Origin: Bacillota bacterium
Lineage (GTDB): Bacteria > Bacillota > Clostridia > Saccharofermentanales > DTU023
NCBI GenBank assembly: GCA_023622515.1
Contig: JAMNZB010000007.1
Coordinates: 1 to 64,000, forward strand
Direction of reading: 5' to 3'
Length of the DNA stretch: 64,000 nucleotides
The notes below the pieces were generated by a model. That model did no database searches. It saw only the letters and a list, made by a program, of their open reading frames with translations, and was not told where the DNA came from. Position 1 is the stretch's first letter. Every line of letters begins with the position of its first letter. Position numbers and translations under genes: made by a program. Shown in pieces: positions 1 to 64,000 of this stretch.

Positions 1-229
1 TCGAATAATAGGCAAAATTTACCCCGTATAATTAGCTGTTTTCAGGAAAGAGGATATAATGGTACGGTGAGAAAAAAAGTGAGTAAAGTAAGTAAGATAA
101 GTAAGTTATCGCAAGAAAATATAATGTTTGAACGTGGTACACTGAGCATAACAGAAAGTATTCGGGAGAGTATACCAAAGGGGTTTGCAGAAAGAAAATA
201 ATTGCGGGTTTGATGGGAGTACGAGTGAG

Positions 230-1180
230 ATGAAAGAGAAAGAAGTAGAGCAGAAGGGGACAAAAGTAACAGAAACACCGGAGCAAAATCTGGCTAAGGG
301 TGTTTTTTATATGTTGCTCTCCACCTTTGGTTTTGCCCTGATGAACTTGTTTTCAAGGCTGGCCGGCCCTTTACCGGCAACTCAAAAAGTATTTGTGCGA
401 AACCTGATTATCTTTTTTATCACATTTTTCATTTTCCTTCGTGATTCCCAAAAATATGGGCGTGAAAAGCTCAGCCCCCTAAATTTCAGGACCCTTGTTG
501 TCCGTTCATTGGTAGGTGTTTTAGGAATTATCGGTAATTTCTATGCGGTAGACCACCTGCCCCTTTCTGATGCCACTATTTTGGGTAAACTATCCCCTTT
601 CTTTACCATTATTTTTTCCTACTTTCTCTTAAAGGAGCGAGTAAACAAAACACAGGCAGTTTGTCTTGCTATAGCCTTTGTTGGTGCCCTAATCGTGGTA
701 CAGCCCGGCTTTGATAATCCTCAACTTCTTGCCTATGCCGTTGCCTGTGGAGGGGGAATGTTTGCCGGTCTGGCCTATACCTTTGTCCGTATTTTAAGCA
801 TGCGGGGTGTAGGCAAAAATTTTATCGTTATGTTTTTTGCCGGCTTTACCGTTCTGTTGATGCTCCCTTTAATGGCCATAAAATTTGTTCCAATGACGAA
901 AGAACAATGGCTTTATATGAGCCTTGTAGGGGTATGCGGTTTCTTTGGACAAATCGGTATGACTTATGCCTATGCCTATGCGCCTGCCAGGTCAATCTCT
1001 ATCTTCGACTATTCACAAGTCATCTTTTCCGCTCTGCTCGGTATGCTCGTGGTTGATGAGTTCCCTGATATTCTCAGTATACTGGGCTATATTGTTATTT
1101 TCTCAGCTTCTTTTATCTTATTCCTCTCTAATTACAAAGCAGCAAAAAAATACAAGTCTGCTGCTTCAGCGGAAAAATAA
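230..1180 (+). CDS. EamA/DMT-family membrane transporter
   Basis: This 316-aa protein is almost entirely hydrophobic, with about ten predicted membrane helices in two EamA repeats (roughly residues 20-150 and 165-305), the usual size and layout of drug/metabolite transporter (DMT) exporters. The second repeat ends with the typical pattern of a helix near 'FDYSQVIFSALLGMLV' followed by a last helix and a Lys-rich tail. The substrate cannot be told from sequence. The frame opens at a TTG at 185, but the AAAGGGG there lies one base from that codon; ATG 230 has GGGAG ten bases upstream and is preferred. No convincing terminator follows; the tRNA promoter lies 150 bp downstream. Confidence 0.85.
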   Translation: MKEKEVEQKGTKVTETPEQNLAKGVFYMLLSTFGFALMNLFSRLAGPLPATQKVFVRNLIIFFITFFIFLRDSQKYGREKLSPLNFRTLVVRSLVGVLGIIGNFYAVDHLPLSDATILGKLSPFFTIIFSYFLLKERVNKTQAVCLAIAFVGALIVVQPGFDNPQLLAYAVACGGGMFAGLAYTFVRILSMRGVGKNFIVMFFAGFTVLLMLPLMAIKFVPMTKEQWLYMSLVGVCGFFGQIGMTYAYAYAPARSISIFDYSQVIFSALLGMLVVDEFPDILSILGYIVIFSASFILFLSNYKAAKKYKSAASAEK

Positions 1181-1327
1181 ATGCCTTTGCAAGCAAAAGG
1201 CTTGGACAAGCGGCTTGGAAGTAATTATTTTTCTTTAAAGGCTTGCTTAATAAGTAGCCATAAAAAGTCACCAAAGCCGGAAAATAAAGAGAAACAAAAG
1301 GAAAATGCTGAAAAACATAAAGGGGAG

Positions 1328-1357
1328 TTGACATTTAGGAAATAACTCTGCTAATAT
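1328..1357 (+). promoter_or_regulatory. Sigma-A-type promoter of tRNA-Asp/tRNA-Phe
   Basis: A perfect -35 TTGACA (1328-1333) and a -10 TAATAT (1352-1357) are separated by 18 bp and stand 24 bp before the tRNA-Asp gene. The same TTGACATTT start is seen at the second tRNA-Asp copy. Confidence 0.7.
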
Positions 1358-1380
1358 ATCGGGGCGTTGAAATTTTGCAC

Positions 1381-1457
1381 GGCGCAGTAGTTCAGTTGGT
1401 TAGAATGCCAGCCTGTCACGCTGGAGGTCGAGGGTTCGAGCCCCTTCTGCGTCGCCA
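1381..1457 (+). tRNA. tRNA-Asp(GTC), copy 1
   Basis: A 77-nt cloverleaf with acceptor stem GGCGCAG pairing to CTGCGTC, D-loop AGTTGGTTAGA, anticodon loop CTGTCAC (anticodon GTC), T-arm GGTTCGAGCCC and an encoded 3' CCA. It is identical over its full length to the copy at 13368-13444. Confidence 0.97.
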
Positions 1458-1461
1458 GAGA

Positions 1462-1481
1462 CCGACCCGATAGAGGGTCGG
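1462..1481 (+). other. Intergenic hairpin between tRNA-Asp and tRNA-Phe
   Basis: CCGACCC and GGGTCGG form a perfect 7-bp stem with a six-base loop directly between the two tRNAs. No T-run follows, so it is more likely a processing spacer hairpin than a terminator. Confidence 0.55.
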
Positions 1482-1486
1482 CCTAC

Positions 1487-1561
<75 letters not shown>

Positions 1562-1562
<1 letters not shown>

Positions 1563-1596
1563 GACCCTGTAGTGTAGACTGCAGGGTCTTTTTTTA
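1562..1596 (+). terminator. Rho-independent terminator after tRNA-Phe
   Basis: AGACCCTG pairs with CAGGGTCT (8 bp, extendable past one mismatch) and is followed by a run of seven to eight T. It begins at the last base of the tRNA CCA end. Confidence 0.9.
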
Positions 1597-1628
1597 CAAA
1601 GCTTTCTTCAGTTCTTGAGAATTACATC

Positions 1629-2909
1629 TTAGACAAGCCCATCTTCACGTGCTTTTGCTGAAGTGACTACTTCACGTGTATTTAAGTGCCATTCGGTATC
1701 TTTAACAAAGAGGGCGATTCCTTGAATAACAGCCCAAATGATTCCGTAAAAAGGGAACATGAAGATGCCTTTAAAATAATCCTTTACCGGCTTTTTTTCC
1801 AAAATAACCAAGAGGAAAAGTAAGAGAACAAAGGCAAAATAAGTAAAAATTAACTTGGCAACTTCAGCTTGTATCATTTGTATTGTAAAAGTTTCTAAAG
1901 CAAAACGTGTAAGAAGACGAATAATAGAAAGTACACTGACAAAGGTTAGGCAGGGGATTTTGGCCAAAAACCAAAAGGGGTCAAAGTAGCGATTATCCAC
2001 ACGTATTGCCTTGCTGAACAGAGGAAGCAGATAAAGACGCATGGTCTGTGCTGTGCCGACTGACCAACGAAAACGCTGCTTTAGCATAGGGAAAAACTCA
2101 CTTGTTTGTATATCGTAAAAAATAGCTTCTCGGACAAAACAGATTCTTTGTCCCTTTAAGATCATTTGAATCCCAAACTCAACGTCCTCTGTTATCGTTT
2201 TTGTTTGCCAGCCCTTGGGGTATAAGAGATCAATATCAAAGCTGAAGCCGGTTCCGCTAATAGCCACAACCGATAGACCTAGACGATTTCTTGACTGGCG
2301 ATGGAAACGGGCTTGAATTAGACGAAATAGAGCATTGGCTCCGGTGAGGCCGTTCTCTCCGGGATTTTGAGTATCGTGATAACCAATGAGAACGCGTTCG
2401 CCGGATTGAATGCGCCTATCCATGGCCCGCAAAAATTGCTTATCAACAAGGCTATCTGCATCAAAGACGACCACGTGGTCATAATTTTTGTGCAGTATCT
2501 CAAGCATGTATGAAAAGAACCAAGTCAGGGCGTACCCTTTACTTCTTTTGTGGGGATTTGTCCGCTCATAAACAAAAGCCCCCAGCCTTCGCCCAACTGC
2601 AGCGGTATTATCCGTACAGTTATCGGCAATGAGGAAAATGTCAAATAGCTCACGAGGATAGGCCTGCTCTTTAAGGCAGGCAAAAAGTTGCGGTAATACT
2701 TTTTCTTCATTTCGAGCCGAAATAACAATGGCAAATCTTGTCTTCGCCGGTATAGCGGTGAGAAAAATTGTCCGCCCCTTCTTGTCCGGTGAAATTCCGC
2801 ATAGGACCAAGAAAAAATCGTAGGTCAAAGAGAGCAAGCAAAATATGATTGCTAAAATAGCAACATTGTCGAGTAGTTTAATAATTTGATGTATAGTAAT
2901 TCCTTGCAT
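1629..2909 (-). CDS. Membrane-bound family 2 glycosyltransferase
   Basis: This 426-aa protein has an N-terminal membrane segment (about residues 12-38), a GT-A/GT2 catalytic domain, and three C-terminal membrane helices, the layout of processive cellulose/hyaluronan/poly-GlcNAc-type synthases and related chain-extending transferases. Visible motifs are ISARNEE at the nucleotide-sugar end, FDADS (metal-binding DxD, about residue 150), GTGFSFD, TEDVE (catalytic Asp, about 240) and QRFRW (QxxRW, about 280). It probably makes or extends a surface polysaccharide; the sugar is unknown. AAGG lies 13 bases before ATG, a loose spacing. It stands alone on the minus strand and ends 33 bp from the tRNA terminator. 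Confidence 0.85.
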   Translation of the reverse strand: MQGITIHQIIKLLDNVAILAIIFCLLSLTYDFFLVLCGISPDKKGRTIFLTAIPAKTRFAIVISARNEEKVLPQLFACLKEQAYPRELFDIFLIADNCTDNTAAVGRRLGAFVYERTNPHKRSKGYALTWFFSYMLEILHKNYDHVVVFDADSLVDKQFLRAMDRRIQSGERVLIGYHDTQNPGENGLTGANALFRLIQARFHRQSRNRLGLSVVAISGTGFSFDIDLLYPKGWQTKTITEDVEFGIQMILKGQRICFVREAIFYDIQTSEFFPMLKQRFRWSVGTAQTMRLYLLPLFSKAIRVDNRYFDPFWFLAKIPCLTFVSVLSIIRLLTRFALETFTIQMIQAEVAKLIFTYFAFVLLLFLLVILEKKPVKDYFKGIFMFPFYGIIWAVIQGIALFVKDTEWHLNTREVVTSAKAREDGLV

Positions 2910-2933
2910 ATTTTCATTCTGACCTTATATGAG

Positions 2934-2963
2934 AGAAAAAGCAAGAGATAGACCTTATCTCTT
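2934..2963 (-). terminator. Terminator of the VWA/anti-sigma operon (distal)
   Basis: On the minus strand AAGAGATA pairs with TATCTCTT around a five-base loop, followed by GCTTTTTC. It is placed to stop read-through from the operon ending at 3115. Confidence 0.65.
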
Positions 2964-2987
2964 TCTTGTGATTTATAAATTGTAGTT

Positions 2988-3027
2988 TATAAAAGCCTTA
3001 GCTTGCACTTGGTTCTTCAGCTAAGGA
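2988..3027 (-). terminator. Terminator-like hairpin after the VWA gene (proximal)
   Basis: On the minus strand CCTTAGCT and AGCTAAGG (8 bp) are separated by a 15-base loop and followed by CTTTTA. A further imperfect hairpin (GTCATG/CATGAC, 3031-3062) lies just upstream, so the operon end carries several stem-loops in series. Confidence 0.5.
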
Positions 3028-3114
3028 GCCGGGCAGTCATGCCCAAACGGACATGACCGCCTTGGCCTGTATATAGCTTGTATGATGAGTCCTGCGTCTA
3101 CACTTGTTTTATCC

Positions 3115-4773
3115 TTAAGGGAGATCCCTTGCTGTTTCAACCAGTTTGTACAATTCGACAACATAGGGGTCGTAGCTGTTGAGTACCTCAAGTCGTTCCA
3201 AGATAGCCTCAAAGCCGGCTTCTGCTCGGTATTCGGAATCCTTCAGCAAAAGACCGAATTCCGCTATGGAAGAAGCGAGGCTGATGTTTTCCCCAGCTTC
3301 CGGTATAGGCTTGGCTTCTTGGTTAGCGAGCGGGTAATTTTTTTCTACGGATGTGTCGCCGTCCGGTTCTTTATAGCGGACAAAAACGGTAAGCATTTCA
3401 TCGTTTTCGAGCCCTGTATTCTTATCTGTGTTTTCGTACTTACTGGAAACCGTCTTTAGCTCAAAGGGGGAATCCGGCCGAACAATTTCATAGAGGACCG
3501 TAACACTGTGCCCTGCACCGATTTCTCCGCCATCCTTGCTGTCATCACGGAAGTCTTGGGCTTCCATGACCCTGTTTTCATAGCCGATTAGCCGGTAGCC
3601 CTTAATATAGTAGGGGTTGAAGTCTACTTGAAATTTAACGTCTTTGGCGACAGTAAAGAGGGTTGCTCCGACTTCTTTGCCCAAAACGCGTCTGGCTTCT
3701 TCAATAGAGTCGATATAGTAGTATTCGCCATTTCCGCGATTGGCAAGGGCCTCTAGCCTGGTGTCCGATAAGTTACCGCTGCCAAAGCCAAGAACGGAAA
3801 GGAAAACGCCTTCTTCCTTTTTCTCGCTGACTAAGTCGCCCAGTTCACCCTCCGAGGTGATTCCAATGTTTAAGTCACCATCAGTGGCAAGAAGGATACG
3901 GTTGTTGCCTCCTTCGATATAGTGTTCTTTGGCAATTTCATAGGCTCTCAGGATTCCGCTTGAGCCATGCGTACCTCCGCCCGTGTCAAGACTTTCGATG
4001 GCGGACATGATTTCCGCCCGGTCATCGAGACTCTTGCCTTCAAGTAAAACCCGGTCTTCACCCGCATAGGTTACTATAGAGATTCTGTCGTAGGGGCTAA
4101 GGTTGTCCAGCAAGGTGAGATAGGCGCGTTTTACAAGGTCAATGCGGTCAGGTCCGTACATTGATCCCGATACGTCAATCAGGAAGACGAGATTTGATCC
4201 CTTGTCGCTGGTGATGATGGGTTCAGCTGTTTGAAAACCGAGAAGGAGTAATTCGGTATCCTTATTCCAAGGTGTTTCGGCCAATTCTACAGTGAGTGAA
4301 AAAGGGGTGTCCGAAGATTCCGGAGCAGGATAGTCATAAGTAAAATAGTTGAGCATTTCCTCAATGCGGACAGCGTCTTTGACCGGTTTTGTGCCCTGCT
4401 TCAGAAAACGTCTGATATTGGCGTAGGAAGCGGTGTCAACATCTGCGGCAAAGGTGGAAAGAGGGCTCTCTGCACTTATAAGGAAGGGGTTTTCCGGCAG
4501 ACGTTTGTATTCTTCGGTATTCCAATCCGGCTCCTCGCCCTCGGGATACCATGTGTCGGCAGAGGCCATATCACTCACGGGAACTTGGTGCATCTCCCTT
4601 GTATACAAACTACCGCTTACCTTAGAATCGTCGAACAGGCCTTCTTCCGGTTTAGAGGGGCTGCGGTCTCTTTTATAGACCAAACTTGATGTCAGACAGC
4701 CTGTAAGGCTGAAGAGCAAGCAGAGTATAAGGAAGAGTGAAAAACTATAGCGGTATATTATACGTGTATTCAT
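3115..4773 (-). CDS. VWA-domain lipoprotein (YfbK-like)
   Basis: This 552-aa protein starts with a lipoprotein signal (hydrophobic residues 10-24, lipobox LTGC with Cys26). The region around residues 100-190 (FAADVDTASYANIRRFL) matches the N-terminal domain found before VWA in YfbK-type proteins. The VWA domain follows with a complete MIDAS (DVSGSM near residue 200, TGGGTHGSSG, and ATDGD). The C-terminal part (ASSIAEFGLLLKDSEYR) matches DUF3520. It should sit on the outer face of the membrane and bind a divalent metal and a protein partner; the partner is unknown. It is the last gene of the sigma/anti-sigma operon, two bases after its neighbour, so it is probably either the sensor or an output of that ECF pathway. 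Confidence 0.88.
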   Translation of the reverse strand: MNTRIIYRYSFSLFLILCLLFSLTGCLTSSLVYKRDRSPSKPEEGLFDDSKVSGSLYTREMHQVPVSDMASADTWYPEGEEPDWNTEEYKRLPENPFLISAESPLSTFAADVDTASYANIRRFLKQGTKPVKDAVRIEEMLNYFTYDYPAPESSDTPFSLTVELAETPWNKDTELLLLGFQTAEPIITSDKGSNLVFLIDVSGSMYGPDRIDLVKRAYLTLLDNLSPYDRISIVTYAGEDRVLLEGKSLDDRAEIMSAIESLDTGGGTHGSSGILRAYEIAKEHYIEGGNNRILLATDGDLNIGITSEGELGDLVSEKKEEGVFLSVLGFGSGNLSDTRLEALANRGNGEYYYIDSIEEARRVLGKEVGATLFTVAKDVKFQVDFNPYYIKGYRLIGYENRVMEAQDFRDDSKDGGEIGAGHSVTVLYEIVRPDSPFELKTVSSKYENTDKNTGLENDEMLTVFVRYKEPDGDTSVEKNYPLANQEAKPIPEAGENISLASSIAEFGLLLKDSEYRAEAGFEAILERLEVLNSYDPYVVELYKLVETARDLP

Positions 4774-4775
4774 GG

Positions 4776-5450
4776 TTATTCTCCTTTAATATTTTCTTGG
4801 ATATGCATGGTGATAATCCTGGTTAAAAATGCGCGTAATTCTTCTGTAGTAAGTTTTTCTGCATGTCCTCCGAGATAGTGGAGGCCGCTTTTGATGTAGA
4901 AAGCATGACGTTCTTCATCGGTTTTAAAATGCCAGGTATCTTCATTGTCATTTAAGGCGGGTAAGTTATCCCTTATTTTTTCCGGGAGAGGGGAGGTCGA
5001 AATATAGAGGTTAATGCTTTTGCTATCAAGTCTTGCATCAACGTATTGCACCTCTCTGATTGCCGGGTCATAGGTCTGATCTTTTACTTTTTTATAATGC
5101 TTTTCTTTGCTGACAACTTCCTCAGCAAGGTAAAAAGAATCCTCTGCTTCTTTAGTCATACCTTCTTCCCCTGCTTTTTTATTTTCTTCCGGGGCTTTGT
5201 CCGCTTGCTGCAGCATGGGGGCCCCGGCCATGTTATTCTCTTTCTCCGACTTGACGTCCGGTAGTGCTTTTTCTAAATAGGCCATATCTCTTTTGTTTTG
5301 ATTCAGCATGGGGGGGATGACAACAAAAAGAATGGCAGCAGCAACCAGACCGGAAGCAAGACCAAGCAGTTGCTTGTTCCTACGTGTCTTTTTTCTCGCT
5401 CGCTCATATTTGCTCAAAATACTTTGTTTTCTCTCTTCTGTTGTTTTCAT
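4776..5450 (-). CDS. Membrane anti-sigma-factor-like protein
   Basis: This 224-aa protein has a short basic cytoplasmic N-terminus (ERARKKTRRNK), one membrane helix at about residues 28-47, and a charged extracytoplasmic domain of about 175 residues. That topology and the position directly downstream of an ECF sigma gene suggest an anti-sigma factor. I do not see the HxxxCxxC zinc motif of ZAS anti-sigma factors, so the assignment rests mainly on context. The start abuts the sigma stop (GGAGGAGATG-TAG-ATG), so the SD lies inside the sigma gene and the two are probably translationally coupled. Confidence 0.65.
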   Translation of the reverse strand: MKTTEERKQSILSKYERARKKTRRNKQLLGLASGLVAAAILFVVIPPMLNQNKRDMAYLEKALPDVKSEKENNMAGAPMLQQADKAPEENKKAGEEGMTKEAEDSFYLAEEVVSKEKHYKKVKDQTYDPAIREVQYVDARLDSKSINLYISTSPLPEKIRDNLPALNDNEDTWHFKTDEERHAFYIKSGLHYLGGHAEKLTTEELRAFLTRIITMHIQENIKGE

Positions 5451-6005
5451 CTACATCTCCTCCGTGCGATACAAGTCTTTTATTCGCTGCTTGGCCCGAT
5501 AGAGATAGTTGTCGACTTGTTTTACGTCTTTTTCCATGATGGCCGCAATTTCTTCATAGGTCATTTCTTCAAAATAGTAGAGGTGAATAGCCTGTTTGTA
5601 GTTTTCCGGAAGCTTCTGCAGTAAACGATACAGGGTGCGGTATTCCTCTTGTTTTACTAATTCATCCAAGCAGTTTTCTGTTTGACCTGGAAGTTCTTGC
5701 AAGGTATCTTCGCTGACAAATTGGATGCGTTTTCTCCTTTTCAGGTAGTTAAAGGCTTTAAATTTGGCTATTTGGTACAAATAAGTCTTAAAAGAACTGT
5801 CTTTGCGGAAACGCTTCTTATGTAGTAAGAGGTCTACAAAACAATCCTCCATAAGGTCTTCTGCTGTGTGATAGTTACTAACATATGTATTGATGAAAAG
5901 CGTAAGCTTATCTCCGTACTTCTCCAAGAGATAGGTAAAGGCGGAGTCACTGCCCTCAACAAATTCTTGATAGTAATGCAAATCTTCATTCATCATGCCC
6001 GGCAT
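5451..6005 (-). CDS. ECF-type RNA polymerase sigma factor
   Basis: This 184-aa protein has sigma region 2 (about residues 20-90, with AEDLMEDCFVDLL and FKTYLYQIAKFKAFNYLKRRKR) and region 4 (about 120-175, LPENYKQAIHLYYFEEMTYEEIAAIM followed by a recognition helix ending YRAKQRIK). The linker is short and there is no region 1 or 3, as in ECF sigma factors. It probably directs transcription of its own operon with the anti-sigma and VWA genes. Two in-frame ATGs compete: 6005 has AAGG only three to four bases upstream, while Met4 (5996) has it about 12 away. No ECF promoter could be recognised with confidence upstream. Confidence 0.92.
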   Translation of the reverse strand: MPGMMNEDLHYYQEFVEGSDSAFTYLLEKYGDKLTLFINTYVSNYHTAEDLMEDCFVDLLLHKKRFRKDSSFKTYLYQIAKFKAFNYLKRRKRIQFVSEDTLQELPGQTENCLDELVKQEEYRTLYRLLQKLPENYKQAIHLYYFEEMTYEEIAAIMEKDVKQVDNYLYRAKQRIKDLYRTEEM

Positions 6006-6096
6006 TTTCCTTTCACTTACTTAGTCAATCAATAAAAAGAAAGTCCTCACTGGATAAAGCAAAAAATACAACTATTTTTCTGAAGGAGGAAGCCGG

Positions 6097-6243
6097 GTGC
6101 ACAAGCAGGTTTTTCACCAAACGGGACATCAGCTTCCCGGTCAATTAACTAACTTATATTTTAATCAAAAGACGGGTAAAGAGGAAGTGGGGATACCTCC
6201 ATCTCTTGCCAAAGTTGAATACTATGAACAAATAAAAAGATAA
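6097..6243 (+). CDS. Small hypothetical protein, 48 aa
   Basis: A GTG-initiated frame of 48 codons runs to TAA at 6241-6243. AAGGAGGA (6083-6090) lies with seven bases between GGAGG and the GTG, one of the best SD placements in the window. The product is soluble-looking (starts MHKQVFHQTGHQL, ends VEYYEQIKR), with no signal peptide, membrane helix or Cys. I do not recognise a family. It lies between the divergent sigma operon and the Na/Pi symporter, and its stop is seven bases before the symporter's -35 element, so it is probably a separate unit. It could be spurious, but the SD argues against that. Confidence 0.5.
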   Translation: MHKQVFHQTGHQLPGQLTNLYFNQKTGKEEVGIPPSLAKVEYYEQIKR

Positions 6244-6249
6244 AATTTA

Positions 6250-6278
6250 TTGTAAGCAGAACATTTTATCCATATAAT
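6250..6278 (+). promoter_or_regulatory. Promoter of the Na/Pi symporter gene
   Basis: TTGTAA (6250-6255), 17 bp spacer, perfect TATAAT (6273-6278). This gives a leader of about 137 nt before the ATG at 6422. Confidence 0.65.
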
Positions 6279-6421
6279 GAGAAGGTAAATAAAAAAGAAG
6301 TATGCGAGAAATGAAGAGGTAAAAGATAAAGAACGGCTATTTTGCAGGGATTATGAAAAGATATAGTCCCCTTGTTTTGAGTGGCCATTGATTTTTACCA
6401 TCTACATGGCTAGGAGAAGGT

Positions 6422-8242
6422 ATGGATATTTTTAGTATTTTCACTCTTGCAGGGGGTGTGGCTGTCTTTTTATATGGCATGGATCTCATGGGCAGGGGCT
6501 TGCAACAAGCGGCCAGCGATAAAATGCAAAGCCTGCTTGCCAGACTCACCAGTAATATTTTTAAAGCTGTGCTTTTAGGAGCTACCGTAACAGCGGTTAT
6601 ACAGTCTTCATCAGCAACAACGGTCATGGTTGTCGGTCTTGTAAACTCCGGAATTATGGATCTCTATCAGGCCGTCGGGGTTATTATGGGGGCTAATATT
6701 GGAACGACCATTACAGCTTGGATACTCAGCCTTGCCGGTATTCAAGGAGATACCTTTCTCTTGCGTTTGCTGAACCCCTCAGGTTTTGCGCCAATCTTAG
6801 CTGTAATCGGTATAGTCTTCATGTTATTTTCAAAAAAGGAAAAACGTGTCAATGTAGGAATGATTTTCTTTGGCTTTGCTCTTCTCATGCTTGGCCTGAA
6901 TACGATGAGCGGAACGGTTGCCCCTTTGAAAAACGACCCCCAATTTGCAGAATTTTTCTTAATGTTTGAAAATCCTGTTTTGGGGGTTCTGGTTGGTGCT
7001 GCCCTGACGGCTATTATTCAAAGCTCCTCGGCCTCTGTTGGTATTATGCAAGCCTTGGCAGTGACGGGTAGCGTTACCTGGGGCTCAGCCATTCCTATCA
7101 TAATGGGGCAAAATATTGGTACTTGTGTAACAGCTATTATTTCTGCTATCGGAGCAAAGAGAAGCGCCAAACGAGCGGCCATCATCCACTTGCTTTTCAA
7201 TACGGTTGGGACGGTGATTTTCATTCTTGCTTTTTACACGCTCAATATGATTAAACCCTTGGCTTTTTTGACAGATGCGGTGTCCCCGGCGGGTATAGCT
7301 TCTGTGCATACTATATTTAACATTTCAGCCACGATTATTCTTCTGCCCTTCCATAAGTTCTTGGTAAAATTGTCAACGCTCGTACTTAAAGACATACCGG
7401 AAGAGAAAGAAGCGGTAGAATTGCTGGACATCGAGAAGAAACGCTTCTTACAAATTTTAGATCCGCGCTTTCTTGAAACCCCCGGCTTTGCTCTTTCCAA
7501 GGCAACAGAGGCGGTTCATGTTATGGCTAACATCAGTGTGGAAGCGGTTGTTCTTGCGACAGGTATGAACAACAATCCGACCCAAGAAATACTCGAGGCC
7601 GTTATCCATAAGGAAAATCTGGTGGATGCCTTTGAAGATGAGCTGCAAACCTACTTGCTTCGCTTAAGCCAAAGGCAGCTGGGCGACCAGGAAGCTATTG
7701 ACTTAAACATCATGATGCATGCCATTAATGACTTCGAGCGAATATCCGATCACGGTGTCAATATTGCTGAAGCCTTTTTAAAGCAGGCAGGAGGAGAAGA
7801 GTCATTCTCTGCTGAAGCTAAAGCAGAACTCAACACCCTTATCCACGCTGTTCAGGAAATTTTGGCTATCACCGGCAATTTCTTCGTCAACCGTAAAAAT
7901 GACCGTAGCGAAGAAATAGAAGCTCTTGAAGAGGTCATTGACAATCTCGCCCTTGAGTTGCAAAATCGCCATATTGAGCGACTGAAGGCAAGTAATTGCA
8001 GCGTCGAAGCAGGTTTTATCTTCTCGGATATTATTACCGCCCTGGAAAGAATCGGTGACCATTGTGCCAACATTTCCTTTTACATTCATGACCTTGTTGA
8101 CGGCGACTATGACCGCCATCAGTATAAAAGTCGAATCCAAGAGAATAATGCGGAATTTGTCCGTTATTATGAGACCTATCAAACAAAGTATGCTTTGCCT
8201 GCCAAAATGGTATATACTTCTGGGAGTTTGCTGACAAATTGA
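6422..8242 (+). CDS. Na+/phosphate symporter with PhoU-like domain
   Basis: This 606-aa protein has two inverted Na_Pi_cotrans repeats, each with the diagnostic QSSSA sequence (VIQSSSATT near residue 60 and IIQSSSASV near 200), inside about eight membrane helices over residues 1-325. Residues from about 350 to the end are soluble and helical, with two PhoU-like repeats (FERISDHGVNIAE, LERIGDHCANISF). This is the NptA/YjbB-type architecture: sodium-driven phosphate movement, with the PhoU part probably regulatory. GGAGAAGGT precedes the ATG. No other pho genes are adjacent. A strong bidirectional hairpin follows at 8358. Confidence 0.93.
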   Translation: MDIFSIFTLAGGVAVFLYGMDLMGRGLQQAASDKMQSLLARLTSNIFKAVLLGATVTAVIQSSSATTVMVVGLVNSGIMDLYQAVGVIMGANIGTTITAWILSLAGIQGDTFLLRLLNPSGFAPILAVIGIVFMLFSKKEKRVNVGMIFFGFALLMLGLNTMSGTVAPLKNDPQFAEFFLMFENPVLGVLVGAALTAIIQSSSASVGIMQALAVTGSVTWGSAIPIIMGQNIGTCVTAIISAIGAKRSAKRAAIIHLLFNTVGTVIFILAFYTLNMIKPLAFLTDAVSPAGIASVHTIFNISATIILLPFHKFLVKLSTLVLKDIPEEKEAVELLDIEKKRFLQILDPRFLETPGFALSKATEAVHVMANISVEAVVLATGMNNNPTQEILEAVIHKENLVDAFEDELQTYLLRLSQRQLGDQEAIDLNIMMHAINDFERISDHGVNIAEAFLKQAGGEESFSAEAKAELNTLIHAVQEILAITGNFFVNRKNDRSEEIEALEEVIDNLALELQNRHIERLKASNCSVEAGFIFSDIITALERIGDHCANISFYIHDLVDGDYDRHQYKSRIQENNAEFVRYYETYQTKYALPAKMVYTSGSLLTN

Positions 8243-8357
8243 TGTAAATGAGGTCAATTCTGCAGCCTGCTTAAGGGACGATGAGACGGCTAAGGCTGAA
8301 GGCTGAAATCCAGCCGGTAAATACTCGCCGTAAAATTTGTTTTATTCGTGTAATAAT

Positions 8358-8404
8358 AAAAGGCTTCTTTAAAGGTATAATTTCAAGAAGCCTTTTGTTT
8401 TGGC
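8358..8404 (+). terminator. Rho-independent terminator after the Na/Pi symporter
   Basis: AAAAGGCTTCTT (8358-8369) pairs perfectly with AAGAAGCCTTTT (8385-8396), giving a 12-bp stem followed by GTTTTGG. The A-run on the other side makes it potentially bidirectional. Confidence 0.85.
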
Positions 8405-8469
8405 TACTAATGACAGAATCTTTAAGAATAGTTTTGATAGATTGATTTCAGTGTAAAGGAGAGTTGACC

Positions 8470-10731
8470 ATGACAAAAACAGATTTAGATTTGCAAGCCC
8501 TACACCTTCAGTATGGAGATTGGTATAAAGATGAGGGCATGCTTGAACGGGCAAGGATGAGCGGAGATTTATACCCTTATTCAAGACTCTTTCGCCCCAT
8601 CAAAATCAACAACATTACGCTGAAGAACCGCCTTGTTATGGCCCCTATGGGAAATATCAACATGAACGAAGAAAACGGCCGGCCATCAAGCACCATGCTT
8701 GCCTATTTTGCAGAAAGGGCAAAAGGCGGGGTTGGCCTAATTACCTCAGGCCTTATTCCGGTCTCCCAAACCCTTGATCCAACCCTCTTGGAAAAGGGGG
8801 GTATTGGTTATTTTCCAAGACTTTCGGGAAGCCGCAGCTTCTTTTCCGGTTGGCGTGACCTTGCAGAAGCTTGCCATAACTACGGTAGCCACTTTTTTGT
8901 ACAATTGACAGCCGGCCTTGGTCGGGTGGGCAATCCGGAATGTTTGCTGACCCACAAGAAATTTCCGCGTTCTGCCTCCTTTAACCCTAATTTCTATGTG
9001 CCGGAGATTCCCTGTCTTAGGCTCTCGGATAGGAAATTAAAGAAAATAGTTAAAGCCATGGGGCAAGCTGCGGCTGATGCCAAGGCTTGCAAAATTGACG
9101 GTGTCTACCTGCATGCCCATGAAGGTTATCTTATGGAGCAATTAGCCAATCCGGCCTATAATCGCAGAAAATTGGGACGCTACAAAGATCCCAAACGCTT
9201 CGGCCTGGATATTGTAGAAGAAATTCGCCGCCGGGTAGGGAAAGATTATCCGATTATGTTCCGTATTAACCTGTCCTTAGCCTTACAGGCAACCTACAAG
9301 GAAGAGATGGAAACGGATAAGGTATTGAAAAAATTTAAAAATGAACGAAGTGTTGCCGACACACTTGCCTATATGGAGGACTTGGTTAAAGCCGGAGTTG
9401 ATCTTTTTGATGTTGATCTTGGTTCTTATGAAAACTGGTGGCTCCCCCACCCACCAAGCTATATGCCCCCGGGATGTTTTGAGTCTGTGGCCAAAGCTGC
9501 CAAAACACATTTTGCAGAAAAAAATGTCCGGAGTAATAAAGGTCTGGAAGTGCCTATTGTAGCCGTAGGCAAGCTGGGCTACCCTGACCTTGCCGAGAAA
9601 ATTTTACGTGATGAAAGCGCGGATATGATTATGTTGGGCAGGCCCTTGCTGGCCGACCCCGATTGGCCGAAAAAGGCTTATGCCGGCCGTGTGCATGATA
9701 TCCGACCCTGTATTGGCTGCCAGGAAGCTTGTGTCAATGAATTTGTTCATGGCGGCAAACCCCACTGTACTGTCAATCCCCGCTGCAGTTTTGAAGAGCA
9801 GTTCCCGAAAGAGCCCCTCTTTGCCCGTAGAAACAAACGAGTGGCCGTAGTTGGTGCCGGCCCTGCCGGCATGGAAGCGGCCCTGACACTTCATGAGCGT
9901 GGACACGATGTTACTTTATACGATGAAAAAGACAGTCCAGGCGGGATGATGCATACAGCGGCTTTTTTAGCGAATAAAGTCGACCTAAGAAATTTACTCA
10001 GCTGGTACCAAACACGTATCCGGCAAGCCATGTCCGGACTCGGTTTTTACTACTATCCGGGAACTGTTGCCAGTGTTAGCCTTTTAGAAGATGAGCGCTA
10101 TGATGTAATCATTTGCGCCACAGGGACAAGAGAAAGAAAGATCGATTTACCGGGCTTTGAACGTACGGTTTCCGCTACAGCTCTTTCTCATAATCCGGAT
10201 TTGGCTAAAGATAAGAAAAATATCGTTATTATCGGTGCCGGTCCTGTTGGCTCAGAACTAGCCTTTATCCTGGCTGATGACGGCGAAAAGAAGGTTACAT
10301 TGGTAGAACAATTGCCCTATGCAATGAAGGAATTATGCACGGCCAACAGGGGTTACCTTTTACACTACATGGAAAAGAAGAATGTTGAATTGCATGTAGC
10401 TTCTCAAATAACGGAAATCCTTGAAGACAAAGTCCGTATCCGCAAAAACATATCAAAAACACTAGCGAAGCCTTTTGTTACATGGACACCGGTCCTTCCT
10501 GATAATGTGAACAACCCCCTTGCCAAACCGGCTCAAGAGGAGTTTGCTGAACTGGCCATTGAATGTGACTTATGTGTTTCCGCTATTGGAAATGAGGCAA
10601 ATACAGACCTGTATGACGAGCTTGTCAGTAACTGGTGTGCACCGGAAATCTATAAGATAGGGGATGCCTTTGCCGGCAGGACGATAAAGGAGGCCATCCA
10701 TTCCGGCTACCGGCTGGCCTTGACGATATAA
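8470..10731 (+). CDS. OYE/2,4-dienoyl-CoA reductase-like FMN/FAD/4Fe-4S flavoenzyme
   Basis: This 753-aa protein has an Old-Yellow-Enzyme TIM barrel (about residues 40-410, starting LFRPIKINNITLKNRLVMAPM), a 4Fe-4S cysteine cluster (RPCIGCQEACVNEF and a fourth Cys in PHCTVNP, about 415-440), then an FAD-binding GAGPAGMEA fold (about 460) and an NAD(P)-binding GAGPVGSEL fold (about 590). This is the layout of DCR/BaiCD/trimethylamine-dehydrogenase-type NADH:flavin oxidoreductases, which reduce activated C=C bonds. At 753 aa it is longer than the usual 640-680, partly from a 35-40-residue N-terminal extension. AAGGAG is eight bases before ATG 8470; an in-frame TTG at 8464 is too close. Substrate unknown. 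Confidence 0.92.
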   Translation: MTKTDLDLQALHLQYGDWYKDEGMLERARMSGDLYPYSRLFRPIKINNITLKNRLVMAPMGNINMNEENGRPSSTMLAYFAERAKGGVGLITSGLIPVSQTLDPTLLEKGGIGYFPRLSGSRSFFSGWRDLAEACHNYGSHFFVQLTAGLGRVGNPECLLTHKKFPRSASFNPNFYVPEIPCLRLSDRKLKKIVKAMGQAAADAKACKIDGVYLHAHEGYLMEQLANPAYNRRKLGRYKDPKRFGLDIVEEIRRRVGKDYPIMFRINLSLALQATYKEEMETDKVLKKFKNERSVADTLAYMEDLVKAGVDLFDVDLGSYENWWLPHPPSYMPPGCFESVAKAAKTHFAEKNVRSNKGLEVPIVAVGKLGYPDLAEKILRDESADMIMLGRPLLADPDWPKKAYAGRVHDIRPCIGCQEACVNEFVHGGKPHCTVNPRCSFEEQFPKEPLFARRNKRVAVVGAGPAGMEAALTLHERGHDVTLYDEKDSPGGMMHTAAFLANKVDLRNLLSWYQTRIRQAMSGLGFYYYPGTVASVSLLEDERYDVIICATGTRERKIDLPGFERTVSATALSHNPDLAKDKKNIVIIGAGPVGSELAFILADDGEKKVTLVEQLPYAMKELCTANRGYLLHYMEKKNVELHVASQITEILEDKVRIRKNISKTLAKPFVTWTPVLPDNVNNPLAKPAQEEFAELAIECDLCVSAIGNEANTDLYDELVSNWCAPEIYKIGDAFAGRTIKEAIHSGYRLALTI

Positions 10732-10817
10732 TCTAATCAAGAAGCAGAAAGTAGCCTATAATGGTTTAAGTCTGTATGTAAGTACTTTTCAAACGCTGGA
10801 GAAAGGGGAAATACGCT

Positions 10818-11867
10818 TTGAACATCGCACTGATAGGTTGTGGCCGAGTGGCTGAAAAGCACCTGAAAGGGATTTTCTTCCAAGAAAAAAAAGGAAGAGG
10901 AAAGCTTGTCGCTGTGGCTGATTCACGGAAAGAAGCCGCAGAAAATTTACTGAGACAGTATAAAAGAGAAAACATTCCGATTTTTCAAAATCAAGATGAT
11001 TTACTCGCTGCACTTTCACCCGATATTATAGCAATTACGACACCTTCGGGCAGCCATAAGGAATTAGCACTTAAAGCTCTTGGAGCAGGGGCTCATTTGC
11101 TGATTGAGAAACCGCTGGCCATGACCTTGGAAGATGCTCTTGCCATTCGTGATATGGCGGAAAAAACCCGGCGCAAAGTTGCCCTTGGCCATATTTACCG
11201 CTATTTACCCACTGTTCAGCAACTTCATGAAGCCATTGGCTCCGGCCGTTATGGCCGGGTCTTATTTTCCAGTGTTGATGTACGTTGGGGGCATGGGCAA
11301 GACTATTATGATCTAGCCCCTTGGCGTGGAACACGAAAAGCGGATGGCGGCGTCATTATGAATCAGTCTGTCCATGCCTTGGACTTAATGCGCTGGCTTA
11401 TGCATAGTGAAAACAGTAGGATTGAAGAAGTGAAAGGCTTTGCCGATTTACAGAACCACGATATAGAGTCTGAGGATTTGGGTCTCGGTTTATTTGCTTT
11501 TACCAATGGTTCCTATCTGAATTACGAGGGGAGTACGTCTACAGAAGATGACTTACATGAAGCCCGTCTTTTTATCTGTTGTGAAAAGGCTGACATTCGC
11601 GCCGGATTGCTCGGGAAAAAATACCAGTTATCCGTACGGGCTTTTGGCCGGGAAGAGCGTAGGCAATATGTGAAAGCCTATGTTAAAGAGCTTGTAGCTA
11701 AAGAGGGCTTAATTGGTCTATCCACTATAACAAACCCTCATACCGCCATCTATTCCGACCTCATTGCCGCCATACAAGAAGATAAGACACCCCTTGCCTC
11801 AGTACATTCCGGAGTAAGCTCACTGGAAATGGTTGAAGCCCTATATAAGGCGAGCGGGATTATCTGA
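10818..11867 (+). CDS. Gfo/Idh/MocA-family oxidoreductase
   Basis: This 349-aa protein opens directly with the Rossmann motif ALIGCGRVAEKH and has the family EKP motif (LLIEKPLAMTLEDA, about residue 95) followed by the C-terminal alpha/beta domain with GHIYRYLP and the HALDLMRWL helix. Such enzymes oxidise or reduce sugars, inositols or similar compounds with NAD(P). The start codon is TTG, with AGGGG nine bases upstream; no ATG nearby keeps the Rossmann strand. The stop TGA overlaps an ATG (TGATG) that opens only a 17-codon frame. Confidence 0.9.
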   Translation: MNIALIGCGRVAEKHLKGIFFQEKKGRGKLVAVADSRKEAAENLLRQYKRENIPIFQNQDDLLAALSPDIIAITTPSGSHKELALKALGAGAHLLIEKPLAMTLEDALAIRDMAEKTRRKVALGHIYRYLPTVQQLHEAIGSGRYGRVLFSSVDVRWGHGQDYYDLAPWRGTRKADGGVIMNQSVHALDLMRWLMHSENSRIEEVKGFADLQNHDIESEDLGLGLFAFTNGSYLNYEGSTSTEDDLHEARLFICCEKADIRAGLLGKKYQLSVRAFGREERRQYVKAYVKELVAKEGLIGLSTITNPHTAIYSDLIAAIQEDKTPLASVHSGVSSLEMVEALYKASGII

Positions 11868-12011
11868 TGCAAACAAGAAAAGTTCCTTCAAATCAGGCTG
11901 AAGCGAGGTGCCGGATGTGATAGAAATTAGCTGAAAAGATGGCTTGCAAGTGGAATCGCTTGATGGTAAATACTTGATATTAAATAAAAGAGAAAGCGTA
12001 AGGACCGGACA

Positions 12012-13313
12012 ATGCATTTTATTGATTTGTTGAATAAAAAAAAGAGAGGCCTTGCCCTCTCTACAGAAGAAATTAATTGTTTTGTTGAGGGATATTGCCA
12101 AGGTCATATTCCCGACTATCAGGTGTCAGCCTTTTTAATGGCCATCTACTTCCAAGGGATGACTGTTCAGGAAACGGCTGATTTAACGCTAGCTATGGCT
12201 AATTCCGGCGACCGGGTAGACCTCAGTTCCATTCCCGGTGTAAAGGTTGACAAACACTCCACCGGAGGGGTAGGGGACAAAACAAGTCTGATTATTTCAC
12301 CTATCCTTGCTGCTCTCGGCATTAAGCTGGCTAAAATGTCCGGCCGGGGACTTGGTCATACGGGGGGAACAGTGGATAAACTGGAGTCAATCCCCGGACT
12401 GAAAACAGACTTATCCTTAGAGGAATTTTTTGGGCAGGTAAAAGATATAGGTCTTGCTATTGCCGGGCAAACAGCCAATCTGGCGCCGGCTGACAAAAAG
12501 CTGTATGCCTTACGCGATGTTACGGCAACAGTTGATAATATGTCTTTGATTGCTGCCAGCATTTTATCCAAAAAAATTGCTGCCGGCAGTGACCGTGTGG
12601 TTTTTGATGTGAAATGTGGTAGTGGTGCTTTCATGAAAACGGAAGAAGAAGCAAAAGAGCTCGCCATTCTTATGCGTGATATTGGAGCAAAATCAGGGCT
12701 TGCTGTTCACTCCATTGTCTCCGACATGAACCAACCGCTTGGCCGCATGGTAGGCAACCGCCTTGAAGTCTACGAATCCATCGAGACCTTGAAAGGGCGG
12801 GGTCCGGAAGACTTGAAGGAACTTTGCTTTGCCCTTGCCGGTGAAATGCTTGTTCTAAGCGGTATGTATACCGAGGTCCAGGCCGAAGAAAAGATCTCTG
12901 AGGTTATTGTTAATGGGGCAGCCCTGGAAAAATTCAGAGATATGGTCGCTGCCCAAGGAGGCGATGTGGCTTATATAGATGAGCCTGAGCGCCTCTTACA
13001 GGCCGGGGAGAAATATGAATTTTTAGCGGAAAAAGCAGGGTATGTGACTAAGATGGATAGTGAGGCCATCGGTACAGCCTCCTTGCTTCTTGGTGCCGGC
13101 AGGAGGACTCTGGATGATGTCATTGATTTTGATGCCGGCCTCATCTTTGAGAAGAAGCTGGGTGATCAAGTTGAAAAAGGCGACCTTATTTGCACTCTTT
13201 ATTCCAACGATAGGGCCTTATTTTCTGAGGCGATAGAAAGATTGAAAGGGGCTATTGAGCTAGGGGAGCTTGCTTATAGGAAGAAAAATATTGTTTTGGC
13301 AAGAATTTGCTAA
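12012..13313 (+). CDS. pdp: Pyrimidine-nucleoside phosphorylase
   Basis: This 433-aa protein carries the thymidine/pyrimidine-nucleoside phosphorylase signature (SGRGLGHTGGTVDKLES, about residues 113-129), preceded by the phosphate-binding KHSTGGVGDK segment. The three-part layout is complete: helical domain, central phosphate domain, and C-terminal PYNP domain from about 345. It splits uridine or thymidine and phosphate to the base plus (deoxy)ribose-1-phosphate. Length matches Bacillus Pdp (about 434). AAGGA lies about nine bases before the ATG. Pdp versus strict thymidine phosphorylase (DeoA) cannot be settled by eye; Pdp is the usual enzyme in Bacillota. No other deo genes are adjacent. 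Confidence 0.92.
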   Translation: MHFIDLLNKKKRGLALSTEEINCFVEGYCQGHIPDYQVSAFLMAIYFQGMTVQETADLTLAMANSGDRVDLSSIPGVKVDKHSTGGVGDKTSLIISPILAALGIKLAKMSGRGLGHTGGTVDKLESIPGLKTDLSLEEFFGQVKDIGLAIAGQTANLAPADKKLYALRDVTATVDNMSLIAASILSKKIAAGSDRVVFDVKCGSGAFMKTEEEAKELAILMRDIGAKSGLAVHSIVSDMNQPLGRMVGNRLEVYESIETLKGRGPEDLKELCFALAGEMLVLSGMYTEVQAEEKISEVIVNGAALEKFRDMVAAQGGDVAYIDEPERLLQAGEKYEFLAEKAGYVTKMDSEAIGTASLLLGAGRRTLDDVIDFDAGLIFEKKLGDQVEKGDLICTLYSNDRALFSEAIERLKGAIELGELAYRKKNIVLARIC

Positions 13314-13315
13314 AT

Positions 13316-13344
13316 TTGACATTTGCCCACTCTTCTGCTAGACT
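13316..13344 (+). promoter_or_regulatory. Sigma-A promoter of second tRNA-Asp
   Basis: TTGACA (13316-13321), 17-bp spacer, TAGACT (13339-13344). It starts three bases after the pdp stop codon. Confidence 0.75.
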
Positions 13345-13367
13345 TCTGGAACACAATAAAAAAGTAT

Positions 13368-13444
13368 GGCGCAGTAGTTCAGTTGGTTAGAATGCCAGCC
13401 TGTCACGCTGGAGGTCGAGGGTTCGAGCCCCTTCTGCGTCGCCA
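13368..13444 (+). tRNA. tRNA-Asp(GTC), copy 2
   Basis: A 77-nt tRNA identical base for base to 1381-1457, including CCA. Anticodon GTC. It has its own promoter and terminator and no tRNA-Phe partner. Confidence 0.97.
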
Positions 13445-13445
13445 G

Positions 13446-13470
13446 AGCCACCCTGTTCGGGTGGCTTCTT
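13446..13470 (+). terminator. Terminator after tRNA-Asp copy 2
   Basis: AGCCACCC and GGGTGGCT form a perfect 8-bp stem with a TGTTC loop, followed by the short tail TCTT. Confidence 0.75.
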
Positions 13471-13611
13471 ACTTTATGTCCCTATTCTTAACAATTCTCA
13501 TGTAAAATGGAGATGTTCTTGCACTTATTTGATAAGGTCTACACAAATGAAATAAGCTGTGTCGGCTTTTGTATCAAGTTTAATTTGGTGCAAGAAATGG
13601 AAAGGAAACAT

Positions 13612-14991
13612 ATGTTAAGTAAAACGCTTGTAGAAAAAATTCTTACTACGGCGCTTTCCGGCGGTGCTGAATTTGCCGAAGTGTTCGTGGAAGAGAAAGA
13701 TAATACACGCTTAAATTACGTCGCAGCAAAACTGGACCATGTAGGGGTCGGACGTGATTATGGCTTGGGTCTTCGGATTATTTCCGGCTTTGAAGTAGTC
13801 TATGGGTATACATCGGATCTTTCCGAAAGTAATCTCCTAGCTTTGGCAAGAACAACAGCTGCAGCCCTAAAAGGGACAGAGGACAGCAAGATTATTTCTT
13901 TTAAAGTCCGAGAGAATCGCGGCCTTGTGCCTATTAAAACCTATCCGCAAAATGTTAAGCTCAAAGAAAAACTTGTCCTCTGTAAGGAGGCTTATCATGC
14001 AGCAAAAGAGTATGACGATACCATAGTTCAAGCCTCTGTTAATTATATGGATGAAACACAGCAGGTTCTTATTGCTAATTCAGAGGGTCTTTGGGTTGAA
14101 GATTCAAGAATTCGTACCCGCTTCGTCGTCAATTCTGTTGCCTCCCTGAATGGTGAAATGCAGACCGGTTTCTATGGCCCGGGTGCCTCTATGGGCTTTG
14201 AGTTTTTTGAAACAATTGATGTAAAAGAGGTTGCGCGTGAGGCTAGCCGGATTGCGGCAACCATGATCCGTGCAGACTACGCCCCTTCCGGATCCATGCC
14301 CGTTATTATGGATAACGGCTTTGGCGGAGTTCTTTTCCACGAAGCCTGTGGCCACGGTTTAGAAGCAGCTTTTGTTTCTAAAGGAGCTTCCGTGTATGCC
14401 GGAAAACTTGGTGAATTAATCGCTTCACCCCTGGTTACTGCCTATGATGATGGGACAATTGCGAATGCTTGGGGTACGTCCAACTATGATGATGAGGGCA
14501 GCCTGACCCAAAAGAATCTGCTGATAGAAAATGGTGTCTTAAAATCCTATCTGGTTGATCGCTTTAACGGTAAGCGGATGGGTATGGAAAGCACAGGCTC
14601 TGCACGTCGTCAAAGTTATCGTTTTGCCCCGACCTCTCGTATGAACAATACCTATATTGCAGCCGGTGAATCAACAAGAGAAGAGATTATTGCTAATACG
14701 GAGTATGGCCTTTATGCACAGAAGCTGGGTGGAGGTTCCGTTGATGTTACAACAGGAGAATTTAACTTTGCTGTTGCGGAAGGCTACCTTATTGAGAACG
14801 GGAAAATTACAAAGCCTGTCCGAGGCGCTTCACTGATTGGAACAGGTCTTGAAGTCCTCCAGAAAATTGATATGGTGGCGGATGATTTTTCTCTTGCCGA
14901 GGGTATGTGTGGTGCCGGCAGCGGCATGATTCCGGCTGCTTTAGGGCAGCCTCCCTTACGTATTAGTAAATTGACCGTCGGTGGTAGATAG
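13612..14991 (+). CDS. tldD: TldD metalloprotease
   Basis: This 459-aa protein is TldD-like: the zinc motif HEACGH (His243, Glu244, His248) sits in the family context LFHEACGHGLEA, and the C-terminal domain has the repeated beta structure ending KLTVGGR. TldD and TldE (PmbA) form a heterodimer that degrades unfolded peptides through a narrow active-site channel and matures microcin B17 and some RiPPs in known systems. The frame is open from 13507, but ATG 13612 has AAGG six to seven bases upstream and fits the usual N-terminus (MLSKTLVEKIL). The partner gene follows nine bases later. No RiPP precursor was found nearby, so a general peptidase role is more likely. Confidence 0.93.
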   Translation: MLSKTLVEKILTTALSGGAEFAEVFVEEKDNTRLNYVAAKLDHVGVGRDYGLGLRIISGFEVVYGYTSDLSESNLLALARTTAAALKGTEDSKIISFKVRENRGLVPIKTYPQNVKLKEKLVLCKEAYHAAKEYDDTIVQASVNYMDETQQVLIANSEGLWVEDSRIRTRFVVNSVASLNGEMQTGFYGPGASMGFEFFETIDVKEVAREASRIAATMIRADYAPSGSMPVIMDNGFGGVLFHEACGHGLEAAFVSKGASVYAGKLGELIASPLVTAYDDGTIANAWGTSNYDDEGSLTQKNLLIENGVLKSYLVDRFNGKRMGMESTGSARRQSYRFAPTSRMNNTYIAAGESTREEIIANTEYGLYAQKLGGGSVDVTTGEFNFAVAEGYLIENGKITKPVRGASLIGTGLEVLQKIDMVADDFSLAEGMCGAGSGMIPAALGQPPLRISKLTVGGR

Positions 14992-15000
14992 GAGAGCATG

Positions 15001-16341
15001 ATGGATAGACGAAACTTTGCTGAACTGTGCCTTACTCGCGCACAAGAAAAATATGATGAAGCGGAAGTATTTGTTCAAGCTTCCAATAGTTCTGCCATTA
15101 AGTTTTACAATGGCAATTTAGAAGAATTTAGTCTTGCTGATAGCAACGGGGCTCAACTCCTTGTCCGCTCCGGGAATAGGTGGGCCAATGCCTATACCGA
15201 GCAAATAGAAGAAGAGGCTATAGATTTTCTTTTGGAAAAAGTGGAGGCTTCTTTAGATGTTGCTGAAGAGAACGAGGACCAAAGCCTTTATGTACCGGGG
15301 GCAGAGGAAAAGTTATGTGACTTGCCTAAGAGGAAACACTTTGACTTCGATTCGGAGAAAATTATTCGTTTTTTACAGGATTTGAGTAATAAGGCCGGAG
15401 AATTAAGTGAAGAGATAAAAGTGACCATGACGAGTGTAGGCTTCCAGTCAGGTCATAAGATCCTCCTCAATAGCCAAGGTCTTGATAGAGAAGAAAAAGG
15501 TAGCGCCGCCTATGCCATGATTTACCTAGTCTTGGACCGGAATGGCGAGATGAAGTCAGACATGGCTTTCCGCTTTATAGATAATTTGGAAGAAGTAAAT
15601 CTGGAAGAACTTGCCCGAGAGGCTATAGAAAAAGCTGCCTCCGCCTATGGGGCCAAGAGCACGAAAGCCGGCATCTACCCTGTTGTTATTGAAAACAGGA
15701 CCTTCAGTTCTCTTTTTTCTGCAGCCCTCAGTGCCGCTTTCTCCTCAGAGATGGTACAGAAGGGTATGTCTCTTTTAGCCGGAAAGAAAGGCGAGCAGAT
15801 TGCTGCTGAAATTCTCAATGTATACGATGATCCGGCAAGTGAACATGCCCTAGTCCCTTCCAGTTTTGACGATGAAGGTGTAGCCCACCAAAACCTAGCC
15901 CTAATTGAAAAGGGAGTCTTGAAAAATTTCTTTTACAATCTTGAAACAGCAAAAAGAGATAAACTGGAAAGCACCGGGAACGCCTCTCGCTCTTATAAGT
16001 CAAAGAGCACACCCGGCCCCGGCTTTATCCGTTTTGTGCCGGGAGAAAAAGACTTCTCCGAGCTGTTAGAAGAGGTTGGAAATGGTCTCCTCATTACCAG
16101 TCTCCAAGGCCTCCACTCCGGTCTTAACCCGGTCAGTGGTGACTTTTCTCTGCCGGCAAACGGCTTTCTTATTGAAGACGGCAAGAAGGGCAGACCGGTT
16201 AATCAGATTACCATTGCCGGAAATATTCTCGACCTGCTCAAGAATATCCGTCAGCTGGGCTCCGATGTGGTCTTAACCTTGGATAACAGCTATGTTCCCT
16301 CGGTTATTGTAGACAATGTTGCCGTTTCCGGTGAGGAATAG
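15001..16341 (+). CDS. pmbA: TldE/PmbA, partner subunit of TldD
   Basis: This 446-aa protein is a homologue of TldD but lacks the HExxxH zinc motif, as expected for the non-catalytic TldE/PmbA subunit. The C-terminal PmbA pattern (PSSFDDEGVAHQNLALIEKG, then LESTGNASR and a final beta domain) is present. Two consecutive ATGs at 14998 and 15001 are possible; AGGAG ends six bases before the second, which is preferred. It is co-transcribed with tldD and closed by a terminator at 16374. Confidence 0.9.
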   Translation: MDRRNFAELCLTRAQEKYDEAEVFVQASNSSAIKFYNGNLEEFSLADSNGAQLLVRSGNRWANAYTEQIEEEAIDFLLEKVEASLDVAEENEDQSLYVPGAEEKLCDLPKRKHFDFDSEKIIRFLQDLSNKAGELSEEIKVTMTSVGFQSGHKILLNSQGLDREEKGSAAYAMIYLVLDRNGEMKSDMAFRFIDNLEEVNLEELAREAIEKAASAYGAKSTKAGIYPVVIENRTFSSLFSAALSAAFSSEMVQKGMSLLAGKKGEQIAAEILNVYDDPASEHALVPSSFDDEGVAHQNLALIEKGVLKNFFYNLETAKRDKLESTGNASRSYKSKSTPGPGFIRFVPGEKDFSELLEEVGNGLLITSLQGLHSGLNPVSGDFSLPANGFLIEDGKKGRPVNQITIAGNILDLLKNIRQLGSDVVLTLDNSYVPSVIVDNVAVSGEE

Positions 16342-16373
16342 TCTTGCACTCAGCTAGAAAACATAGAAATTAT

Positions 16374-16404
16374 AGTGGGCAAATCCTTGCCCACTTAATT
16401 TTTT
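16374..16404 (+). terminator. Terminator of the tldD-pmbA operon
   Basis: AGTGGGCAA and TTGCCCACT form a perfect 9-bp stem around a four-base loop, followed by TAATTTTTT. The rest of the 305-bp gap to 16647 shows nothing I can assign beyond A/T-rich sequence. Confidence 0.85.
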
Positions 16405-16646
16405 ACAATAGCCACGGTTTAATTAAAAGCCATGAGGGATTTGAACTTATAGGTTTTGACACGTGTTGTTATAGTAATAACAGTATCGGAGAATGAGATG
16501 TACGCATTAACTTAGGCTACTTTTTCCGCAGGCAATAAGGCATAATAATGCTAATAGGGAAAGTTCGAGTAATTGATACGGTTTCATAGCTATTGAAATA
16601 TATGATCTGAAATTATGTAGTCGTGATAAAATAGTGGGTTGAGACT

Positions 16647-17459
16647 ATGTTGTGGAGTGCAAAAAACGGAAGGGTTACACTTGGTCATACTGACATGGCC
16701 TATGTTTCTTTTGGCTATGGTGATAAGCCGTTGATTTTTCTGCCCGGCTTAAGTGACGGGCTGGCGACTGTAAAAGGGAAGGCCCTGTTATTAGCCAAGC
16801 CGTACAAAATATTTTTTGAAAAATACAAGGTATATATTTTTAGCAGAAAGAATGATTTGCCGGTGGATTACACAATCAGGGACATGGCGAAAGATCAGGC
16901 AGAGGCCCTGGGCAAACTTGGAATGAAAAAAGCAGCTGTCCTTGGCGTATCCCAGGGTGGTATGATTGCTCAGTATCTGGCCATTGACCACGCAGAACTT
17001 ATCGAAAAGCTGGTTATTGCCGTTTCCGCACCAAGGGCAAATGAGATAATACAGAAAGCTGTTAAAAAGTGGATTAGCCTTGCGAATCAGGGGAAACATA
17101 AGCAGCTCATGATTGATGTGACAGAAAAGAGTTATTCACAGGAATACCTCAAAAAATACAGAAAACTATATCCCATTATCGGCTTTGTCGCCAGGCCGTC
17201 TTCTTATAAAAGATTCCTAATTAACGCTAAGGCGATTCTAAGTTTTAATGCACTTGATGATTTAAAAAGCATTCGCTGTCCTACACTAATTATTGCTGGA
17301 GATGCAGATAAAATAGTTGGAATAGAAGCATCCTATGAAATGCATGAACATATTGGGGAAAGCAAGCTGCACGTGTATTCAGGTTTAGGTCACTCTGCCT
17401 TTGAGGAAGCAAAAGATTTCAATAAACGTGTTCTCGATTTTCTGGAAATGACACAATAA
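16647..17459 (+). CDS. Alpha/beta hydrolase (tandem copy 1)
   Basis: This 270-aa protein is a single-domain alpha/beta-hydrolase. The nucleophile elbow is GVSQGG (Ser near residue 107), the acid Asp lies in LIIAGDADKIVG (about 218) and the His in GLGHSAFEEA (about 247). The oxyanion strand is FLPGLSDG rather than the common HG motif, so one oxyanion residue differs from the usual pattern. No signal peptide, so cytoplasmic. The substrate is unknown. The SD before the ATG is weak (GGTTGAG), suggesting low translation. A second hydrolase of almost the same length follows 145 bp downstream. Confidence 0.82.
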   Translation: MLWSAKNGRVTLGHTDMAYVSFGYGDKPLIFLPGLSDGLATVKGKALLLAKPYKIFFEKYKVYIFSRKNDLPVDYTIRDMAKDQAEALGKLGMKKAAVLGVSQGGMIAQYLAIDHAELIEKLVIAVSAPRANEIIQKAVKKWISLANQGKHKQLMIDVTEKSYSQEYLKKYRKLYPIIGFVARPSSYKRFLINAKAILSFNALDDLKSIRCPTLIIAGDADKIVGIEASYEMHEHIGESKLHVYSGLGHSAFEEAKDFNKRVLDFLEMTQ

Positions 17460-17604
17460 ATTAAATGGGGAATATATAGGAAAAACTCTGCATGAAATAA
17501 ATGCTGAGGGAATATATCTAGAAAAGGTAAAAATTAACCGGAAGAACCCGGGGGAAAGGAGAATCTAATCACCAGCACCGATGATTGGATGATACGTGAG
17601 ACTT

Positions 17605-18405
17605 ATGAAAGAAAAAATGCTTCAAACAGATAAGGGCAAGGTTTATTATTGGCAATCTTATAATAATTGGAATGCCGGTTCAGATACACTTTTTTTCCTG
17701 CATGGGCTCAGCGCAGATCACAGCATGTTTGAGGAACAAATCGTTTATTTTAAAGACAGATATAATGTTTTGACTTGGGATGCCCCGGCACACGGAAAAT
17801 CCAGACCCTTTAAATCATTTAGTTTTAACGATGCCGCAGTATATATTAAGGAAATCTTGGACAAATGTGCCGTAAGTGAAGTTGTTCTTGTAGGACAATC
17901 TTTAGGTGGATATTTTGCTCAAGCCTTCATAAAACGATATCCGGACTATGTAAAAGCTTTTATTTCCATTGGGAGCACTCCTTATGGTGAATACTACTCC
18001 AAATTGGATAAATGGATTTTAAAGCAAGTAGAATGGATGGCTCATTTGTTTCCCTTCGAGTACATGAAAAGAGCGATGGCAAAACAAGTATCTACCACTC
18101 AAAAGGGGTACGACAATATGTTGCAAATGTTGGCTCCATATACTAAGCGTGAACTTTGTCATTTGCTGGGCCTTGGCTATGCATGCTTTCTGGATGATAA
18201 CTGCGACCTTGAAATTCCATGTCCGGTATTGTTGATTATAGGTGAAAAGGATAAGACCGGTAAGGTGATGCAATACAGTCGAGAGTGGGCAAGACAGACG
18301 GGTTACCCCTTAGAGCTAATAAGTGGTGCCGCTCATAATACTAATGTAGACAAGCCACAGGAAGTAAACGATTGTATTCAGAGTTTTTTATTAAAAGTAC
18401 TTTGA
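17605..18405 (+). CDS. Alpha/beta hydrolase (tandem copy 2)
   Basis: This 266-aa protein is an alpha/beta-hydrolase with HGLSADHSM (oxyanion HG), DAPAHGKS, nucleophile elbow GQSLGG (Ser near 98), Asp in LLIIGEKDKTGK and His in GAAHNTNVD. It shares fold and length with its upstream neighbour but little direct identity. An upstream TGA (17590) limits the start to GTG 17596 or ATG 17605; neither has a good SD. The AAAGGAG at about 17556-17562 is some 40 bases away, so translation may be coupled or the start unusual. Substrate unknown. Confidence 0.8.
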   Translation: MKEKMLQTDKGKVYYWQSYNNWNAGSDTLFFLHGLSADHSMFEEQIVYFKDRYNVLTWDAPAHGKSRPFKSFSFNDAAVYIKEILDKCAVSEVVLVGQSLGGYFAQAFIKRYPDYVKAFISIGSTPYGEYYSKLDKWILKQVEWMAHLFPFEYMKRAMAKQVSTTQKGYDNMLQMLAPYTKRELCHLLGLGYACFLDDNCDLEIPCPVLLIIGEKDKTGKVMQYSREWARQTGYPLELISGAAHNTNVDKPQEVNDCIQSFLLKVL

Positions 18406-18756
18406 TTATGGCCAAATTGTCGCACCGGAGGCCGCCAATAACTCCGCTCTTTTAAATAGTTAATGCAGCAGATAACAAAAACTTGTTTCAAGAGGTTAGA
18501 TTAGTTAAAAAGTTTCATTTACGCCTTCCCCTCCCTGGCACGAAAGGTCCTCTTTAGAACCGGTGTCAGCCTGGATGACCCCATCCGAAGCTAATAAACA
18601 CAATCCGGTTTACCTATAATCCTGCGACCAAGATTATATAAAATTTCTCAATTCTACGATTTTAGTTTAATTTAAGTTTCGCTAAAGCTTGTTTTCAGCT
18701 CCGCTTTATATACTCAATATAGGCTGAAGCTGAATACTTTATGCGAGGTGAATCGA
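18406..18756 (+). other. Intergenic region without recognised genes
   Basis: This 350-bp stretch between the hydrolase and the receiver-domain gene was read in all frames. It contains only short frames broken by stops and no tRNA, clear terminator or consensus promoter. GAGGTGA at 18745-18751 is the SD of the next gene. Confidence 0.5.
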
Positions 18757-19110
18757 GTGAAACAAAAGATTATGATTGTTGATGATGCAGCGGAATTGAG
18801 AGATGTTTTACGCCTTTATCTTGAAAATGCCGGTTATGAAGTATTGGAAGCTGAGGACGGTTTGAAAGCTTTGGAATGTCTGAAGTCACAGGATATTGAC
18901 ATGATGATTTTAGATATCATGATGCCGAATATGGACGGCTTTGAACTTTTGAAATATTTAGACAGAAATGAGAAAAACAGACAATTTCCTATTATCTTCT
19001 TGTCCGCACGAACCCAAGTCCATGATAAAATCCGTGGTCTGACTCTAGGTGCTGATGATTACATTGAAAAACCCTATAATCCCGATGAGTTTAGAATAAA
19101 GCTTAGCTGA
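18757..19110 (+). CDS. Stand-alone response-regulator receiver domain
   Basis: This 117-aa protein is a complete CheY-like receiver: acidic pair Asp9-Asp10, phospho-acceptor Asp53 (MMILDIMMPNMDG), the Ser of FLSAR and Lys of IEKPYNP. It resembles the receiver of OmpR-type regulators but stops right after the last helix (DEFRIKLS), with no DNA-binding domain downstream in any frame. It is therefore either a single-domain regulator or a truncated OmpR-family gene. GTG 18757 has GAGGTGA five to six bases upstream; the GTG at 18748 lies inside that SD. No kinase gene is nearby. Confidence 0.8.
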   Translation: MKQKIMIVDDAAELRDVLRLYLENAGYEVLEAEDGLKALECLKSQDIDMMILDIMMPNMDGFELLKYLDRNEKNRQFPIIFLSARTQVHDKIRGLTLGADDYIEKPYNPDEFRIKLS

Positions 19111-19320
19111 TATTTCCGTTTTTCAATGACTTTTCCTCTTTTTGCTTCCATTAATATTTTCATTACTTAAAACTTTCCTCAATTTAAGCAGGGTCTCTTC
19201 TTTTTGTTCTATAATATTCTCATAACACATTTCATTTTATGTGTTGTACATTGATTTAGTTGCAGCATCACCTGTTTATGTTGCCTATGAGTCAAATAAA
19301 AATGTACAGGAGGAATGAAA

Positions 19321-20895
19321 ATGAAAAAAATTATTAGCCTTTCAACTCGTTTTTTGCTCGTCTTTGCCTTGCTCTTTGCCCTTATTCCGGCAGTTGTATC
19401 CGCAGAAGGTGAAGATGATGTAAAGCAAATCTATATTTTCCACACCAATGATGTTCATGGACGCGTTGTGGGTGACAGTGTGCCGGGTAAAGATGGCAAA
19501 CCTGTTTCAGCAGGTTTGATTGGTCTTGCTCGCTATAAGGGTGTTATCAATGTCTTCAAAGAACTTTATGAGGATTCCGTTTTAGTTCTTGATGCCGGAG
19601 ATACCATCCATGGCACAAACTTTGCCTCCTTATCCAAAGGGCAAAGTGTTATCCGCTTGTATAATGAATTGGGTGTCGATGCCATGGTTCTTGGTAACCA
19701 TGAATTTAACTATGATTCTGATGATTTAACAGCCGCCCTTCACGAAGCCGACTTCCCCGTCCTTGCGGCTAACGTCTTAAAGGAAGAAGATCAAAGCAAG
19801 GCCTTTGAGAGCAATGTTATTCTCGAAGCGAACGGATTAAAAATCGGTGTATTCGGTTTAGCCACTCCGGAAACCAAAGTAAAAGCCTCACCCCTTAATA
19901 CCGTAGGCCTTGACTTTGCTGATCCCGTGGCTGTAGCAGAAGAACAAGTCGCCGAGCTTAAAGCTCAAGAGGTTGATGCTGTTGTTCTGCTTAGCCACCT
20001 AGGTACTGATGCGGAATCTCCTGTCAATACTTATACTGTCTTAGATGCGGTAGAGGGCATAGACCTGGTTGTTGACGGCCATAGCCATACTTATTTGCCG
20101 GAAGGTGAAGTATATAACGATGTATTGATTGCCTCCACCGGGGAGCACCTGAAGAATATCGGCCTGGTCAGCTTAACCTTTACCAATGGTGAACTTACAG
20201 AAAGAAAAGCCGAACTGATCAGCTTTGTGGAAGCCATGCAATACACCCCCGATCAAGATATCGTTGACTATATTGCTGCCGTTGAGGAAGAAAATGAGCG
20301 GATTACCGGTGTAGAAATTGCCACATTACTCAATGAGCTTAATGGCGAAAGAGAAAATGTCCGTACCGGTGAGACCAATCTTAGCCAACTGATTTGTGAT
20401 GCACTTCTTTGGGCAACAGACGCCGACTGCGTCCTGTCTAACGGAGGTAATGTCCGTGCTTCCATTCCTGCCGGCACCGTTACCTACGGTGATTTCCTCA
20501 CCGTCTTACCTTTCGGCAACATGGTAACCGTCGTCGAAGTTAGCGGTCAGGATATTATTGATGCTTTGAACTTCGGTACAGATGCCTACCCGGCCACAGC
20601 CGGTAAATTCCCGCACGTTGCCGGAATGACCTTTGAATTAGTGGGAGCGGGTGAAGTCCAAAATGTTAAAGTTAAGGGTGAAGAGATTGACCCTGCCGCT
20701 ACTTACGCTCTTGCTACTAACGACTTCCTGGCCATTGGCGGGGACGGCTATGAAATGTTTGTTGACGCCCCTCAAATTCTCTTACACGGCCTGATGGTTG
20801 ACATCGTTATCGACTATGTACAAAGTGAATTAGTGAACGAAGCCGGCGAATTTTCCTATGAAATGGAAGAAGCCAGAATGGTTGTTGTTGAGTAA
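19321..20895 (+). CDS. Secreted 5'-nucleotidase / UshA-like phosphoesterase
   Basis: This 524-aa protein has a signal peptide (cleavage expected after VVSA, residue 28), a metallophosphatase domain and a 5'-nucleotidase C-terminal domain. Metal-binding motifs are complete: TNDVHGR, DAGDTIHG, LGNHEFNYD, LLSHLG and DGHSHT. The C-terminal domain (about 340-500) includes NGGNVRASIP and TYGDFLTVLPFGN. It should hydrolyse extracellular nucleotides to nucleosides, which could feed the nucleoside phosphorylase at 12 kb. There is no sorting motif or C-terminal membrane helix, so it is secreted or held by other means. ATG 19315 and 19321 are both in frame; GGAGG lies seven bases before 19321. Confidence 0.92.
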   Translation: MKKIISLSTRFLLVFALLFALIPAVVSAEGEDDVKQIYIFHTNDVHGRVVGDSVPGKDGKPVSAGLIGLARYKGVINVFKELYEDSVLVLDAGDTIHGTNFASLSKGQSVIRLYNELGVDAMVLGNHEFNYDSDDLTAALHEADFPVLAANVLKEEDQSKAFESNVILEANGLKIGVFGLATPETKVKASPLNTVGLDFADPVAVAEEQVAELKAQEVDAVVLLSHLGTDAESPVNTYTVLDAVEGIDLVVDGHSHTYLPEGEVYNDVLIASTGEHLKNIGLVSLTFTNGELTERKAELISFVEAMQYTPDQDIVDYIAAVEEENERITGVEIATLLNELNGERENVRTGETNLSQLICDALLWATDADCVLSNGGNVRASIPAGTVTYGDFLTVLPFGNMVTVVEVSGQDIIDALNFGTDAYPATAGKFPHVAGMTFELVGAGEVQNVKVKGEEIDPAATYALATNDFLAIGGDGYEMFVDAPQILLHGLMVDIVIDYVQSELVNEAGEFSYEMEEARMVVVE

Positions 20896-21011
20896 TAATT
20901 CACACTAGACCATGGCAGCTAGCGCGCCCTACTTGAACAGAACATTTGTTTTTGCTGAAAGCGGAGTGCGCTAGACAAGCCTTCCATATCGGGAAGTAAC
21001 GGAATACGTTT

Positions 21012-21049
21012 AAGAGCCCCTACACTATGAATGTGAGGGGTTCTTTTTT
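21012..21049 (+). terminator. Terminator after 5'-nucleotidase
   Basis: AAGAGCCCCT(A)CAC pairs with GTGAGGGGTTCTT with one bulged A and one G-T pair, followed by a run of six T. An upstream 7-bp inverted repeat (CTAGCGC ... GCGCTAG, about 20924-20974) flanks a 40-base spacer. Confidence 0.85.
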
Positions 21050-21134
21050 GCCTTATGATTGGTGGGCTTGCTGTTGCCTCTTTTCACAAAACAATGAGCG
21101 TTGCAGATAATATTGCAAAAAATTCTCCAAAGAC

Positions 21135-21163
21135 TTGAAAATATTTTTTTTTGGTGCTATTAT
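21135..21163 (+). promoter_or_regulatory. Promoter of tRNA-Val(TAC)
   Basis: TTGAAA (21135-21140), 17-bp spacer containing a T-run, TATTAT (21158-21163), 30 bp before the tRNA. Confidence 0.7.
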
Positions 21164-21192
21164 GCTTAGGCTTCACAAGTGAGGCAGCATTC

Positions 21193-21268
21193 GGGAGTAT
21201 AGCTCAGCTGGGAGAGCGCTTGCCTTACAAGCAAGATGTCACAGGTTCGAGCCCTGTTACTCCCACCA
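21193..21268 (+). tRNA. tRNA-Val(TAC)
   Basis: A 76-nt cloverleaf: acceptor GGGAGTA/TACTCCC, anticodon stem CTTGC/GCAAG around CTTACAA (anticodon TAC), T-arm GGTTCGAGCCC, encoded CCA. Confidence 0.96.
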
Positions 21269-21271
21269 GCT

Positions 21272-21310
21272 AAAACGCAGGAATAGAAGAGTTCCTGCGT
21301 TTTTTCTTTT
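21272..21310 (+). terminator. Terminator after tRNA-Val(TAC)
   Basis: AAAACGCAGGAA and TTCCTGCGTTTT form a perfect 12-bp stem, followed by more T (TTTCTTTT). Confidence 0.9.
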
Positions 21311-21370
21311 AATATGACAGCCTATCTTTTATTGGGCGGATCTCGCAAGCTAAAGTCAGAGCTTCTAAAA

Positions 21371-21410
21371 TGAAAAAACGTAGGAAGGGATAGTTTCCTA
21401 CGTTCTTTTG
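21371..21410 (-). terminator. Terminator of XRE regulator gene
   Basis: AACGTAGGAA and TTCCTACGTT form a 10-bp stem. Read on the minus strand it is followed by six T; on the plus strand by CTTTTG, so it may act in both directions. Confidence 0.75.
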
Positions 21411-21488
21411 TAAAGCTTAGGCCGGTTATTTCATTAAGGCTAACTAGCGATTTTCTGCTGTCTTGTTTATCCTGCTGCCAAGTAAGAA

Positions 21489-22007
21489 TTATTGCCTTTT
21501 GAGTAGTCTCTGCTTTGTTTCTCTCATCTTCTCCAAACGATTTGTTGTATAAAGAAGACCGATAATCATGATGGCCAAAACAATCCCATCATTAAAACCT
21601 CGGATAAAGTCAGCCAGGTTGTACCAAAAACCTTCGCCTTGCAGGTCGAATCTTTCAATGAGGAAATTGGCAAGAGAAAGAATAAAACCAAGAATAAATA
21701 ATCTTTTCCCTCCCTTAATTAATTTTCTATTTTCCTCCTGACTATACTCCGCTACTTTGGCAATGGTTTCTTCTCTTTCCTTTTCCATGTTCTGCTCCTT
21801 TCTTTCACCATCAAGAATTTCCCTGATGTCTACGTCATAAAAATCAGCAAGTTCGATAAGGATGGCAATGTCCGGTAAATTTGTTCCTGTCTCCCAACGG
21901 GAAACAGTCCTGCCGGAGACGTACAAATGTTCGGCTAATTGTTCTTGAGTCATACTTTTTTCATTTCTTAACTCTTTCAAAAACTTACCAATTTTCTTTG
22001 TATCCAT
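21489..22007 (-). CDS. XRE-family regulator with two membrane helices
   Basis: This 172-aa protein has an N-terminal Cro/C1 helix-turn-helix (residues 5-60; MTQEQLAEHLYVSGRTVSRWETG), a short charged linker, and a C-terminal part with two hydrophobic helices (about 105-120 and 138-155) separated by FWYNLADFIRG. A DNA-binding domain joined to membrane helices suggests a membrane-tethered regulator that responds to an envelope signal. AGGAGG lies seven bases before ATG. It is divergent from the large surface-protein gene and could control it; that is inference from position only. Confidence 0.85.
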   Translation of the reverse strand: MDTKKIGKFLKELRNEKSMTQEQLAEHLYVSGRTVSRWETGTNLPDIAILIELADFYDVDIREILDGERKEQNMEKEREETIAKVAEYSQEENRKLIKGGKRLFILGFILSLANFLIERFDLQGEGFWYNLADFIRGFNDGIVLAIMIIGLLYTTNRLEKMRETKQRLLKRQ

Positions 22008-22583
22008 TGCCTAACCTCCTGATGGTTCCAGAATAGAAGAAATTTGCTGCAAATAACACGACACAGAAAGAGAAAAACTGAGATAAATTGAAAGTAGACA
22101 TAGCTTGTCCAGCTTTTTAGACGCTCACCTCTTCCTTGCAAGGTAATTATACTATTAGCTGCTGACAAATGCTGGATAAAGATTAATTTCCATACAATTT
22201 TCCGGCCTAAATATTATTTTTACCATTTAGTATACAGGGAATACGTAATTTTTTTGAATTATCAATCGGACAATTATCTTCAAGGTGTGAGAGCAAATTG
22301 AATAGGCAAGCATTTTAATAGCAGAAACTTCTTGCTGTCTATTTGCTAATGCTTAAAAAATGTTAATAGGGATTAAAATTTGTTAAAAAGCACAATTATT
22401 AATTATTTAAATAAGTTCAAGTAAGATTATTTTTACATAATATAGAAAATTAAAGTAAATGTTGATAAATTGCTAAACGTTATTATTATTAAAATATGTT
22501 GTAACGCTATGCCTTGTAAGGCTTGTTAGCTAGGAATATAGCTGGTTGTGAATAGAGATTATGGTATTGAGGAGGTTAAGAAG
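22008..22583 (+). other. AT-rich divergent intergenic region
   Basis: This 576-bp region separates the XRE regulator (minus) from the surface-protein gene (plus). It is very A/T-rich from 22190 to 22500. Two short palindromes are visible, CCTTGCAAGG (22133-22142) and GCCTTGTAAGGC (about 22511-22522), which share CCTTG.AAGG and might be regulator sites. No further genes are apparent. Confidence 0.4.
22462..22489 (+). promoter_or_regulatory. Possible promoter of the surface-protein gene
   Basis: TTGATA (22462-22467), 16 bp, TATTAT (22484-22489). In such A/T-rich sequence, chance matches are common, so confidence is low. Confidence 0.35.
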
Positions 22584-25316
22584 ATGAGAAAATATAGCAA
22601 GCAAGGGAGCCTTATTTTTACCTTGCTCCTTATTGTGGGATTAGTTCTGCAAGTTTATTCCCCCGTTCTACTAGCTGAACAGAGCGACTCTCCGGGAGAT
22701 GTTGCTGAAGAATTAGTGGATGATAATGTTAATCAAGAAGAGTCTGCCGATTTAGAAGGTCAAAATGATGAGGCCAACGAGGAGACTTTTAATATTGAGG
22801 AAGAAGCTGCCGAACCTTTTTCGGAAGAACTTACGGGTTTTGAGGGAGGAAGCCAAGAGGAAGAACAAGAGCAGGAAGAGCAAGGGGAAGAGCAGGAAGG
22901 TGATGAGGATAATTCATTCCTTGATCTTATCGAAGAAGCTTCACCGAACACTGAATCAGAATGGCCTGTAGAACCTGTTGGTATGCAAAAATCGGGTTCC
23001 AGAGGTGGCCCAACAGTTACATATTCAGGTGCATTAACAGTAAAACGCAGTGAAGTTGTCGACAGAACATTTATGGACTATGACAAATGGAATTTGAATG
23101 ACGCTTGGGCTTCGTTTATGGACTATGCCCTCTGGCAGAAATCCGGTATTGTCGCCATGCTGTCCAAAGTTACCATTAACGGTCAGTCCATTGAGCCACA
23201 AAACGGTGATTATTGGGCATATACACAGATGTATCAGGCTATGGGGGGAAGCGGCACAACATCTTTTACCAACAAACTAAGTAAGGTTGCCGTCTTGTGT
23301 AATAAGGCGAGAAGCGTACCCGCTAACTTGCCGCTCAGTGCTCATCCACAGCTGATAGAAGAGAACACTTATACAGCACCTTTTACCTTCAAGACAGACT
23401 ATAGTGTCGATTATTCATCCTACTCGCCCCTTTTTAAAAATGACTTCATCTTAATTGATGACTACCGTCAGGTAAGCTTTGAGTTTGCCCCATCTGCCGA
23501 TGGAGAAACGCACGGCCGTTTTACAGACCCGATTGAGCTTCTATCCTTAGGTGGTTACCAAAATGTAAAAAAGCCCAATAATGCTGTAGGGCTTGTTCAA
23601 GGGCAAAGCATGAATGTCGCAGGACTTGGCATCCCCAACTACGAATTAGATGAAGGCTGGGAAATCAAAGAGATTAGCGACGGGACAAATGTCTACACGG
23701 AAAATCAAATTCTAAACAAAGAAGTAGATGAAAATATTACCTATACCATCAAACTGCATAAGCCTAGAATCAAAGTCGTTGTTCCTGCTATCTGGTATCC
23801 GGTAGACAAAGATAGCGGTGAAGTGATCTCCGGCTTACATCCTATTCCGACCTGTCTGGACATGTATCCCCGGTCGGAAATAGCTAAACTCAACGAAGAT
23901 ACGGACGTATATGACATTAACCTGGCGGCCATTCCTGAGCCATTACCCGGTAGCTATACAGAAAACAACTTTAATTTGACGGCAAGTATTTTGTTTACGG
24001 ACCGATTCCATCGAGTTTCTGCACAAGGCTACAATCATTTTACTATTAAGCCGGTCAGTTCCGTTGTTAAAGTTGAGTATGGCAATGAGGTGTTTGAAGA
24101 TGTCAGTAATGGTATCCAGGGTGCAACCGGAACCCCTTATCAGGAAGGTGAGACCATGCATATGTATCTTGCTGTTCGAACGCCTGCCACCCTTTCCGGA
24201 GCAACACTCAAAGACGGTGATGTTACCGTTACAAACCAAATGACTGCAGAGGAGATTCGTGCTGCCTTAATTGGTCATATAGAAAAAGTAGTCTATGTTG
24301 ATCTGGATCAGCTGCAACAGGTTGACCTTGATTTAAACAACTTAGATAAACTCTTCCTCTTCCGCTATGAAACGGGTGATGATGGTGCCTTTATCAAAGA
24401 TGCAGGCACCGGCGAGTATATTAACTATATGACGACTGGCTTTGACGGGCTGCCCGACGGCAAATACGAGGCTGTCTTCCCCATCTATTGGCAATATAAT
24501 ATTCCTACTGGCTTTGGTGCTGCTGATGAGTATGTGCGCAACCGTTATAAACTTGATGATACCTTCCACTTCTCCTTTACCAAGACCTCTCTGGTCGATG
24601 TCGAAGGAACAAAAAAATGGGAGGATAATAATAATCAAGCCGGTAAACGTCCGGCTAGTATAACCATTACTTTACTCGCTGATGATATAGAGCAAGCCTC
24701 AAAAACAGTAACTGCAGCAGATGATTGGACCTGGTCTTTTACGGATTTACCAAAGAATAATGAGAATGGAGAAAAAATTATTTACACCATCAAAGAAAAT
24801 CCGGTTGCAGGCTACGCTGCGCCTGTAATTACAGGTGATGCTGAGGAAGGCTTTGTCGTAACAAACCGCTACAAGTCTACACCGGAGCCCCCCATAGATC
24901 CAGCCGATCCCGATCCTCTAGTACCGGAAGAAGAAACGGAATGTGTTGTTATCTTTAAGTTAAATGGCGGGAACTTCAACGGGTCTACAGCGGATGTTGT
25001 AATAATCTGTGAATATGGCGAGGTGATCAGTATTCTAGAGGCCCCTATCCGTGAAGGTTATGAATTTATGTACTGGGAAGGCTCTGCCTACTATCCCGGG
25101 GAAAGCTACACGGTAACCGGTAGCCATACTTTTATTGCCCGCTGGGCAAAAAAGGCTGGTGGTATAGAAGGTTCGGGCAAGCTAGAAGAGACAGATTTCG
25201 GACCTCCGGTTTTCCAAAAAGCTGCATATCAATTACCAAAGACTGCTGCAGCTAGTGGTTTTAGCCCCGAAATGAGCATAACTGTTAGTCTCTTACTCAG
25301 CTTCTTAAGTAAATAA
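22584..25316 (+). CDS. Large cell-surface protein with Cna-B, InlB repeat and LPKTA tail
   Basis: This 910-aa protein has a signal peptide (residues 9-31), a Glu/Gln-rich linker (about 32-130), a long region of no recognised family (about 150-665), a Cna-B domain (about 672-763: EGTKKWEDNN ... IYTIKENPVAGY ... VTNRY), and an InlB B-repeat (about 785-855, FKLNGGNFNG ... REGYEFMYWEG). The tail is LPKTA (884-888), a short hydrophobic stretch and a final Lys, resembling a sortase signal but with A for G and a short anchor of about 14 residues. No sortase gene is in the window. AGGAGG is eight bases before ATG 22584; a GTG at 22548 has no SD. It is probably a wall-linked adhesin or pilin-like protein. 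Confidence 0.8.
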   Translation: MRKYSKQGSLIFTLLLIVGLVLQVYSPVLLAEQSDSPGDVAEELVDDNVNQEESADLEGQNDEANEETFNIEEEAAEPFSEELTGFEGGSQEEEQEQEEQGEEQEGDEDNSFLDLIEEASPNTESEWPVEPVGMQKSGSRGGPTVTYSGALTVKRSEVVDRTFMDYDKWNLNDAWASFMDYALWQKSGIVAMLSKVTINGQSIEPQNGDYWAYTQMYQAMGGSGTTSFTNKLSKVAVLCNKARSVPANLPLSAHPQLIEENTYTAPFTFKTDYSVDYSSYSPLFKNDFILIDDYRQVSFEFAPSADGETHGRFTDPIELLSLGGYQNVKKPNNAVGLVQGQSMNVAGLGIPNYELDEGWEIKEISDGTNVYTENQILNKEVDENITYTIKLHKPRIKVVVPAIWYPVDKDSGEVISGLHPIPTCLDMYPRSEIAKLNEDTDVYDINLAAIPEPLPGSYTENNFNLTASILFTDRFHRVSAQGYNHFTIKPVSSVVKVEYGNEVFEDVSNGIQGATGTPYQEGETMHMYLAVRTPATLSGATLKDGDVTVTNQMTAEEIRAALIGHIEKVVYVDLDQLQQVDLDLNNLDKLFLFRYETGDDGAFIKDAGTGEYINYMTTGFDGLPDGKYEAVFPIYWQYNIPTGFGAADEYVRNRYKLDDTFHFSFTKTSLVDVEGTKKWEDNNNQAGKRPASITITLLADDIEQASKTVTAADDWTWSFTDLPKNNENGEKIIYTIKENPVAGYAAPVITGDAEEGFVVTNRYKSTPEPPIDPADPDPLVPEEETECVVIFKLNGGNFNGSTADVVIICEYGEVISILEAPIREGYEFMYWEGSAYYPGESYTVTGSHTFIARWAKKAGGIEGSGKLEETDFGPPVFQKAAYQLPKTAAASGFSPEMSITVSLLLSFLSK

Positions 25317-25360
25317 GGAAAGTCGGCTTGATGAGTTAGCAGAATAAAATTACTAAGTTG

Positions 25361-25392
25361 AAAGGGCCAGCTTTCGAGCTGGTCTCTTTTAA
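25361..25392 (+). terminator. Terminator after surface protein
   Basis: GGCCAGCT and AGCTGGTC pair around a TTCG tetraloop, followed by TCTTTT. Confidence 0.8.
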
Positions 25393-25491
25393 TAGGTGGC
25401 CCTGCATGAATTGACTATACTCAAGGAATCTGGAAAGAAACCTGTCTCGATTCAGGAGCGGGAAATGTAGTAAACTGGATAGGCAAAAACA

Positions 25492-25519
25492 TTGACAGTT
25501 GCCGCAGAGAGTTTATAAT
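25492..25519 (+). promoter_or_regulatory. Consensus sigma-A promoter of the NifU/NifX/MinD operon
   Basis: Perfect TTGACA (25492-25497) and perfect TATAAT (25514-25519), with a 16-bp spacer. This is the best promoter match in the window and gives a leader of about 45 nt. Confidence 0.8.
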
Positions 25520-25568
25520 ACGAATAGATGGCATATGTCAAAAACAATAAAATGGAGTGAGGTGATTT

Positions 25569-25943
25569 ATCATCTATTCAGACAAAGTCATTGAACATTT
25601 TATGTGTCCGCAAAATGCCCGCAGTATGCCGGATGCAGACGCAGAGGGGAGCTACGGAGATCCTTCTTGTGGCGACTCCATAACCGTTTACATAAAAGTA
25701 AAAGATAATCGCATAGAGGACATTAGTTATCTTGTGTTTGGCTGTGCTGCCTCAGTGGCAACATCCAGTATGACTTCGGTATTGGCAAAGGGCAAAAGCT
25801 TGGAAGAAGCATTGAATATTAGGGAAGAGGACATTGTTCGGGCTTTAGACGGACTTCCTGAAAGTAAGATTCATTGCTCAAATCTAGGAGTGAGCGGACT
25901 ACGTAAGGCCATCAAGAACTATTTAAGTAAACACAGTATGTAG
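25569..25943 (+). CDS. NifU/IscU-like Fe-S scaffold protein, probable non-AUG start
   Basis: This 124-aa protein is an IscU/NifU-N scaffold with the three cluster ligands Cys34 (GDPSCGD), Cys59 (FGCAAS) and Cys103 (IHCSNLG), and the conserved Asp after the first Cys. The first ATG in frame is at 25602, without any SD. Upstream in the same frame the codons give I-IYSDKVIEHFMCPQN, which matches the universally conserved N-terminal helix (M-x-YS-x-KV-x-x-HF-x-x-P-x-N). GAGGTGAT (25559-25566), an exact anti-SD match, stands six bases before ATC 25569. I therefore place the start at ATC 25569; ATC 25572 is the alternative. It is first in a five-gene operon of metal-cluster proteins. Confidence 0.8.
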   Translation: MIYSDKVIEHFMCPQNARSMPDADAEGSYGDPSCGDSITVYIKVKDNRIEDISYLVFGCAASVATSSMTSVLAKGKSLEEALNIREEDIVRALDGLPESKIHCSNLGVSGLRKAIKNYLSKHSM

Positions 25944-25956
25944 AAGGAGGAAGTTT

Positions 25957-26325
25957 ATGAAAATAGCAGTTCCTGTGGACCAAAAAACTTTAGATTCCGG
26001 TGTGTGTGCATCCTTTGGACGTGCCCCCTATTTCCTCATTTATGACTCGGAAAAGAAAGAAAGCAGCTTTATTGATAACAGTGCGGCAACCAGCGCCGGT
26101 GGGGCGGGAATTAGAGCAGCCCAAATAATTATCGATAGCGGGGCGGATGTCCTGCTTGCTCTGCGTCTGGGAGATAACGCTGCTGATGTGTTAAAACCGG
26201 CTGAGATAAAAATATATAAACCGACCCCGGTTTCTGCAAAAGAAAATATTGACGCTTTCCTTGCCGGCAATCTTTCATTGTTGGAAGATATTCATGCCGG
26301 CTTCCACAGACACGAGGGACGCTAA
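25957..26325 (+). CDS. NifX/NifB-family (dinitrogenase cofactor-binding fold) protein 1
   Basis: This 122-aa protein has the NifX/NafY/ORP fold (MKIAVPVDQ, FGRAPYFLIYD, AGIRAAQIIIDSGADVLLA). In known relatives the fold binds Fe-Mo precursors or, in Desulfovibrio orange protein, a Mo-Cu cluster. The C-terminus is His-rich (HAGFHRHEGR), a possible metal site. AAGGAGGAAG precedes the ATG. It is followed one base later by the first ATPase gene. No nitrogenase genes are in the window, so a nitrogenase role is unlikely. Confidence 0.88.
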   Translation: MKIAVPVDQKTLDSGVCASFGRAPYFLIYDSEKKESSFIDNSAATSAGGAGIRAAQIIIDSGADVLLALRLGDNAADVLKPAEIKIYKPTPVSAKENIDAFLAGNLSLLEDIHAGFHRHEGR

Positions 26326-26326
26326 A

Positions 26327-27187
26327 ATGAGAATAGCCGTGCTAAGCGGCAAGGGCGGTACAGGGAAAACACTGGTATCGGTAAATTTGGCAGCTGTGGC
26401 GAAAACAGCCATATATGTAGACTGTGATGTTGAAGAGCCGAATGGTCATCTTTTCTTCAAGCCCGAGGGGGTTCAAGAAGAAGATATAAGCGTTAAAATT
26501 CCCGAAGTGGATGAGGCCCTATGTAAGGGATGCCGTAAATGTGTTGATTTCTGTCAGTTTCATGCTCTTGCCTATGCCAAAAACAAACTAATTATTTTTG
26601 AAGAGGTTTGTCATTCCTGCGGAGGCTGTGTTTTGCTTTGTCCGGAAAAGGCTCTCTCGGAAAAAGATAAGGTCATTGGCAGAATTCAGCGGGGTACTTC
26701 AGAAGGTGTATCAGTACATACGGGAATTTTAAATACCGGTGAAGCCTCAGGTGTTCCCATCATTAATGAATTACTTGCCGAGACAAACTTAGAAGCCGGT
26801 AAAACAATTGTTATTGACTGCCCGCCCGGAAGTGCCTGCGTTGTCATGGAAAGCATTAAAGACGCAGACTACTGTATATTAGTGGCTGAGCCTACCCTCT
26901 TTGGTGCCCATAACCTCAAGATGGTGTATGACTTAGTAAGGCTGTTTAACAAACCCTTTGGAGTCGTTCTTAACAAGTGTTTAGGGGGGGATAATCCCTC
27001 GGAAAAATTTTGTGTAGAGAGAGAGATCAATATTTTAGACCGGATTCCTTTTGACCGTGAACTGGGAGTCTTGAACTCAAATGCGGAAATTGTCGTTCGT
27101 AAAAACGAAGACTATAGAAAAAAGTTTGGCTCTTTGTTTGAGGCAATTAAGAGGGAGGTGCAGAGTGAAGCAGTTATTAATTCTTAG
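26327..27187 (+). CDS. MinD/Mrp-type ATPase with two-cluster ferredoxin insert (1)
   Basis: This 286-aa protein is a deviant-Walker P-loop ATPase (GKGGTGKT, residues 8-15; later DCDVEEPNGHLF and VIDCPPG) with a ferredoxin-like insert that has two 4Fe-4S motifs: CKGCRKCVDFC (about 66-76) and CHSCGGCVLLCP (about 96-107). This architecture is that of the ParA/MinD ATPases in the Desulfovibrio orp operon and of many archaeal/clostridial Mrp-like proteins. ATG 26327 has GAGGGA eight bases upstream. It overlaps the second ATPase gene by 23 bp. Confidence 0.92.
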   Translation: MRIAVLSGKGGTGKTLVSVNLAAVAKTAIYVDCDVEEPNGHLFFKPEGVQEEDISVKIPEVDEALCKGCRKCVDFCQFHALAYAKNKLIIFEEVCHSCGGCVLLCPEKALSEKDKVIGRIQRGTSEGVSVHTGILNTGEASGVPIINELLAETNLEAGKTIVIDCPPGSACVVMESIKDADYCILVAEPTLFGAHNLKMVYDLVRLFNKPFGVVLNKCLGGDNPSEKFCVEREINILDRIPFDRELGVLNSNAEIVVRKNEDYRKKFGSLFEAIKREVQSEAVINS

Positions 27188-28028
27188 CGGCAAAGGCGGC
27201 ACCGGTAAGACGACCATAGCCAGTGCCTTTATAAAGCTGGCTCAGGCTAAGACCTATGCCGACTGTGATGTAGATGCTCCTAACTTGCACCTGGTTACCA
27301 ATTGGGAAACTGAACCTGAAAAAAGCAACTTTTATGGCTTGCCGAAAGCGGAAATTAATAGCCAATTGTGCACGGAATGTGATCTATGCCGACAGCATTG
27401 TCGCTTTGCGGCTATTTCAGTGGATGAAAAATATCAGGTGAATCCCTTTGCCTGTGAAGGCTGTGGGGTTTGCGAGTATGTCTGCCCGGCAGGAGCGGTC
27501 ACTCTAGTGCCTGCTGCAGCCGGAGAATTAATGCTTTATTCCGCTGGTGAAAAAGTCTTCTCCACAGCCCAGCTCAAAATGGGTAGCGGTACCTCCGGCC
27601 TACTTGTTTCCGAAGTAAAAAAACAAATGAGCTTAGCAGCGGTTGATACTAGTTTCGCTATTATTGACGGCTCGCCCGGGATAGGCTGTCCGGTTATTGC
27701 CTCCCTTAGCGGGGTTGACATGGTCCTAATCGTAGCGGAGCCCTCTATATCCGGCATAAGCGACATGGAGCGTATCATCAACACAGCGGCAAAGTTTGGG
27801 GTGAAGATAGCCATATGCGTCAACAAGTACGACACGAATATTGAAAATACCGGCAAGATTGAAGAGTTTTGCTTAAAACACAAGTTAGCTTTTGTTGGCC
27901 GGGTTCCCTTTGATCCCGCTGCCGTAAGAGCTGTTAACGATGGTCAAACGATTGTAGATATAGACTGCCCCTCAGGAAGGGCGGTTGAAAATATTTACCG
28001 CGAGACAATAGATTTACTTTTTGCCTAA
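27165..28028 (+). CDS. MinD/Mrp-type ATPase with two-cluster ferredoxin insert (2)
   Basis: This 287-aa paralogue of the previous gene has P-loop GKGGTGKTT and two 4Fe-4S motifs, CTECDLCRQHC (about 69-79) and CEGCGVCEYVCP (about 99-110). It keeps DCDVDAPNLHL and IIDGSPGIGCP. It starts with GTG 27165 after GGGAGGTG, inside the end of the first ATPase gene, so the two are translationally coupled and probably work as a pair. The last part (DGQTIVDIDCPSGRAV) is typical of this subfamily. Confidence 0.92.
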   Translation: MKQLLILSGKGGTGKTTIASAFIKLAQAKTYADCDVDAPNLHLVTNWETEPEKSNFYGLPKAEINSQLCTECDLCRQHCRFAAISVDEKYQVNPFACEGCGVCEYVCPAGAVTLVPAAAGELMLYSAGEKVFSTAQLKMGSGTSGLLVSEVKKQMSLAAVDTSFAIIDGSPGIGCPVIASLSGVDMVLIVAEPSISGISDMERIINTAAKFGVKIAICVNKYDTNIENTGKIEEFCLKHKLAFVGRVPFDPAAVRAVNDGQTIVDIDCPSGRAVENIYRETIDLLFA

Positions 28029-28042
28029 GGAGGCCGATTAAA

Positions 28043-28402
28043 ATGAAAAAAATTGCTGTAGCAAGTGACCAGGGAATGGTCACAGAACACTTTGGACATT
28101 GTGAAAATTTTATAATTTTCGATACTGAAAACGAACAAATTATTAAGCAAGAGATCCTTGCTAACCCCGGACACAAGCCGGGATTTCTACCTAATTTCCT
28201 TGCCGATTATGGGGTGGATTTGATTATTAGCGGAGGCATGGGCGGAGGTGCTATCGATATTTTTAATGAAAGAAACGTTGAGGTTCTCGTAGGTGCAAAA
28301 GGGAGTGCCGAAGAAGTAGTTGAAGCCTACCTGCAAGGTGCTCTTGAATCCACCGGTTCTGCTTGCCGGGAACACCTGTATCATGATGATTGCGAAAAAT
28401 AG
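28043..28402 (+). CDS. NifX-family (dinitrogenase cofactor-binding fold) protein 2
   Basis: This 119-aa protein has the same fold as the gene at 25957 (MKKIAVASDQGMVTEHFGHCENFIIFD, with GVDLIISGGMGGGAIDIF). It carries an extra Cys in FGHCENF and a C-terminal tail rich in Cys/His/Asp (ACREHLYHDDC) that could bind metal. TAAGGAGG precedes the ATG. It closes the operon and is followed by terminator hairpins. Confidence 0.9.
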   Translation: MKKIAVASDQGMVTEHFGHCENFIIFDTENEQIIKQEILANPGHKPGFLPNFLADYGVDLIISGGMGGGAIDIFNERNVEVLVGAKGSAEEVVEAYLQGALESTGSACREHLYHDDCEK

Positions 28403-28456
28403 CTGAAGGGCTTGAATGCCGGTTTCGTTAAATTGCCGGCAATGGAGTAAAAGTAT

Positions 28457-28541
28457 GCTACTTATCTAACCGGAGTTTTTATTAACTCCGGTATTTTTTT
28501 GCGCATAGAATTTTGCGAATAGACTGATAAGTAGCTTTTTT
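28457..28541 (+). repeat. Nested inverted repeat around the operon terminator
   Basis: GCTACTTATC (28457-28466) pairs perfectly with GATAAGTAGC (28526-28535), which is followed by TTTTTT. Inside this outer stem lies the complete terminator 28469-28500. The result is two stacked terminator-like structures, one inside the other. Confidence 0.5.
28469..28500 (+). terminator. Terminator of the NifU/NifX/MinD operon
   Basis: ACCGGAGTT and AACTCCGGT form a perfect 9-bp stem, followed by ATTTTTTT. Confidence 0.88.
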
Positions 28542-28677
28542 AAATCTAGAGGAGTATTGGACAAATTGAAGAGAGGAAGCAACAGTGATATAAAGTAACT
28601 TTCCAAGTAAATTTTAGAGGCGATTTGTGCAAATGTCATAACTTTGGTAAAAAACAGTGCAAAAGACCAAAGAAGAA

Positions 28678-28706
28678 TTGTAATTAGCCGGGAAATTTGG
28701 TATTAT
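28678..28706 (+). promoter_or_regulatory. Promoter of the peptide ABC importer operon
   Basis: TTGTAA (28678-28683), 17-bp spacer, TATTAT (28701-28706), giving a leader of about 45 nt before the binding-protein ATG. Confidence 0.65.
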
Positions 28707-28757
28707 TGCTAGCAGTGTAAATCGAAGTATTTACAACAATTTCAAAGGAGAAACAAT

Positions 28758-30296
28758 ATGAAAAAGAAATTATCAGTATTTCTAAGCTTAGTGATGCTAC
28801 TCGGTTTGTTTGTTGGACTCGTTCCCCAAAACGTTTTAGCTGACGAAGAGGTAAAGTACAAAGAAGAGTTAATCGTTGCTCAAGGTGCTGACCCGGTAAG
28901 TCTTGACCCTCATGGTCAAAACGATCAAAGCTCATCCCGTGTCCGCGTTCAAATTTTTGACAACCTGTTAACTCAAGATAAGAACATGGAATTCCAGCCC
29001 GGCCTTGCCGTATCCTGGGAACAAATTGACGAATTGACCGTTGAGTTTAAATTAAGAGAAGGGGTTGTATTCCAAAATGGTGAGGAATTTACCGCCGATG
29101 ACGTCATTTTTTCGTTAAAAAGATCCATTAACTCTCCCAGCACAGGCCATATCGTTCAAATGATCGATGAAGACAAGCTTGAAAAAATTGATGATTACAC
29201 CGTCCGTGTTGTAACCAAAAATCCTTTTGGACCTTTGCTTGCTCACTTAAGCCACCCGGCAGCCGCTATTGCCAACGAAAAAGCCGTTGAAGAAGCCGGT
29301 GACGATGTAGACATCCAACCGGTCGGAACAGGCCCTTATAAGCTTGTTGAATGGGCACGTGGTGACTATGTTAAATTGGAAAGAAATGAAGATTACTGGG
29401 GCGAACCTGCAAAAACCAAGTATGTCATCTTCCGTAACGTTGCTGAAAATGCCAACCGTACTATCGAAGTTGAAACAGGTGGTGCAGACATTTCCTATGA
29501 CATTCCTCCCAATGATGTTGCCCGTGTAGAAGAAAACGAAGATTTGCAACTCTTCCGTGATAGAAACTTCTCCACAACCTATGTTGGCTTTAACTGTGCC
29601 AAAGAACCCTTTGACAATCCTTTAGTCCGCCGCGCCATCAACCATGCCGTAGATATGGACTCCATTGTTGAAGTTGTCTACTACGGAACAGGTAACAAGG
29701 CCAGTGGTCCTCTTTCCTCAAATGTTACTTACGCTAACCAAGATTTAGAACCCTACGAATACAATCCGGAATTAGCTAAAGAACTCTTGGCAGAAGCCGG
29801 CTATGCTGATGGTTTTGATCTGGTTATCTGGACCAATGACAATAAACAACGTATGGACATTGCGGAAATCTTCCAAAATCAATTGCGTCAAGTTGGTATC
29901 AATGCAACATCTGAAGTTCTTGAATGGGGTGCCTACCTTACCAATACAGCACAAGGTGAACACGATATGTTTATCCTCGGCTGGGTAACCGTAACCGGTG
30001 ATGCAGACTATGGTCTCTATGCCCTCTTCCATTCCAGCCAGCATGGTGATGCCGGTAACCGTACTTTCTACACCAACGAACGTGTAGACGAACTACTTGA
30101 TATCGGACGTAATGCTACATCGGAAGAAGAACGTGCAGAAGCCTACGAAGAAGTCCAAGTCATTATCCGTGACGACGCCCCCTGGATCTTTACCTGGAAC
30201 GGTGAAGACTTAACCGCGGCAAGCGCCAAAGTTGAAGGTTTCGAATTGCATCCGGCAGGCCACTACAGATTAAAGAATGTCACCGTTCAGGAGTAA
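28758..30296 (+). CDS. Peptide ABC transporter substrate-binding protein (SBP family 5), no lipobox
   Basis: This 512-aa protein is a family-5 extracellular binding protein (DppA/OppA type): SLDPHGQNDQSS near the N-terminus, the signature YKLVEWARGDYVKLERNEDYWG (shortened here to its core GDYVKLERNEDYW, about 205), and DNPLVRRAINHAVD (about 290). It should deliver di- or oligopeptides to the permease encoded downstream. The signal peptide (residues 5-28) ends in NVLA-DEE, a signal peptidase I site, and has no Cys, so it is not a lipoprotein; in Gram-positive cells these proteins are normally lipid-anchored. GGAGAAACAAT precedes the ATG. It is first in a five-gene operon. Confidence 0.92.
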   Translation: MKKKLSVFLSLVMLLGLFVGLVPQNVLADEEVKYKEELIVAQGADPVSLDPHGQNDQSSSRVRVQIFDNLLTQDKNMEFQPGLAVSWEQIDELTVEFKLREGVVFQNGEEFTADDVIFSLKRSINSPSTGHIVQMIDEDKLEKIDDYTVRVVTKNPFGPLLAHLSHPAAAIANEKAVEEAGDDVDIQPVGTGPYKLVEWARGDYVKLERNEDYWGEPAKTKYVIFRNVAENANRTIEVETGGADISYDIPPNDVARVEENEDLQLFRDRNFSTTYVGFNCAKEPFDNPLVRRAINHAVDMDSIVEVVYYGTGNKASGPLSSNVTYANQDLEPYEYNPELAKELLAEAGYADGFDLVIWTNDNKQRMDIAEIFQNQLRQVGINATSEVLEWGAYLTNTAQGEHDMFILGWVTVTGDADYGLYALFHSSQHGDAGNRTFYTNERVDELLDIGRNATSEEERAEAYEEVQVIIRDDAPWIFTWNGEDLTAASAKVEGFELHPAGHYRLKNVTVQE

Positions 30297-30350
30297 TAGA
30301 TAATAGATTAAATTCCTGATCTAGGACAAAGACAATTTAGTTTAAGAAGA

Positions 30351-30382
30351 CAAAAGGGGGAGTGCCACACTCCCGCCTTTTG
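30351..30382 (+). other. Intercistronic hairpin after the binding-protein gene
   Basis: CAAAAGGGGGAGTG pairs with CACTCCCGCCTTTTG with a single bulged G and a CCA loop, giving about 13 bp. No T-run follows, and it ends 17 bases before the permease start. It is likely to protect the upstream mRNA from 3' decay and hold binding-protein output above permease output. Confidence 0.7.
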
Positions 30383-30398
30383 CTTATGAGGAGGAATA

Positions 30399-31328
30399 AT
30401 GATACGTTACATCTCGAAGAGGATTTTAATGATGCTTCCTGTTCTTCTAGGAGTTACATTAGTAGCCTTTACGATGCTGTATTTCACACCTGGAGATCCT
30501 GCAAGGCAAACCTTAGGTGAACAGGCAGGTGCTGAACAGCTGGAACAATTCCGCGAAATACATGGCTTAAATGACGGGTATTTTGTTCGTTTTGGTCGCT
30601 ATGTATACAATGCCGTCTTCAAACAGGACCTGGGTTTAAGTTACCGCAACAGGCAGCCGGTTTTTGCAGAGATTGCTACCCGCTTTCCCGCTACCTTAAA
30701 GCTTGCCGGCATGGGTGTCTTGCTGGCTGTATCAATTGGTATACCAGTGGGGATTATTTCAGCAATCAAGCAATACTCCCTGCTTGATAATGTGACCATG
30801 ATTTTAGCTTTGATTGGTGTCAGTATGCCAAACTTTTGGCAAGGGATGTTGCTGATTCTATTATTTTCTGTAAAATTAGGCTGGCTTCCTTCGTCCGGTT
30901 TTAATACATGGAAGCAGTTCATTTTGCCGGTTGTTACGCTCGGTACCTCAACAGCGGCCATTATTACCCGTATGACCCGCTCCAGTATGCTTGAGGTTAT
31001 TCGCGAGGACTACATTCGAACAGCTCGTGCGAAAGGGCAAAAGGAGTCCAAGGTTATTTTACGCCATGCACTAGGAAATGCCTTAATACCCATCATAACA
31101 ACCGTAGGCTTACAATTCGGTTACCTTCTTGGTGGTGCTGTTCTTACAGAGTCTATTTTCTCTGTGCCCGGGGTTGGTCGTTTAATCGTTGATTCCATCA
31201 AAATGAAAGACTTCCCTATTGTTCAAGGGGGTGTATTATTTATCGCCGTAACATTTAGTTTTGTTAACTTGTTTGTGGATATTTTATATGCCTTCGTAGA
31301 TCCGAGAATACGCTCACAGTATCGTTAG
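30399..31328 (+). CDS. Peptide ABC transporter permease (DppB/OppB type)
   Basis: This 309-aa membrane protein has six helices, the N-terminal pattern YISKRILMMLPVLLGVT of DppB-type permeases, and the EAA loop (DYIRTARAKGQKESKVILRHALGNALIP, seen about residues 205-230). It forms one half of the membrane channel with the next gene. GAGGAGG precedes the ATG. Family length is 305-340 aa. Confidence 0.93.
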   Translation: MIRYISKRILMMLPVLLGVTLVAFTMLYFTPGDPARQTLGEQAGAEQLEQFREIHGLNDGYFVRFGRYVYNAVFKQDLGLSYRNRQPVFAEIATRFPATLKLAGMGVLLAVSIGIPVGIISAIKQYSLLDNVTMILALIGVSMPNFWQGMLLILLFSVKLGWLPSSGFNTWKQFILPVVTLGTSTAAIITRMTRSSMLEVIREDYIRTARAKGQKESKVILRHALGNALIPIITTVGLQFGYLLGGAVLTESIFSVPGVGRLIVDSIKMKDFPIVQGGVLFIAVTFSFVNLFVDILYAFVDPRIRSQYR

Positions 31329-31342
31329 AGGAAGGAGTCAAG

Positions 31343-32239
31343 ATGATAAATTTTGTTGTAAATGATACGCAAGAAAGTTCTGTAGTGGAATATAAAAAGC
31401 GTTCGCAGTTTAGAGAAGTTACACGTAGATTGAGCCACGACAAGATGGCCATGCTGGGTCTTGCTATTTTAGTTGCACTGATTTTGATGGCTATTTTTGC
31501 TGATGTCATCGCTCCTGAAGGCTATGACAACCAGAACTTTATGATTCGTCATCAGGGCCCGAGCAAGGAACATTGGTTTGGCACAGATCACTTAGGCCGC
31601 TGTATCTTCGACCGGATTGTCCATGGTTCCAGAATTTCTCTTTCTGTTGGTATCATCAGTGTCGGTATCGCGATCTTTTTCGGTGGTTCACTAGGGGCAA
31701 TTGCCGGATACTATGGGGGCGTAGTCGATAACGCCATCATGAGATTTATGGATATTTTACTGGCTATTCCCAGTATTCTGCTTGCCATTTCTATCGTTTC
31801 TGCACTTGGAGGCGGTTTGTTTAACGTTATGCTTGCGGTCGGAATATCATCCATTCCCGGCTTTTCAAGAATTACCCGAGCTTCCATTATTACCATCAAG
31901 GAGCAGGAATTTGTAGAGGCGGCTAGGGCAGTAGGAGCCAGTGATGCGAGAATTATCCGCAGACACCTGCTTCCCAACGCCTTAGCCCCCATTATTGTTC
32001 AGGGAACACTCGGTGTTGCCGGTGCGATTTTATCTGCAGCCGGTCTTAGCTTTCTTGGCTTAGGCTTGTCTCCGCCAACCCCGGAATGGGGCGCCATGCT
32101 TTCAGCAGGTAGAGACCACATCCGTGACCATACCTGGTCAACCCTTTTCCCCGGTTTATTCATCATGATTACCATCTTGTCCCTAAATCTCTTGGGCGAT
32201 GGTCTACGTGATGCCCTGGATCCAAAACTAAAGAATTAA
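31343..32239 (+). CDS. Peptide ABC transporter permease (DppC/OppC type)
   Basis: This 298-aa membrane protein shows the DppC pattern: N-terminal helix preceded by RRLSHDKMAMLGLAIL, the segment HWFGTDHLGRCIFDRIVHG (core FGTDHLGRCIFDR), and an EAA loop (EFVEAARAVGASDARIIRRH). It pairs with the DppB-type subunit. AAGGAG lies six bases before the ATG, 14 bp after the preceding stop. Confidence 0.93.
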   Translation: MINFVVNDTQESSVVEYKKRSQFREVTRRLSHDKMAMLGLAILVALILMAIFADVIAPEGYDNQNFMIRHQGPSKEHWFGTDHLGRCIFDRIVHGSRISLSVGIISVGIAIFFGGSLGAIAGYYGGVVDNAIMRFMDILLAIPSILLAISIVSALGGGLFNVMLAVGISSIPGFSRITRASIITIKEQEFVEAARAVGASDARIIRRHLLPNALAPIIVQGTLGVAGAILSAAGLSFLGLGLSPPTPEWGAMLSAGRDHIRDHTWSTLFPGLFIMITILSLNLLGDGLRDALDPKLKN

Positions 32240-32253
32240 GAGGTATATGAATA

Positions 32254-33237
32254 ATGAAAGAAAAACCAATTTTAGAAATTAAAAATTTAACCGTTCATTA
32301 CGTAACCTCGGATGGTACGACACACGCTATTAACGACCTGAATCTTGAGTTATACGGAGGGCAAACCTTAGGGCTTGTAGGGGAAACCGGCGCCGGAAAA
32401 ACAACCACGGCTTTAGCCATGATGCACCTTATTCCGGATCCGCCCGGAAGAATTATTTCGGGAGAAATTCTTTTCAAAGGACAGGATTTGACGAAAATGA
32501 GGGAGAGTGACCTTAGGCAGATTCGCGGAAATCAAATTTCTATGATTTTCCAAGATCCTATGACTTCCTTGAATCCGACCATGACAGTCGGTGAGCAAAT
32601 TCGTGAAGGTATTGAATTACACCAAAATGTTACTAAGGCCGAAGCTATGAAAAGAGCTTCGGATATGCTTGAGATTGTAGGCATCCCCAGTGAGCGTTAC
32701 CAGGACTATCCCCACCAGTTTTCCGGCGGCATGAAACAGCGGGTTGTTATTGCTATGAGCCTGGCCTGTAATCCGGAAATTCTCATTGCGGATGAGCCGA
32801 CAACAGCGCTTGACGTTACGATTCAAGCCCAGGTCCTCAAGCTGATGGAAAACTTGAAGGATGACTTCAACACCTCCATGCTTATGATTACCCATGACTT
32901 GGGGGTAGTAGCCAATGTTTGTGATACCGTTGCCATTATGTATGCCGGTAGTATTATCGAAAAAGCAAACCGTAATGAACTTTTCAGAAATCCCAGACAT
33001 CCCTATACCATTGGACTTTTTGGCTCTATTCCTAACGTCTATGACGATTCAGACCGCCTTAATCCCATTGAGGGTTTAATGCCTGATCCCACAAACTTAC
33101 CAAGTGGCTGTCGTTTCCATCCGCGCTGCCCTCATGCTATGGAAATTTGTAAAAAGGAATTTCCCGGTCGAACGGATATTGAAGAAGGACATTTTGTTTT
33201 ATGTCACTTGTATGGACAAAAGGAGGGCCAAGCATAA
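32254..33237 (+). CDS. Peptide ABC transporter ATP-binding protein (DppD/OppD type)
   Basis: This 327-aa ATPase has Walker [11 protein letters not shown]-loop [10 protein letters not shown], signature FSGGMKQR, Walker [13 protein letters not shown] and H-loop THD. The C-terminal oligopeptide-transporter tail has a Cys cluster ([14 protein letters not shown]), which in relatives binds a 4Fe-4S cluster. It energises import with the next gene. The last codon overlaps the start of the next gene (TAATG). Confidence 0.94.
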
Positions 33238-34208
33238 TGGAGAAAAAAGTCTTAGTCGAAGCAAAACAATTAAGCAAATACTTTAAAACTTCAGCAGGTA
33301 CCTTGCATGCTGTTGATCACATTGACTTTACGATTAACAGGGGGGAGACCTTGGGTTTGGTTGGTGAATCCGGTTGCGGTAAATCCACAACAGGAAGACT
33401 TCTTCTTCGTCTCCTTGAACCCACCACCGGTGAAGTTACCTATGATGGAGTAGATTTATTGGCCCTAGGTAAAAAAGAGATGAACGAGTATCGCAAGAAA
33501 ATGCAAATCGTTTTCCAAGATCCTTATTCTTCTCTAAATCCCAGGATGAGTTTGACAGAAATCATAGAGGAACCCTTGATTGTCAATAGTGACCTTACTA
33601 ATGCGCAAGAGCGTAGGAAGCGTGTGCGTCAATTGATGGATACGGTTGGCCTTGCCCAGCGCTTAGTTAATGCCTATCCCCACGAGCTGGATGGTGGCCG
33701 TCGTCAAAGAATCGGTATCGCCAGAGCCTTGGCTCTAAAGCCGGAGTTTATTGTTCAAGATGAGCCGGTTTCCTCTCTTGACGTATCTATTCAGGCCCAA
33801 ATTCTAAATCTCATGGCGGACTTGCAGGATGAACTGGGCTTAACCTACCTCTTCATTTCCCATGACCTTAGTGTAGTTAAGCATATCAGTGATCGTATTG
33901 CCGTTATGTATCTGGGCGTTATTGTGGAAAGTGCCGATGCCAAAGAGTTGTTTAAAAAGCAGGAGCATCCTTACACTCAAGCCTTGCTCTCTGCCTTACC
34001 GGTTCCCTCGGTGGATGTTGAACTGAACCCCATCATTTTAAAGGGGGAAATAACCTCGCCGATTGAGCCAAAAGATGCCTGCCGCTTTGCCGCACGTTGC
34101 AATTATAGGCAAGATATCTGTGACCAAAAGGCTCCGGAATTAAAAGAAATACGTCCCGGTCACAAAGTGGCTTGCCACTTTGCCGGACAACTGGAAGAAC
34201 AGATTTAA
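33237..34208 (+). CDS. Peptide ABC transporter ATP-binding protein (DppF/OppF type)
   Basis: This 323-aa ATPase has Walker [11 protein letters not shown]-loop [10 protein letters not shown], Walker [13 protein letters not shown] and H-loop SHD. The ABC signature is LDGGRRQ rather than LSGGQ, a variation I recall in other DppF-type proteins. The tail again has a Cys cluster ([14 protein letters not shown]). ATG 33237 shares its A with the TAA of the upstream gene, and AGGAGGG lies just before. It is the last gene of the importer operon. Confidence 0.94.
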
Positions 34209-34220
34209 CCAAGCTTAGTT

Positions 34221-34229
34221 TGATATAAT
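34221..34229 (+). promoter_or_regulatory. Extended -10 promoter before the small membrane protein
   Basis: TGATATAAT is a perfect extended -10 element (TGnTATAAT). The predicted start at about 34236 coincides with the 5' base of the following hairpin. Confidence 0.5.
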
Positions 34230-34235
34230 GTTTTG

Positions 34236-34275
34236 GCGTGGGCAGGTACATCTTGTACTTGCCTACGCTATTTTA
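34236..34275 (+). terminator. Hairpin: importer-operon terminator or 5' leader hairpin
   Basis: GCGTGGGCAGGTACA and TGTACTTGCCTACGC form a 15-bp stem with two G-T pairs and a TCT loop, followed by TATTTTAG. It probably ends the importer operon, though it lies immediately after an extended -10 box, so it may also form the 5' end of the next transcript. Confidence 0.65.
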
Positions 34276-34294
34276 GAAATATGGAGAGGCAAGA

Positions 34295-34618
34295 ATGGCA
34301 AAAATATATAAAGAAAACGAGCAAACGAAAGATAAAATTGATGGAGAAGAAGAGAAAAAGGACTTCAAAACAAGGTTTTTAGAAAAGCGAAGGACTCCTT
34401 TAATGGGTAAGGAGCGGGCTAAAAAATTGTTCACGAGAAGTCTTGTTTTTATTCCTCTTTTGGCTATCTTCGATTATTTTTATCGAATGGTATTTGCAAC
34501 AAATCAAGTTTTACGAATCATTTTTGCCCTATTAGTAATACTTTGTGTCCTCGGTCTCTTACTTGGACTAGTTGGTGCCTACTACTTACTCAAGCATTGG
34601 GCCAATAAGCTGGATTAG
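34295..34618 (+). CDS. Small two-helix membrane protein, unknown function
   Basis: This 107-aa protein has a highly charged N-terminal half (residues 1-48, many Lys/Glu) and two membrane helices (about 50-66 and 72-97). I do not recognise a family. ATGGAGAGGCAAG supplies an SD before the ATG. It is flanked by hairpins on both sides and so appears to be its own unit. Confidence 0.7.
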   Translation: MAKIYKENEQTKDKIDGEEEKKDFKTRFLEKRRTPLMGKERAKKLFTRSLVFIPLLAIFDYFYRMVFATNQVLRIIFALLVILCVLGLLLGLVGAYYLLKHWANKLD

Positions 34619-34724
34619 GTTTTTGTTTTGAAAATAATCTTTAACGCTGCTTTGCTCAGAAACTTGCTTAGTCGCTCTTAAGCAACATGTCAAGAAGATT
34701 GTAAAAATTGATTTTGCAGCTTGT

Positions 34725-34765
34725 AAAAAGCCGGTATTTTTATTTAAAACAGCCGGCTTTTGTGT
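34725..34765 (+). terminator. Terminator-like hairpin before capA-like gene
   Basis: AAAAGCCGG (34726-34734) and CCGGCTTTT (34753-34761) pair over 9 bp with an 18-base loop, followed by GTGTTACTCTTTC. A modest T-run makes it a weaker terminator of the preceding gene. Confidence 0.6.
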
Positions 34766-34800
34766 TACTCTTTCTAGGTAGGAAAGGAGCTTTTTATCGA

Positions 34801-36192
34801 ATGAAAGTTAAGCCCATGAAACCCGCGCAAAAGGTGGTAAAACAAATCTTTCAAGCTAGAAAGCTTGTGCTTCTTTTCAGTTTATTCGCTCTTATACTCC
34901 TAACCCTCCCTGCTTGTACAGGAAAAAATGGAAAGGGGCCGACTGAAGCAGAGCAAAATGATGGCCAAGGCCGGCAAGATGAAAAAATTCAAGCCGCTTT
35001 TGATAAAGAGGCTTTTTACGGGGCGGATGTGATGCAGCAAAACAGGACGGCCAGTATTTTAGCGGTCGGTGACGTCCTCATTCATGACTCACTTATTCAT
35101 GCTGCGGAAAGGGAGGATGGAGCTTATGACTTTTCCCCTTTGTTTCGTTACATTAGTCCTTTTGTGGCTGCCCACCATTTGGCTGCCTTTGACATGGAAG
35201 GCATATTAAAGGGGCCGCCCTATGCCGGCTATCCTGCCTTTAGTACGCCGGAAAGCGTAGCGGATGCTCTCCGGGATATTGGTTTTGACTATGCCATAAC
35301 CGCCAATAACCATGCCCTCGATTTTGATGTTCCCGGTATGAAAAAATCTGTTGAGTCACTAAGAGAAAAAGGTCTAAAGGTTATTGGCACTCGGGTTAAA
35401 CCGGAAGAAGAAAGTTTTTTTATTGTCGAAATTAACGGGATTAAAATTGGCCTAACAGCCTTCACATATGAATCTTCCAGAGTTGGAGCTGAAGAGTACC
35501 GTTCTTTGAATTCTGTTCCTTTTACTGAAGAAGCGGCAAAGCTTATTGATAGCGTCTATGTTTTGCAAGACCGGCCTGACTTAATTGAAAAGGATGGCAA
35601 ACGGGTAGAAGCCCGTATCCATGACATGAGGGAGGCCGGAGCAGAGGCCATTGTTGTTTTTTTTCATTGGGGAACGGAATATCGCCTGGCGGAAGATCAT
35701 GGTCAAATCTATTATTCCCAGCTTTTAGCCAATAACGGCGTGGATGTTGTTTTTGGTTCCGGCCCGCATATTATTCAACCTATTCGCAGTATCTCTGCGG
35801 AAGAAGGTAATCACGACATGTTGTGCTTTTACTCCATGGGGAATTTTGTCTCCAACCAACAATTTGAAACCGGCAATTCAAATGGCCATGCCCAAGATGG
35901 GCTCATGGCCTCGGTTACTTTTGAAAAAACTGACCAAGGTGAGGTTCAAGTTAAAGAAGGAAGGTACTTGCCTTGTACAGTCTATAAAGAATATCCTAAA
36001 GGAAAAGAGATTGCCTATACGGAGGCTGTTGTTGTCCCTATTTTTCAAGCCCTGGAAGATATAGAAGCCTATTCCTTGTCGCAAGAGGCTGTGGAGGAAA
36101 TAAAAGCAGCCTATGCCAGGGTCCAGGAAGTCATGGAGAAAAATAATTTAGAAGAGTTTCGAGTTGAAGAATACCAACGCAACTGGCATTAA
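34801..36192 (+). CDS. CapA-family (PGA_cap) lipoprotein
   Basis: This 463-aa protein is a lipoprotein (hydrophobic 21-36, lipobox LPAC with Cys39) with a PGA_cap metallophosphatase-like domain: AVGDVLIHDSLIH (about 83), AITANNHALDFD (about 170), FFHWGTEY (about 287), VVFGSGPHIIQPI (about 320). CapA homologues take part in poly-gamma-glutamate capsule export, but many, without capB/capC neighbours as here, have unknown roles. The frame is open from 34708, but AAAGGAG about 11 bases before ATG 34801 and the lipobox position support this start. Confidence 0.88.
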   Translation: MKVKPMKPAQKVVKQIFQARKLVLLFSLFALILLTLPACTGKNGKGPTEAEQNDGQGRQDEKIQAAFDKEAFYGADVMQQNRTASILAVGDVLIHDSLIHAAEREDGAYDFSPLFRYISPFVAAHHLAAFDMEGILKGPPYAGYPAFSTPESVADALRDIGFDYAITANNHALDFDVPGMKKSVESLREKGLKVIGTRVKPEEESFFIVEINGIKIGLTAFTYESSRVGAEEYRSLNSVPFTEEAAKLIDSVYVLQDRPDLIEKDGKRVEARIHDMREAGAEAIVVFFHWGTEYRLAEDHGQIYYSQLLANNGVDVVFGSGPHIIQPIRSISAEEGNHDMLCFYSMGNFVSNQQFETGNSNGHAQDGLMASVTFEKTDQGEVQVKEGRYLPCTVYKEYPKGKEIAYTEAVVVPIFQALEDIEAYSLSQEAVEEIKAAYARVQEVMEKNNLEEFRVEEYQRNWH

Positions 36193-36379
36193 GCGCAAGG
36201 CCGGCTCAGGCAAGGCAACTCTACTGACAGCAGTAAGTCGCGAGAAAATGAGAAACGGCGGCAGGAAATTACAGTATAATGAGGAATGTACTTCATAATA
36301 AGTTGTGAATATACAGCAAAATAGTGAAAAACATCGCCAAGCCGGCTGAAGCTGTGGGCGATACAGAAAGGAAGCATTG

Positions 36380-37354
36380 ATGAGCGAAAGAAAAATCCCT
36401 CAACTAAAACTTTCATTTAGGAGCATCGTGATAATCGGCCTAATTGTTTTTGTTTTATATATTATCTCAACCGGTGTTTACACGGTTAAGGAAACGGAAC
36501 AAGCCGTAATTCAAACCTTTGGTAAGCATACCGACACAACCGGGCCGGGTTTGCATGTAAAATTACCTTGGCCAATTCAAAGCGTAAGCATCTTACCTGT
36601 GCAAATTACGCAAAAAATGGAGCTTGGCTATTACCAAGATGTTGACGGAACCTACCATAGTGATGAAGAGGACAGCATTATGATTACCGGCGACATGAAT
36701 GTCGTTAATATTGACTTCTTTTTAGAATTTAAAATCAGCAATCCGGCAACCTATCTCTTTAGCAGTGAAGACCCGAACGAGGTATTAAAAAACCTGATGA
36801 TGAGTTCGGTTCGTTCGGTTGTTGGAACAAAAAATATTGATGATGTTTTAACGACAGGAAAATATGAAATTCAAAATGAAGTCCAAGAAATGCTCATGGA
36901 AAAACTTGATGAGAATGATATCGGAATCCAAATTATCGACGTTAAGGTCAATGATTCAGAACCGCCAACAGAAGAGGTTGCTAAGGCCTTCCGTGATGTA
37001 GAAACGGCAAAACAGGAAAAGGACATGCTTTTAAACCAGGCTGTTGAATATCGCAATCGTAAAATCCCGGAAGCCAAAGCCAAAGCTGACCAATTGATTA
37101 AAGATGCAGAGGCCAAGAAAGCAGCCCGCATTGCCGAAGCACAGGGGCTTTATGACCGCTATGCGGCCGTCTATGAAGAATATAAAAACTTCCCGGACCT
37201 TAGCCGTACCAGAATGTTCTTGGAAGTGCTTGAAAGCTCTTTCCCGAACATCAATGTCATCATTGATGAATCCGGCAGTGTCAGCAAGTATATGCCTCTT
37301 CAGCAGGGAAGCAATATAAGCGATGTGGTTGCGGATAAAGAATCTGGTCAGTAA
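36380..37354 (+). CDS. hflK: SPFH/band-7 protein HflK
   Basis: This 324-aa protein has one N-terminal membrane helix (about 16-33) and an SPFH/band-7 domain beginning VKETEQAVIQTFGKHT, with HVKLPWPIQSV typical of HflK. A helical region rich in Ala/Glu/Lys (about 215-265) follows. HflK and HflC assemble into a cage around FtsH and limit its proteolysis. AAAGGAAG is six bases before ATG 36380; an in-frame TTG just upstream is too close. The hflC gene follows after 14 bp. Confidence 0.9.
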   Translation: MSERKIPQLKLSFRSIVIIGLIVFVLYIISTGVYTVKETEQAVIQTFGKHTDTTGPGLHVKLPWPIQSVSILPVQITQKMELGYYQDVDGTYHSDEEDSIMITGDMNVVNIDFFLEFKISNPATYLFSSEDPNEVLKNLMMSSVRSVVGTKNIDDVLTTGKYEIQNEVQEMLMEKLDENDIGIQIIDVKVNDSEPPTEEVAKAFRDVETAKQEKDMLLNQAVEYRNRKIPEAKAKADQLIKDAEAKKAARIAEAQGLYDRYAAVYEEYKNFPDLSRTRMFLEVLESSFPNINVIIDESGSVSKYMPLQQGSNISDVVADKESGQ

Positions 37355-37368
37355 GGGAGGATGTAGCG

Positions 37369-38475
37369 ATGAATACAAGATGGAATCCGGATGACTTCCA
37401 AAAAGATAAAGACAAAAAAGAAAAAATTAAGTGGAGTTTTGGCTTCATTAATAACAGAGATGAGCAAGAAGACCCCGTTGGCGGGGAAAAAGAGGTTAAG
37501 GAGGAAGCCGGAAAGGCTGGCGGACGGAAAAAGACAAAGAAATTAAGAGGGAAAAGTTTGATTATCCTGCTTTTGCTGGCAGCCCTCGCTTTCGTTTTAC
37601 TCAACAGCTTATATATTGTTCCTGAAGGCTACATTGCCTACGTCACTCAATTTGGCAGGATTATCAGCCATACCACAGAACCGGGCTTGAAAATGCATGT
37701 TCCCTTTGTCCATGATGTCAACTATTTGACGAATAAAATAATGGTCTATGACGTCAGCCCGTCAGAAGTCTTAACGGCAGATAAAAAGGCTATGGTTGTT
37801 GACTCCTATGCCCTTTGGAAAATTGAGGATGTTACCCGCTTTATGCGCACACTTGGAGGGAACATTGATGAAATGGAGCGTCGTATTGATGCCAGTGTTT
37901 ACTCAAACATTAAGAACATCATGGGCCGGATGATGCAAAGTGAGATCATATCGGATGAGGAGAGTTCGCGTGATAATCTGAATACCCAAGTAACTAAATA
38001 TGCCGGTGAGGAATTAGCCAACTACGGGGTCGAAGTAATCCGAGTAGAAATAAGACGTTTTGACTTGCCGACAGATAACCTTTCTGCCGTTTACAAACGG
38101 ATGATTTCAGAACGAAACCAAATGGCGGCGGCAATAAAAGCTGACGGTGAGTACGAAGCGGCAAAAATGCGGAACGAAACGGATAAGGAATATGGTATCT
38201 TAATCGGTGAGGCAGAAGCAGCAGCCAGAAGATTGCAGGGGGAAGCAGAAGCTGAATATATGGCCAAGCTGGAAGAGCTGTATGGGCAAACTGAGCAGGC
38301 AGAATTTTATGAGTTTATGCTCGAACTAGATGCCCTAAAAGCCAGCTTGCAGGGAGAAAAAACGGTAATCCTCGGTCCGGATTCGGTCCTGGGTAATATG
38401 CTCCGTGCCAAACCTATGACTGATCTTTCAGAAGAGCCCCTTCAAGAAAGTAAGCAAAAAACAAATAAAGAATAA
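37369..38475 (+). CDS. hflC: SPFH/band-7 protein HflC
   Basis: This 368-aa protein has an unusually long charged N-terminal cytoplasmic part (residues 1-62), a membrane helix (about 63-82), then an SPFH domain opening IVPEGYIAYVTQFGRI and including VDSYALWKIEDVTRF. The coiled-coil region (about 245-310) is Ala/Glu-rich, and the end (GPDSVLGNML) resembles HflC. Known HflC has almost no N-terminal extension, so the 60-residue Lys/Glu-rich leader is the odd feature. It forms an operon with hflK. Confidence 0.9.
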   Translation: MNTRWNPDDFQKDKDKKEKIKWSFGFINNRDEQEDPVGGEKEVKEEAGKAGGRKKTKKLRGKSLIILLLLAALAFVLLNSLYIVPEGYIAYVTQFGRIISHTTEPGLKMHVPFVHDVNYLTNKIMVYDVSPSEVLTADKKAMVVDSYALWKIEDVTRFMRTLGGNIDEMERRIDASVYSNIKNIMGRMMQSEIISDEESSRDNLNTQVTKYAGEELANYGVEVIRVEIRRFDLPTDNLSAVYKRMISERNQMAAAIKADGEYEAAKMRNETDKEYGILIGEAEAAARRLQGEAEAEYMAKLEELYGQTEQAEFYEFMLELDALKASLQGEKTVILGPDSVLGNMLRAKPMTDLSEEPLQESKQKTNKE

Positions 38476-38546
38476 CACTGTAGGCGGGCTTGTCAGAAGC
38501 AAGCCTGATGTGGTAAGATGGTGAACAGTTTTGGAGGTAAGCCATA

Positions 38547-38795
38547 ATGACAGCTTTAACTATAATCGTTGCTATACTTGACGTTCTCGTCTGTATTGTT
38601 TTACTTGTCCTGATTGCCGTTCAAGAAGGAGGCAGTAAAGGGTTAGGAAGTCTTGCAGGGAACTTTGAAACCTTCCTGGATAAAACAAAAGGGGGAACTT
38701 TCGAAGAAAAATTACAGCGCTTTACGTCAATTGCCGCTATTTCTTTCGCGGTCTTGTCGGTCATTCTTTACTTATTAACCGGCCGTGTTGCATAA
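38547..38795 (+). CDS. secG: Preprotein translocase subunit SecG
   Basis: This 82-aa protein has two membrane helices (about 5-25 and 58-78) joined by the conserved loop VQEGGSKGLGSLAG, the hallmark of SecG. It is part of the SecYEG protein-export channel. GGAGGTAAG precedes ATG. It is followed by rnr, the usual order in Bacillota. A 6-bp hairpin without a T-run (38487-38505) lies upstream. Confidence 0.93.
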   Translation: MTALTIIVAILDVLVCIVLLVLIAVQEGGSKGLGSLAGNFETFLDKTKGGTFEEKLQRFTSIAAISFAVLSVILYLLTGRVA

Positions 38796-38820
38796 AGCAG
38801 AAAGTTTTTTTGAACAAATC

Positions 38821-38855
38821 AGAAAGGCTGCCCCGGAGGGCGGCCTTTCTTACTT
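38821..38855 (+). terminator. Hairpin between secG and rnr
   Basis: AGAAAGGCTGCCC and GGGCGGCCTTTCT form a 13-bp stem with a CGGA loop, followed by TACTTTAG. The tail is weak, so it may attenuate rather than stop transcription into rnr. Confidence 0.65.
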
Positions 38856-38881
38856 TAGATGTGCTTTAGATAGGAGCAGAT

Positions 38882-40852
38882 ATGAAAAATATTGGAAACA
38901 GGCTTGCTGAGGGCTATGAGCTTCGCCAAGAGGGAGAAGGCGCATATGTCGGCCGACTGGAAATGCAGAATAATACTCATGTAGTCATTCTGGATAAAAG
39001 TGATCCCCGCTTTGGTCGAATAATAAAAATTGCCCGTAGGCATTTGAACGGTGCCCCCCTTGGAATGAAGGTCGTAGTGGAGCTTACCGCAGTGACCGGC
39101 CAAGATAATGCGCACGGGAAAATAGTTGAAGTTTTGGGTAATCCCGACTCTCCGGATGTAGCTATTACCGGTATTATCCGTAGTTATAATTTGCGGGAAA
39201 AATTTCCGGAAACCGTACTCGAAGAAGTGGAGGGCCTGCCGAATGATCCGACAGAAGAAATTATTACGGATGAACTTGCCAAAGGTCGCCTGGATTTGCG
39301 TACACAGCCTTGCTTTACCATAGACGGCCTTGATGCTCGTGACCTTGATGATGCCATCAGTATTGAACGTCTAGCTGAAGGCTATAGATTATGGGTGCAT
39401 ATTGCTGATGTGACCCACTATGTTATTCCCCACACAGAGCTTGATAAAGAAGCTTTCAGACGGGGCAACTCTGTCTACTTGGTGGACCGTGTCTTGCCCA
39501 TGCTGCCGCCAAAACTCTCCAATGGTCTCTGTAGTCTGAATCCGGATAAGGAAAGGCTTTGCTTATCATGCCGTATAGATTATGACGGAGAGGCCAATGT
39601 TGTAGATGGTGAACTTTGTGAAACAGTTATTCAGAGCAAACTGCGCAGTTCCTATGAGGAAGTCCGAGAATACATAGCCAAGGGATCTTTTGAAGATGAG
39701 ACTTTACCGGACTGGTTCAGCGAGAGCATTGATATTGCCCGTGAATTATCCTCAAAGCTAAGCAAAAAACGCCAAGACAGGGGCGCCCTGGTTTTCGATT
39801 TTCCGGAAACAAAAATTATCCTTGATGCTGATGGCAAGGTGCTTGATATTTATGGTGAAAAACAGGACGAGGCCAACCAGCTGATTGAGTCTTTTATGAT
39901 TGCGGCTAATGAATATGTTGCGGAGTACTGTGATGCAAGACGCCTTCCGGCAATATACCGGGTGCATGAAGACCCTAATGAAGAAAAAATAGAGGCTGTC
40001 TTTCAGTTTGCCCGTGAACTAGGCCTTAGCTACCGGATGTCGCACGACTTTTCGCCAGGTTCAGTCCAAGAGCTGCTTGAGAAATTCAAAAAAGAGGCTT
40101 ATGGGACAACCCTCTCGGAAATGCTCTTGCGTTCTCTGGCCAAGGCCCGCTATGATGCGCAAGATTTGGGGCACTTTGGTCTTGCTTCTACCCAATACTG
40201 TCATTTTACGGCGCCTATTCGGCGTTATTCAGATATTGTTGTCCACCGGGCAATTAAAAATAATCTGCAGGGCCAGCATGAAAAGAAAAAGAGACAAGGC
40301 TTGAAGATAGTAGCCAACCATATTTCCCTCATGGAACGGCTAGCCATAGATGCGGAGCGAGATACGACCGAACAGAAAATTGTTGAATACTATGCCGATA
40401 AGCTTGGTGAAATATATGAAGGGGTTATTTCCGGTTTTAGCCAGTCCAGCTTGTATGTTCGTTTACCAAACACGGTTGAAGGGTCGGTTTTTTATGCTGA
40501 CATGGAAACAGGCTATGTCCAATATGTAGAAGAACGCCTGATGGCCAAGAATACCCATAATGGCGAGAATTTTCATATCGGCGATCCGGTCAAGGTTCAA
40601 GTGGCTAAAGTAGATATGGAACGTCGTTTTCTGGATTTCAAACTTCTGGAACATACAGACCTCTACGGAGGAACAGATGTTCACCGAAAAAACTCAGAGG
40701 AAAAGAAGCAATCGAAATTTAGACGAAAAGATAAAGGGCAAGGTGTAGGGCGGAGTAATGCAAAGAAGAACTTGAAAGGCAAGCTTAATAGGAAGCCGAA
40801 AAAAGAGAAAAAAAGCAAGGGTAAAAAGGATAGAAGCAAAGGATTAAGATGA
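38882..40852 (+). CDS. rnr: Ribonuclease R, short form
   Basis: This 656-aa protein is an RNase II/R exonuclease: cold-shock domain, catalytic RNB domain with the four Asp of IDGLDARDLDDAI (148, 154, 156, 157), an S1 domain (about 555-620) and a Lys/Arg-rich tail of about 35 residues. It degrades structured RNA 3' to 5'. It is 120-150 residues shorter than E. coli or B. subtilis RNase R because the N-terminal winged-helix region is absent; no upstream in-frame extension contains it. smpB and ssrA, often next, do not follow. Only 29 bp separate it from the convergent HPr-like gene. Confidence 0.93.
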   Translation: MKNIGNRLAEGYELRQEGEGAYVGRLEMQNNTHVVILDKSDPRFGRIIKIARRHLNGAPLGMKVVVELTAVTGQDNAHGKIVEVLGNPDSPDVAITGIIRSYNLREKFPETVLEEVEGLPNDPTEEIITDELAKGRLDLRTQPCFTIDGLDARDLDDAISIERLAEGYRLWVHIADVTHYVIPHTELDKEAFRRGNSVYLVDRVLPMLPPKLSNGLCSLNPDKERLCLSCRIDYDGEANVVDGELCETVIQSKLRSSYEEVREYIAKGSFEDETLPDWFSESIDIARELSSKLSKKRQDRGALVFDFPETKIILDADGKVLDIYGEKQDEANQLIESFMIAANEYVAEYCDARRLPAIYRVHEDPNEEKIEAVFQFARELGLSYRMSHDFSPGSVQELLEKFKKEAYGTTLSEMLLRSLAKARYDAQDLGHFGLASTQYCHFTAPIRRYSDIVVHRAIKNNLQGQHEKKKRQGLKIVANHISLMERLAIDAERDTTEQKIVEYYADKLGEIYEGVISGFSQSSLYVRLPNTVEGSVFYADMETGYVQYVEERLMAKNTHNGENFHIGDPVKVQVAKVDMERRFLDFKLLEHTDLYGGTDVHRKNSEEKKQSKFRRKDKGQGVGRSNAKKNLKGKLNRKPKKEKKSKGKKDRSKGLR

Positions 40853-40880
40853 GTTCGACTATTGATTTTGCCTTGATTTC

Positions 40881-41117
40881 TCAGCTGTCTTCAGCGATGA
40901 GGTGAGAAATATCCTGAATAAAATCATCTGCTTCCTCACTGATAATGCGGACTTCGATGGGTTGTCGCAAATCAAAGCTGAAAATGCCCATGATGGATTT
41001 TCCGTCAACGACATACCGGCCGGAAGACAAATCTATGTCAAAAGGATAGCGTGAACTAATTTGGACAAAGTTTTTAACCTTATCAACAGTATCGAGTAAA
41101 ACATAAAGTGTTATCAT
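40881..41117 (-). CDS. HPr-like protein lacking the active-site His
   Basis: This 78-aa protein has the length and strand/helix pattern of HPr, with the regulatory-site-like segment VDGKSIMGIFSFDL (about 38-50). The position of the phospho-accepting GLHARP motif is occupied by DTVDKVKNFV, so His15 is absent and it cannot act as a PTS phosphocarrier in the usual way. Such His-less HPr homologues are scattered in Clostridia; their role is unknown. GGGAGGG precedes the ATG. It is divergent from mtaB and convergent with rnr. Confidence 0.8.
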   Translation of the reverse strand: MITLYVLLDTVDKVKNFVQISSRYPFDIDLSSGRYVVDGKSIMGIFSFDLRQPIEVRIISEEADDFIQDISHLIAEDS

Positions 41118-41297
41118 ACGTCCCTCCCTATTTGCAAATTATTGTAGCATGAAGTCTTGAATCTTTCAGTATGAAGGGGTATTTTATTCGCAGAATTATA
41201 ATAGAAGGGGTTGACCTTGCAGCCCGGCAGGACATTTTGCTTCCGGGAGGAAGAGCCGGTCCTGGAGGAAGGGCCGGTCCGGCAGAAAGGAAAACGA

Positions 41298-42737
41298 TTG
41301 ACTATGCAGAAAAATAACAAGGGGACTAATTTTGCCTTGCAAAAGGGACAAACTTTTTCTTTTCACATCCATAACTTTGGCTGCAAGTTAAACAGCTATG
41401 AATCCGATGCCCTTGCCCAATTCTTTGTCCGGTGTGGCGGAAAAGAAGTTTTTGCCTATAAAGAGGCGGAGCTGATTTTGTTTAATAGCTGCACGGTCAC
41501 TCGTGAAGCAGGGAGAAAGGCCGGACAAGCCTTGCGCAAGGCCCGCAAAGAAAATAAAGAAGCCCTCCTTGTTGTCATGGGTTGTCATTCGCAGCTGGAA
41601 GACATGAGCGGTACAGCAGATTTGTGTGGTGGAACATCACAGCGCTTAGAACTGGCAAAAGAAGCTTTACGGTTAATGTTTGAGCGAAGAGAAAAGAAAC
41701 ATTATGATGGGGTAAAAGGAAAGCAAAAATGCCGGGAAAAAGAGCCTTGTTTTCGCAAGCGTATTCCCACCTATGAAGAATTAGGGCCGGTCCTTCGTCA
41801 AAGTGAAATACGGGCGAAAGTAAAAATAGCCGATGGCTGTGAAGAATTTTGCAGCTATTGTGCTATCTGCCTGGCCAGAGGCAAGGTGCGCAGCCGGGCT
41901 AGAGAAGATATTTTACATGAGGCTAAGAGCCTTGCGGAACGTGGGCATAAAGAAATTATTCTTACTGCAACCAATATTACTGCTTTTGAATCTGACCTCG
42001 GGCATTCTGTCCTTGCCCTGGCGGAACTAATCGAAGCGCTAAGTGCGATAAAAGAACTTAAACGAATCCGTCTCGGCTCTCTGGAGCCGCAAGCCCTGAC
42101 TTTTGAATTTATTGAGCGTATCAGCAAAATAGAGAAGCTTTGCCCTCACTTCCATATTTCCCTGCAAAGTGCCAGCGATGCAGTCCTCCGAAAAATGGGG
42201 CGAAACTACACGGCAGCCCACTACCGCAACTTGCTGGAAGCCCTAAAGGCAGGTATTCCGCGTGCCACGATTACAACCGATATAATGGTCGGTTTTCCGG
42301 AAGAAAGTGAAGAAGACTTTAAAGCGACCTATGAATTTGCCGAGGAGATGGCCTTTGCTCGAATTCATGTCTTTCGCTTTTCGCCGAGGAAAGATACAAA
42401 AGCAGCAAAAATGCCTCAAATTGCTTCAGATGTGAGCCGCAGACGTAGCGAAATAATGCAAGGACTTGCTGCGGAACTTGCTGGCCAAAATAATGCGAAA
42501 GTCTTGGGACAGGAGGTCGAAATTATCCTGGAGACAGAGCGGATGGGCTTAGCACCGGCTGCATTCCATATAGATAAAGCCGGTCCTTGTTATACCGGCT
42601 ATAGCGCAGAATATTTACCGGCCCTCATCTTTTTTTCAGAGGGGGCTATGGCCAAAAGTGGTGATTTGTGGAAGGCAAGGGTGGAGTATACTGATGGGGA
42701 ATATCTTTACTTGCTGCCGATTGAGAGGATAGACTAA
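41298..42737 (+). CDS. mtaB: tRNA t6A37 methylthiotransferase MtaB
   Basis: This 479-aa radical-SAM methylthiotransferase has an N-terminal UPF0004 domain (NFGCKLNSYESD, SCTVT, GCHSQ giving the three Cys of the auxiliary cluster) and the radical-SAM motif CEEFCSYC (CxxxCxxC, about 180), followed by a TRAM-like end. The GCKLN form and the overall length fit MtaB (ms2t6A) better than MiaB. Starts are ambiguous: TTG 41298 has AAAGGA seven bases upstream and is chosen; ATG 41304 and TTG 41217 (GAAGGGG six bases upstream) are alternatives. If the last is used, the protein gains 27 residues encoded by a GC-rich repeat. Confidence 0.88.
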   Translation: MTMQKNNKGTNFALQKGQTFSFHIHNFGCKLNSYESDALAQFFVRCGGKEVFAYKEAELILFNSCTVTREAGRKAGQALRKARKENKEALLVVMGCHSQLEDMSGTADLCGGTSQRLELAKEALRLMFERREKKHYDGVKGKQKCREKEPCFRKRIPTYEELGPVLRQSEIRAKVKIADGCEEFCSYCAICLARGKVRSRAREDILHEAKSLAERGHKEIILTATNITAFESDLGHSVLALAELIEALSAIKELKRIRLGSLEPQALTFEFIERISKIEKLCPHFHISLQSASDAVLRKMGRNYTAAHYRNLLEALKAGIPRATITTDIMVGFPEESEEDFKATYEFAEEMAFARIHVFRFSPRKDTKAAKMPQIASDVSRRRSEIMQGLAAELAGQNNAKVLGQEVEIILETERMGLAPAAFHIDKAGPCYTGYSAEYLPALIFFSEGAMAKSGDLWKARVEYTDGEYLYLLPIERID

Positions 42738-42750
42738 GACCGGGGAAAGC

Positions 42751-43182
42751 TTAGTGTGAATTGACATTCAAATAATCTTGCAAGATTATTTCTGCAGCAA
42801 TTTGGTCAACAATAGCCTTACGTCTTTTTTCCTTAACTGCTGTCTTAGACATGATTTCTTCAGCAATAATTGTCGTGTAGCGCTCATCTTGTAAAATAGG
42901 TGTTATACCCAGCATATCTTCTATCTGTGCAGCAAAAGCGCGGGTCGCCAACTCACGCTCCCCGGGCAAATCATCAGTACGTAGGGGTAGTCCCAGGATG
43001 ATGGTGTCTACCTGATATTCTTGAACAAGTTCTTTTATTCTTAAAATGACCCCTTCGTCATCTCCCTTACGGTCAATTGTCTCTAAGCCGCGCGCAATAA
43101 TACGAAGAGGATCGGAAATTGCAATGCCAACCCTCACTGTTCCGTAATCTATAGCCAACACTCTTTTGTAGCTGTTACTCAC
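42751..43182 (-). CDS. ruvX: Holliday-junction resolvase-like / pre-16S rRNA nuclease RuvX (YqgF)
   Basis: This 143-aa protein has the YqgF RNase-H fold: AIDYGTVRVGIAISD (catalytic Asp), IILGLPLR and the conserved DERYTT near residue 100. YqgF is now linked to 16S rRNA 5'-end maturation. It overlaps ireB by 8 bp (minus strand, ireB first), a common order in Bacillota. Only 13 bp separate it from the convergent mtaB. Confidence 0.93.
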   Translation of the reverse strand: MSNSYKRVLAIDYGTVRVGIAISDPLRIIARGLETIDRKGDDEGVILRIKELVQEYQVDTIILGLPLRTDDLPGERELATRAFAAQIEDMLGITPILQDERYTTIIAEEIMSKTAVKEKRRKAIVDQIAAEIILQDYLNVNSH

Positions 43183-43435
43183 GATCTAATTGCTCGAAAA
43201 AATCAGTCAAAATGACTTCTAAAAGCTCGTCTCGTTCGAGTTTGCGTATGGTTGCACGAGCACCACGGTGATTTGTTATATATGTCGGATCGCCGGAGAC
43301 AAAGTAACCCACAAGCTGATTAATGGGGTTATAACCCTTTTCCTTCAAGGCAGCCATAACTTCTGCCATAATCTCCTTTGCTTGCGCCTTGCGCTCTTGA
43401 CCCAAAACAAAGCGGTTTGTTTCACCGTTAACCAT
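43175..43435 (-). CDS. IreB-family regulatory phosphoprotein
   Basis: This 86-aa protein matches the IreB (DUF965) family: ETNRFVLG at the N-terminus and the core GYNPINQLVGYFVSGDPTYI. In Enterococcus faecalis IreB is phosphorylated on N-terminal Thr by the kinase IreK and modulates cephalosporin resistance; Thr6 here is in the matching position. No PASTA kinase is in the window. GGGAGGTAGAG precedes the ATG. Confidence 0.92.
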   Translation of the reverse strand: MVNGETNRFVLGQERKAQAKEIMAEVMAALKEKGYNPINQLVGYFVSGDPTYITNHRGARATIRKLERDELLEVILTDFFEQLDRE

Positions 43436-43514
43436 ATCTCTACCTCCCGGATTTTTCTTAGATTCAGTTTACCATAAAAGACCCTTCAGAGTGAGTTTTT
43501 TATTAAAAGAGCTA

Positions 43515-43523
43515 TGCTATAAT
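43515..43523 (+). promoter_or_regulatory. Extended -10 promoter of the DUF1292 operon
   Basis: TGCTATAAT is a perfect extended -10 (TGnTATAAT). The -35 is poor (GTTTTT), as is usual for this promoter class. It directs transcription away from ireB. Confidence 0.6.
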
Positions 43524-43599
43524 TAATAGGACTTTGCTGTCTAAACAGCTTAATACATGAAAAAGTCAATTTATGCAGATATGCACAATGGAGGTCAAT

Positions 43600-43962
43600 A
43601 TGCTAGTTTGGGATTTTCCCTATTACAATCAGGACGATATAGAGGGTGGTCATGACCATTTAAATGAAGAAGAGTCGCTTGTTGAAATTGAGGATGTAGA
43701 GACGGGTGAAAAGTTTTCTTTTATCATCGCCGATGATTTTGAATTCAATGGTGAAAGCTTTGCGGTATTGGTAGAAAACTCGGAAGAGGCTGATGTCTTC
43801 TTTATCGTCCGTGTTGTTGAAGACGAAGATGACGAAGTCTTCTTTGAAACCTTAGAAGAAGATGAAGCTGACGCTATCTACGATGCTTATGATGAACTCC
43901 TCGAAAATTTCTTTGAGGATGAAGAAGACGATGATGGCGACTATGAAGAAGACGAAGAATAA
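43600..43962 (+). CDS. DUF1292 protein 1
   Basis: This 120-aa protein matches DUF1292: ETGEKFSFIIADDFEFNGESFAVLV and repeated acidic stretches, ending in a run of Asp/Glu. Function is unknown; the family is commonly next to ireB and ruvX. GGAGG lies five bases before ATG 43600, so the upstream in-frame ATG at 43573 is not needed. It is two bases from the second DUF1292 gene. Confidence 0.85.
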   Translation: MLVWDFPYYNQDDIEGGHDHLNEEESLVEIEDVETGEKFSFIIADDFEFNGESFAVLVENSEEADVFFIVRVVEDEDDEVFFETLEEDEADAIYDAYDELLENFFEDEEDDDGDYEEDEE

Positions 43963-43964
43963 TC

Positions 43965-44288
43965 ATGGCGAAAAGAAAGGCAAAGAGAAAAGAGCCTAGA
44001 GCAATAAAAAAGGAAGATAATGTCCTGGCTGTTATTACCGATGAGGCGAACGGCCAGGAGTATTATGTTTCCATTATTGATGTCTTTGAGTTTCGTAATC
44101 AAGAGTATAGTGTGATGTACCACTATCGCCCCGATTCGGCCAAGGGCCATGAACCGGAAATTGTTTTGATGCGCAGTTATAGTGGAGAAGATGGGAACCG
44201 TTACTTTAGCTCTATCCGTAATCCGAAGGAGGTAGAGCTGGTTTTTGAACTCTTTTATCAGCGCTATCAAGAGGCTCAGCGCAGGTAG
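43965..44288 (+). CDS. DUF1292-related protein 2
   Basis: This 107-aa protein has a basic N-terminus (MAKRKAKRKEPR) and then a DUF1292-like body (EYYVSIIDVFEFRNQEYSVMYHY). It is a diverged paralogue of the acidic protein just upstream. The opposite charges of the two (acidic tail, basic head) could suit a paired complex; that is inference. Confidence 0.75.
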   Translation: MAKRKAKRKEPRAIKKEDNVLAVITDEANGQEYYVSIIDVFEFRNQEYSVMYHYRPDSAKGHEPEIVLMRSYSGEDGNRYFSSIRNPKEVELVFELFYQRYQEAQRR

Positions 44289-44294
44289 ATTGCT

Positions 44295-45137
44295 ATGAAG
44301 AAAAAGAAGACAATAAGCGTCTATCCCTTGCTTTTTATTTTTTTACACCTTATTGGGCTTATCGTAGCTAGCTTGCTTGCGGCTTTTCTTTTGGCCGGCG
44401 AGACGAAAACACAAGAGGCCGTGCATAATGCCCTGATGAGTTCAGATGCAAATAATCTGGGGTCCATCCTCGGAACACTCATTTTAGTCCCTCTTTTTTA
44501 CTTGTTTCTGCGTTGGCGGAAGAGGGAGAATCCTCAAATTTTTTTAAATAATAAACCTACGAAAAGGCAGTTTTTTACCTCAATGTTTTGGGTTTTTGCC
44601 GCCCAGGGCTTGGCCCTCTGCTGGCTCCTCTTCTTGGAATATGCCCAAGATTATTCAGAATATATTCGCTTACGTCTTGAACAATATAATCTTTTAATTA
44701 GTGGGATTGTCTCGGAGAATCAAAACATCTTGCTCATGGTGCTGGCCACTTCCGTTTTTGTTCCTTTGCTTGAGGAACTCCTATACCGGGGGATTGTTTT
44801 AGGCGAACTTAGAAGAACTTTTTCCGACCGTGTTTCCTTGATTATTCAAGCCGCTATCTTCGGCCTGGTTCACGGAAATTTTGTTCAGTCGGTATACGCC
44901 TTTGTTTTGGCTCTGGTAATCGGCTATATTTACCTTAAATGGGAGAGTTTCATACTCTGCTTCTCGGTTCATGCTGTTTTTAATTTTTTAGGTGGTGCCC
45001 TGCCTCAGATTTTGCCGGAGCAGTCGATTCTGCTTCAGTTCATCAATGCTTTGCAATTCATCTCACTTGTTTTAGTCGGGTTATATCTTCTCTTTTCCCT
45101 GGCAAAGGATAAAGGTGGGCAAGATTATGTTCCGTAG
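44295..45137 (+). CDS. CPBP-family intramembrane metalloprotease
   Basis: This 280-aa protein has about eight membrane helices and the Abi/CPBP motifs: EELLYRG (EExxxR, about 156), FGLVHGN (His, about 192) and HAVFNF (about 228). In bacteria these proteins act as membrane proteases or in peptide/bacteriocin self-protection. The substrate is unknown. Six bases separate it from the DUF1292 gene, and its end overlaps the start of the next gene by 11 bp, so these are one operon. Confidence 0.88.
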   Translation: MKKKKTISVYPLLFIFLHLIGLIVASLLAAFLLAGETKTQEAVHNALMSSDANNLGSILGTLILVPLFYLFLRWRKRENPQIFLNNKPTKRQFFTSMFWVFAAQGLALCWLLFLEYAQDYSEYIRLRLEQYNLLISGIVSENQNILLMVLATSVFVPLLEELLYRGIVLGELRRTFSDRVSLIIQAAIFGLVHGNFVQSVYAFVLALVIGYIYLKWESFILCFSVHAVFNFLGGALPQILPEQSILLQFINALQFISLVLVGLYLLFSLAKDKGGQDYVP

Positions 45138-48100
45138 GATTTTTGGTGTACGCTTTAAAAAGACTTCGCTTCTTGTCCTTGCCTTGTGCCTTATTTTTAT
45201 ATCCATCCCGGTTTTGTTTATCCTTCGTGCAGCACAAAAACAATTAGCCGAGGAAGATGTTTTAGATATTTCATTTGGTGCAAGCAATGAGCGGCAAGTC
45301 GTATCAGGTACAGGCATAAACCTGACTTCCCTGGGGAGCGAAAACTTGCTCCTTAACGGGAGCTTTGAGCCACTTGTCTATCGAAAAGAATATACGGTCT
45401 ATTCCGGAGATAATAAAACCCTGCTCCTTGCTGAAAATGATGAGCGAAACGGGAAAAACAAACAGATCCCTTTAGATGATTTTTTTACAGGGGCAAAAGT
45501 TGAAATATCAACCAGCCAGCAAGGGGAGAGGAGGGTAAAAAAGGTTAGCGAAATTGAGCAAATTGTTCCGGAGATTATTTCCGGCCTCCACCCCTACTCC
45601 TTCCCCCCGGATAGCCCGAAGGCATATAAATGGACGGCTGTCTTTGAACAGCAAAGAGAGTCGGGATCGCAAATATTTCTTGGTGCCAGTGATGGTTATA
45701 TCCTAAGTAATGCTACAGGCTCAATGTTTTTCTTGCGCCTGCCCTCGAGAAAAGATGTAAAAGACATTATGTCCTGGGGGGATGATATTCTTGTTTTAGA
45801 TGAACAAGGAGGGCTTTTTCTCTATTCCCCGGATACAGCAATGTTTTTACCTCTGTTTACAGAGTGGGGGGAGAAAATTACAAACATAGCCAGTAGCCAA
45901 TCTGCCGCTGACAGCAATAAACTTTTCCTCCTGACAGATAAGGGAGACCTGTATCTTACGAGAGACTTGGAGACAAGAGAGCGTATTCGACCCTCGCGGA
46001 CCACAAAAGGGGAGGCTGTATACAATAGACAAGGGCAAATTTTCTTGCTGTCAAAAGAGAATGCTCTTTTTCAAATTACAGACGAAACAAACTGGAAAGA
46101 GATCTTTGTTTTCCCGGAAAATTTTCATCTTCGAGATTTAGACTTATGGCAAAATACAGCCCTCTTTCTAAGTAAAAGAGGAGAACTAATTTTTTACGAT
46201 TTGACGAGTAAAATTGCTTCTCCACTTCCTCTTTCCTCTGAGAAAGCAGAAGCTGATAACCCTGATAAGGCTGAAAAGAGGCATAAGAGTGAACCGGCAG
46301 ATTATGTTTCATCCCCAACTTCACCCCTGGCTCGGAATAAAGTAAAGACCCTGCCGGAAGGGATTCTCAGTTTAGAAGAAGCAGCAAGTATTCCCTTTAA
46401 AGACATCTCCTTGGTTTCTGACCGGCATCTTTTTGTTATTAATGAGCCGGGCCAGCTTCTCGAAAGTAAAGATGCCGGAAAGACCTGGCTTGTCCATGGA
46501 GGTGAGAACTTTTTTGAGAAACTTTCCTTTGTCTATATCACGGAAGATAAGAGCTTGCTCTTGGGCAATGAAAATGGCCTCTTAGCTAGTGCCCTTTTAG
46601 GGGCTAGCCTTACCCTGTCTTCCCCCTTAGAGGAAGATATTTTTGAAGCCGGAGATACTGTTCGCTTGGAAAAGCATTCTCCCTTGCCCTGGCAGAGGAT
46701 GAGAGATTTGGATGAAAATATGGCCTGGCAGGGTCACCGCAATCTCGCGGGCGAGGCTATTGTAGGTGACTGGTATGTGGCGCAGAACACCCTTGCTTTT
46801 CCACGTATAGAAAGTCCGGGTTCCCCCTCCGGTAAAGCCGCTTTGTTTTTGCAAAAAAATCTTTATTCAGGCAGGGATGCTCCCCAGCTCTTGCGTGGAA
46901 TCTACGGGAATACTCTTCTGGAAAATACTCTGCCGGCTGCAAAGGAGAGTTTGCGTCTAGTCCATAAATTAAGTGATGAATCGCTCAATTTAATGCAAGG
47001 AAATTCCGCTTTCGAATTAATCTTCTGGGCAAAAGCCGATTGCGATGAAGCCCAAGTAGATCTTGCACTGACCGCCCCTAATATGCCCAATGACCCGGTA
47101 AAACGCTATCTCAGTAAAGAGTGGAAAGAATATTCTGTTGTTTTTATCATCCCTTGGTCAGTAGCGGAACGCAGTGACCTACGGGTTATATTTGATTTTC
47201 TGGATTGCGAAGAAGCTTCTGTTGACCGTGTTCGCTTAAGAAAAATCGAAGAGGAAAGCCCCTATAAGGTTGATTTGGAGAAGATTCAAACCCTTTCTCC
47301 TTTAGTTATTCGGCTGGCCTATTTACAAATCGGTGAAAGTCTCTTGCCGAGTGAGTTTTATTTTGAAGAGGAAAGCCAATATATTTTTGGTGATGATGGC
47401 AGCCTGCACAATATATATTCCGGGACCCTGAATGATACCGTAAAACTATTACAACAGGCAGGAGCCCAGCCCTGGTTGTGTATCGGCTCCAGTGTAAGAG
47501 AGGCAGAACTGCGGCATATCATGCAATATCTTTTTGGTTCCAGGCAATCTGAATATGGCTTGCTTCGCGTACAAGGCGGTACCTTGTCACGCTGGAATGA
47601 GCTTTTTGATACGATTTATATTGAGTTTTCGGAACTGGATACAGCTTATTTCAATTCCGATAGTGAGCGCCAGCTTTTTGTTGACTGGGCTATCAGTATA
47701 ATATCCTCTACACCGGAATATGCTCAGGTACGCAATCAAGTTGTTTTTGTTGACGGTATGCAGTATCAAGATGGAGTTATGCTTTCTTCCGCAGATACGC
47801 ATGCCAGTGATTTTGGCCTGCCTGTCAAAGTAAGTTCAAAGCGTAACTTAGATTATGCTATGAGCCAAAAATATGATAATTTCTTGCGTGACCCGATGCG
47901 TGCCCTTTCCTTGCGGCCTGAAATTTTCCGCAGCTTCCCGGCCGGCGAGAATAACTTGCGCTTGGCCGACTATATGGCACAAATGCTTCACGGATTGGGA
48001 AAAGAGGTGAGCTTTACCTTGCTGAATGTGGGCCGGTCAAGTCATCCTTTTTCTTTTGACTTATTAACCGGCATCTTTTATTCCTTGGATAATATTTCCG

Positions 48101-48381
48101 GCATGGCCCCTTATACAATACGTGTTGAAGGCACTGCGGAGACAGAGGAGTGCCCGGTCGTTGCCTTCGCTTATGGCAGTCGAGAAGAAAAGCGTCTTTT
48201 TATCCTTAATCTAGGTGATGAGGTAAGCCTTGTACGGATTTATGAGGCCGTGAATGATAAAACCCGCCTGCGCGAGTATGATGCGGCAGGCATCCTTTTA
48301 ACCGAACGTAAGATGACCAGAAGAGATGGGACTTTAGCTCTTTTGCCGGGAGCGATGATGGTTATAGAGTATAATGAATGA
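45127..48381 (+). CDS. Large membrane-anchored extracytoplasmic protein, glycosidase-like C-terminal half
   Basis: This 1084-aa protein has a basic N-terminus and a membrane helix (about 12-32), with the rest outside. Residues about 140-500 look like a beta-propeller; one blade contains SKDAGKTWLVHG, a BNR/sialidase-type Asp box. Residues about 560-705 resemble a carbohydrate-binding jelly roll. Residues about 720-955 have an alpha/beta-barrel feel (PWLCIGS, FDTIYIEFSELD, NQVVFVDGMQ), and the end is a beta-sandwich (VAFAYGSREEKRLFILNLGD ... ALLPGAMMVIEYNE, core LFILNLGD) as in family GH glycosidases. I could not assign a GH family or catalytic acids. GTG 45115 is an alternative start. It is coupled to the CPBP protease. 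Confidence 0.7.
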   Translation: MFRRIFGVRFKKTSLLVLALCLIFISIPVLFILRAAQKQLAEEDVLDISFGASNERQVVSGTGINLTSLGSENLLLNGSFEPLVYRKEYTVYSGDNKTLLLAENDERNGKNKQIPLDDFFTGAKVEISTSQQGERRVKKVSEIEQIVPEIISGLHPYSFPPDSPKAYKWTAVFEQQRESGSQIFLGASDGYILSNATGSMFFLRLPSRKDVKDIMSWGDDILVLDEQGGLFLYSPDTAMFLPLFTEWGEKITNIASSQSAADSNKLFLLTDKGDLYLTRDLETRERIRPSRTTKGEAVYNRQGQIFLLSKENALFQITDETNWKEIFVFPENFHLRDLDLWQNTALFLSKRGELIFYDLTSKIASPLPLSSEKAEADNPDKAEKRHKSEPADYVSSPTSPLARNKVKTLPEGILSLEEAASIPFKDISLVSDRHLFVINEPGQLLESKDAGKTWLVHGGENFFEKLSFVYITEDKSLLLGNENGLLASALLGASLTLSSPLEEDIFEAGDTVRLEKHSPLPWQRMRDLDENMAWQGHRNLAGEAIVGDWYVAQNTLAFPRIESPGSPSGKAALFLQKNLYSGRDAPQLLRGIYGNTLLENTLPAAKESLRLVHKLSDESLNLMQGNSAFELIFWAKADCDEAQVDLALTAPNMPNDPVKRYLSKEWKEYSVVFIIPWSVAERSDLRVIFDFLDCEEASVDRVRLRKIEEESPYKVDLEKIQTLSPLVIRLAYLQIGESLLPSEFYFEEESQYIFGDDGSLHNIYSGTLNDTVKLLQQAGAQPWLCIGSSVREAELRHIMQYLFGSRQSEYGLLRVQGGTLSRWNELFDTIYIEFSELDTAYFNSDSERQLFVDWAISIISSTPEYAQVRNQVVFVDGMQYQDGVMLSSADTHASDFGLPVKVSSKRNLDYAMSQKYDNFLRDPMRALSLRPEIFRSFPAGENNLRLADYMAQMLHGLGKEVSFTLLNVGRSSHPFSFDLLTGIFYSLDNISGMAPYTIRVEGTAETEECPVVAFAYGSREEKRLFILNLGDEVSLVRIYEAVNDKTRLREYDAAGILLTERKMTRRDGTLALLPGAMMVIEYNE

Positions 48382-48470
48382 AAAATGGCCTGAATTTTGA
48401 AGAATGCAAGGCTATGATATCGTTTAGGAACGAGAGCTAAGAAGCAAATTGAGGGGAAAGAGAGGAATAA

Positions 48471-49676
48471 ATGGCAATTAATTTTACCAGCTTATATTAC
48501 CGTAATCCTTATTGCTCGGAGTTTGAGGCGGAAGTTCTCCGCTGCGAGGGACCAAATAAAAAAGGTGAATACCAGATCATCCTTTCTGACTCGGCCTTTT
48601 ATCCTGAAGGCGGAGGGCAGCCCGGAGATCGTGGACGCCTTGGCCATGTGCGGGTCTTGGACACTCGATTTATTTATGATGAGCATGTACATATTTGTGA
48701 TGGCTCCCTTAGCCCCGGTCAAAAGGTCCGGGGGCGGCTTGATTTTGAGCGGCGCTTCGATTTTATGCAACAACATTCCGGTGAGCACCTTTTATCCGGC
48801 CTGGCAAAAGAACACTATGGGGCAACAAATGTCGGCTTTCATATTAATGAATTTGAAATGACCCTTGATTTTGATAAGGAAATTAGTGAGCAAGATGCCC
48901 TCTTTCTGGAGGATAGAGCGAATGAGATTGTTTTTAAAAATCTTGATATTGATATTCTTTTTCCGGAAGAGAAGCTGTTAATAGACCTGGATTACCGCAG
49001 TAAAATTGACTTATCGGGCCCCGTCCGTATCGTTCATATTGCCGGTGTCGATGACTGTGCCTGTTGTGGAACCCATGTTAAAAAAACAGGGGAAATCGGT
49101 CTTGTTAAACTCGTTGATATGATTAAATATAAGGGCGGAGTCCGCATTACTTGCCTTTGCGGGAGGAGGGCGCTCAAAGACTATCGCCGGCTTGCCGAAC
49201 AAGCCGCCGGTATTTCGCAGGCTTTTTCTCTTAATTCCCGCGAACTCATGCCTGATCTAGCCCGCAGCTTGGACAAAATCTCCGCCTTGGAGGAAAGTCT
49301 GAAAAAACGTAATGAGGAGCTGGTGGACATTCTTTCTGGTCTGGCCAAAGGGCAGTACCTTCTCTGGTTTGACCCTACTTTAGATAAGAAAACACAAAAA
49401 GTAGTTGCCAAGTATGCTGCAGAAGCGGGGCTGGCTGCCTGCTTTTCTTTTATTCCCTTAGATCAGGATGGGGCAGAAAATCAATTTCGCTATGTATTTT
49501 ACTCCCCTGAAGCCCCCTTAGATTCTGTGCAAAAAGCTTTGAGTAAAGCCTTCCCTGTACGCGGGGGAGGGCGAGGCGGATTTTTCCAGGGACAGGTTGA
49601 AGCCGCTTATGACGAACTCTGTGCTTTCTTTGTGCAAGAATTTGGCCCTGAACTTTTCATTTGGCCCAAGAACTAA
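48471..49676 (+). CDS. Alanyl-tRNA editing protein AlaX (long, with DHHA1)
   Basis: This 401-aa protein matches the long AlaX form: an N-terminal AlaRS-like second-additional domain (FYPEGGGQPGDRG), the editing site with HSGEH (His102, His106) and CACCGTH (Cys198, His202), and a C-terminal DHHA1 domain ending in RGGGRGGFFQGQ. It hydrolyses mischarged Ser- or Gly-tRNA-Ala. GGGAAAGAGAGGAATAA precedes the ATG. It stands between two unrecognised genes. Confidence 0.92.
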   Translation: MAINFTSLYYRNPYCSEFEAEVLRCEGPNKKGEYQIILSDSAFYPEGGGQPGDRGRLGHVRVLDTRFIYDEHVHICDGSLSPGQKVRGRLDFERRFDFMQQHSGEHLLSGLAKEHYGATNVGFHINEFEMTLDFDKEISEQDALFLEDRANEIVFKNLDIDILFPEEKLLIDLDYRSKIDLSGPVRIVHIAGVDDCACCGTHVKKTGEIGLVKLVDMIKYKGGVRITCLCGRRALKDYRRLAEQAAGISQAFSLNSRELMPDLARSLDKISALEESLKKRNEELVDILSGLAKGQYLLWFDPTLDKKTQKVVAKYAAEAGLAACFSFIPLDQDGAENQFRYVFYSPEAPLDSVQKALSKAFPVRGGGRGGFFQGQVEAAYDELCAFFVQEFGPELFIWPKN

Positions 49677-49788
49677 GAAGTCACACAAGGGGCTTGACGG
49701 CGACCGGTGGTTAGCGAAGGAATAAGACAATATAGATTTTACTCGATAGTGCACGAACTATAGGATGGCAAAAAACAAGGAGAAACTG

Positions 49789-50559
49789 ATGAAAGATAAA
49801 CGAAAAATTATTAGCGATATTATCCAGCAAGGGCTGATTTTATTTGCTTTGGGCCTGGCCCTGCTTTTCCTCTTTAAAGAAAGAGCGGCTCTTGACAATT
49901 TAGGCCCCTTTTCTTTTATGAAAATCGTCTTGTGGCTGGCGATTCTTCTTTTTCTTTTAGTTTTTATCGAGACAATTAGAAATCTGAGCTCCTCTTACCT
50001 GTTCCGGCGCTTTGATCCGGCTGATCCAGCTAGCTTGGAAGAATTGGCAAAAATAAAACGCTATCGTACATTTCGCCCTGTGAAAATCGATAAGGCCGGT
50101 GAAACTGCTGTTTTGCGCTATCTGCATGCTGTGCAGGCGAAGGGGTTTAAAGAAGTAGCAAGGCAAAGTTTCGGTATTGTTTTAGAGAAGGGGAAAAGTG
50201 CAGAACGTTTCATTATCATTTACAAGCCGATGCTTAATGTTATTATTGCTGACCGACATCTGAAAGAGGCATCAGAATATATTTTACGTACAAGAAATAC
50301 GCCTCGGAGGAATGCTATTCTCTTTGTTAGTGATATGGAGTCGGATACGGAAATGCTTTCCTCGGCTGTTTGCGCTGTTAATTTTGTCCCTAAATTAAGT
50401 CCCGGCCTTATTCTTATGCCTTATGTCTTGGATTTACGCCATGGCCGCCTCTTTTACCCGCAAGATCGTAGTGGGCAAAGTATCATGGATCTTCTCTATT
50501 TTCGTGAGCAGAGAAGAGAAATTATCGGCCATAGCAATTTTGCAGACCGTCGCAAATAG
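49789..50559 (+). CDS. Two-helix membrane protein of unknown family
   Basis: This 256-aa protein has two N-terminal membrane helices (about 10-29 and 42-62) and a soluble C-terminal part of about 190 residues (YLHAVQAKGFKEVARQSFGIVLEKG). I do not recognise a family. AGGAG six bases before ATG 49789 favours this start over the ATG at 49765, which has no SD. Eighty-seven bases later begins the metzincin-like gene, so the two may be a pair. Confidence 0.75.
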   Translation: MKDKRKIISDIIQQGLILFALGLALLFLFKERAALDNLGPFSFMKIVLWLAILLFLLVFIETIRNLSSSYLFRRFDPADPASLEELAKIKRYRTFRPVKIDKAGETAVLRYLHAVQAKGFKEVARQSFGIVLEKGKSAERFIIIYKPMLNVIIADRHLKEASEYILRTRNTPRRNAILFVSDMESDTEMLSSAVCAVNFVPKLSPGLILMPYVLDLRHGRLFYPQDRSGQSIMDLLYFREQRREIIGHSNFADRRK

Positions 50560-50646
50560 CCCGGGCCCTCTCCTAGCTTAATGCTGGCGAAGTGTTTTGA
50601 GAGCCCTTTTCCGGCTAAAAGTTTTTGCTCATTGAAGGTAAGGAAT

Positions 50647-51579
50647 ATGCTAAGAAAAAGCAAACAAGTCCCGGTTAGGATTGACTATGCTGAGAATAAT
50701 CTTCTTTTTCAGGTGCATTGGCTTGTTCAAACTAAAACAACGGATAGGCAAGAAATAGACTTATATATTCGCCTCATGGAAGAAGGCATTCGTAAATCTT
50801 GGGGCCCCACCCTGGACTTGACGGAAGACCTTTATCTTGCCCTTTGCCAACTTTTACAAAAAAGAGCCCCCCAAAGCCTTGAGGACTTTAAAAGAGATGT
50901 CCGGCGCAAGAGGGCAGAGGACCTCAGGCGTAGGCAAGAGCGGGCATATGGGTATTTAAATTCCGCCCTCCGCCAGCTTAAGGATAAGCGGAAGGCAGGG
51001 CCGCTCCCCCGGGTCAATTTTAATAATCCAACTATCAAGATAGGTATCCGCTTTATTTTCACAAGAGAATCTTTTGCAGGCAAGTATCCCCTATGGCGGT
51101 TTTTCAGGCGCTCTTTAGAGGGGGCAAGGCGCCCCCTGCTCATCTATATAAAATCTATGCGAATTGCTCCGGCCCATGTAAAAAGCAGTATTTTCCGAAG
51201 AGTTTGGGGCTTTTTTCGCGATGGGAAAATCATTAGTATAGGTTTTAACTGGCATCCCTTATACCCGGGTTTAATGTTTTTGCCTGCTAATCGTTCATCT
51301 AGTTACTTTAAAAAGCTTACTGCCCATGAATTTGGTCATATTATGGGCCTTTCTGATGCCTACAGCGCATGGTACAGGGCCTATGATGAATATGCCGGCT
51401 CGGAAAATTATTTGATGAACAGCAATGGTCATATTCAGGCGGAAGAGTGGCTATTGCTATTCAAAGCACAGAGCTGCGGTAAATTGAGCCACTTTCCCTA
51501 TCGTTTTGAAGGAAAAGGTTTTTGGCAAGGCCTGAAAAAAGAGTTGCGCTACTATATGAAAAAGATATTTCAGAAATAA
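50647..51579 (+). CDS. Cytoplasmic metzincin-like zinc metalloprotease
   Basis: This 310-aa protein has the extended zinc motif HEFGHIMGLSD (His227, Glu228, His231, Gly234, Asp237), the HExxHxxGxxD form in which Asp is the third ligand as in snapalysin-type metzincins, followed by NYLMN at 257 as a candidate Met-turn. The first 160 residues are rich in Lys/Arg and have no known domain. There is no signal peptide or membrane helix, unlike nearly all metzincins, so it is predicted cytoplasmic. ATG 50647 is preferred over the start at 50581 because GAAGGTAAGGA precedes it. Confidence 0.7.
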   Translation: MLRKSKQVPVRIDYAENNLLFQVHWLVQTKTTDRQEIDLYIRLMEEGIRKSWGPTLDLTEDLYLALCQLLQKRAPQSLEDFKRDVRRKRAEDLRRRQERAYGYLNSALRQLKDKRKAGPLPRVNFNNPTIKIGIRFIFTRESFAGKYPLWRFFRRSLEGARRPLLIYIKSMRIAPAHVKSSIFRRVWGFFRDGKIISIGFNWHPLYPGLMFLPANRSSSYFKKLTAHEFGHIMGLSDAYSAWYRAYDEYAGSENYLMNSNGHIQAEEWLLLFKAQSCGKLSHFPYRFEGKGFWQGLKKELRYYMKKIFQK

Positions 51580-51922
51580 CTTTCGCCTGTGAAGTTATTG
51601 TCTGATAGCATGAGAAAATTGGAGAAATTGTGTTTTGGAATTCATTCATAGTTAAAACAACCAATAGTTTACAACTGACTCAACTACAGGTAGGGCGAGA
51701 GCCGGGAATTCAACGAGTGACCTATTCTCTTGGCAGCCGGAAAAATTTATTATCTAGTTGAGTAGTTTAGTAACCGGAGCTGAATAAGAGCAAAAAAAGC
51801 TATATCAGCTAAGAAGGATTTGGGGAAAGATTAAAATGATATACATTATAAGTTTGTTTCCCGGCCTATTACTAAAATACATACTGAGTGGAAAACAACG
51901 AAATCTAGGAGGAATTAAGCAC
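51580..51922 (+). other. Intergenic region without recognised genes
   Basis: This 343-bp gap holds short direct matches (AATTCA at 51638-51643 and 51707-51712; TTGAGTAG and AACTGACTC) but no tRNA, terminator or ORF of note. The SD AGGAGG of the XRE gene lies at its end (about 51908-51913). Confidence 0.4.
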
Positions 51923-52423
51923 ATGAACTATGAAGCATTAGGAAATAATATCAGCCGATACCGCAAGGCCAAAGGCATGACTCAAGAGAACTTGGCGGAA
52001 AAACTGGGTGTGTCGGCCCAGGCTGTTTCAAAATGGGAAAACGGACAGTCCTATCCCGATATCTCCCTTTTACCTGAACTAGCAAAGATTTTTCAGGTCA
52101 GTATGGATGACCTCTTCTCCTATGAACAAAAAAGTGAGGTCTTTCTTGTCCCGGAAAGTGAAAGAAAATCATTGGATGAGATGTTTCTGCGGGTCCGCGT
52201 ACATTCAAGTTCCGGTGATAAAGTTCAGGTTAATATGCCTGCCCCTCTTTTTAAGTTGGCCAGTCAAAGTGGAATGATTTCTTTCGGTTCAGAGGAGCAA
52301 AAAATAAATTTTTCTCAGATTGATTTTGACCAACTTTTTAAACTTATGGACCAGGGGGTTATGGGTAAGCTTGTAGAAGTTGAAACCGCGGACGGTGATA
52401 CTGTGGAAGTATATGTGGAGTAA
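51923..52423 (+). CDS. XRE-family regulator with C-terminal SHOCT-like/beta domain
   Basis: This 166-aa protein has an N-terminal helix-turn-helix (residues 5-60; MTQENLAEKLGVSAQAVSKWENG) and a C-terminal domain (about 85-166) of the pattern LRVRVHSSSGDKVQVNMP ... LVEVETADGDTVEVYVE. The next gene encodes this second domain alone. AGGAGG stands ten bases before ATG 51923, which removes 29 hydrophobic residues encoded by the longer frame. It probably regulates itself and its neighbour. Confidence 0.85.
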   Translation: MNYEALGNNISRYRKAKGMTQENLAEKLGVSAQAVSKWENGQSYPDISLLPELAKIFQVSMDDLFSYEQKSEVFLVPESERKSLDEMFLRVRVHSSSGDKVQVNMPAPLFKLASQSGMISFGSEEQKINFSQIDFDQLFKLMDQGVMGKLVEVETADGDTVEVYVE

Positions 52424-52468
52424 TGGAGTAAGGCTTAGTGGGGTTGCAAGCTAAATAAGGGAGGAAAT

Positions 52469-52744
52469 ATGAAGATAAAAATTCGGTCTGCAAATAAAAA
52501 TTTGACCCTGTTTTTACCAAACCGGCTCATTTTAAGTAATAATCTTTGGCGACTTGTTGGAAGATTCAATAAAGAGGCAGAGAGCAAAGAACAATTACCG
52601 GGCGGACAGGCCTTAGCTGCGCTTTCCGGTGAAGATATAAAGCTGGTCCGTTCCTGCCTTAAGCAAATGAAAAAGAAGTATCCGGGTTTAGCCTTGGTCG
52701 AAGTTTCCAGTCTGGACGGAACCGAAATAAAGGTATATCCTTAG
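52469..52744 (+). CDS. Stand-alone protein related to the XRE C-terminal domain
   Basis: This 91-aa protein (KIKIRSANKNLTLFLPNRLI ... LVEVSSLDGTEIKVYP) aligns by eye with the C-terminal 80 residues of the preceding XRE regulator: same opening strand pattern, a central helix pair, and the closing LVEV-DGT-V/I-VY strand. Its function is unknown; it may compete with or modify the regulator. GGGAGGAAAT precedes the ATG, and it lies 45 bp after the regulator. Confidence 0.75.
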   Translation: MKIKIRSANKNLTLFLPNRLILSNNLWRLVGRFNKEAESKEQLPGGQALAALSGEDIKLVRSCLKQMKKKYPGLALVEVSSLDGTEIKVYP

Positions 52745-52791
52745 CGAGGAAATTCTTTTGAGGATGGATAACATGATTTTAAGGAGGTCCC

Positions 52792-53670
52792 ATGTCCGAT
52801 TCAATGTTCAATGAAAGCTTTATTATTCCGCGAGTAGCCGCAATACATGACCTATGTGGTTATGGCAATTGTTCTTTAGGTGTTGCCATGCCCGTTCTAT
52901 CTGCGGCCGGTATTGAGGTTTGTCCCGTGCCGACGTCGGCTCTTGCCGCTCATACGGCTTTTCCCCACTATAGTTTTGCTGACTTTACCCCACATCTGGA
53001 GGAGTATCTTGCTGTATGGGAAAAAATACATATTCCTCTTTGTGGTGCCTATTCAGGATTTTTAGGTTCAGCGGAACAAATCACAATTTTTTCCCGGCTC
53101 TTTGACCAACATCCTGACTGGAAACTTGTGGTTGATCCTTGTATGGCGGACCACGGAAAGCGCTATAAAACCTATACGGATGAGATGTGTGAAAAAATGA
53201 CGGAGCTTTGTCAACGGGCTGATGTCATTTTGCCCAATCTCACGGAAGCGTCAATTTTGCTGGATAAAGAATATAGAGGGCAGAATTATAGTGTTGAAGA
53301 GGCAGAAAAGCTTGTTGATGAGCTTCTTGCTATTGGGGCGAAAGCGGTTATTTTAAAAGGTATTGAGCGTGGTGATGGCCGGATTGTCAATGCCATCAAA
53401 GGAGAAGATATCCCTTATGAAGAACATAGCCATGAATTGCTGCCCTATAAACTGCATGGCACCGGTGACCTTTTTGCCTCAATCGTTTCGGCCTGCTATT
53501 TTCGCCATATTCCTTTAAGTAAGGCAACGTATATTGCCGGCGAGTTTCTGGTAAGAGCGCTTCGTATTTCAGCCTACCAGGAAGGTTTTGAGGAACGGGG
53601 CGTTTCCTATGAGCCTCTTTTGCATGATATTGCAAAAATGATTGAAAGTGAACTTGACAAGACTAGGTAA
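52792..53670 (+). CDS. Pyridoxal/pyridoxamine kinase (PdxK/PdxY type)
   Basis: This 292-aa ribokinase-fold enzyme has HDLCGYGNCSLGVA at the substrate end, VVDPCMADHGKRY in place of the usual DPVMGDHGK, and HGTGDLFAS with the catalytic Asp. It phosphorylates vitamin B6 vitamers to supply PLP for amino-acid metabolism. AAGGAGGTCCC precedes the ATG. The promoter of the downstream tRNA-Val begins inside its last codons. Confidence 0.9.
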   Translation: MSDSMFNESFIIPRVAAIHDLCGYGNCSLGVAMPVLSAAGIEVCPVPTSALAAHTAFPHYSFADFTPHLEEYLAVWEKIHIPLCGAYSGFLGSAEQITIFSRLFDQHPDWKLVVDPCMADHGKRYKTYTDEMCEKMTELCQRADVILPNLTEASILLDKEYRGQNYSVEEAEKLVDELLAIGAKAVILKGIERGDGRIVNAIKGEDIPYEEHSHELLPYKLHGTGDLFASIVSACYFRHIPLSKATYIAGEFLVRALRISAYQEGFEERGVSYEPLLHDIAKMIESELDKTR

Positions 53671-53683
53671 ACTAGTGTAAATT
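53654..53683 (+). promoter_or_regulatory. Promoter of tRNA-Val(GAC)
   Basis: TTGACA (53654-53659), 18-bp spacer, TAAATT (53678-53683). The -35 box overlaps the end of the kinase coding sequence. Confidence 0.6.
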
Positions 53684-53695
53684 AGGTGGGCACTC

Positions 53696-53772
53696 GGGTT
53701 CTTAGCTCAGCTGGTTAGAGTGCCTGCGTGACATGCAGGAAGTCGATGGTTCAAATCCATTAGAACCCACCA
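53696..53772 (+). tRNA. tRNA-Val(GAC)
   Basis: A 77-nt cloverleaf: acceptor GGGTTCT/AGAACCC, anticodon stem CCTGC/GCAGG around GTGACAT (anticodon GAC), T-arm GGTTCAAATCC, encoded CCA. Position 32 is G instead of the usual pyrimidine. Confidence 0.94.
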
Positions 53773-53776
53773 AAGA

Positions 53777-53810
53777 AGCTCACAAAGAAATTTGTGGGCT
53801 TTTTCTTTTT
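53777..53810 (+). terminator. Terminator after tRNA-Val(GAC)
   Basis: AGCTCACAAA and TTTGTGGGCT pair over 10 bp (one G-T) around GAAA, followed by TTTTCTTTTT. Confidence 0.88.
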
Positions 53811-53983
53811 GTTAAAGCAAAGTAAATTATTCTCGGGACAAGCAAATTAGATCGGGTATTGCTATATAATTTTTGTGAGATAGCTTGGGCATAGGTCAAG
53901 ATAGACCGGTGAAAGCTGTATAATAAAACTGTATAAAAAGTATATAATGAAAGTTATGAATCAAAGAACATAAGGAGAAATTT

Positions 53984-55882
53984 ATGAGTATTGATGTGAC
54001 GAAAGTAAAAGATGATCTCTATCAAGCGGTTAATGCAAAGACACTTGAAGAAATGGTTATTCCTGCAGACAAGCCTTCTACAGGCGGTTTTATGGTACTT
54101 GCAGAGGCCATGGAAAAACTTTTGCGCAAAGATTTAGACGCCATGCTGGAGGGTGAAATTTCCTGCGAGAATGCCGAAGAAGAGGAAATGCTTGCCTTCT
54201 ATAAGAAGAGCCGAAACTTCGCCGAGCGGGATGAAGCAGGGGCTGCCCCGGCCCTGCCCTTACTTGAGCAAATTAGGGCTGTTGCCAGCTTGGAGGACCT
54301 GGCTTCCCTGACGAAAGAGTGGATTAACAAAGGCCTCCCCTCTCTTTTTCATCTGGGCGTAATGGCCGATATGATGCAGGCAACAAAAAACGCCTTGTAT
54401 CTTGTCCCGCCGCAAATTATTCTGCCGGACAAAGCTTATTATGAGAATGAAGCAGGTGAACAGTTGTTGGAGATTTACCGCATGATGAGCCATGATGTGC
54501 TGGGTGAAGCGGGCATCCCGGAGGCTGACATTGCCAGGCTGGTCGAGGATACGCTCAGCTTTGATAAGAGTCTGGCTCCCTTAACGAGAAGCGCAGAAGA
54601 AAAGGCGGACTACACAAAAATGTATAATCCTCGCAGTATCGAGGAGATTCGGAGCTACCATCCGAACTTTGATCTGGCCACTCTTTTGCAAGAGCTTGTT
54701 CACCCTGAATTGAAGCAAGTTATTGTCACAGAACCTGAATTTTTTGAACATTTTGCTGAGCTTATTACTGAAGAAAAGTTAGAAGAAATCAAATCCTGGC
54801 TTATTGTAAGAAGCCTCAATTTTGCCACCCCCTATTTATCTGAGCGCTTACGCCAAAAGGGTAGTTTATTCGCTTTACAGTTGATGGGAATCCCGGAACT
54901 TGAAGATAAGGAAAAACATGCTTTCAATCTGACAAGGAACACGTATGACCAAGTCCTAGGCCAATACTATGCCAAAAAATATTTTGGAGAAGAAGCCCGG
55001 GCTGATGTTGAAGATATGGTTAAAAGCATGATTGATGTCTATAAGGAAAGGCTAGCTGAAAACACCTGGCTGAGTAAAGAAACAATAGAAAAGGCTATTG
55101 TAAAATTGGATGCCATTGACCCCTTAATCGGTTTTCCCGACTCTTATCCCGACCACTATAAAAAATTAAAAGTGGATTCTGAGAAGAGCCTCCTGGAAAC
55201 AGTACTTGCCTTTAACCAAATTGTCTCTGCCGTACAGAGGGATAAGTGGGCTAAGGATGTTGACCGGAAAGAATGGCATATGAGTGCGGATACTGTTAAT
55301 GCCTATTACTCGCCCACCAGCAATGTTATCTGCTTCCCGGCGGCGATTTTACAAGAACCCTTTTATAGTTTGAAGCAATCCAGAAGTGCCAACTATGGTG
55401 GCATCGGGGCGGTTATTGCCCACGAGATCAGCCATGCCTTTGATAATAACGGGGCCAAGGTAGATGCGGAAGGCAATTTATTTAATTGGTGGAAAGAAGA
55501 GGATTATGAAAACTTTTCGGCCAGGGCAGAGGAGATGGTCAAACTTTGGGACGGCATAGAAATTTATGGAGGCAAGGTAAACGGCAGGTTGACCGTAAGC
55601 GAAAACATTGCCGATGCAGGCGGACTGACCTGCGCCCTCCAGGCCTTGCAGCGTGAAGAAAGCTATGACTTGAAAGACTTTTTCTACAACTGGGCAAGAG
55701 TATGGTGCCAAAAGGGTCGCGAAGAATATTTGCAACTTCTACTTACCGTAGATGTCCACTCGCCGAATCCCTTACGGGCTAATATGCCTGTCCGCAGCAT
55801 AGATGAATTCTATAGCACTTTCGACGTAAAAGAGGGAGACCGCATGTTCTTAAAAGAAGAAGAGCGGATTACGATTTGGTAG
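53984..55882 (+). CDS. M13-family zinc endopeptidase (PepO/neprilysin type)
   Basis: This 632-aa protein is an M13 peptidase: substrate-binding NAYYSPTSN, zinc motif HEISH (His480, Glu481, His484) and ENIAD (Glu540, Asp544). Length matches PepO (about 630). There is no signal peptide, so it is a cytoplasmic oligopeptidase like lactococcal PepO, cutting imported peptides. AAGGAG lies before ATG. Several TATAAT-like boxes lie upstream (53860-53950), so the promoter cannot be fixed. Confidence 0.93.
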   Translation: MSIDVTKVKDDLYQAVNAKTLEEMVIPADKPSTGGFMVLAEAMEKLLRKDLDAMLEGEISCENAEEEEMLAFYKKSRNFAERDEAGAAPALPLLEQIRAVASLEDLASLTKEWINKGLPSLFHLGVMADMMQATKNALYLVPPQIILPDKAYYENEAGEQLLEIYRMMSHDVLGEAGIPEADIARLVEDTLSFDKSLAPLTRSAEEKADYTKMYNPRSIEEIRSYHPNFDLATLLQELVHPELKQVIVTEPEFFEHFAELITEEKLEEIKSWLIVRSLNFATPYLSERLRQKGSLFALQLMGIPELEDKEKHAFNLTRNTYDQVLGQYYAKKYFGEEARADVEDMVKSMIDVYKERLAENTWLSKETIEKAIVKLDAIDPLIGFPDSYPDHYKKLKVDSEKSLLETVLAFNQIVSAVQRDKWAKDVDRKEWHMSADTVNAYYSPTSNVICFPAAILQEPFYSLKQSRSANYGGIGAVIAHEISHAFDNNGAKVDAEGNLFNWWKEEDYENFSARAEEMVKLWDGIEIYGGKVNGRLTVSENIADAGGLTCALQALQREESYDLKDFFYNWARVWCQKGREEYLQLLLTVDVHSPNPLRANMPVRSIDEFYSTFDVKEGDRMFLKEEERITIW

Positions 55883-55937
55883 GCAAGCCTATTAAATTCC
55901 CTTTAAAAGAGGATATTAGAAGCAAGACAAATCAATG

Positions 55938-55975
55938 AAAAAAGAACCTCCCAGATTACCGGGAGGTTCTTTCAC
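55938..55975 (-). terminator. Bidirectional terminator between M13 peptidase and cstA
   Basis: AAAGAACCTCCC (55941-55952) and GGGAGGTTCTTT (55961-55972) form a perfect 12-bp stem. The minus-strand side continues with a run of T, and the plus side with TTTC, serving both convergent genes. Confidence 0.9.
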
Positions 55976-56018
55976 TTAATGTGCAAAGATATGTATTATC
56001 TTTTTTTAGCCTCTATCC

Positions 56019-57500
56019 CTATACGACACGATTTTCAATAGACATACCGTGTTTGTTTGCATAGCGTACGGTGGCAGCGGCATAAAGTGCAGTAAGTATG
56101 GCAGCAACAACATAGCTGGCCGCGAAGCTTCCTTCGGCGAGGCCGAGTAAGTGGTCAAGATTGAAGCCGATTTTTGCATTGAGGATAAAGCTCATGGTGA
56201 CAAAGGCATAGAACATGCCGGGGATTAAAGAAATGTATTTATTCTTATTCCTGATGGCAAGGTAGACTGTAATCATGGCCATGGCAAAGACCGCAATGAA
56301 TTGGTTGGTAAAGGCAAAGTAGCGCCAGAGGATCATAAAGCCGCCGGTTGATGTTTTAGCCCAGGCCAGGATAGCAGCAACAAGAACAAAGATAGGTATG
56401 GAGACACTCAAACGTTTCTTCGTCTCTCTTTGGTCAATGTTAAACTGTTCGGCAATCATTAAACGTAAGGAGCGTAAGGCTGTATCGCCTGAAGTGATCG
56501 GCAAGACGATAACCCCTAGGATAGCGAAGATGGCTCCGACACCTCCAAGGAATTCACGGCTGATTTCCCCAATCATGAGGGTGGCCCCTTTTTGAATGCC
56601 TTTGTTGTAGAGGATCATGGCACCGGCGGCCCAGCACATAGCGATGAAGCCTTCGAGGAGCATCATGTTGAAGAAGGTGGTACGACCTTCTCTCTCATCG
56701 GTCACAGAACGTGAGATGAGGGTAGCCTGTGTGGCATGGAAGCCCGATAAGATACCGCAGGCTACGGTAATAAAGAAGGTGGGGATCCAGGGGGCCCCCA
56801 TTTTATTATGTTCGGCTAATTGGGCGAAACTAAAATTAGTCAAGCCGTTCTCGCCCCAACCATTGATTAAGACACCGATGAAGATACCGACAGCGGAGAT
56901 GACCAAGATGCCACCGAAAATCGGGTAGACCCGGCCAATGATCTTGTCAATGGGGAAGAGTGTAGCCACGATATAATAGGCAAAAATAGCCGCATAAACA
57001 ATCCAGGTCAAGGCATTGCTGGGGGAAGCTTCTTTGTTGAAAAGATCCGTCACAATCAAGTCACCGGGAGTGTAAATGAAAACAGCGCCGACCAAAAGCA
57101 TGAGAACCATAACAACGATGTTGTAAAAGGCTTTTGTTTTATTCCCTAAATACTTGGAAATTAAACGAGGCATCTGTGCCCCTCCGTTACGCATGGAAAT
57201 CATGCCTGAGAAATAGTCATGCATAGAGCCTGCAAGAATACAGCCGATAGGGATTGTAATAAAGGCTAACGGTCCGAATAAAATACCTTGAATAGGCCCA
57301 AGGATTGGCCCTGTTCCGGCAATGTTCAGTAGTTCGATGAGGGAGTTTTTCCATTTTTTCATCCCAACATAGTCAACACCGTCTGCCATGGTTGTGGCCG
57401 GGGTAGGACGGTCATCAGGTCCAAAGACCTTTTCGCAATACTTTCCGTAGGCGAAGCCACCACCGACTAGAATTAGAATACCAATTAAAAAAGTAATCAT
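56019..57500 (-). CDS. cstA: CstA-family carbon-starvation / pyruvate-peptide transporter (short form)
   Basis: This 493-aa membrane protein (about 13-14 helices) has CstA hallmarks: DGVDYVGMKKWKNSLIELLNIAGTGPILGPIQG (core LNIAGTGPILGPIQG), HDYFSGMISMRNGG and SGFHATQATLISR. CstA proteins take up pyruvate and have been linked to peptide use. At 493 aa it is the short bacterial form; E. coli CstA has about 700. GAGGTAGATACT precedes the ATG. Upstream on the minus strand lies an inverted repeat that is partly repeated before the divergent M14 gene. Confidence 0.92.
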   Translation of the reverse strand: MITFLIGILILVGGGFAYGKYCEKVFGPDDRPTPATTMADGVDYVGMKKWKNSLIELLNIAGTGPILGPIQGILFGPLAFITIPIGCILAGSMHDYFSGMISMRNGGAQMPRLISKYLGNKTKAFYNIVVMVLMLLVGAVFIYTPGDLIVTDLFNKEASPSNALTWIVYAAIFAYYIVATLFPIDKIIGRVYPIFGGILVISAVGIFIGVLINGWGENGLTNFSFAQLAEHNKMGAPWIPTFFITVACGILSGFHATQATLISRSVTDEREGRTTFFNMMLLEGFIAMCWAAGAMILYNKGIQKGATLMIGEISREFLGGVGAIFAILGVIVLPITSGDTALRSLRLMIAEQFNIDQRETKKRLSVSIPIFVLVAAILAWAKTSTGGFMILWRYFAFTNQFIAVFAMAMITVYLAIRNKNKYISLIPGMFYAFVTMSFILNAKIGFNLDHLLGLAEGSFAASYVVAAILTALYAAATVRYANKHGMSIENRVV

Positions 57501-57528
57501 AGTATCTACCTCTTTCCTTTCCTTTCTC

Positions 57529-57572
57529 TTAATCGGACAATTGGCTGAGAATATATTCTCTTATCCGATTAA
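57529..57572 (-). promoter_or_regulatory. Inverted-repeat operator or leader element before cstA
   Basis: TTAATCGGA (57529-57537) and TCCGATTAA (57564-57572) flank the 14-bp palindrome GAGAATATATTCTC (57547-57560). It starts 28 bp upstream of the cstA start, at or just after a possible promoter (TTGCTT, 17 bp, TACAAT on the minus strand). The same element without the second outer arm recurs at 57738. Confidence 0.6.
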
Positions 57573-57737
57573 TTGTGACCATTGTATATTTATTTGCAAA
57601 AATAAGCAATCATAGGCTATCTGCTTTATGCGAATTGTAGCAATATATGGAGAATAGAGTGAAGTAAAAGAGAAATCTGAGGTGAAAAAACAAGAGAAAG
57701 ATTCTATAATATTAAATTAATTTGACTTTTTATATAA

Positions 57738-57769
57738 TTAATCGGCTCTTTTGCTGAGAAAATTTGCTT
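57738..57769 (+). repeat. Second copy of the cstA-upstream element
   Basis: This 32-bp stretch matches 57529-57560 at about 23 of 32 positions: both start TTAATCGG and share TTnGCTGAGAA. It lies 147 bp before the M14 gene. The copies are in direct orientation, 209 bp apart, in the shared cstA/M14 intergenic region. Confidence 0.5.
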
Positions 57770-57884
57770 ATTTACACATCCTTTCAACTTCCGGAAATGG
57801 CTAAGGAAGGCTCTCTTGTTTCTTTGGAAATTAGAGGTAAAATACAATGAACACTCGTTAACGTACTTAGATAAGGAAAATCCT

Positions 57885-59276
57885 ATGAAAGAAATTTTTT
57901 GTGACTTGCTAACAAATATTCCGGACTATGACGTATTTTTGACAGCGGATGAACTGGATGCCAGCTCAATAGACTTAGCAAGGCGCTTTCCGGAAACAGT
58001 GAAACTTTTCAGCATAGGGCAAACACGACAAGGGAAAGACCTCTTGTGTCTGCAAATTGGTGAGGGTGAGAGAAATGCCCTGATGTTCGGTTGCCCCCAT
58101 CCGAATGAACCCATAGGCACCATGATGCTGGAATATTTCAGTGAGGAACTGGCTAAAAGCCGAGCCTTGCGGAAGGAACTGGGTTATAGCTGGTATATTG
58201 TGAAAGCTTGGGACAGAGATGGCCTGACTTTAAATGAGCCTTGGCTCAAGGGTCCCTTTACCCTCTATAACTATTCGCGAAATTTCTTTAGGCCGGCAGG
58301 TCACCGGCAGGTGGACTGGACCTTCCCTGTCCACTATAAAGATTTTGAATTTAAAGAATCTATTCCGGAAACACGAGCCATGATGCGACTTATTGATGAA
58401 ATCCGGCCGGAGTTTATATATTCTCTTCATAACTCCGGTTTTGGCGGTGTTTACTGGTATATTACTCATCCGCTTAAGAAATCTTCCTATGTGAAAATGC
58501 GTAGGGCAGCAGAGAGGGTAAATATTCCTTTGCATTTAGGCGAGCCGGAATTGCCTTATCTGAATGAGCTGGCACAAGCGACTTACTCCAACTTGAGCCT
58601 TAAAGCGGAATATGACTACCTGGAAAAATATGGGGCGGAAAATATCGGCAATCTCATCCGAATAGGGGATTGCAGTGCCTCCTATGCCAAGGAGCGCCAC
58701 AACTCCTTTACCCTCTTAACGGAATTACCCTATTTTTATGATGAACGAATTAAAGACCAAAGTGTAACAGACCGCCTGCGCAAAGATGTCGTCCTGGATA
58801 GCATGGAATACGGGGCGAAGAGTAGGGCCTACATTCAGTCTATTCTTCGGGAAACAAGATTGTTAACCGGTGAGGAAAATCCTTTCCGCGTGGCCCTGGA
58901 GGCTTTTTCCGGGAACGGACGGGAAGAAAGCACAAAGCGGATGCTTGCCCAAAATCCGGACTATAATCGCCCGGCAAGCCTCGCTGAATGTTTTGACAAT
59001 TTGCATTTATCCAAGTTTTATAGCAGCCTGTCCTATGGTATGGCGATCCGCCTTTGCGAGTATGAATTGGACAGGGAAAATTTAGCTGAAGAGGCAAGAC
59101 AAGCTCTTGAGGGCATACGACTGAAAGCTATGGAAGCGCACCGGGCTTTACTGGACGAATTAGAGCAAGAATTGAATTATGAGGCCATTCCTATTCGACA
59201 ACTTATTTCCATTCAACTAGAATGTGGTCTGGTGGTTTGTGAAGAATTAAAAGAAAGGCAAGGGGAACAACGATGA
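57885..59276 (+). CDS. M14-family zinc carboxypeptidase-like protein
   Basis: This 463-aa protein has M14 zinc ligands HPNE (His72, Glu75) and His182 in SLHNSG, and a general-base Glu280 in TELPYFYD. There is no signal peptide. It is longer than classical carboxypeptidase A and more like bacterial M14-like amidase/carboxypeptidases that handle peptides or acyl-amino acids. The frame is open from 57816, but AAGGA seven to eight bases before ATG 57885 supports the shorter form. Its stop overlaps the start of the S9 peptidase (ATGA), so the two are coupled. Confidence 0.85.
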   Translation: MKEIFCDLLTNIPDYDVFLTADELDASSIDLARRFPETVKLFSIGQTRQGKDLLCLQIGEGERNALMFGCPHPNEPIGTMMLEYFSEELAKSRALRKELGYSWYIVKAWDRDGLTLNEPWLKGPFTLYNYSRNFFRPAGHRQVDWTFPVHYKDFEFKESIPETRAMMRLIDEIRPEFIYSLHNSGFGGVYWYITHPLKKSSYVKMRRAAERVNIPLHLGEPELPYLNELAQATYSNLSLKAEYDYLEKYGAENIGNLIRIGDCSASYAKERHNSFTLLTELPYFYDERIKDQSVTDRLRKDVVLDSMEYGAKSRAYIQSILRETRLLTGEENPFRVALEAFSGNGREESTKRMLAQNPDYNRPASLAECFDNLHLSKFYSSLSYGMAIRLCEYELDRENLAEEARQALEGIRLKAMEAHRALLDELEQELNYEAIPIRQLISIQLECGLVVCEELKERQGEQR

Positions 59277-61081
59277 GTATGGAAAGATTAACCGCTCTCT
59301 TAGACCTGCCTCAGGAAAGTAGTCCTGTTTGGCTGGATGGGGGCGAGAAAATAGCCTATATTCGGCGAGATAAGCAAGGAACGCATATTTGGACCTACCA
59401 TAAAGAAAGTGGCGAGCGGAGAAGAATAACTGAAGAAGACAGGCGGGTTTGGAAGCTGGACAGTAATCCCCATACAGGGAGCTTGTTGCTTACCTACGAT
59501 GCTGACGGCGATGAATGCGAACAGATTTATCTCTGGGAGAAAGATTCGCCGAGGCCTGTAAATGTTAGCAAAACTCCGGGTGTCCGCCACCTTTTCGGGG
59601 GTACGAACAAGGATGATTCAGTAATTGCCTTCGCCTCGAATAAGCGTACAGCGGAGACTTTTGATATTTGGAAGTATGAGCGTGGACCTGATAGGATGAC
59701 TCTGGTTACTCAGTTCACCGATCACTATAATTGGCCAATCCAAAACGCCTTATCCCCCAACGGGAAATATCTCTTGTATAACAAATTGAAAAGTCAAGCT
59801 GACAATTCTCTATGGATGAGCGACTTGGACAGCGGGGAAGCTGTTCGTATCCCTAATGACACACGACTATCCGCAGAACCGAAAGCGGTATTTACGTCAG
59901 ATAGTCAACATGTCTATCTGGTGAGCGATAGGCAGGGAGAATTCTTTTCCCTGTACAAATATTCTTTAGCTGATGAAAGCCTGGATTTGCTCTATAGTTT
60001 TGAATGGGATATAGAAGGAATTGCTTTGAGTGGAGATGATAAATACCTGGCGGTATTCTTAAATGAGGAGGGATACACGCGATTCAGCCTATACGACATG
60101 GAGGAAAATGGCCGGGAAATAAAAGTACAGGCCCTTCCCCCGGGAGTGGTCTCATCAGCTAGCTGGTCGCCAAAGGAAGCGCTGCTTTTATTTAGCTTTA
60201 CATCCGGGGCAAAGCCGCAGGCGATATATACCTACGATGTAGAAACTGATACATTTGAGAGAGTCAGTGCGGATGACGAGTCTGAAGCAGCTGAGGAAAA
60301 AATGGTCGAACCGGAGCTTTACCGGTATGATTCATTTGACGGCTTGTCTGTTCCCTTTTGGTTATATAGGCCCGGTCAAGTTGATACTGATAAACTTCCC
60401 CCTCTAGTGATTGATATTCACGGAGGGCCGGAAGGACAGAAAAGACCGACCTTTGATTTTTTTATCCAATATTTAGTCAGCGAGGGTATACAAGTAGTTG
60501 CGCCTAATGTTCGGGGCAGCACCGGCTATGGCAAAACATACCACCATTTGGATGACGTCGAAAAACGTTTAGACAGTGTTAAAGATATTGAGGCCTTAGT
60601 CCGATACTTGGTCAAAAACAAACTTGCCGATCCTGATAAGATTGCGGTTAGCGGGGCCAGCTACGGCGGTTTTATGACCTTGTCCTGTGCCGCCCGCTAT
60701 CCGGATTTGTTTGCTTGTGCTGTTGATACGGTTGGTATGTATAACCTGGTCACCTTCCTTGAAAATACTTCAGATTATAGGCGCCTGCATAGAGAGAATG
60801 AGTATGGGTCACTTGCAGAGCACAGGGACCTCCTCTACGAGGTATCACCGGTAGCTGTGATCCACCGGATTAAAGCACCGCTTATGGTTATCCAGGGGCG
60901 GAATGACCCGAGAGTACCTGCTAGTGAATCCGAACAGCTGGTTGAGAAATTACGCTCAAGCGGAAAAGAAGTGGAATACCTCTGCTATGAAGATGAGGGG
61001 CACGGCATTGTGAAACGCAAAAACCGCCTGGACTGCTATCCGAGGATTGTAGCCTTTTTAGCAAAACATTTACTAAATTAA
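59273..61081 (+). CDS. S9-family serine peptidase (prolyl oligopeptidase / acylaminoacyl peptidase type)
   Basis: This 602-aa protein has an N-terminal beta-propeller (about 1-330) and a C-terminal alpha/beta-hydrolase domain with the triad Ser463 (GASYGG), Asp545 (GRNDPR) and His577 (EGHG), and HGGPEGQ at the oxyanion site. No signal peptide, so cytoplasmic. It trims short peptides. It overlaps the M14 gene by 4 bp at its start and the convergent folP gene by 9 bp at its end. Confidence 0.93.
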   Translation: MSMERLTALLDLPQESSPVWLDGGEKIAYIRRDKQGTHIWTYHKESGERRRITEEDRRVWKLDSNPHTGSLLLTYDADGDECEQIYLWEKDSPRPVNVSKTPGVRHLFGGTNKDDSVIAFASNKRTAETFDIWKYERGPDRMTLVTQFTDHYNWPIQNALSPNGKYLLYNKLKSQADNSLWMSDLDSGEAVRIPNDTRLSAEPKAVFTSDSQHVYLVSDRQGEFFSLYKYSLADESLDLLYSFEWDIEGIALSGDDKYLAVFLNEEGYTRFSLYDMEENGREIKVQALPPGVVSSASWSPKEALLLFSFTSGAKPQAIYTYDVETDTFERVSADDESEAAEEKMVEPELYRYDSFDGLSVPFWLYRPGQVDTDKLPPLVIDIHGGPEGQKRPTFDFFIQYLVSEGIQVVAPNVRGSTGYGKTYHHLDDVEKRLDSVKDIEALVRYLVKNKLADPDKIAVSGASYGGFMTLSCAARYPDLFACAVDTVGMYNLVTFLENTSDYRRLHRENEYGSLAEHRDLLYEVSPVAVIHRIKAPLMVIQGRNDPRVPASESEQLVEKLRSSGKEVEYLCYEDEGHGIVKRKNRLDCYPRIVAFLAKHLLN

Positions 61082-62068
61082 GCCGGAGTCATAACTGGGC
61101 AAGTCGATGTCGGCTTGCCCCTCGGCGGTGAAGAGGCTGTAGCCGATAGTGGCCGCCAGGACATGTTCTTTTGCAGTATGGGTGCGGACAAGCTCTATTC
61201 CTTTGGCGGCGGCAATGGCTGTCAGATGAGTGGAGGAGGCGTCTCTATTGTGGAAGCCTTCTTCTGTTTCCGGATCTAAATTAAAGCCGGCCTCACTGAG
61301 GATGTTAACCAAGAAACGTTTTCGTGAAACGCCAAGAAAGATACAGGACTCATACTTGTAAAACTCCTCAATATGTTTAATAAGGAGGAGGTTCTCCCGC
61401 TTGCTTAAGGCAAAGCCTATACCGGGATCAATCATCAGTCTGGTCTTGTCAAGTCCTGCCTTCCGGGCAACCTGCAAGGCACGATTTATGAAGAGGTCAG
61501 CTACTGAAAAAATATCGGCCTCTTCCATAAGTTGGTACTCCTCCCGGCTAAAGGCATCGCCGTAACCGAAGCGGGGGAATTTTCGTGAAGCTTCCCGATT
61601 CGGCCTTGCCATAGCAGGATTAAACATGAGGACAGCACCGGCTTCCGAGTCGGCAATTACACGGGCCATATCAGGGTCCCCTAAGAGTCCGGTAATATCA
61701 TTAATAATATCTGCCCCGGCTTCGATAGCGGCCTTGGCAACTTTGGCTTTCCAGGTATCCACGGAAATAGGCAGGTCGGTATGTTGGCGTATTTCTTTAA
61801 TTACAGGAATAATACGGGCTATTTCCTCCTCGGCCTCGACCAGGGTGCTGCCGGGTCTTGTTGATTCACCGCCTATATCAAGCATGCCTGCCCCTTCTTC
61901 AATTAGGCGGAGGGCGTGCTGAACAGCCTTTTCTTTACTAAACCACTTACCCCCATCCGAAAATGAGTCGGGGGTAACATTAACAATTGCGGCAACCAGG
62001 CAAGGGTCGCCGTGCCTGATGAGATGTTCATTAGCTTTGAAATAAATGTTTTTAGATTGTAGTTTCAT
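61073..62068 (-). CDS. folP: Dihydropteroate synthase (DHPS-like)
   Basis: This 331-aa TIM-barrel protein has DHPS motifs in order: VNVTPDSFSDGG (about 28), DIGGESTRPG (about 67), PISVDT, DIINDI, IDPGIGFALSK (about 218) and GVSRKRF (about 245), and VRTHTAKEH at the end. Between DIINDI and IDPGIGF the usual MHxxGTP is replaced by LMFNPAMARPNREASRK and about 20 extra residues, so the sulfonamide-binding loop is altered and the protein exceeds the common 265-285 aa. It condenses p-aminobenzoate with a pterin diphosphate. AGGAGA precedes the ATG. No other fol genes are near. Confidence 0.88.
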   Translation of the reverse strand: MKLQSKNIYFKANEHLIRHGDPCLVAAIVNVTPDSFSDGGKWFSKEKAVQHALRLIEEGAGMLDIGGESTRPGSTLVEAEEEIARIIPVIKEIRQHTDLPISVDTWKAKVAKAAIEAGADIINDITGLLGDPDMARVIADSEAGAVLMFNPAMARPNREASRKFPRFGYGDAFSREEYQLMEEADIFSVADLFINRALQVARKAGLDKTRLMIDPGIGFALSKRENLLLIKHIEEFYKYESCIFLGVSRKRFLVNILSEAGFNLDPETEEGFHNRDASSTHLTAIAAAKGIELVRTHTAKEHVLAATIGYSLFTAEGQADIDLPSYDSGLI

Positions 62069-62104
62069 GTATTCTCCTGATTAATTCTTCTTATTTTTTG
62101 ACGG

Positions 62105-62140
62105 AAAAGTAAACTAAGGCCTTAGAATTAAGACCTTAGT
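62105..62140 (-). terminator. Terminator of the LivJ-type gene
   Basis: On the minus strand ACTAAGGTCTTA pairs with TAAGGCCTTAGT (12 bp, one G-T) around ATTC, followed by TTACTTTT. Confidence 0.75.
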
Positions 62141-62192
62141 GGATTACTTTTACAGATACAGAGTTGAAACAGATTTGCATATAGAGATTTAT

Positions 62193-63404
62193 TTAACGAT
62201 ATTCCAGTTCTTCGACCAGGACAATAGCGTCATTCTCAATGGTGATGATATAGACACTATCCAGAAAATCTCTGTTTTCTGTTGCGGTCATATTGCCTAG
62301 GACAGCAGGGTAATCACTGATTTTAGCCAGCCCTTCATTAATAGACCTGCGGCATAGCTTGTCTCCTGCATGCTGCATGGCTTCATAAAAGAGATAGACA
62401 GCATCGTAGCTAAAAGCAGATACCCGCGACGGCATAGTATCAAAACGCTCGAGGTAATTCTCTAAAAAGAATTCCGCCTTACCATTTTCCAGTCCGGGAT
62501 ACCAGTCAGAAACGGCATACCAACCATTTGCGGAAGAACCCGCTCCCTTCAAGAAATCAGGTGAAGAAACAAAAGAGTTGCCGAAATGCGGTAAATCTAT
62601 TTGGGCTTCTTCCAAGGTTTTACTGATGAGGATTTGCTGCTTGTCATAGGAGATGGAAATTAAACCGTCTGCCCCCGTAGCCACTGCTTCGGCAATAATG
62701 CGCGGTAGATTTTCCTCCTCCGGTGAATAGGGGAAAATCATCCTGTCGGGAATGTAAATGTTAAATAGCTCCCCGTAGAATTTACGGACAACAGAAACAC
62801 TGAAATCGTTCGGATCCGATTTTGTATAAAGAATGGCCGGATTTTTCATGTCTAATTTATCATGTGTGGTGTGAACTAAAGCCTTGGCAAACTCACTATC
62901 CTTATTCCGGTGTTGCCAGAGATAGGTATAGTCCGGATTGGCAATGGCATCGGCCGAACCACAGGTGATAAAAGGTATTTTTGCCCCTAGTGTTGTATCC
63001 ATGAGGGCTAATGTGTTATTCGAAGTAATCGAGCCCACAACGCCGAGAATGTTATTATTGTCAAATAACCTTAAAGCCGCCTCCATGGCCACCTTGATAT
63101 CATCAGACTCATCTTCGACAACAAGTTCCAGTTCTCGCCCGTTGACTCCACCTTTTGCGTTAATTTCCTCGACAGCTAGTTTAGCGCCGTTGAGAAAGCT
63201 TGTGCCGAGTTCTGTCTCATACCCGGTAAGGCTGGCCACAATACCAAGTTGAATGGTTTCCCCTTCGGGTACAAATTCTTCGCGGGGAAGAGTGTTTTCT
63301 GCCACATTCTCGCTGGGAACCTCTTCTTTAGGCTTTTCGCCGCAAGCCAAGAGGCTAAAACATAAGGAGAGTATAAGAAAAATAAGTATTGTTTTTTGTT
63401 TCAT
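62193..63404 (-). CDS. Branched-chain-amino-acid-type ABC binding lipoprotein (Peripla_BP_6)
   Basis: This 403-aa lipoprotein (lipobox LLAC, Cys21) has the LivJ/Peripla_BP_6 pattern: IQLGIVASLTGYETELGTSFLNGAKLAVEEIN (core LGIVASLTG), VVGSITSNNTLAL and SYDKQQ. Expected cargo is branched-chain amino acids or amides, but permease and ATPase genes are not in the window, so it may be an orphan. ATG 63404 has AGGG eight bases upstream; a GTG at 63413 is inside the SD. Confidence 0.85.
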   Translation of the reverse strand: MKQKTILIFLILSLCFSLLACGEKPKEEVPSENVAENTLPREEFVPEGETIQLGIVASLTGYETELGTSFLNGAKLAVEEINAKGGVNGRELELVVEDESDDIKVAMEAALRLFDNNNILGVVGSITSNNTLALMDTTLGAKIPFITCGSADAIANPDYTYLWQHRNKDSEFAKALVHTTHDKLDMKNPAILYTKSDPNDFSVSVVRKFYGELFNIYIPDRMIFPYSPEEENLPRIIAEAVATGADGLISISYDKQQILISKTLEEAQIDLPHFGNSFVSSPDFLKGAGSSANGWYAVSDWYPGLENGKAEFFLENYLERFDTMPSRVSAFSYDAVYLFYEAMQHAGDKLCRRSINEGLAKISDYPAVLGNMTATENRDFLDSVYIITIENDAIVLVEELEYR

Positions 63405-63562
63405 AAGTACCACCCTCTGCTATTCTATTAAATCTACTATGTCGGTCAATCTCTGAAATAAGGCTGCTTGATCTAATTTTGATACAAGCCGGCCTTGGCG
63501 GAAGATTATTTATCATAGTTTATATAAATAATAAAGCTTTATCGGTTTTAAGACAATCTTTT

Positions 63563-64000
63563 TTATAATTTCGGCCTCCATTCTTTCAGTATGAGGGCAA
63601 TTCTTTCCATATCTTCCAGACTGCAATACTGGTCGCAAGGCAGTGAAAGCACTCTTTGGGTAACAATCTCTGCACTTTTCCGGAGTTCAGGGGGTAAGCC
63701 CGGCAAAGTTGGCCAGAAAATTTTTGTATGTATTTTCTTTGTTTCAAAATAGTCTTTCAGCTCTTGTTGATAATCCGTGAGAATGGTGAAATGGCTGGGA
63801 CAAGTAGCTTTTTCTAATGCAGGAAAAGCAATTTGCCAGAGGAGTGAATCTTCCGTGCTTCTGCTCATGGGTAAATGCTCAAGAAGATAGCTATAGTTCT
63901 CTCTTCTTTTCTTAATAATGGCATTAAAATCAGTGCTTTCCACAATCATGATGGAAGTAAGGTCGCTGGCGTTATTGTTAAAGGAATCACGCAAGGCGTA
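63563..64000 (-). CDS. DegT/DnrJ/EryC1-like aminotransferase, 3' part
   Basis: Only the last 145 codons are inside the window; the frame is open to base 64000, so the 5' part lies beyond the edge. The end VTQRVLSLPCDQYCSLEDMERIALIL (core RVLSLPCDQYCS) is typical of the DegT/AHBA-synthase C-terminus, and ENYSYLLEHLP and FTILTDYQQELKDYF fit its small domain. Such enzymes make amino-sugars. The internal TTG at 63994 is not evidence of a start. Confidence 0.65.
   Translation of the reverse strand, partial: YALRDSFNNNASDLTSIMIVESTDFNAIIKKRRENYSYLLEHLPMSRSTEDSLLWQIAFPALEKATCPSHFTILTDYQQELKDYFETKKIHTKIFWPTLPGLPPELRKSAEIVTQRVLSLPCDQYCSLEDMERIALILKEWRPKL

Follow-up and report, generated by a model that had tools for sequence, protein, structure and literature searches.

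What is the task of an operon that combines a NifU-type scaffold, two NifX-fold proteins and two MinD-type ATPases, in an anaerobic clostridial bacterium with no nitrogenase in view? In Desulfovibrio the orp operon joins MinD-like ferredoxin ATPases with a NifX-fold orange protein that binds a Mo-Cu cluster. The answer favoured here, at roughly two chances in three, is that the operon encodes an ORP-type core for the assembly or transfer of a metal-sulfur cluster, and that it is one part of a single regulon controlled by a DUF134 protein.

The operon and its signals

The window, i.e., the whole 64,000-nucleotide stretch of DNA that was analysed, contains the following features.

25492..25519, + strand: sigma-70 type promoter TTGACA-16-TATAAT, 12/12 consensus match, its -35 hexamer overlapping operator O1
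25493..25504, unstranded: operator half O1, degenerate, TGACAGTTGCCG, with 3 mismatches to TGRCATATGYCA and weak alone
25529..25540, unstranded: operator O2, the exact palindromic TGGCATATGTCA, just 3' of the -10
25569..25943, + strand: NifU/IscU-type Fe-S scaffold, 124 aa (PF01592, 126.9 bits)
25957..26325, + strand: NifXa, an ORP/MTH1175-like NifX-fold protein (PF02579, 74.5 bits) with the His tail IHAGFHRH
26327..27187, + strand: ATPa, a MinD-type ATPase of Orp3/Orp4 type (Pfam CbiA/ParA and Fer4) carrying a 2x[4Fe-4S] ferredoxin domain as an insertion
27165..28028, + strand: ATPb, a second MinD-type ATPase (Pfam CbiA/ParA and Fer4), with a 2x[4Fe-4S] insertion and a GTG start
28043..28402, + strand: NifXb, a NifX-fold protein (Nitro_FeMo-Co, 81.7 bits) that corresponds to MrpORP's C-terminal domain
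28469..28492, + strand: hairpin resembling a terminator, with a T run after it

The five + strand genes, in the order NifU, NifXa, ATPa, ATPb and NifXb, each score above the Pfam cut-offs, and the presence of the expected domains in all five agrees with the names given in a first-pass annotation. The promoter which that annotation called near-perfect is confirmed by its full consensus match, though 25492, taken there as the first base of the operon, belongs to this promoter, and the first gene begins near 25569, with a probable ATC as its start, i.e., apparently a non-AUG one. Of the 23-bp and 1-bp junctions also reported, the latter does separate NifXa from ATPa, while the former is an overlap, that of ATPa with ATPb; NifU and NifXa are 13 bp apart, and ATPb and NifXb 14 bp.

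On either side of the promoter stands one copy of a palindromic operator, TGRCATATGYCA, whose extended form is GTTATTGACATATGTCAATAAC. O1 lies 36 bp upstream of O2, the spacing in relatives being 33–40 bp, and the promoter/operator arrangement of the window recurs at most homologous promoters. As O1 is degenerate in the window, control of its operon rests mainly on O2 and on the two sister operons considered next.

A gene set divided among three operons

Relatives keep nine genes together, in the order DUF5320-DUF134-NifU-NifXa-ATPa-ATPb-MBL-Mrp-NifXb, and the source genome splits this set into three operons, DUF5320-DUF134, NifU-NifXa-ATPa-ATPb-NifXb and MBL-Mrp. The window operon accounts for only a portion of the machinery, with the Mrp carrier, MBL, DUF134 and DUF5320 encoded elsewhere under a shared operator. 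The DUF5320 protein, whose gene adjoins that of DUF134, is rich in Gly and Arg and contains Cys.

The likeness to the Desulfovibrio ORP system (Orp3/Orp4/Orp5/Orp8/Orp9) extends to two MinD-like ATPases with two 4Fe-4S motifs each, a NifX-fold ORP homologue and a Mrp/NBP35 carrier with a Di-Nase domain (PMC6345978). The Mrp of the source genome (C63:16095-16928) matches MrpORP positions 1-243 (E 3e-100), and NifXb matches positions 265-365 of NF041136, which is the C-terminal (Di-Nase) domain of MrpORP (E 7e-34). However, what in Desulfovibrio is a P-loop/Di-Nase fusion is split here into separate Mrp and NifXb genes (C63 and C34), each scoring under the NF041136 cut-off of 450 bits. Mrp from the sister operon and NifXb would together do the work of the MrpORP carrier as two separate proteins; MrpORP itself passes Fe-S on to Orp3-Orp4-Orp8 in vitro (PMC6345978). 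Further contrasts with Desulfovibrio are the addition of NifU, MBL, DUF134 and DUF5320, the dispersal of the set over three operons in the source genome, and a sigma-70 promoter with paired operators in place of divergent sigma-54 operons.

Is the layout then a novelty? With respect to Desulfovibrio orp it does differ, as had been claimed, but it is not unusual in Bacillota, the same order being present in ten other genomes. The gene-neighbourhood survey that had been proposed as a check, when run, found the core to be common in anaerobic Bacillota and present also in many other bacteria and archaea, and the NifX-ATPase-ATPase arrangement to be widespread. Nor is this a nitrogenase context. 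NifX, NafY and NifB of nitrogenase assembly share the NifX fold and a NifU partner with the present set, yet PF00148, and with it any nitrogenase-family protein (NifD/K/E/N), is without a match in the 90%-complete genome, and the genes lie outside any nif cluster; the initial impression that nitrogenase was absent from view holds genome-wide.

The ATPase pair

ATPa and ATPb have two CxxCxxCxxxC motifs apiece, in keeping with the two 4Fe-4S motifs first noticed in each, and in an 11-sequence alignment the eight motif Cys of ATPa and its deviant Walker A are all invariant. The best folds for its AlphaFold model (pLDDT 90.8) are MinD, ATPase-type HypB and ApbC, with CooC1 also matched. A MinD-type fold and a deviant Walker A are shared with Mrp/ApbC/NBP35 and ATPase-type HypB, in contrast to which the present proteins have their ferredoxin domain inserted within the ATPase domain, and have a second such ATPase as partner. 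The pairing of ATPb with ATPa holds for 73 of the 74 clostridial loci and for 78 of the 80 others examined. The pair, which fits the described architecture of Orp3/Orp4 (PMC6345978), would load or release clusters with ATP, probably as a heterodimer.

Might the ATPases instead have their role in cell division or in polar positioning, their metal binding being secondary? The MinD fold brings this to mind, as do the polar location of MrpORP and the putative division role reported for the Desulfovibrio ORP complex (PMC6345978), but that NifU, a Mrp carrier and NifX-fold proteins share one regulon is rather a sign of work on metal clusters and makes a division function hard to credit. The fold matches to ATPase-type HypB, ApbC and CooC1 recall a different alternative, in which the set serves the maturation of one dedicated Fe-S or Mo enzyme in a HypB/HypA-like manner and the ATPases are client-specific metallochaperones. 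That the set is found in many physiologically different anaerobes is also counted in its favour. However, no enzyme gene recurs next to the set among the clustered clostridial loci, and the regulon search gave the set itself and few others, which leaves a single dedicated client unlikely.

The NifX-fold proteins

Among known structures, the NifXa profile picks out that of the D. gigas orange protein (2wfb, E 6e-17) and 1eo1 (E 8e-27). Together with the correspondence of NifXb to the C-terminal domain of MrpORP and that of the ATPase pair to Orp3/Orp4, the first of these matches supports the original description of the operon as ORP-like. The His-rich tail reported for NifXa and the Cys/His-rich one reported for NifXb are real and are kept in relatives, at H113 (97%) and H117 (95%) in the former and at C108 (100%), H111 (95%) and C117 (81%) in the latter, whose motifs HFGHC and NPGHxPGFLP are invariant. 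NifXa and NifXb may hold the cluster via these conserved His or Cys/His residues.

The best structural match of NifXa is MTH1175, and with it comes the thought of storage rather than transfer: the NifX-fold proteins would be an IssA-like Fe-S store (thioferrate), which the ATPases and NifU load and unload. According to PMC5524996, IssA, a NifX-domain protein, stores thioferrate and feeds ferredoxin clusters, and MTH1175 belongs to the IssA clade; the composition of DUF5320 is, moreover, like that of the cationic IssA tail. Yet the defining mark of IssA, a long cationic tail rich in Gly, is absent from both NifXa and NifXb, whose tails are short, and the partner ATPases and scaffold found here set the system apart, an ATPase pair not being described in the text consulted (PMC5524996). 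A store is on balance doubtful.

The NifU lead

The ligand motifs GDPSCGD, GCAAS and HCS (three Cys and one Asp) are present in the window NifU, which would build the Fe-S clusters of the proposed transfer core. Against the NCBIfam equivalog TIGR03419 it scores 145.9 bits, below the cut-off of 187.9, and in a tree it falls in an ORP-linked NifU clade separate from housekeeping IscU. A single origin of all ORP-linked NifU was rejected, as deltaproteobacterial, chloroflexal and archaeal members lie outside the clostridial clade. NifU is immediately 5' of NifXa in at least 10 other genomes, and the genome survey and the NifU tree together dispose of the NifU-led order as unique. NifU is present at 14 of the 74 clostridial loci with an ORP-type cluster and at 19 of the 80 others; missing from most, it is not an obligatory part. 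Its adjacency to NifXa and its own clade mark the NifU lead as a variant of the gene set that recurs.

The operator and its probable reader

Among 391 clostridial genomes, exact operator pairs number 29, in 28 genomes, and the reversed control gave 0. In all DNA examined there are 33, of which 32 are no more than 450 bp ahead of DUF5320/DUF134 and the remaining one is upstream of NifXa. The single-site form TTATTGACATATGYC occurs in 85 of the 391 genomes (4 matches for the reversed control), and these sites, where checked, are mostly 5' of these same genes. The source genome (2.0 Mb) has four exact sites, three of which mark the promoters of its ORP-type operons, one at each; the fourth (C29:12573) is inside a coding frame and was treated as chance. 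At the level of sequence, the three operons form one regulon. A literature search found no paper on the operator motif itself, which appears to be a newly recognised DNA control sequence common to all three.

Which protein reads it? DUF5320 was set aside since it shows a DUF5320 match only and no DNA-binding domain, whereas DUF134 has a match to region 4 of sigma-70. This candidate is an ordinary member of its family (PF02001, UPF0251, COG1342; 76.6 bits, the cut-off being 27), for which no operator, regulon or regulator role was found in the literature searched. DUF134 is also the sole recurrent HTH gene behind exact operator pairs. Where the DUF134 recognition helix has G, the outer bases of O2 are T..A in 37 cases and G..C in 0, while with R they are G..C in 6 and T..A in 3 (Fisher p 9e-6, in a test that ignores relatedness), and several G/K/N/R switches are concordant with the operator on a DUF134 tree with few resolved branches. 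This covariation, together with the association, supports DUF134 as a repressor that reads the operator. On the other side, some DUF134 loci, mainly in distant phyla and archaea, have no recognisable operator.

Could another regulator bind the operator, or could it be an extended promoter element, with DUF134 a mere fellow target? O1 does fall on the -35 box, Crp/FNR-like genes follow a few of the sites (L415, L418), and clusters led by a MerR-like gene mostly lack the operator, which shows that regulator and operator can be exchanged. Nevertheless, a promoter element needs no exact palindrome 3' of the -10, and neither the recurrence of DUF134 as the only HTH gene behind the pairs nor the covariation of its helix with operator bases is what a fellow target would lead one to expect, so that this explanation is judged improbable.

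Under DUF134 control, the protein, an HTH with conserved Cys, would bind the paired palindromic operators around -35 and +1 and most likely repress transcription, its release coming with a metal, Fe-S or redox signal. More tentatively, and as a possibility to which we give appreciably less credence, DUF134 could be a Cys-based metal- or Fe-S-sensing repressor, acting at paired GTTATTGACATATGTCAATAAC over an anaerobe-specific pathway with its own NifU, in which a non-nitrogenase complex or heterometal cluster is passed between the NifX proteins by the ATPase pair.

Significance

ORP-type ATPase/NifX gene sets are spread across anaerobic bacteria and archaea. The operator, with DUF134 as its likely cognate protein, would give membership of the set an objective meaning, extending to any operon with a paired site, and the two together point to an inducing signal for the gene set. 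The dedicated NifU scaffold, for its part, would tie the set to Fe-S synthesis.

The operon and its proteins

Five co-directional genes, each with a Pfam match above the cut-off, make up the operon:

25569-25943, NifU
25957-26325, NifXa, a NifX-fold protein
26327-27187, ATPa, a MinD-type ATPase with two 4Fe-4S motifs
27165-28028, ATPb, a second such ATPase
28043-28402, NifXb, a second NifX-fold protein

The successive gaps from NifU to NifXb are 13, 1, -23 and 14 bp, with a sigma-70 type promoter (12/12 match) 5′ of the operon and a terminator-like hairpin 3′ of it. The five genes and promoter reported in the first-pass annotation stand, though its starting point, 25492, is the promoter and its '23-bp junction' is an overlap. 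Further upstream (22548-25316) is encoded a large secreted protein, Glu-rich in its N-terminal part and carrying LPKTA close to the C-terminus; it is probably a surface protein anchored to the cell wall. Past the terminator (28758-34208) come all the components of an oligopeptide-type ABC transporter: a binding protein, two permeases and two ATPases.

Where does NifU decoding begin? At the expected spot after the AGGTGA ribosome site, 25569, there is no ATG, GTG or TTG; the codon is ATC. Homologues have ATT, ATA, TTG or ATG at this position, and starting at the next ATG, 25602, would lose the conserved YSDKVIEHF. Initiation at a non-AUG codon, or else a base error, is likely on the sequence. 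NifU retains the ligands of functional scaffolds, three Cys and one Asp, and has an extra Cys (HFMCPQN) common to many close kin. The genome has one more NifU/IscU, on contig C5, adjoining a cysteine-desulfurase-like gene, and has no PF02579 proteins besides NifXa and NifXb.

A ferredoxin-like insertion is present in both ATPases. Homologues of ATPa down to 39% identity all keep its deviant Walker A (SGKGGTGKT) and its eight ferredoxin Cys, and the fold matches of its AlphaFold model (pLDDT 90.8) are MinD, ATPase-type HypB and ApbC. A profile search with NifXa found MTH1175 (E 8e-27) and the D. gigas orange protein 2wfb (E 6e-17), while NifXb matched TM1816-type structures and, weakly, 2wfb (E 0.07). 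The tails of the NifX-fold proteins, to which the first-pass annotation had drawn attention, are conserved in relatives, which argues for their serving as ligands. MrpORP, the Desulfovibrio carrier, is one fused protein, whereas its counterparts here are two separate genes: Mrp matches positions 1-243 (E 3e-100) and NifXb the C-terminal domain, positions 265-365 (E 7e-34).

Distribution

Of 391 genomes sampled from the class, 78 have an ATPa homologue at E <= 1e-30, and a GTDB profile scan gave 80 loci in Bacillota, Synergistota, Thermodesulfobacteriota, Chloroflexota, Planctomycetota and several archaeal lineages. ATPb goes with ATPa in 73/74 clostridial and 78/80 GTDB-scan loci, and a NifX-fold gene does so in 74/74 and 75/80. 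The fullest clostridial order is DUF5320-DUF134-NifU-NifXa-ATPa-ATPb-MBL-Mrp-NifXb. The first-pass annotation had noted the NifU lead as a departure from the known orp layout; a gene-neighbourhood survey found NifU followed by NifXa-ATPa-ATPb in ten other genomes, with a variant order in one archaeal relative; the operon is a split, NifU-bearing variant of a widespread ORP-like (orange-protein) kind. In the NifU tree, clostridial and synergistete cluster proteins form a supported clade (99/94) apart from the class's own housekeeping IscU (98/91), and ORP-linked NifU proteins of more distant groups fall outside it. Satellite MBL-NifU-Mrp groups (loci L176, L180, L181), which stand apart from the ATPase genes or several kilobases off, have a NifU of the ORP-linked clade.

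The operator and its regulon

Directly after the -10 of the window promoter, inspection revealed the palindrome TGGCATATGTCA. At nearly all clostridial homologous loci the motif TGRCATATGYCA is paired around the promoter at 33-40 bp spacing, the upstream site, O1, overlying the -35 (TTGACATATG) and the downstream site, O2, coming after the -10; flanking bases lengthen the palindrome to GTTATTGACATATGTCAATAAC. There are 29 exact pairs, in 28/391 genomes, against 0 for the reversed control, and a shorter O1 form is in 85/391 genomes against 4 control matches. Among exact pairs examined in context, 32 of 33 are a short way upstream of DUF5320/DUF134, and the other precedes NifXa. Sites with O1 only are also mostly upstream of DUF134, DUF5320, NifX, MBL or Mrp genes; the others seem chance-like or are unexplained, and two are upstream of Crp/FNR-like genes. 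At those two (L415 in genome G357, L418 in G254) the O1-like site TTATTGACATATGCC is immediately 5′ of the Crp/FNR-like gene, which may be a further member of the regulon.

A search of the 2.0-Mb genome with zero mismatches allowed gave four exact operator sites, one within a coding frame and three before operons:

before DUF5320-DUF134, C19:7807-8691, with O1 35 bp upstream of O2
C34:25529 (the window's contig), before the window operon
before MBL-Mrp, C63:15091-16928

Jointly these three operons hold exactly the nine genes of the relatives' contiguous cluster. This, more than any other evidence, indicates that the window operon belongs to a larger system. A weak point for operator control of that operon is its degenerate O1, with 3 mismatches.

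A candidate regulator

DUF134, whose HTH region matches sigma-70 region 4 and whose C54 (94%) and C107 (100%) are conserved, is the candidate for acting at the operator. Where a leading MerR-like gene replaces it in ORP-type clusters the operator is mostly absent; at six loci (L165, L168, L169, L170, L172, L173) that gene has a Cys-rich tail. One residue of the Q-x-I-Y motif in the recognition helix is predictive of the operator's outer bases: with Gly they are T..A in 37 and G..C in 0, and with Arg G..C in 6, mixed in 8 and T..A in 3 (Fisher p 9e-6, pure classes only). Members with Gly, Lys or Asn that lie within Arg groups of the DUF134 tree, and one Arg member within the Gly group, mostly carry the operator type their residue predicts, and so the association is more than a single event, though branch support is modest and some Arg members retain T..A. 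The neighbouring DUF5320 protein (C19:7904-8203; L239:5905-6204) is rich in Gly and Arg and finishes in a charged, coiled-coil-like stretch, a composition recalling the cationic tail of IssA.

A possible working order

In Desulfovibrio the Orp3-Orp4-Orp8 complex receives Fe-S clusters from the Mrp domain of MrpORP (PMC6345978). By analogy, NifU would most likely assemble a cluster, which Mrp/NifXb together with the ATPa-ATPb pair would load and move under control of ATP, and NifXa would hold the product or an intermediate. The cluster could be an ordinary Fe-S one, the Mo-Cu type of D. gigas ORP, or something else. DUF134 may repress at O1/O2 and respond via its Cys. The literature searched, with subscription papers mostly outside its scope, yielded no earlier description of a DUF134 regulon or operator. 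What is new is the regulon, with its defined operator and, as candidate regulator, a member of an uncharacterised family.
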